21,315 nucleotides of DNA from a virus. Positions 1 through 21,315 of the stretch are shown here, piece after piece. The notes under the pieces are model-generated. The model saw only the letters and a list, made by a program, of their open reading frames with translations. It was not told where the DNA came from and made no database searches. Positions within the stretch are counted from its first letter, which is position 1, and the number at the start of each line of letters is the position of its first letter. Both the position numbers and the translations under genes were made by a program. Location: the IMG/VR virus record IMGVR_UViG_3300037493_006804, positions 1 through 21,315 of that record, one strand, 5' to 3'.

Positions 1-74
1 GTACTCCAACTAGCAATTACATCTCCCCTTTCAATCTTAAGATTGACATCACTTGGTTTGTATTCAGCAGCCAT
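1..74 (-). CDS. Partial unknown gene (first 24 codons)
   Basis: An ATG at 74-72 opens a frame that stays open to the window edge. It begins MAAEYKPSDVNLKIERGDVI. The start overlaps the stop codon of the gene to its right (TAATG), which is typical of coupled phage genes and is the main reason to call it. By T4 gene order the gene after small terminase would be large terminase gp17, but nothing in these 24 residues identifies it. The product cannot be named. Confidence 0.5.
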   Translation of the reverse strand, partial: MAAEYKPSDVNLKIERGDVIASWS

Positions 75-760
75 TAATCAAAAAAATCTTCTTCTTCATG
101 TAATCCAGTATCTATATTATCTATTTCGCTCTCTTGTACATTACTTTCCCATTGATTAATCTCTTCAGCTTCTTCAACTTTAGTATCCAGTCCTCTTAAG
201 GCTTTCATTAGATCTTTAGTTCCTCTAGATTTAATTCCAGACGATCCGCTACTTGGTGTAACTGAGGTTGTTCCTGGATTATATATTTCAATATCTCTAC
301 TGATCTTTTTTAAACTTTCCTCAGAAGCCATTAGATACATTGTTTGGCTTTTTACAATATCTAATAAGGTTTTTTGTAGATTTCCTAACACTTCAAACAT
401 ACGAGGGGTCATATCCCCATTGTCGATGTTGTCCAAAAGAGTTGTGATCGCTTTTTCAGTCGTTTGCATCTGATAAATCAAAGTACTTAGGGAAGCTTTA
501 TCAATTTCAGCCTTCGCTTTGATATAATCATGCTGTTCAATAATATTCTCTGAAAGATAAAACTTTAACAAAGAATCGATTGTTTTCTTTGCTTTTCTTT
601 CAGCTATACCTTTAATATTTTGATATCTCGTTGGATAGGATTTTTCAGGAGAAGCTTCAACAAGATCATCAATCGATTCATCTGAAGTTATCTCATCAGG
701 AATAGACATTAGCTCATCGAAATTCTCTCTAAAAGCTCCTTTAAGTTCTTCATTTGGCAT
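74..760 (-). CDS. Putative small terminase subunit (gp16-like)
   Basis: A 228-residue acidic, mostly helical protein. Residues 78-152 look like the central oligomerisation region of T4 gp16, the small terminase that recognises DNA and stimulates the large subunit's packaging motor. The segment TPRMFEVLGNLQ (118-129) followed by a long helix to about residue 152 parallels the 'RHMEVFATLMGQM' helix of T4 gp16. The tail (about 160-228) is Ser/Gly-rich and then strongly acidic, ending EEEDFFD. The start is placed at the ATG at 760-758, one base after the stop of the 648-residue gene; an upstream ATG at 814 would overlap that gene by 53 nt and add a hydrophobic leader that looks unlike the rest. 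The resemblance is short and from memory, so the function is tentative; it could be another helical virion protein. Confidence 0.55.
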   Translation of the reverse strand: MPNEELKGAFRENFDELMSIPDEITSDESIDDLVEASPEKSYPTRYQNIKGIAERKAKKTIDSLLKFYLSENIIEQHDYIKAKAEIDKASLSTLIYQMQTTEKAITTLLDNIDNGDMTPRMFEVLGNLQKTLLDIVKSQTMYLMASEESLKKISRDIEIYNPGTTSVTPSSGSSGIKSRGTKDLMKALRGLDTKVEEAEEINQWESNVQESEIDNIDTGLHEEEDFFD

Positions 761-761
761 T

Positions 762-2708
762 TTAACGTGGGTTGTTAACGGTTGGTAATCTAAGTTCAGG
801 AGAAGCATTATCAATTAAAAATGAAAGCTGATTGTCCTTTACAACATATTGAGAAAGTATTAAAGATTGCTCTTCAATTTGAATTGGATCTTTAAAGATT
901 CTAAAATTAGTGAAATCACCCGATGATCCTAAAAGTCTCCATTTTGAAGCAGAGATTGAAAAAGTACCACCTAGTACTTTCGTTTCTTGGTAAATATTAC
1001 TGAGTTCACTTGTCATTGTAGCGCTGGCCATCCCAGTTCTTGCAGTAGATTCCCAAATAAACAAACTGATTTGATTAAATTCGTTTGAAATATTCAGCAC
1101 AAAGGCATACCAATTGGATTCTCCCAATAGAAGATTTGAGGATGATAAATCAAATATGCAAGTCTTTGTTGAAAACTTTACAATTACAGCACTTGCGGTG
1201 TATGTTAAAGAAAACGGAGTAGAGGAACTATTTGCATACACAAAAGGAGTAACCTCCTTTTCAATTCTATATCGTGGATTGGTAAATATTGAAGTAACAA
1301 AATCCTTCTCAATACTAAACTCTGTAGAACTTACGATTTCTTTTACTATCTGTATTCCATTATAATCCTGTGTTCCAGCTATTCGTATTATTGATCCAAC
1401 AGAAAGCGACAAGGTTGAAGAAACAGTAAATTTAGCAAGTCCTTCTGGTGTAGAAGAGATTGAGGTTATCGAAATGTTAGATGATAAAGCATTTACATAT
1501 TTAGGTCTAACCCAAAAAGTGAATGCCCTGTTGTCGGAAGTGGTTATTCCATTTTCATATCGATACTCCACTGCTATTGTGTTTTTCGTTAAACTACCAA
1601 GTTCATACAGGTATTTGGCTACTATTGTGTAATTGTTGTAAATTTTTTCAGGCTTAATTATAAGCTTTTTATCAAGTATCCTTCTGACATAATCGTTTGA
1701 ACCCGTACCAACGGTTCTGTATTGATCCGGTTTTCTAACTTGAGTTTCTTGCAGTTCAGCCTCTTCACCAAAAACAGTTTCCAGATTTGATATAAGGGAA
1801 TTTACCTCTTCTTCGATATTTACATCACTGTAAGAGATGTTTGTTCTCTCTTGATAAACTGTAAGCACTACTCTCCAATAACTAGATTGATACATGAAAT
1901 CATCCGAATCTGCTATAGAGTTGACTTCATGCATTTCGTTCATTTTTGGAAAATAGAGATAATCTCTCATTTCCGGCTTTGAGCCTTTACCAAAAACTCT
2001 TTCAAACTCAGTTTTAACAATATGAACTTCAAAAAGAATTGGAATGTCTAATCCAAGCGGGCCAAACGAAATGTTTTTAGTTGGTAATTCGTTATCTGGA
2101 ATAAGAATTTTAAGATTATTACTGCTATCTATGACATTAAATAGAGAGTACTCTTTTAGTATTACGTCTTTAGATCGCTGATCGGCAGCAGTTTTATAAT
2201 AACTAACACAGAATCCAAACAAATCACTTACAATCTGACTGAACTGATTGTAGTTGTTATTTTGAACTGAATAAGGATCCCATGGTTCCGCTCCACAACA
2301 ATCAATTACAAGATTGGCGCACGGATCATTTGAGTTTCCGTTGCAACAATCATATTGAGGCATTTGTTCAATTGTTCCAGCTGAAGTTACAACCTCAAGT
2401 GATATCGAAACAAAGGTTAAAGAATGGCCGCTTTCTAATGCAGAACATGTGTATTTGTACTGAATCCAAAAGGGTTGAGTTGGATCAAGCAAAAGATTTT
2501 GCAGATTAGCATCTGTCAAATCAACGAAATCAGAGTATACAGTGTTATCCTTGGACCACCTGAATTCCTTAATGAAATAGTTTGCAGTGTCTTCACCCTC
2601 GACTACATCAACGTAGCCCTGTACACTAACTACGTTTGTGTATGGAGAAGAAAGACTTATAAGAAGAGAATCCCCTACTGCTGTAACTGTGTTCCCAGTA
2701 ACCGCCAT
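762..2708 (-). CDS. Large virion protein, probably tail/baseplate (function unknown)
   Basis: A 648-residue protein with the look of a structural component: beta-rich, rich in Ser, Asn and Thr, no transmembrane segment. An N-terminal beta domain (about 1-110) is followed by a cysteine cluster (C121, C122, C130, C137, C138, with C88 and C167 nearby). A middle part (about 210-300) contains GPLGLDIPILFEVH and RDYLYFPKMNEMHEV, and a C-terminal part (about 480-620) resembles a LamG/concanavalin-like sandwich. I do not recognise a specific T4 counterpart; a baseplate wedge or tail-decoration role is inferred from size, composition and neighbours. It has its own TATATAAA element 16 nt upstream of the ATG, separating it from the replication genes to the right. 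The 3' end abuts the gp16-like gene with a 1-nt gap. Confidence 0.75.
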   Translation of the reverse strand: MAVTGNTVTAVGDSLLISLSSPYTNVVSVQGYVDVVEGEDTANYFIKEFRWSKDNTVYSDFVDLTDANLQNLLLDPTQPFWIQYKYTCSALESGHSLTFVSISLEVVTSAGTIEQMPQYDCCNGNSNDPCANLVIDCCGAEPWDPYSVQNNNYNQFSQIVSDLFGFCVSYYKTAADQRSKDVILKEYSLFNVIDSSNNLKILIPDNELPTKNISFGPLGLDIPILFEVHIVKTEFERVFGKGSKPEMRDYLYFPKMNEMHEVNSIADSDDFMYQSSYWRVVLTVYQERTNISYSDVNIEEEVNSLISNLETVFGEEAELQETQVRKPDQYRTVGTGSNDYVRRILDKKLIIKPEKIYNNYTIVAKYLYELGSLTKNTIAVEYRYENGITTSDNRAFTFWVRPKYVNALSSNISITSISSTPEGLAKFTVSSTLSLSVGSIIRIAGTQDYNGIQIVKEIVSSTEFSIEKDFVTSIFTNPRYRIEKEVTPFVYANSSSTPFSLTYTASAVIVKFSTKTCIFDLSSSNLLLGESNWYAFVLNISNEFNQISLFIWESTARTGMASATMTSELSNIYQETKVLGGTFSISASKWRLLGSSGDFTNFRIFKDPIQIEEQSLILSQYVVKDNQLSFLIDNASPELRLPTVNNPR

Positions 2709-2724
2709 TTAATAGTATCATTTT

Positions 2725-2732
2725 TTTATATA
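2725..2732 (-). promoter_or_regulatory. TATATAAA element upstream of the 648-residue virion gene
   Basis: The minus strand reads TATATAAA, with 16 nt between it and the ATG at 2708. The same octamer at the same spacing precedes three other leftward genes in this window. It resembles the T4 late promoter core TATAAATA and is a candidate site for the gp55-type sigma factor encoded here. A translation-initiation role is an alternative. Confidence 0.5.
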
Positions 2733-2735
2733 TTC

Positions 2736-3410
2736 TTAAACAAAGTCAGTCACAATGATCAAACTCGTATTGTCCTCTTCAAGCTTCTCTTCAATCCATG
2801 AAAAAAACGCATTAAATACAGGAGCAAATTTTCCGTCTATAGCATCCTCTTCAGTTTCCTCCTCATACTTTACAAGTTGATTTACAAGATCTGCTGCTTT
2901 AATTTCAACAAAATTCTTACGAGAGTTTTCAAAAATACCAAGTTTAAGCATTACTTCATTGAAAAGTCTAATCTCATCTATGCTTCTTCCTTTACAGATA
3001 TCAATCTTTCCTTGAAGAACTCGATGTTCAAATGAAATAATTTTACGATCTTCAGATTCCACAAGGCGAGAATAGTTCTTATCAGTGTTTAATGATATTA
3101 CAAAGGTATCAAGCATTGGATAGTTTGTAAACATTGCATTTAGAAAATAAACAGTGTTTACCTCCTGTGGAGATGCATTACCCATCTCTTTGAATTTTGC
3201 AAACTCTCGCTTTAGTTTTGCATTCTTAACAAATATTTTTTTCAGCTCATCGGTCTGCACTTCGAATTTGCTTTCGTATTTTTTAGTATTTCTAAAATCT
3301 GCCTCGTTTCTAAGACATGTAATTATCAAGCCATCGATGTAATTGTAACGATAGAGAGTTATTTCTACTTTGGTTGGTATCTCGTTAAAATATTGTAGAT
3401 CAACTGGCAT
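2736..3410 (-). CDS. Unknown protein downstream of gp62
   Basis: A 224-residue protein starting MPVDLQYFNEIPTKVEITLY. I recognise no family. It is soluble, charged and mixed alpha/beta, with an acidic stretch near 181-190 (EEETEEDAID) and a hydrophobic end (SLIIVTDFV). The ATG overlaps the last 11 nt of the gp62-like gene, so translation is probably coupled and the product is likely made together with the clamp loader. In T4 the gene after 62 is regA, a 122-residue translational repressor; this protein is nearly twice as long and shows no visible regA similarity. A replication-related role is inferred from position only. Confidence 0.75.
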   Translation of the reverse strand: MPVDLQYFNEIPTKVEITLYRYNYIDGLIITCLRNEADFRNTKKYESKFEVQTDELKKIFVKNAKLKREFAKFKEMGNASPQEVNTVYFLNAMFTNYPMLDTFVISLNTDKNYSRLVESEDRKIISFEHRVLQGKIDICKGRSIDEIRLFNEVMLKLGIFENSRKNFVEIKAADLVNQLVKYEEETEEDAIDGKFAPVFNAFFSWIEEKLEEDNTSLIIVTDFV

Positions 3411-3816
3411 TACTCTTTATCTCTTTTTCTAAAATTTTTAAATATGAAATCGTCTTTTCTTTGTTATATTTCAAACATTCCTGATATTCTCTCATTCCTA
3501 TATGATTTATTTTCATAAACAAGGCAATAGTTTCATCACTTGGAACAAAAGTCTCTTTTGGTTTAGTTTGTGATTTTTTGACTTTTGTAAAAATCCACCC
3601 AGGTGTTCTCTTAAATTGAACTGTTACTCTTCTCCATGAGTCAGCTGCTCCTACTGAATTAGTACCTAATATATTAAAAAGATTAGCTTGAATAGGATAA
3701 CGAATTGACATAAACCTGTTGAGCATAAAAGAATTCTTGGCTTTATCATATGAAGAAAGATCTTCATACTTTGGCTTCGAATCAAACATGACTTTTATGT
3801 AATCAAAAAGGTCCAT
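3400..3816 (-). CDS. 62: Clamp loader small subunit, gp62-like
   Basis: A 138-residue protein. In T4, gp62 joins four gp44 subunits to load the gp45 sliding clamp onto primer-template junctions. The sequence lines up in pattern with the short gp62 proteins of marine T4-like phages. SFMLNRFMSIRYPIQANLFN (29-48) corresponds to their helix with an 'INR...AN.MN' pattern. WRRVTVQFKRTPGWIFTKVKK (61-81) is a basic segment like their 'RKRKRFSRWLK'. A C-terminal helix (95-137) contains INHIGMREYQECLKY. It is shorter than T4 gp62 (187 residues). It lies 10 nt downstream of the RNase H gene, in the same operon as gp44, which supports the call. No close sequence identity to T4 gp62 is visible, so the name rests on pattern and context. 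Confidence 0.7.
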   Translation of the reverse strand: MDLFDYIKVMFDSKPKYEDLSSYDKAKNSFMLNRFMSIRYPIQANLFNILGTNSVGAADSWRRVTVQFKRTPGWIFTKVKKSQTKPKETFVPSDETIALFMKINHIGMREYQECLKYNKEKTISYLKILEKEIKSNAS

Positions 3817-3826
3817 ATAATATGTA

Positions 3827-5020
3827 TTAGAATGTAGGTGAAGTATTGTTTTTCTTTTTTATAAATGATAAGTCCTCATTGGTATCATCATCAAAAAAGC
3901 CTGATGTATTTACGCCCTTAGAGTGTTTAGTTCCATGCAGCAACTTTTCCATTTTACTTAAAGATTCAAAGTCAACAGTGTTTTTCCCCTGATCTAGTTT
4001 TTCAATCTCCTCAAACATCATATTATGAATACTATGAGGTATTGATAATGAACTTAAAACAATAAGATTTGAGTTTATTTTGATATTTTCCAATATTGTA
4101 TCATAAGGCATCTTGGTTGCATTCAGATCTTTAATAACCAACTTACAGATCTCCTTTTGATAAGAATCATCAAAGACATAAGATTTATTAAAACCTCCAA
4201 ACTTTTTAACAAAAGCTGATACTACACATTGAGCCTTTTTATCTGTAATTCCATACGTTCTCGTTCCGTTTTTAGTTGAAGTATTGTAATAATAAACAGA
4301 TTTGATATTATCTCCAGAATCACCAGTGAGAATCTTTGCAAACACATAAGTATCTGCATCCATTTCATCAATTGAAAGATTTGAAGAAATTATAAAGTTA
4401 TGTAGATCTTCTTTGATTTTATTGTGAACTGTAGACGATAGATTAAAAATGTCAACATCTTCTTTTACTTCAATCCAATCTAAAAATCCAGTTGGAACAC
4501 AAATCCTTTTATGAGTACCTGAGTAGAAAAGCGTCTGACCTCCGGTTGATTTATTGTGTGATACAAGTTGCATCAAATCTCTATCTCCAGAGAAAACAAT
4601 TGTGTTTTTTCCATCTAGATTTAAATAATTACTCCATGCATAGATCAAATCATCTCCTTCTGCACCTTCCATTTTATGAATGGTGACTCCTCTTTTTTCT
4701 AAAACATCTCTAAATTCAGAAGTAGCAGCCTTGAAATTCTCCCAGTGAATGTTAGAATCTGCCTTTCTATTCCCTTTGTAATCAGCATCTGGATAAAAAT
4801 CCTTTCTCCAAGACTTTGAATCAAGCGTAAAAACAATCTCGTCTACAAAAGGTTTAAATTTTCTTATTTCAGATGCAAAATCAGTGGCCAATTTTCTTAG
4901 ATAAACTCCAATCTCCTTCTCAGTTGATAGCGCCTGTTGTCCCTTTTTAGCAGGTGGTATTACATACAAAGTTCTAAATAAGAAATAATTGCCATCGATT
5001 AATAGTGTGTACTTTTTCAT
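3827..5020 (-). CDS. rnh: RNase H / 5'-3' flap nuclease (T4 Rnh-like)
   Basis: A 397-residue member of the FEN/5' nuclease family. In T4 this enzyme removes RNA primers and adjacent DNA from lagging-strand fragments. The metal-binding acidic residues are visible in order: LLIDGN (D9), FTLDSKSWRKDFYPDADYKGN (D67 and the following basic arch segment), EGAEGDD (E118, E121, D123, D124), SGDRDLM (D146, D148) and the helix-hairpin-helix region TGDSGDN (232-238). About 80 residues lie between the fourth and fifth motifs, and the protein is about 90 residues longer than T4 RNase H (305), with an acidic-then-basic tail (FFDDDTNEDLSFIKKKNN). Its ATG overlaps the gp44 stop by 4 nt. Its place between the two clamp loader subunits differs from T4, where rnh lies elsewhere. 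Confidence 0.88.
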   Translation of the reverse strand: MKKYTLLIDGNYFLFRTLYVIPPAKKGQQALSTEKEIGVYLRKLATDFASEIRKFKPFVDEIVFTLDSKSWRKDFYPDADYKGNRKADSNIHWENFKAATSEFRDVLEKRGVTIHKMEGAEGDDLIYAWSNYLNLDGKNTIVFSGDRDLMQLVSHNKSTGGQTLFYSGTHKRICVPTGFLDWIEVKEDVDIFNLSSTVHNKIKEDLHNFIISSNLSIDEMDADTYVFAKILTGDSGDNIKSVYYYNTSTKNGTRTYGITDKKAQCVVSAFVKKFGGFNKSYVFDDSYQKEICKLVIKDLNATKMPYDTILENIKINSNLIVLSSLSIPHSIHNMMFEEIEKLDQGKNTVDFESLSKMEKLLHGTKHSKGVNTSGFFDDDTNEDLSFIKKKNNTSPTF

Positions 5021-5976
5021 GCTTTGTTAATTATCATTTGTAATTCATAAATACAAGCAAGCATTGTAACGGTTGGATCAATAACATGATTTCGTTGTGC
5101 TTGATATTTTGCTACATTTACTGTTATTTCAGGTAAGCAACTAAGATACTCTGGCTGCTCAACCTTCATGTATTCGATCAACTCATTACCCAAAGAGGCA
5201 AGAACATCATCTACTCGATTTGAATACTCAGATACTAGAAACTCGTAATTTTTAACAGGATCTGAGTTCTTAAAGATAATTTCGTAGATGTCTTTATAAA
5301 CACTGCTAAACTTCCTTATGTCATCAATTGTGATTTTACTATTTCCTTGTGAGTGAAAACCTTGTAGAACATTAAGCATGTTTCTAAGATCAGGAAACTT
5401 ACGTTTAACCAATTCAAGAATAGCGTGTTTATCAATATCAAGTCCTTCTGCTTGAGAAATCTGAAAAAGTCGTGTAATATAACCTTTCATCAACTCCTTC
5501 TCTTCTTCCTTACTAAAATCAAAGTCAATCATCTCAAATCGAGATTGGATAGGATCGGGAACTTTGTTAATATAATTGCAAGTTGCAATGAAACGTGTAT
5601 TCGTGCTGAATTGATCCATTGTGGCGCGTAAAGCTTTAAAAAACTGATCCGAAACACCATCAATCTCATCAAGAATAATCACTTTCATCTTTCCAGGCTG
5701 ATCCATAAGACTCCTGTTCGCACAAAAGTCTGTGATTCTGTTACGAACAACATCAACGCTAGTGTCCGTACTTGCATTTATATACAAGAAAGAGTGACTA
5801 AACTGTTTTACAAGAGCCTTAGCTGCGCTTGTTTTGCCTGTACCTGGGCTTCCATGAAAAAGAAGATGCTGATAAACTCCTTTAGAAAGTTTGTCTAAAA
5901 CTCTATTAGGAACAATCAAGTCATCAAGTGAAGCGGGCCTATATTTCTCAGTGAAAAGCAAATTATTTGCTTGCAT
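5017..5976 (-). CDS. 44: Clamp loader ATPase large subunit gp44
   Basis: A 319-residue AAA+ ATPase, the same length as T4 gp44. With gp62 it opens the sliding clamp and loads it at primer ends, supporting both replication and late transcription. Motifs seen: Walker A GSPGTGKT (42-49), Walker B VIILDEID (99-106), sensor 1 ATCN (131-134) and the arginine-finger segment SRF (145-147, in place of the usual SRC). The C-terminal third is helical, matching the collar domain. It is the first gene of the leftward replication block; the 66-nt gap to the divergent rightward gene must hold promoters for both. A CATATAAA sequence lies 9 nt upstream of the ATG. No Shine-Dalgarno sequence is visible. Confidence 0.95.
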   Translation of the reverse strand: MQANNLLFTEKYRPASLDDLIVPNRVLDKLSKGVYQHLLFHGSPGTGKTSAAKALVKQFSHSFLYINASTDTSVDVVRNRITDFCANRSLMDQPGKMKVIILDEIDGVSDQFFKALRATMDQFSTNTRFIATCNYINKVPDPIQSRFEMIDFDFSKEEEKELMKGYITRLFQISQAEGLDIDKHAILELVKRKFPDLRNMLNVLQGFHSQGNSKITIDDIRKFSSVYKDIYEIIFKNSDPVKNYEFLVSEYSNRVDDVLASLGNELIEYMKVEQPEYLSCLPEITVNVAKYQAQRNHVIDPTVTMLACIYELQMIINKA

Positions 5977-5985
5977 GTTTTATTT

Positions 5986-5993
5986 TTTATATG
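5986..5993 (-). promoter_or_regulatory. CATATAAA upstream of gp44 (weak promoter candidate)
   Basis: The minus strand reads CATATAAA, one mismatch from TATATAAA, but only 9 nt before the gp44 ATG rather than 15-16. It could be a variant promoter or simply A/T-rich leader sequence; several other copies of CATATAAA lie elsewhere in the window, including inside genes. Confidence 0.2.
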
Positions 5994-6018
5994 ACAGAAG
6001 AACTGTTAGTTTCAGAAG

Positions 6019-6026
6019 GATAAATA
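6019..6026 (+). promoter_or_regulatory. GATAAATA upstream of the rightward gene (promoter candidate)
   Basis: GATAAATA differs by one base from the T4 late core TATAAATA and lies 16 nt before the ATG at 6043, the same spacing as the leftward TATATAAA elements. It is the best promoter candidate for the only rightward gene, but it is a single weak match in A/T-rich DNA. Confidence 0.35.
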
Positions 6027-6042
6027 TAGTATACCCCAGTCT

Positions 6043-6864
6043 ATGAGAAAGACAAAGAACTTTAAAAAAGTAATAGTACAACCAGATCGTCACAAAGCGA
6101 TAACGAGAAGAAACCAGAATTTTGTTCCAGCTACAAACGCTCATGAAAAACCAGAAAAACCAGCAGATGTAAATGTTACACAAATTATTCACAGAGTAAA
6201 CAAAGAAAAAATAACAAGTGAAGATCTTGTAAAGTTCTCAAAAAACTATAAGAGAATTGGTAGAATAGATCCAATTTTCTTAGGAGAAACAATTTATATT
6301 GTAGGAGGAGGCCCTTCGCTGGAAGGATTTGATTTTTCATCACTAGACGATAAAATCACAATAGCCGTAAATAAATCGTTTCTACATTTAAAAAATCCAA
6401 CCGTTATATATTGGTCGGATTATAGAGTTTACCGTTGGTATGAAAATGAAATTTTAGCACATAAAAATGCGCATAAGATAACCAATAAGCCTCTACCTGA
6501 TAATGCTGGAGTAATTAATCTATTAAGCACTGGTAAGTTTGGGTTGGAAAAGGATCCACACGGATTAAGAGACGGAGGAAACTCGGGATATGCAGCAATA
6601 AATTTAGCATATCATTTTGGTGCAAAAAAGATTATCCTTCTTGGATTTGATATGAAACTTATAAACGGCAAAAGTCACTATCATGAGGGATATGATATAA
6701 ACAAAAAGCCAGATTCTAAGATGTACGAAAGACTGATGCTGCCATCATTCGATTCTATGGCTGAATATCTTAAAAAAGCAAAGGTACAGGTTTACAATGC
6801 TAGCCCAGAAAGTTCAATTACATGCTTTCAGAAGATTGATCTTGCTCAGATTTCTTCAGTCTGA
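6043..6864 (+). CDS. DUF115/MptE-like Rossmann protein, possible glycosyltransferase
   Basis: A 273-residue protein and the only rightward gene here. After a basic N-terminal tail (1-75) comes a Rossmann-like domain: IYIVGGGPSLEGFD (84-97), ITIAVNKS (105-112), then GGNSGYAAINLAYHFGAKKI (178-197) leading into ILLGFDM. This pattern is shared by DUF115/MptE-like proteins and related GT42-type sialyltransferase folds, which bind nucleotide-linked substrates. Phage members are common but poorly characterised; sugar transfer to a virion or host surface component is an inference. It is divergent from gp44 (66-nt gap) and its last 47 nt overlap the 3' end of the leftward zinc-finger-like gene. Its isolation on the opposite strand fits separate regulation or later acquisition. 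Codon use does not obviously differ from its neighbours. Confidence 0.8.
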   Translation: MRKTKNFKKVIVQPDRHKAITRRNQNFVPATNAHEKPEKPADVNVTQIIHRVNKEKITSEDLVKFSKNYKRIGRIDPIFLGETIYIVGGGPSLEGFDFSSLDDKITIAVNKSFLHLKNPTVIYWSDYRVYRWYENEILAHKNAHKITNKPLPDNAGVINLLSTGKFGLEKDPHGLRDGGNSGYAAINLAYHFGAKKIILLGFDMKLINGKSHYHEGYDINKKPDSKMYERLMLPSFDSMAEYLKKAKVQVYNASPESSITCFQKIDLAQISSV

Positions 6865-7366
6865 GTTCACGTTTCATAGAATTTCTTAAATATCTCATGT
6901 AATCCTGCTGTGGCTTCGATAAATGTTTTTTACAGTGATTTGTAAATGCAACAGAGTTCTCTTTGATTCTTACATCAACCGAATTTCCTTTACCAAATAC
7001 ATCGTCGCATTTAGTACAAAGGAAGTTGGAAGGTGTAAAGTCATCTATGTATGAAATTATATCTGTTGTACAGATAGCACAATTCCACTTTACCTGCTTA
7101 GAAGCTTCTTCGAGTCCTCTGTATAGAGTAATTTGATCGTTAAATGGATTATACCAGTGATGTCGTAACATCTTTTTCTCAGCCTCCATATCAGCAATTC
7201 TAAACACTAAGTTCACAAAAGAGTCATTCTTCATCAAAGGTCTTGCAAATTCACTATCCATCAAGATTCTATGGTGTCGAGGCTTTAAGTATTTAAAAAG
7301 AATATCAAACTTTCGTTTGAACCATCCGTAGTTTTTTCTAACGATTTTATATTTTTTATGCAGCAT
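6818..7366 (-). CDS. Unknown protein with a four-cysteine zinc-binding motif
   Basis: A 182-residue basic protein of no recognised family. The visible feature is CAIC (96-99) and CTKC (117-120), two CxxC knuckles 17 residues apart, typical of a structural zinc site; a further NHCKKH lies downstream. The N-terminal 35 residues and the C-terminal tail are strongly basic, which would suit nucleic-acid binding, but that is inference. I place the start at the ATG at 7366, which overlaps the previous gene by 11 nt, the same arrangement as gp62 and its follower; an in-frame ATG at 7402 would overlap by 47 nt. The 3' end overlaps the convergent rightward gene by 47 nt. Confidence 0.75.
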   Translation of the reverse strand: MLHKKYKIVRKNYGWFKRKFDILFKYLKPRHHRILMDSEFARPLMKNDSFVNLVFRIADMEAEKKMLRHHWYNPFNDQITLYRGLEEASKQVKWNCAICTTDIISYIDDFTPSNFLCTKCDDVFGKGNSVDVRIKENSVAFTNHCKKHLSKPQQDYMRYLRNSMKRELRLKKSEQDQSSESM

Positions 7367-8351
7367 CCTTTTTAGCAGATTGAAGCTTATCGTAAATTTC
7401 ACTTTCTATTCTACGAGTGTCCTTAACCCCTTCCTCAAAGTCTGCAATTTCTGCTCGAAGTTTTTCTGCTTCAGAATTTAAAGCATCAATTTCTTTACGA
7501 ATCTGTTCTTTTTTCTGATCACTTAGTTTTGCATCTTTAAGCTGTGCTTGTTTTCCTGCTATTTTTTCAAGAATACCGTTTTGGCCTACAACACTCCTTC
7601 CGGTTAACTGTTCTTTCATACCAGAAAGAACAGATTCGTCCTGTTGGCGCTCTGACTTTATTCTTGAGTACTGATCCTCTAGATTTTCTACCTTTGCTGG
7701 CTTTTGTTCTGATGCTGGTTTTTGTGCAGCTTGTGTGAGTTTTTGTTTTTCTTCTTTGGATTTTTCTGCTTCTTTTACTTTAGCCTCTTGTCCAATTTCC
7801 TTTAAAGACTGTGCAGTCGCTGCTTCTCTTGGCTTAAGCTGACTTAGTTTATCTGCTCTCTCGTCTTTATCCTGAATTCCGGCTTCCGCGGCCTTAATCT
7901 TAGCACGCAACTTCAAAAGAGTTGCCATTTTTCCTAAACCTGCACTACTCCCCGAAAGGGTATCCATTCTATCGTTAAGAGCGTCTTCTTTGTCCTTTAA
8001 GATAGTAATCTTTGACGTTTTAAGTTTTTTAAGGGGTTCTTTTTTACTTGATTCCGCGTCTGCTATTTTATCATCAAACTCATCTTCAACTTTATATTTA
8101 GTTGTTAAAACCTGTGCAAGTTGTTTAGCATTGTTAGTAAGTTTTGTTGCAGCAATAGGATTCCTTACAAAATCAAAAAGACCTTCATTAATAACAATCT
8201 GTTCATCAACTGAGATCACCTGAAGAAACACCAGAGCGTCTATTTCTTCTGGTGTAAGATCACATATATCAGCTTCATTAAGTGCCTCTAGTGTCTCCTT
8301 TCTTATTTCAGACTCAAGCACTTTATATTCTTTAAGAGATAGGATTTTCAT
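7356..8351 (-). CDS. Coiled-coil protein, possible internal head protein
   Basis: A 331-residue, highly charged protein rich in Lys, Glu, Ala and Gln. Long helical coiled-coil segments cover about 90-190 and 225-330, with an Ala/Pro/Lys/Gln linker between (about 195-220). No enzyme motif is seen. The N-terminus MKILSLKEYKVLESE resembles that of the neighbouring 84-residue protein (MKNILSFSLFNEE). INEGLFDF (54-61) contains an I-x-E site of the type cut by T4 prohead protease. T4 internal head proteins carry an N-terminal capsid-targeting segment removed in this way, so packaging inside the head is a reasonable hypothesis. The ATG overlaps the preceding gene's stop by 4 nt. Alternatives include a tail or scaffold accessory protein. 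Confidence 0.75.
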   Translation of the reverse strand: MKILSLKEYKVLESEIRKETLEALNEADICDLTPEEIDALVFLQVISVDEQIVINEGLFDFVRNPIAATKLTNNAKQLAQVLTTKYKVEDEFDDKIADAESSKKEPLKKLKTSKITILKDKEDALNDRMDTLSGSSAGLGKMATLLKLRAKIKAAEAGIQDKDERADKLSQLKPREAATAQSLKEIGQEAKVKEAEKSKEEKQKLTQAAQKPASEQKPAKVENLEDQYSRIKSERQQDESVLSGMKEQLTGRSVVGQNGILEKIAGKQAQLKDAKLSDQKKEQIRKEIDALNSEAEKLRAEIADFEEGVKDTRRIESEIYDKLQSAKKDAA

Positions 8352-8602
8352 TTTTCTTCAATGTCTTTTAGTTTAGTGTAATACATAGGATCTTCTGCTA
8401 AGTGATCCATTGCAATTTCGCGGGCTGGGCCTTCATCTTCAGTGTGTTCTAATTCAACTTTCATTCCCATTTCAAGCTCAGATTTAATATTGTCAAGTGA
8501 AACTGAATGTTTTTTCGCCAAATCCTCTAAATTCATACCAGAAGATAATCCTCCTTTAATAATTTCTTCATTAAATAAGGAAAATGATAATATATTTTTC
8601 AT
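8348..8602 (-). CDS. Small DUF5661-like protein
   Basis: An 84-residue protein. The C-terminal half (49-78) carries VELEHTEDEG, REIAMDHLAEDP and YYTKL, the signature I associate with DUF5661, a small phage/bacterial family of unknown function with a conserved E-x-E-H-T and D-H-L-x-E-x-P-x-Y-Y pattern. The H and acidic residues could bind metal, which is untested. I choose the ATG at 8602 because longer in-frame starts would extend through the terminator hairpin at 8631-8646; an ATG at 8617 (MDIYNMKN...) is a second possibility. The gene lies just after gp23 and its terminator, so it is either expressed by read-through or has a promoter in the short A/T-rich gap. Its stop overlaps the next ATG by 4 nt. 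Confidence 0.75.
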   Translation of the reverse strand: MKNILSFSLFNEEIIKGGLSSGMNLEDLAKKHSVSLDNIKSELEMGMKVELEHTEDEGPAREIAMDHLAEDPMYYTKLKDIEEK

Positions 8603-8623
8603 ATTGTATATATCCATAAAAAT

Positions 8624-8650
8624 AAAAAAAGGGGACCGAAGTCCCCTTTT
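8624..8650 (-). terminator. Intrinsic terminator after gp23
   Basis: On the minus strand a perfect 6-bp stem GGGGAC/GTCCCC closes the very stable TTCG tetraloop (C-UUCG-G) and is followed by seven T residues (8630-8624). The stem lies 8646-8631, about 23 nt after the gp23 stop. Four A residues precede the stem, so the plus strand has only a four-T tract; the main direction is leftward, ending the capsid transcript. Confidence 0.93.
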
Positions 8651-8669
8651 CAGCGATATTTCACTAAGA

Positions 8670-10379
8670 TTAAACCATAGAGTATTGTCCGAAGTCAATC
8701 TTGAAGGTTAAGTACATAGTTTCAGGGTGGAAACCAGCATCAACTAGAGCGAATCTAGACTTAACTGCAATCTTAGGAGCCATAGTTCCTTCAGCGATTG
8801 TTTGTACTGATTCAGCCATTAAGTAAGGCATGAATACAAGACCAGGAGAGTTACCATCACCTTTTCTACCTACAGCAACTCTAGTGTCAGTCCAACCCAT
8901 GTTAGGATCAACATAGATTGAAACACCAGCTACAGAACCGATAGGATACAAAGAACCACCATTCTGATTTACTGTGTTAGAAAGAGGATATGGAGTAAAT
9001 CCTGCGATGTCCTGAATAGCAGAAGCTACTTGACCGTTTACAACGGCGAAGTTAGCAGCTCCTCTTCTACCTCTGATAGCGATAACGTTGGTAGCAGCAA
9101 GGATCTTAGAAAGGATTCTTCTCTGCAAAGTACCACCATTGTCACCGTTCGTTGGAACAGTGTATGCGGTAGTAATAGTAACAGGAGCTCCTCCGTTTTC
9201 ACCAACACCAATATTAACAGCAGCCGAACCTGACGTTGCATTCAAAATGAGGTTCAAGTTAGTTGCGTTAGTATTGTAAGCATTAGAAGCATTGGTAACA
9301 CCAAGTCTAAAGATTCTCTCAAGGATGAGTTTGTTGATTGACTGGGTCAATTCGTTAACGAGTACAGCCTCGATTTGAGCAACTGCATCGATACCAAACT
9401 GCTTAAGGTCTTGAACTTGCTCTCTAGTAACAGCAGCGGCAACTTGGAAAGTTTGAGCCTCAACTGATTTGTTGAAGAGAGAAAGACCCATAAGGTTATC
9501 AACAGTATCTTCACCTTCTTGTCTCAAGTAAGCTTCGTTAGAAGATACATTGTTGAATCCTCCAGATACTGAGGTGTTCTTGGCGAAACCTCTACCAGAG
9601 AAACCAGTGATGTGATCTTCAAGAGCCTTTACTAACTCAGCAGAACCTGAAGAAAGAGAAGCGATCTCTGTTCCAGCACTACCTGTAGAGTTGGCGTAAA
9701 GTGCGCCACCAGATACAGTAGCTGCGATGGTCTTAGAACCAGCAGCACCGTTATCAGCTCTGTAGTTAACAGAAGCATCAGAAGTGTAAGCGTTCACCTT
9801 GAAGATGGGGTATCCATCGATTCTAGAGTTACCTACATAAGTAAGAGTGTAGATAAGTCCGGTTGTGCCTGATCCTGAAGTACTATCTCCTAAGAAAAAT
9901 ACTGTGTTGATGTCAGAGTCGGTAAGATCTTCACCTGTGTTATAGGTAAGAGCTAATTTGATCATCAAAGGAGATTCTACTGAATCGAGTCTACCACCTT
10001 GGTAGATGAAGTCAAGATAAGTAAGAATTCCAAGAGGACCACTCATAGGAACGACGGGAACGAGATCTAAACCTACAGTCTGAGCAGCTACTTGCATAGC
10101 AAGTGGAAGAAGACTGAATGGCTTGTCGCCAGATCCGGTTGGTTGGTTAGAGAATTGAGTGGTTAAGCCTGGGTCACCTGGGAAGGTAACTGCGCCCATA
10201 CCATACACATTCATGTTGGGGTTGAGGTGAACGGTGTTATTTACGTTCTCAGAAAGTTGGTGGAAGTGGCAGTACTTAGACATCCACGACAACTTGTTTC
10301 TATCCGCAACTCCAGTAGCAGATTCGATGATAGGAGCCCATGTCTTCACTACCTCTGTCTCATTGATAAGTTGATTCAT
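8670..10379 (-). CDS. 23: Major capsid protein gp23
   Basis: A 569-residue T4-type major head protein (T4 gp23 is 521). The N-terminus contains VVKTWAPIIESATGVADRNK, the conserved 'W-A-P-I-(I/M)-E...TGV' start of gp23 proteins. The central part has long helices such as SVEAQTFQVAAAVTREQVQD and the region near the end contains GLVFMPYLMAES, KSRFALVDAG and HPETMYLTF. T4 gp23 loses its first 65 residues to the prohead protease at an (L/I)-x-E site; here LSE at 42-44 is the best equivalent. It lies directly after the protease-scaffold gene, as in T4, and is followed by a strong terminator. A 94-nt leader separates it from that gene and holds a promoter candidate. The gene is visibly less A/T-rich than its neighbours, consistent with very high expression. 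Confidence 0.96.
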   Translation of the reverse strand: MNQLINETEVVKTWAPIIESATGVADRNKLSWMSKYCHFHQLSENVNNTVHLNPNMNVYGMGAVTFPGDPGLTTQFSNQPTGSGDKPFSLLPLAMQVAAQTVGLDLVPVVPMSGPLGILTYLDFIYQGGRLDSVESPLMIKLALTYNTGEDLTDSDINTVFFLGDSTSGSGTTGLIYTLTYVGNSRIDGYPIFKVNAYTSDASVNYRADNGAAGSKTIAATVSGGALYANSTGSAGTEIASLSSGSAELVKALEDHITGFSGRGFAKNTSVSGGFNNVSSNEAYLRQEGEDTVDNLMGLSLFNKSVEAQTFQVAAAVTREQVQDLKQFGIDAVAQIEAVLVNELTQSINKLILERIFRLGVTNASNAYNTNATNLNLILNATSGSAAVNIGVGENGGAPVTITTAYTVPTNGDNGGTLQRRILSKILAATNVIAIRGRRGAANFAVVNGQVASAIQDIAGFTPYPLSNTVNQNGGSLYPIGSVAGVSIYVDPNMGWTDTRVAVGRKGDGNSPGLVFMPYLMAESVQTIAEGTMAPKIAVKSRFALVDAGFHPETMYLTFKIDFGQYSMV

Positions 10380-10446
10380 GATAAATTTATTTTGTTTTTG
10401 TTTTTTTTTAATCTCTTCCGCTTTATTCTTCTTAGCAGATCATATA

Positions 10447-10454
10447 GTTATATA
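10447..10454 (-). promoter_or_regulatory. TATATAAC upstream of gp23 (promoter candidate)
   Basis: The minus strand reads CATATATATAACTATATG around this site; TATATAAC is one base from the TATATAAA element seen before other leftward genes. It is 67 nt before the gp23 ATG, giving a longer leader than the others. A dedicated late promoter for gp23 would fit its high expression, as in T4. Confidence 0.4.
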
Positions 10455-10473
10455 TATGTTACTTTTAATATTT

Positions 10474-12255
10474 TTAGAATTCTCTACCCATTTTTCTTGC
10501 AACAGTAGCTCTGATATGCTCTAGATATTCGTTAGAGGATTCATTTACAGGAGCATCATCAGCTGCAAGTTTACCTTCATTAATTGTTTGAAGATTCAAC
10601 TGAACCGGTCTTAGATCTCTTGTTTGCCAGAAATTGTCAATCTGGTACTGAGTGTTCAGTGGGTAGTAGTTGCTTTGAGCTGAAATTGAACCTTTTTGAG
10701 ATTCATTTAGAGCTTCCCACTGCTTTCTGTATTTTTCTGGCATATTAGTGAAAACGTTAAGCTCGGTGGGTTTGTTAATAAAAGTTGACTCCCAAATCAT
10801 TTCTACATCACGAGATCCGAAATATTTGTTGTCTTTAAAAGCCTCAACTAAAGCAGTTTGTTTATCTTCGCTTAAAGATTGAAACTCGTTTCTCTTGCCC
10901 TCACTAACAAATCTTAAGAAATGTAGCTCTTCTTTCTCCTCAACTGACTTTTTAGCCTTTGCACTTTCAATTAAAGTAGCAAGCTTTTCTTCAACACCTT
11001 TCTTATAAGAAACCGATTCAACAACAGGCTCAGTAGCATCAGCAGTTTCGCTAACTTCTTCGCTAGATCCAAACTTGATTGAAGCACCTTCAACAATCTT
11101 ATTTATGCTTTCAGCAACATACTCTGAGTAATTACCTACGGTTTCCAGGTTCTCCTTTAAGTAATTAGTGTAACCAATAAGCTTATCAGCATTTTCTGCC
11201 AAATACTCTTGGTATCCAATAGATTTGTCGAGGTTCTCTGCTAAATAGTTAGCATATAAGATATTCGTATCAAGGTTCTCTGCCAAATACTCTTGGTATC
11301 CGATAGATTTGTCAAGGTTCTCGGCGATATAATTTGAGAAAGAAATATTCTCGTCTACATTCTCAGCCAAGTAGTTTGAGTACTCGATGCTCTTATTAAG
11401 ATTCTCAGCTACATACTCAGCATATGCTTTAACCTCCCTAGACTCAGTAATAGTAGTATCTAGGTTCTCTGATAAATACTCAACATATTTTTGCAGTTTG
11501 TTGTAGTTTTCTGCAATATGCTCAGTATACTTAACAAGTTTTTCCATTTTAGAAGCATTTTCATTAGAAGATTTCACTGCTTCTTTAATGGAAGAGATTT
11601 CATTTTTTAAATATTTTGAGTACTTATTAAAATCCTCAACAGAAACATTATTTTCCATAGTTAATTCATTGTTTTGATATTTATCTTTGTTATCTTCGTT
11701 TTCGTAAGATTCTTCAAGTTCATAGATGTAAAGATCAGAATCATTAGTGAACCCGTAGGATTCATTTACTCTTTTTAATTCAGCATTCTCAAATCCAGGA
11801 TCGGCAACAAGATCATAAGTGAAAAGCTTTTTAATTGACACCTTTCCGTTCTCATCAACATTACCAGCAGCTCTTGAGCTGATATGAAGAGGAATTCCGT
11901 CCTCGATTAATGCTTTAGCCTGTCTTCCTTTGTCGGTATTTAATAGTCTGATACGACCCATAACCTTCTTAGTTGTAGGATCATACTCTAGTTTTTCAAT
12001 AACGTGAGAAACATTTCCTAAAGAAATATCAAAGCTTTTAGGGTGATCTAATTCGCCCAATAGCTTAGAAGTTTTTACTTTCTCTTGAAGATCTTTAATG
12101 TGAGGAAGTACCTCAGTTTCCTCGTAGATACGATTGTTTTTGTTTTTTACACCAATTTCTGTAAAAACACCTTCGAGAACAACCGAGCCATTCTCAGATT
12201 TGGTATCTAAAGACGAACTTGATCTCTCAATAATGAGCAGATTCTTATCAGACAT
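10474..12255 (-). CDS. Fused prohead protease-scaffold protein (gp21-gp22)
   Basis: A 593-residue protein joining two T4 functions. Residues 1-165 are a gp21-type prohead protease (herpesvirus-protease-like serine fold): GVFTEIGVKNKNNRIY (29-44), GELDHP with candidate catalytic H71, HISSRAAG with candidate nucleophile S126 or S127, and LVADPGFENAEL (149-160). An acidic linker (166-199) leads to a gp22-like scaffold from about M200. Its core (240-385) is a coiled-coil-like array of YxxYLAENLDKSIxY-type units with [L/I/V]-x-E recurring every 14 residues. A mixed C-terminal part (440-593) follows and ends ATVARKMGREF. In T4 the protease and scaffold are separate genes; the protease digests the scaffold during head maturation. 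It lies between gp20 and gp23, and the 51-nt gap to gp20 leaves no room for T4 genes 67 and 68. A TATATAAA element lies 15 nt upstream. Confidence 0.92.
   Translation of the reverse strand: MSDKNLLIIERSSSSLDTKSENGSVVLEGVFTEIGVKNKNNRIYEETEVLPHIKDLQEKVKTSKLLGELDHPKSFDISLGNVSHVIEKLEYDPTTKKVMGRIRLLNTDKGRQAKALIEDGIPLHISSRAAGNVDENGKVSIKKLFTYDLVADPGFENAELKRVNESYGFTNDSDLYIYELEESYENEDNKDKYQNNELTMENNVSVEDFNKYSKYLKNEISSIKEAVKSSNENASKMEKLVKYTEHIAENYNKLQKYVEYLSENLDTTITESREVKAYAEYVAENLNKSIEYSNYLAENVDENISFSNYIAENLDKSIGYQEYLAENLDTNILYANYLAENLDKSIGYQEYLAENADKLIGYTNYLKENLETVGNYSEYVAESINKIVEGASIKFGSSEEVSETADATEPVVESVSYKKGVEEKLATLIESAKAKKSVEEKEELHFLRFVSEGKRNEFQSLSEDKQTALVEAFKDNKYFGSRDVEMIWESTFINKPTELNVFTNMPEKYRKQWEALNESQKGSISAQSNYYPLNTQYQIDNFWQTRDLRPVQLNLQTINEGKLAADDAPVNESSNEYLEHIRATVARKMGREF
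11101..11538 (-). repeat. 42-bp coding repeats encoding a 14-residue scaffold unit
   Basis: This stretch encodes residues 240-385 of the protease-scaffold protein. Cleavage-like tripeptides fall at 247 (IAE), 261 (LSE), 282 (VAE), 296 (LAE), 310 (IAE), 324, 338 and 352 (LAE), 366 (LKE) and 380 (VAE). Spacing is 14 residues throughout except one step of 21, so a heptad register is never broken. The block GYQEYLAEN occurs twice, at 319 and 347. At DNA level the units are degenerate 42-bp tandem copies. Confidence 0.9.
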
Positions 12256-12270
12256 GCTTTTTATATTTTT

Positions 12271-12278
12271 TTTATATA
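12271..12278 (-). promoter_or_regulatory. TATATAAA element upstream of the protease-scaffold gene
   Basis: The minus strand reads TATATAAA, 15 nt before the ATG at 12255, preceded by AAGAA exactly as in the copy before the 648-residue virion gene. It lies in the 51-nt gap after gp20, so it would give the scaffold/protease a promoter separate from the portal. Confidence 0.5.
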
Positions 12279-12306
12279 TTCTTTGTAAATAGTATTTTAT
12301 TTAATA

Positions 12307-13971
12307 CTAAATGTCGAGATCCAAATCGTCCGATCCGATATCATCCCCAAGCTCATCTTCTCCAGATTCTTCTTTTTTGAATTTATTCTTTGATTCGCCT
12401 GCTATAATTTTTTCAGCGTCTTCTTTACTATATCCTTCTTTTTCTAAAGATTCCAATTCTTTAAATCTTTCGTTATTTTTCAAATCTTCTTGTGTAAACC
12501 CTCCGTATCTTTGTACTAAGAAATCTAAATTAAAGAATGGAACATCATTCATATCAGCATCCTGAGTAGTTAGAGAATCTTTAACATTAGTTATAAAATC
12601 AATTCTTTTACTTGCCAATTCCATGGCTTTCATTTCTTCAAAGACATTTTCCTTGTTAAACTTAATGGTAAAGTTTGATTTGAAATTGAAATCATCTCCT
12701 AACGCAGGATTGTCCAAAACCATTTGAATATAGGTTGGTTTTACAAGAATCTCCTGCCAAATTGATCTTAAACGATTGATAAACTTTGAGAATTTTATTT
12801 CCTCTCTTAACAATCCTTCTGCAGCAATCTCATAAGTAGATGGACTATCAACATCAAATCTGCTGAAAGGGATTTTAGAAGCAAGCTTTAGTTTATCAGA
12901 AAAATACTTCAAGGTTTCAGTATCCGAAAGATCCGGTCCATCTCCACCCATTGGTTCAATCTGAGGCTCTTCTCCGTCCTTCGAAGGTAACCAATATTCT
13001 TTTGAAAATTGCATCATTGGTTTACCATTCACAGAGAGCTCTCCAGAATCGTAATCAAAATCAATAACTTCACGATAGTTATGCATTAATTGTGAAAGAG
13101 ATTGTTTTGCTCTTGTCTTTGATTTACCACCAACTGGAATGATAAATTTCATTTTCCAGCTTGCATTTGTAACAGCCCAAATGATTCTTGACTGTTCCAT
13201 GATTCTTAAAAGATTGAAAGATCTAACAAGTCTTTCTGCGTATGAAACCCTGTTTGGTGAGTTTACTGATGAATAAGATATGTAGATAATCTGTGAATCA
13301 AAAAGTTTTCTTTCCTTTGCGCCTTGACCTTTATACTGAATCCACATCTTTTTATTAGTCTGATCATCAATAATAGGAAGTAAAGAAACCGGGTCAAGTT
13401 CTTTAAAACCTATGATCTGATCCTGTTTATCATTATAAATGATTTCAAAGGCAAGATAACCATCAATAAGCCATTTTCTGTAATAGTTCCATGCACTTAA
13501 TCCATCGGTAAATCCAAAATAAGTGTAGATCTTATTATAACACTCCTGCATAACCTCCTTTATCTCAGTCTTTAATGGACCATTAAATTGAGGATATGCA
13601 AAAAAGTTTGAATCATCAAATACTACACTTTCATCTGTAATAGTGTCAAGTATTTCTTCAATCTCATCCTGTACTGCAAAAATTCTAAGTTGATCTCTCT
13701 TTTTGGGATAAGATTTATCGTAGAATGAAATATTTTTCTTTAACGTAGTATCAGCCATTGAAAGAGCAGCGAATGCGTAGTACATATCGTCGCTATCTGC
13801 TCCTGTTGGGTTAAAGGTATAACCCATTTTGTCCTCTGAAACGCCTACAGCACGAGAGTTTCTGATAATCATATCATCATACTCCATACCCAGTCGACTG
13901 AGTTGTTTTAGTCTTTTGGTTACAAAGTTGTCTCTACTAAGCGTACCTTTTCTGTCTGTAAAACCAGCCAT
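12307..13971 (-). CDS. 20: Portal vertex protein gp20
   Basis: A 554-residue T4-type portal protein (T4 gp20 is 524). Twelve copies form the ring through which DNA enters the head and onto which the neck is built. Recognisable portions: QDEIEEILDTITDESVVFDD (101-120), equivalent to the early helix and 'EAI' segment of gp20; WNYYRKWLIDGYLAFEIIYN (161-180); GFKELDPVSLLPI (188-200); and IPFSRFDVDSP further on. The last 50 residues are Lys/Glu-rich and then acidic (DDIGSDDLDLDI), probably disordered. The order gp20, protease, scaffold, capsid is the conserved T4 head block. The ATG is 9 nt after the stop of the 216-residue gene. There is no visible Shine-Dalgarno sequence. Confidence 0.93.
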   Translation of the reverse strand: MAGFTDRKGTLSRDNFVTKRLKQLSRLGMEYDDMIIRNSRAVGVSEDKMGYTFNPTGADSDDMYYAFAALSMADTTLKKNISFYDKSYPKKRDQLRIFAVQDEIEEILDTITDESVVFDDSNFFAYPQFNGPLKTEIKEVMQECYNKIYTYFGFTDGLSAWNYYRKWLIDGYLAFEIIYNDKQDQIIGFKELDPVSLLPIIDDQTNKKMWIQYKGQGAKERKLFDSQIIYISYSSVNSPNRVSYAERLVRSFNLLRIMEQSRIIWAVTNASWKMKFIIPVGGKSKTRAKQSLSQLMHNYREVIDFDYDSGELSVNGKPMMQFSKEYWLPSKDGEEPQIEPMGGDGPDLSDTETLKYFSDKLKLASKIPFSRFDVDSPSTYEIAAEGLLREEIKFSKFINRLRSIWQEILVKPTYIQMVLDNPALGDDFNFKSNFTIKFNKENVFEEMKAMELASKRIDFITNVKDSLTTQDADMNDVPFFNLDFLVQRYGGFTQEDLKNNERFKELESLEKEGYSKEDAEKIIAGESKNKFKKEESGEDELGDDIGSDDLDLDI

Positions 13972-13980
13972 TTAGTGTTT

Positions 13981-14631
13981 TTATTTCTTATTTATTATAT
14001 ATTGATAAAACTGAGAATGTATCATAGTGTTGCTTTCTCCTATAAAAGTATCTGAATCTATACAAGCCATTTTGTGCCAGTTTTCATAACTTATTACTTT
14101 AACATTTCTACGACCAGGTTTTAAGTAATCCCTAACTGCGTACCCAGCGCCATAGCGATCAATTAATGGCTTTAGTGAGTAGTAATCAATATTTAATGTT
14201 GATTGTAATCTTGCTTTGAGCTGCCTCTGACCCTGTGTTGCAGCATCAAGTCTTCCATATATCGCGGTAACAACCGCATTCAGGAATTTTTTCCTTACTT
14301 CAAAGGGTAAAAATCTAATATTCAGTCCCAGATCTCCCGTTCCCTTTTCATCAGATCCTAGAGAAATAACTATTGGGTTTGAATCATAAAGATCTCGCGA
14401 ACTCTCTAAAGTTGGGTAATAATCAAAATAGTAAAGTTTACCTGTAGTAAACCTGTTTGCAGATACATCACCAACCTGAGGATTTCCCTCTTGGATCATA
14501 TCATCTATCCAGTCTTCCGATGCTTTGCTGGCTTTTTGTGGTGATCTGTATGTGCTAACAAGTTCATCAACTGCTCTTTCAAAAATGTTGATGCTACTAT
14601 TGGTGGAATTTACGCCAGCATAATTGAACAT
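13981..14631 (-). CDS. Head/neck-associated protein, possibly gp2-like DNA end protector
   Basis: A 216-residue protein. The core signature is TTGKLYYFDYYPT (62-74), then LYDSNPIVISLG (81-92) and GLNIRFLPFEVRKKFL (102-117). This 'Y-x-F-x-Y-x-P ... Y-x-x-x-P-(L/I)-V ... G-L-N-x-x-(Y/F)-L-P' pattern is familiar from T4-like phages. I associate it loosely with gp2, the protein that caps packaged DNA ends, whose gene sits next to gene 4 in T4; here too it directly follows the gp4 gene, overlapping it by one base (14631). The C-terminal 80 residues are basic (RDYLKPGRRNVK). The name is uncertain; that it is a structural protein of the head-tail junction is more likely than not. Confidence 0.8.
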   Translation of the reverse strand: MFNYAGVNSTNSSINIFERAVDELVSTYRSPQKASKASEDWIDDMIQEGNPQVGDVSANRFTTGKLYYFDYYPTLESSRDLYDSNPIVISLGSDEKGTGDLGLNIRFLPFEVRKKFLNAVVTAIYGRLDAATQGQRQLKARLQSTLNIDYYSLKPLIDRYGAGYAVRDYLKPGRRNVKVISYENWHKMACIDSDTFIGESNTMIHSQFYQYIINKK

Positions 14632-15107
14632 TACAACAATTTACTATCCTCGGTCAGTAGAAGAACTTTGTAGTTATTTACATCTGCAAACTTCTTGAGA
14701 GCATCTATTTTACACATGTTTGTAACATATGTTTTATATGCCCATTGGTAGTTCTCTAGTGCCTTTTTTGTTTTTTTCTTGGGTTCAGATGGTTTTTTGA
14801 GTTGTGCTTTTGGTTTAACCTCAACCAAATAGTTTACTAAGCTGTCTCCTCTTTTAATCTGAATAAAGTAATCAGGGTGATAATTATGAAATTTGTTATC
14901 GACGATGTTAAAGTATTTGATTGATATTGGTTCTGAACTCCATTTCATAACTCTTTCATTCCCATCACAAAAAATCATAACCTTTCTCTCCCAACTGCTT
15001 CTATAAATGATTGGTAAAGGCCCTACATATTTAAAAGGGTTCACTGGGTTGTAATAACCTTGAGTGAACCCTGAATTGTGTGTAGGTTTTATGTTTTTTA
15101 TGCTCAT
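14631..15107 (-). CDS. 4: Head completion protein gp4 (nuclease-like)
   Basis: A 158-residue protein matching T4 gp4 (also called gp50/4; about 150 residues), needed to finish DNA-filled heads before tail attachment. The family has a TnsA-like PD-(D/E)xK nuclease fold. Here are the features in order: IIYRSSWERK (33-42, E40), WSSEPISIKY (56-65), NYHPDYF (75-81, D79) and LVEVKPK (94-100, E96 and K98), then a Lys/Pro-rich loop and a final strand YKVLLLTED typical of the family. All expected catalytic positions seem present, so activity may be retained. The start overlaps the gp55-like stop by one base and the 3' end overlaps the next gene by one base. Confidence 0.9.
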   Translation of the reverse strand: MSIKNIKPTHNSGFTQGYYNPVNPFKYVGPLPIIYRSSWERKVMIFCDGNERVMKWSSEPISIKYFNIVDNKFHNYHPDYFIQIKRGDSLVNYLVEVKPKAQLKKPSEPKKKTKKALENYQWAYKTYVTNMCKIDALKKFADVNNYKVLLLTEDSKLL

Positions 15108-15472
15108 CAGATGGTGTAAATCCCATCAGAATTTGCTCCTCCATCTATACTAATTGTTCCGGCATATTTTTTGGGATGAAGAGTGTTCCAACCCTTTGCA
15201 AATCCTCTTTTAGCGATTTCAGTATAGTATGCAAAGGCGTTTTTACTTCTTTCCGGGTCAAAATTTTTCCAATATCTCAATAAATCTAAATACGCGCTTG
15301 AAATACAATCTTTTCTATCTTCTGGGTTTGAATATCTCATCTTAGTAGATGCTCTTTGTGCTAAAAGTATTAGCATTTCTTGAGCAATTGGAGTCAACTG
15401 ACCCTCTTCCTTTGATTTGATAATTTCTAAATAAAGATCCTTATTTTTGAGGTAAATTTTTGGTTTTGCCAT
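15107..15472 (-). CDS. 55: Late-transcription sigma factor, gp55-like
   Basis: A 121-residue protein resembling T4 gp55, the divergent sigma-70 family factor that directs host RNA polymerase to late promoters. PIAQEMLILLAQRASTKMRY (28-47) and FDPERSKNAFAYYTEIAKRG (71-90) parallel gp55's region 2 helices ('LAIMLIAEGLSKRFNF' and '[21 protein letters not shown]'). It is much shorter than T4 gp55 (185) and ends soon after region 2 with SDGIYTI. The acidic-hydrophobic sliding-clamp-binding tail of T4 gp55 (SLDFLYE) is not seen; the terminal GIYTI might be a replacement. It sits within the late structural block just before gp4. The probable target is the TATATAAA element described in this window. 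Confidence 0.85.
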   Translation of the reverse strand: MAKPKIYLKNKDLYLEIIKSKEEGQLTPIAQEMLILLAQRASTKMRYSNPEDRKDCISSAYLDLLRYWKNFDPERSKNAFAYYTEIAKRGFAKGWNTLHPKKYAGTISIDGGANSDGIYTI

Positions 15473-15484
15473 TTTTTGATTATA

Positions 15485-17296
15485 TTAAAGAGAAACCTCT
15501 ACTGCTTTCTTTTGAATGGTTCCTTTTTCTTTACCATCAATTGACATAAACGCAATTGCGTCATTTTTACCTCCACTTGCAAATGCTCCGGCATCTACTA
15601 GAATCTTATCACCTTTTTTGTATTTTCCAAAAGGCATTGAAAGGGTTGCTTCGATAAAGCCTTCGTCTTCAGCCTTGCCTTCACTTAAATTAGAAAGTTT
15701 AGAGTAAATCTTCTGTAACTCTTTTTCCTTTTCAATGATTTCACTTTCAATGATTGACATTGCTTCAGAGAGTTCTTTAGAATCACCAACATTTGCGAGT
15801 ACTGCTTTGATCTCACCTTTTTTAGAATTCAACCAAGAAATTGCTTCACTAAGTTCATCCTTTTTGTTTTTTAAAACTGCAACTTCCTTCTGTTCGCCTT
15901 CAAGTTTTTCAAGTAAAATCCCAGAAAGATCAAAGTTAATAAATTCATTTACAAGCTCTTGTGCATTGATTGCACCTTTAGCTTCAACTAATTCGTTTAA
16001 GTTGTTGCCTAATCTATTAACGTAAATTGATTCTTTAAGATTAAAAATATTTACTTTTGATTTATCAAACTTAGATCGAAGGGTAGTAATAAAATCTAAC
16101 TCAAGAATCTTATCAAGATTCTCCAATACAACACAAATGTCATCAAGTTTTGACATTTCATTTACGTGAATAAAAGCCATAGACATCAAATTGTTTCTAA
16201 GCTCTTGGATATTTTTGAACGATAGTTCAGCTCCATCGAGTTTACACTTAGATTCTTTTAAGTCAATCAAAAACTCTTTGTTTCTATTATATGTAGAAAG
16301 AATATTCTCATTTACCTTGAAAATGCTCAAAGATTTTGCAATAGAATAAAGCAGTGAAGATGGATTTTGATCTCTCTCAAGTGTAGATTCGGATAACTTA
16401 TAAAAATATCCATCTAAATAGAAACCGTAGCTTTCATCTTCGTTTAGAACCACTGGACCAAAAGATTTTTCAACAATCGCTTCTGCTGTTTCTAGAATTC
16501 TATTGTTGATTTTTTGAATATTTTGATCAACAGTAGATACTTCTGGAATCCAAGTGTGAGTTTTAAAATTGTCATTAAAACCTTCTAAGATTTGAGATTC
16601 TTCTAAACAGAAAAAAGTTTTAAGAGATTCGTAAACGTTTGTATGAGCTCCACTCATTTTCTTCATTGACATAGAGCTGATTGCCGCCAAAATATTATGA
16701 GCTGCAACGTTTTCTTTTAGATATTGTGAGCTCTCTTTTACAAACTGAGCAACTGTCTCAATGTTAGTAGCAGAAAGTTTAGAAACAATCTCAACACTTG
16801 ATTCAATCAAGAGCTTTTTGTAAGCAAATTTTGCATCAACACTTGCATTTTCGTTTGACTCTAAAACGTGCTGTAAAAAGAAGCTGTCAAACTTTCCTTT
16901 GATTGAAAGCAAAGTATCCGATGCTTGTTTAGAAGAATAGGCAAAGCTTGCCTCCTTTTGAAAATTAGAGACACTTTCTAGCAAGTCTTGTAATTTGCCT
17001 CTGAATTCAAAAATATCTGTATTCATTATATTTTGGTTTTTTTCTGCAACAATTTTGACGGTGTGTAAAACGGGTGTATCAACTGAAACTTTATAAGCTT
17101 CGGATGCGAAACTTGCTCTTTCCTTTGGTACTCCCATACCAACTAAAATAAAGAATACCTGATTTGAAGATTTTCCACTTTTGTAGAGTTGCTCTGTAAT
17201 ATTTTTTAAATTGTTCTTACTATCAACAACATCTTTAATAGATGGAAAATATCCATTCAAATAAACTCCGTAGTCTTCGTTCACAGTATTAGACAT
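15485..17296 (-). CDS. Unknown 603-residue protein with internal repeat, probably virion-associated
   Basis: No family is recognised. It is largely helical with coiled-coil segments (about 440-540, containing KNKKDELSEAI and EKELQKIYSKLSN). Two related segments stand out: VNEDYGVYLNGYFPSI (5-20) and LNEDESYGFYLDGYFYKL (284-301), which divide it into two similar-sized halves. The last 60 residues look like a small beta-barrel (SH3-like): FGKYKKGDKILVDAGAF, then GKEKGTIQKKAVEV. Several L/I-x-E sites are scattered through it. It lies between gp15 and gp55 with its own TATATAAA element 15 nt before the ATG, so late expression and a structural or assembly role are likely. A neck, inner-head or tail-assembly function cannot be told apart from sequence alone. 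Confidence 0.8.
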   Translation of the reverse strand: MSNTVNEDYGVYLNGYFPSIKDVVDSKNNLKNITEQLYKSGKSSNQVFFILVGMGVPKERASFASEAYKVSVDTPVLHTVKIVAEKNQNIMNTDIFEFRGKLQDLLESVSNFQKEASFAYSSKQASDTLLSIKGKFDSFFLQHVLESNENASVDAKFAYKKLLIESSVEIVSKLSATNIETVAQFVKESSQYLKENVAAHNILAAISSMSMKKMSGAHTNVYESLKTFFCLEESQILEGFNDNFKTHTWIPEVSTVDQNIQKINNRILETAEAIVEKSFGPVVLNEDESYGFYLDGYFYKLSESTLERDQNPSSLLYSIAKSLSIFKVNENILSTYNRNKEFLIDLKESKCKLDGAELSFKNIQELRNNLMSMAFIHVNEMSKLDDICVVLENLDKILELDFITTLRSKFDKSKVNIFNLKESIYVNRLGNNLNELVEAKGAINAQELVNEFINFDLSGILLEKLEGEQKEVAVLKNKKDELSEAISWLNSKKGEIKAVLANVGDSKELSEAMSIIESEIIEKEKELQKIYSKLSNLSEGKAEDEGFIEATLSMPFGKYKKGDKILVDAGAFASGGKNDAIAFMSIDGKEKGTIQKKAVEVSL

Positions 17297-17311
17297 TTTA
17301 TCCGTATTTTG

Positions 17312-17319
17312 TTTATATA
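17312..17319 (-). promoter_or_regulatory. TATATAAA element upstream of the 603-residue gene
   Basis: The minus strand reads TATATAAA, 15 nt before the ATG at 17296, in the 66-nt gap after gp15. A second, weaker CATATAAA lies at 17338-17345 in the same gap. Confidence 0.5.
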
Positions 17320-17362
17320 TCGATTTCTCTATTGTTTTTATATGGAGAAAAAAGATATTGTT

Positions 17363-18250
17363 TTAAGGCTGGACCTCATCATTTGAATAGGTTGGGCCAG
17401 ACGGTCTTAGACCTCCAAGGTCTGCATCATTATTATAACCTTCGTTGCTAAAAAGCTTATCAACAGGAGCTTTATCAATGTTATCTACCTTGGTTTCAAA
17501 TTTTTCCATAATATTACCAAAGAATATTCCTCCATCTCTGTACATTCCAACTCCATAGAGATTTGGATTTGCTGCACTGTCACGAACAATCTGATCAATC
17601 TCAGAGAGAAGAATTCCATTCTCAAAAACGGGTAAGTATGTTTGAGTTTCTAATGAAAAAGTTATGTTGTAGTTCTGTTTATCGTCTAATGCAAACTCAA
17701 AAAGTTGATCTCGATCAAATTGCTCTGGCAGCGAGTAAACGCTTTGAACCTGAAATCCACCTAAATCTACATAGAAAGTATTGTTTTTATACAGTTTAGA
17801 AATCAAAGATTCTGTGGCTTTAAACATCTCCAATATACTGTTCGTTACAACCGTGACATTAAAAGTCATAGTCATCGGAACAAGCTGGGTTTCCATTGCA
17901 AAAGTTTTTAATTGGCCATCATATTCTTTAGCGAACTGGGTTCGAACAAACTTGTTTGTTAGTTGAGCACTATCAATACTTGCGCTATCCAATTGGATCA
18001 CACCTCTAGGAACTACATCATAATCGCCACCTGCCTTACCTTCAGCTTCAGCTTTAAATAAAAACTCGTCTAAAAGTAAACGCTCATTACCAGTAACAGA
18101 ATAATAAAAAGGGATATTAATCTTCTTTTTTTCTGTTTCAGAAACTCTATTATAAAAATATATTTTCTCGCGTAACTCAGCCAACTGGGCTACAATTACA
18201 TAGCGAAGTACAACATCGTCCCAGTTATATTCTAAATTATATGATGACAA
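17363..18250 (-). CDS. 15: Tail sheath stabiliser / tail completion protein gp15
   Basis: A 295-residue protein resembling T4 gp15 (272), the hexamer that caps the tail tube and sheath and connects them to the neck. Matching stretches in order: NIPFYYSVTGNERLLLDEFL (45-64) with T4 'VPITYASKEHFMMKLNKW'; VVPRGVIQLDSASI (79-92) with T4 'ILPRINLHLVDFSY'; PMTMTFNVTVVTNSILEMFK (125-144) with T4 'PIKMIYELSIFTRYEDDMF'; and NITFSLETQTYLPV (195-208) with T4 'SLTFEVNGWMYPPV'. Both end in a Pro-rich tail (here GLRPSGPTYSN). The start is TTG at 18250: no in-frame ATG occurs before residue 119, and a TATATAAA element lies 16 nt upstream of the TTG, at the standard spacing. It is 25 nt downstream of gp46. 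Confidence 0.87.
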   Translation of the reverse strand: MSSYNLEYNWDDVVLRYVIVAQLAELREKIYFYNRVSETEKKKINIPFYYSVTGNERLLLDEFLFKAEAEGKAGGDYDVVPRGVIQLDSASIDSAQLTNKFVRTQFAKEYDGQLKTFAMETQLVPMTMTFNVTVVTNSILEMFKATESLISKLYKNNTFYVDLGGFQVQSVYSLPEQFDRDQLFEFALDDKQNYNITFSLETQTYLPVFENGILLSEIDQIVRDSAANPNLYGVGMYRDGGIFFGNIMEKFETKVDNIDKAPVDKLFSNEGYNNDADLGGLRPSGPTYSNDEVQP

Positions 18251-18266
18251 TTGAAATTATCTTTTC

Positions 18267-18274
18267 TTTATATA
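18267..18274 (-). promoter_or_regulatory. TATATAAA element upstream of gp15
   Basis: The minus strand reads TATATAAA, 16 nt before the TTG start of gp15, in the 25-nt gap after gp46. Its position marks the change from recombination genes to late structural genes, as expected of a late promoter. Confidence 0.5.
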
Positions 18275-18275
18275 T

Positions 18276-19946
18276 TTAGTCGATAATTTCGACATTGAAT
18301 TCGCTAAACCCACTTTCCTTTTTGATTTCAATTCTTCTGTCAAAAAGTTCACTAGGTAGGACTGTGTGATTGATTACAAACGTGTTGAGTTTTATTTCCT
18401 TAATAACATCACTTAAAATTTCAATTATGTGATAAACTCCGCTAGCATCAACAGAACTAAAAATCTCATCCAGAAAAAGAATGTTCAGCCCAGGAAAACG
18501 TAGTTTAAGCAGTTTTATAAGAGAAATAATGATAACAAAGTCTGCCTTTTTTCTTTCACCAGTGCTAAGAGTCTTTGGGGATATCTCTTCTCCAAGATGC
18601 ATAATATGAGAATCAAACATATCATCAAAACGTATGTTAAAATGAATATTCATTTTTTTGCTCATTGCTGCAATATGACCGTTTAGAGCCGGCAGAATTG
18701 TTTTCATAGCTAAGTTCTTAATACCTCCCTCGCCAAGAGCATCTTCCAATAAACTTAAAAAATAGTCATCGTTTTCAGTTCCCATTTTTTGGGTTTCTTT
18801 CTTTCCCTGTTTAGTTTCAAACTCTTTAATAAGAGATTTCAGTTCAGCTAGTTGGGTTGAAGGATCCGCTTTAACAAGATCTACAAGCTCTTTTTTAATA
18901 CCATTGATGCTTGTCTCAAACGATGATACTTTTTCAATCAGCTTCTCGTGACCTTGCTTAGATTTTTGAAGGTTTGCTTTAACTTCATCTATTTCTGATT
19001 TGATAGATTTTGCGTTTAATACTGTATTCTGTTTTTTCTGATTGAGCTCACCTTTCAAGTGCACATGAAAATCAGTAGTCAAATCAGATTGGCAAGTCGG
19101 ACATTTCTGTTGTGCATACAGTTCGAGTCTTGAATCAATATTTTTGATTTCATTTACATCTACACTTAAGAGTTTCGTTTTGGATGAAATCTCAGTTTCT
19201 AATCCATCCAAAATAGTTTTAAGCTTGTCCTTCTTTTTTGTCAGCTCAACACGCTCGGTGTCAAGGGCTCTTACACTCTCTGAAAGTTCTTTAATCTTCT
19301 CTTGATTCTTGGCCTTTTCCTTTGATTTAAGATTTTCCAAACGAGTATTAATGGTGATAATTGATTCATTGATGCTGTTTAGCTCGTCCTCAATCGATTT
19401 AATCGACAGCTTAATTTCTCTACGCTCAAGTTTAATCATCTCTCGCATATCATTAATAAGACTAAATCCAAAAATCTTATCAACAATATTCTTTTTATCG
19501 CCAGGAGTCATTGTCAAAAATGACTTGAAATCGTTCACAGAAAGTATGATGACATTTTTATAAACGTGATATGGAATCTCAAACAACTCTTCCTCAAGGT
19601 AATCTTGAGTGTTCAGCTTACCGGCTCTGTCAAACTCGTTTCCATCAACATAAACCTTAAAAATAGAAGGAGAGAGACCCCTGACTATTCTTACGTGTTT
19701 TCCTTTGGTCTCAATCTCAATCTCACCATACAGCTCTTTATTGATTCTGTTCGGTAAATCAGTGTTCGACATTCCGTCAACCTTACCGTACAAAAGAAAT
19801 TTAATTGCATTAGCAATAGAGGACTTACCGGCTCCATTGCTTCCCATTACAAGATACAGATGACTTTCCGAATCTTCAAAATCTAGGACTTGCGTAACAT
19901 TACCGTATGAACAAAAGTTTTTAAAAGTAACTTTTTTTATCTTCAT
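18276..19946 (-). CDS. 46: Recombination nuclease ATPase subunit gp46 (SbcC/Rad50-like)
   Basis: A 556-residue SMC-like ATPase, close to T4 gp46 (560). With gp47 it resects double-strand ends to start recombination-dependent replication and helps degrade host DNA. Motifs in order: Walker A GSNGAGKS (35-42), a long coiled coil (about 170-380) interrupted by the zinc-hook CPTC (282-285), the ABC signature LSTGERKK (460-467) and Walker B ILFLDEIFSSVD (489-500) with the D-loop. The coiled coil is short compared with cellular Rad50, as usual for phage versions. Its ATG overlaps the gp47 stop by 4 nt, so the two subunits are translationally coupled. Confidence 0.96.
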   Translation of the reverse strand: MKIKKVTFKNFCSYGNVTQVLDFEDSESHLYLVMGSNGAGKSSIANAIKFLLYGKVDGMSNTDLPNRINKELYGEIEIETKGKHVRIVRGLSPSIFKVYVDGNEFDRAGKLNTQDYLEEELFEIPYHVYKNVIILSVNDFKSFLTMTPGDKKNIVDKIFGFSLINDMREMIKLERREIKLSIKSIEDELNSINESIITINTRLENLKSKEKAKNQEKIKELSESVRALDTERVELTKKKDKLKTILDGLETEISSKTKLLSVDVNEIKNIDSRLELYAQQKCPTCQSDLTTDFHVHLKGELNQKKQNTVLNAKSIKSEIDEVKANLQKSKQGHEKLIEKVSSFETSINGIKKELVDLVKADPSTQLAELKSLIKEFETKQGKKETQKMGTENDDYFLSLLEDALGEGGIKNLAMKTILPALNGHIAAMSKKMNIHFNIRFDDMFDSHIMHLGEEISPKTLSTGERKKADFVIIISLIKLLKLRFPGLNILFLDEIFSSVDASGVYHIIEILSDVIKEIKLNTFVINHTVLPSELFDRRIEIKKESGFSEFNVEIID

Positions 19947-21037
19947 GCCTTTTCGTTTAAAGATGAGTACAAAGATTCAATCTTGGAATACATTTTTTCA
20001 ATCACTTCTTTATCATAACCTGTTTGATCGAGATATCTTTTAGCAAGATTTAAAATATTCATGTTTTTATATGAAATTTCAATCTCTTCATCGCTATCAT
20101 CAAAGTCAACAAATGCTTGATCCTCATCATAAATGCTAGGTTCCATTTTTCTAGCAGCCCCTTCAAGAAGATTCATTAATTTACTTATGTTGTATCTGCT
20201 TACAATTGTAGAAGGGATGTATAAATCTACAAAGTTACTTTTTACTTTATCTTTAAATTCTTCAAGGGTAAGATCATAGATTGAAGATATATCATATGTT
20301 TGGAATTCAGGAGAAATAGTGTTTTCAAAAAAGTCAAGAGTACCCGTTTCAAGATTCAATAGATATACACCTTTGATATTGCTTCTGTCGGATCGAGTCA
20401 TATGATATGGATTCCCAACCATAAAAACGTTTTTTGTCTGCTGCCTAATATGAATATGGCCACTAAAAACTTTATCAAATCCTTGATAGATTTCGGCATC
20501 ATTTCCAAAATCTTGCACGTTTTTAGGATTTGGCCCAAGTCTAAGTCCTTTTACTTCAGAGTGACAAAAGAGATAGTTATGAGTACCGTACTCTTCAAGA
20601 GTTTCCTTTTCATGGTCCGGATCTCTTCTCCATGGCATAAGCAAAGAACTTTTACCAGAGGGATATGTATGTACTATTGGATCTTTATGAATATGTATTT
20701 TGGGAATATATTTCAAACAGTCTACAGATGAAATGTCATTGCTATTTTTTCTGTAAATATCGTGGTTTCCTACAATAACATGTGTTTCTGGAAATATATC
20801 AGCTAAGGCCTCGAACACTCTGATTGCAAGATGTTGCGCCATTAAGTTAACACTTTGTCTATTGTCAAAGACATCACCCAGGTGATACAGGATATCACCC
20901 TCTCTATACTCTCGCTTAATTAGAGGAATGAAAAAGTTAAAAAAGTAATCCTCAATAATTTCCATCCACTCAACTGCATTTGATCTACAGCCTAAGTGCG
21001 TGTCAGAAACCATCCAAATTCTCTTAGTGTTGGTCAT
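19943..21037 (-). CDS. 47: Recombination nuclease subunit gp47 (SbcD/Mre11-like)
   Basis: A 364-residue metallophosphoesterase, slightly longer than T4 gp47 (339). It is the nuclease partner of gp46. All five phosphoesterase motifs are visible: SDTHLG (11-16, D12 and H14), LGDVFDNR (53-60, D55), GNHD (90-93), CHSE (158-161) and GHIH (193-196). The C-terminal 120 residues are the helical/capping region that would contact gp46, with an acidic patch (DFDDSDEEIEI). The ATG overlaps the stop of the upstream gene (TAATG), and its own stop overlaps gp46, placing all three in one transcript. Confidence 0.96.
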   Translation of the reverse strand: MTNTKRIWMVSDTHLGCRSNAVEWMEIIEDYFFNFFIPLIKREYREGDILYHLGDVFDNRQSVNLMAQHLAIRVFEALADIFPETHVIVGNHDIYRKNSNDISSVDCLKYIPKIHIHKDPIVHTYPSGKSSLLMPWRRDPDHEKETLEEYGTHNYLFCHSEVKGLRLGPNPKNVQDFGNDAEIYQGFDKVFSGHIHIRQQTKNVFMVGNPYHMTRSDRSNIKGVYLLNLETGTLDFFENTISPEFQTYDISSIYDLTLEEFKDKVKSNFVDLYIPSTIVSRYNISKLMNLLEGAARKMEPSIYDEDQAFVDFDDSDEEIEISYKNMNILNLAKRYLDQTGYDKEVIEKMYSKIESLYSSLNEKA

Positions 21038-21315
21038 TAAAAAAGTTTTCTAATCTTTCTTTTTTCAAGAATGTTTGTGCTTTTATCCAGCTCCATGATC
21101 AATTCGTTCTTATACTTATTGCTTAGTGAAGAATAAAATTTATATGGGTAAATATCAAAGTAATCAGATAAAATAGAAAACACATCCATTTTACGGTGAG
21201 TAGTGTTAATGTTTACAATTATAAATGTGTAAACTCTATTAATCTGAAGCTTATTTAGCTTTTTAACTTTGTTATACTCATCTAAAACATTTAATTGAGC
21301 ATACTCTGAGTTTTT
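21037..21315 (-). CDS. C-terminal part of an unknown gene, cut by the window edge
   Basis: The minus-strand frame is open from the window edge to a TAA at 21039-21037, giving 92 residues that include FIIVNINTTHRKMDVFSILS and end NILEKRKIRKLF. The fragment is Lys/Asn/Tyr-rich and basic at its end. The stop overlaps the gp47 start codon, so it belongs to the same operon. I recognise no family; the N-terminus lies outside the window. Confidence 0.7.
   Translation of the reverse strand, partial: KNSEYAQLNVLDEYNKVKKLNKLQINRVYTFIIVNINTTHRKMDVFSILSDYFDIYPYKFYSSLSNKYKNELIMELDKSTNILEKRKIRKLF

Follow-up and report, generated by a model that had tools for sequence, protein, structure and literature searches.

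The window, by which we mean the whole stretch of DNA analysed, is a 21.3-kb virus fragment with T4-type genes, among them those for portal, capsid protein, tail sheath stabiliser and DNA end protector. Between the T4-type portal and major capsid genes, in the position expected for a gp22-type scaffold beside its protease, lies a single gene in which a prohead protease and a scaffold are fused. After the protease domain come a variable linker, an internal methionine (Met200), an array of ten short units and then a C-terminal part. The principal features are:

8670..10379 (-): major capsid protein (Gp23 family); PF07068, E 7e-31.
10474..12255 (-): fused prohead protease-scaffold gene, 593 aa; PF03420 (Peptidase_S77), E 6e-14; phrog_207 (head maturation protease), residues 9-492.
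11761..12255 (-): protease domain (residues 1-165), matched by profile to 5jbl, a structure of T4 gp21.
11656..11658 (-): Met200, a candidate internal start codon for a separate scaffold protein; conservation of at least 90% in a 36-sequence alignment.
11092..11532 (-): array of ten 14-residue units, residues 242-388; units 2 and 3 are separated by seven additional residues.
10477..11079 (-): C-terminal part of the scaffold (residues 393-593), which holds more putative sites that are not periodic.

The peptidase S77 profile PF03420 scores 52.4 bits against a curated cut-off of 27, and the only solved structure matched by the protease profile is that of T4 gp21 (5jbl, E 2.4e-5). His71 and Ser126 align with two positions that are alanine in 5jbl, a match by alignment position; we take them to be the counterparts of the T4 gp21 catalytic positions His85 and Ser140. 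Both residues are invariant in all 36 sequences of the homologue alignment. The family phrog_207, whose match spans residues 9-492, is named for the protease and not for gp22. These similarities mark the N-terminal part as a prohead protease like T4 gp21, with a cut specificity that we read from motif conservation. A methionine is kept at the junction of protease and scaffold (Met200) in representative sequences although the linker before it varies. A free scaffold starting at Met200, made in excess of the protease as T4 needs, is possible; the T4 prohead contains about 576 copies of gp22 to 72 of gp21 (PMC9026906).

Units of the array share the consensus xYSEY(L/I/V)AENLDKxI. Compared with itself, the region of residues 235-392 gives 55/144 identities at lag 14 and 53/130 at lag 28, while lags that are not multiples of 14 mostly give 2-19 matches. 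This self-alignment makes plain the periodicity that an earlier note had read from the DNA as a ladder of [L/I/V]-x-E tripeptides, and the ladder itself was correctly placed: the tripeptides start at residues 247, 261, 282, 296, 310, 324, 338, 352, 366 and 380, in steps of 14 with one of 21. In that numbering a tripeptide is placed by its first residue; the Glu lies two positions later, from E249 to E382. T4 gp21 cuts after L/I-X-E (PMC9026906), and this strict form, [LI]-x-E, is found at eight of the ten array sites, E284 and E382 being V-A-E. The slash marks the putative cut in each unit:

11509..11511 (-): Glu249, HIAE/N, conserved in 31/36 homologues.
11467..11469 (-): Glu263, YLSE/N, conserved in 36/36.
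11404..11406 (-): Glu284, YVAE/N, conserved in 31/36.
11362..11364 (-): Glu298, YLAE/N, conserved in 12/12 where the unit is present.
11320..11322 (-): Glu312, YIAE/N, conserved in 33/36.
11278..11280 (-): Glu326, YLAE/N, conserved in 36/36.
11236..11238 (-): Glu340, YLAE/N, conserved in 20/21 where the unit is present.
11194..11196 (-): Glu354, YLAE/N, conserved in 35/36.
11152..11154 (-): Glu368, YLKE/N, conserved in 35/36.
11110..11112 (-): Glu382, YVAE/S, conserved in 31/36.

Between units, 160 of 306 codon pairs that encode the same residue differ. With about half of such pairs differing in codon, the units are best viewed as old copies held by selection rather than fresh copies. An AlphaFold2 model built from 36 sequences places the array in long helices (residues 234-265, 273-298 and 304-390) with pLDDT below 50, a result to be expected when one strand of an oligomeric coiled coil is modelled by itself, and the protease and the C-terminal part are folded at fair confidence; the oligomer state is beyond the model's reach. 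The array is probably the coiled-coil body of the scaffold, built by repetition of a single two-heptad unit. A search with the array alone for a cultured relative, in 50,697 phage records, matched only six metagenomic huge-phage records, two of them alike in length and match.

Counting the motif is a poor guide to whether the array is cut. The whole 593-residue protein contains 38 instances of [LIVM]-x-E. Three of these lie within or at the edge of the array but out of register (271, 302 and 389), and none of the three is conserved among homologues. The array has 13 [LIV]xE against 4.9 expected from shuffling. However, the reversed motif reaches a z of 6.4, almost as high as the forward motif, and permuting the column order of the unit places the motif in at least 8 of 10 units in 24% of trials. 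The count is therefore inflated by the repeats, and since the ladder follows from the tandem repeat, periodicity alone is weak evidence of cutting. For these reasons motif counts on the array were dropped as evidence. As judged by sequence comparison, what exceeds chance is the conservation of the motif across homologues, not its spacing. The density of sites in the array is ordinary, the same as in T4 gp22: 13 [LIV]xE in 158 residues, compared to 20 in 269 for gp22 and 26 in 371 for the scaffold of phage 121Q. The scaffold part as a whole has 26 [LIV]xE where 10.6 are expected; the corresponding figures for T4 gp22 are 20 and 10.0.

A longer form of the motif, [LIVM]xE[NSAGT], occurs 9 times in the C-terminal part against 1.6 expected, with 3 in the reversed control. 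T4 gp22, gp68 and gp21 are known protease substrates or neighbours in the prohead core. These proteins, together with the scaffolds of 121Q and AS-zj, served as positive controls, and all are enriched for the longer motif. No such enrichment was found in the window's portal, clamp loader, RNase H and neck proteins, and the same holds for most other proteins of the window. A 603-residue protein without a named family (15485-17296, minus strand) has 19 instances against 5.2 expected. Its homologues are mostly motif-rich as well, typically with z of 4-6.5 and reversed controls mostly of 0-2.6, the exception being an LR756500-like locus with z of about 2. This protein is a candidate second substrate in the prohead core.

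Three positions outside the array, identified by homology, provide an independent view of what the protease may recognize:

12226..12228 (-): Glu10, I-I-E/R, putative activation self-cleavage site; [LIVM]xE in 36/36 aligned homologues.
11761..11763 (-): Glu165, V-N-E/S, putative protease/scaffold cut; [LIVM]xE in 36/36 homologues, followed by S in 31/36.
10248..10250 (-): Glu44 of the capsid protein, QLSE/N, putative propeptide cut; [LIM]xE/[NSG] in 74/74 clusters at 90% identity.

Glu10 is presumably the equivalent of Glu9 of T4 gp21, an N-terminal site of the LIE-9 type, and we take Glu44 of the capsid protein to be the equivalent of Glu65 of T4 gp23, near where gp23 loses 65 residues. T4 gp21 loses nine N-terminal residues (PMC9958956). 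Among homologues, the site in the N-arm of the capsid protein is mostly I/L-N-E, then N or S. Across the three positions P3 is Leu, Ile, Val or Met, and P1' is mostly Asn or Ser at the junction and capsid sites. Together they point to a protease with a taste for (L/I/V)-x-E, and the Y-L-A-E/N of the window's array reads in the style of the junction and capsid sites.

Four IMG/VR scans, with records from a phage collection, yielded 205 loci and 187 complete proteins in 38 clusters at 80% identity, which were weighted equally. In 425 units from the 38 clusters, position 8 is Glu in 400 (94%), the remainder including 11 Asn, 4 Leu, 3 Asp and no Gln, and its entropy (0.51 bits) is the lowest of the 14 columns. 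Position 6, which corresponds to P3, is Leu, Ile or Val in 425/425 units, where the other hydrophobic positions of the unit reach 90% and 80%. Because the profile that finds units includes the motif, the units were searched for again while each column was masked together with the columns beside it; in the register so found Glu8 is still 87.6% Glu and among the two most conserved positions. On a parsimony tree made from the protease domain alone, Glu8 undergoes 4.9 changes per 100 sequence-columns, compared to 16.5 for Glu4, 13.9 for Asp11 and 27.2 for Lys12, and only Tyr2 (3.2) is slower. The pattern of a hydrophobic residue, any residue and Glu is kept in 93.5% of units (cluster-weighted), against 60% for its mirror image, Glu4-x-hydrophobic 6, in the same units. 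Apart from the tyrosines, no polar position of the unit thus appears to be as constrained as the P1 Glu; Tyr2 and Tyr5 are about as conserved, and cutting does not explain them. About a quarter of units have Lys, His or Glu as the P1' residue, compared to Asn or Ser at the other sites, and for this reason some units may be poor substrates.

The claim that each two-heptad unit carries its own putative cut site fits all ten units of the window and is supported by the conservation of the motif across homologues, but it does not extend to every relative. A clade resembling LR756500 keeps the repeats and lacks the Glu in 13/47 units (28%), and its capsid protein keeps the cut site (L-Y-E/N) in the members inspected. 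It thus goes part of the way toward the case that the earlier note had named as telling against cutting, that of homologues that retain the repeats and the protease specificity but lose the motif. It follows that not every unit needs a site; with redundant sites, loss of a Glu would be tolerable. In this clade (loci L081, L169, L171, L177, L180 and L183) the repeats decay, and the Glu is often replaced by Asn, or is lost in the same unit across members (VGLK), so that the clade forms a natural test set.

The best-supported explanation, and one that we consider very probable from the conservation of the motif, is that the array is cut once per unit by the protease encoded in the same gene. The fused protein, possibly along with free scaffold from Met200, would build the prohead core. 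On closure of the shell, the protease would free itself by cuts after Glu10 and Glu165, and would trim the capsid protein after Glu44. In the array it would cut each Y-[LIV]-A-E/N behind the Glu, and the pieces, mostly of 14 residues, would leave the head or remain there as small internal peptides. One point against this reading is that the array is predicted to be helical, at low confidence in this region, and cutting would require the helices to unfold or fray. The earlier note had foreseen uniform peptides of about 14 residues. In a simulated digest that expectation holds for most of the array, although a strict [LI]xE rule also gives one 27-mer and one 21-mer there, and fails for the rest of the scaffold, where the predicted pieces range from 7 to 42 residues. 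It is as if the scaffold were perforated to allow its removal ahead of DNA packing.

A more ambitious proposal, which we regard as speculative and rather unlikely in full, is that a single module, repeated, came to make up the scaffold and serves as the unit of assembly and of destruction alike, with selection holding one site per unit. Because each unit holds a cut site, such an array could lengthen or shorten without losing its removability, and the near-identical 14-residue peptides that it releases may themselves be useful, either kept in the head or injected. T4 keeps a 2.5 kDa fragment of gp22.

The conserved Glu might instead serve the helix bundle, through a salt bridge with Lys12 or a contact with Tyr2 or the shell, with the match to L/I-x-E being incidental and the scaffold being destroyed mainly at the irregular C-terminal sites. 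The tyrosines at positions 2 and 5 indicate that structural constraint alone can conserve positions of the unit, a random column order produces the motif in a sizeable share of trials, as noted above, and the C-terminal part itself has many sites. A charge or a contact, however, should tolerate Asp or Gln, and these account for three and none of the 425 units, while acidic residues elsewhere in the unit do exchange, position 4 accepting Glu, Asp, Asn and Lys and position 11 accepting Asp, Asn and Glu. Such a role also sits poorly with a P3 residue held more strictly than the other hydrophobic positions, and with positive controls such as T4 gp22, which have sites throughout. We therefore judge a purely structural role of the Glu to be improbable, and prefer cutting within each unit.

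That the array is a molecular ruler, its unit number determining how large the core and with it the head becomes, is very hard to credit: the largest genome seen (735 kb) does have the longest array, 13 contiguous or near-contiguous units, with about 11-12 units in genomes of 635-642 kb and 9-12 in most of the window's own group, but Lak phages (550 kb) have zero units, a 606.7-kb putative phage contig (L210, CAJJCY010000001.1) has six, and in a 462-kb genome the array is broken and degenerate. Clades keep a constant number of units (a contiguous run of nine in 68/68, of eleven in 58/61). Among contigs of known genome size, a comparison of unit number with genome size gave no consistent rule, and the suggestion that the number of units tunes core length finds no support. 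In Lak phages, when TAG is read as Gln, the layout is fused in the same way and an acidic linker takes the place of the units. In Prevotella phage Lak-B2 (L086, from 9986 onward), the same protease and a similar-looking C-terminal part flank an acidic linker that looks disordered. The contig CAJJCY010000001.1 (606,700 bases), which holds the scaffold gene, has been assigned to a SAR324 bacterial bin and may be the genome of a huge phage that was put there by mistake.

Removal of T4-type scaffolds uses many scattered cut sites. An array whose units are nearly identical, every one with a single conserved site, offers a clean series of substrates for measuring the cutting rule, and the family supplies natural variants in units without the Glu and in Lak phages without units. 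The motif signature can also lead to additional core proteins in uncultured phages, and once-per-unit cutting is a sharp prediction for head proteomics of huge phages.

In T4, the protease breaks gp22 and gp67 down into multiple fragments, and the head retains some of these (PMC9026906, PMC9958956). The T4 system shares with the window a homologous protease, the cut motif, the neighbourhood of portal, protease/scaffold and capsid protein, and an equal density of sites. It differs in having separate genes 21 and 22 and irregularly spaced sites, with fragments of 3-24 residues, where the window has one fused gene and a 14-residue array. Genomes published earlier carry the same annotation and similar neighbours (portal, protease and capsid protein), and probably belong to the same broad group; in the portion of their paper available to us, the repeats and the cut motif are not described. 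A Rhizobium phage, RHph_TM61 (L207:3872-5383), encodes a fused protein in which a different, longer repeat, around Y-x-x-LG-x-PEE-(L/I), is visible by eye, and other fused scaffolds may have evolved repeats of their own. Phages phiKZ and SPN3US have propeptides (gp175 and gp245) with redundant sites that ensure removal and that are cut after Glu (PMC9026906, PMC10052503). According to the accessible parts of these sources, they resemble the window in having several sites per propeptide and cuts after Glu, and differ in the short motif before the Glu, in a more distant protease and in that no periodic array is reported there. We found no description of the repeats in the open-access library searched. 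Digestion of T4-type scaffolds at many sites is already known, so the regular module is a variant of known behaviour; what is new is that the structural repeat and the putative cut unit coincide.
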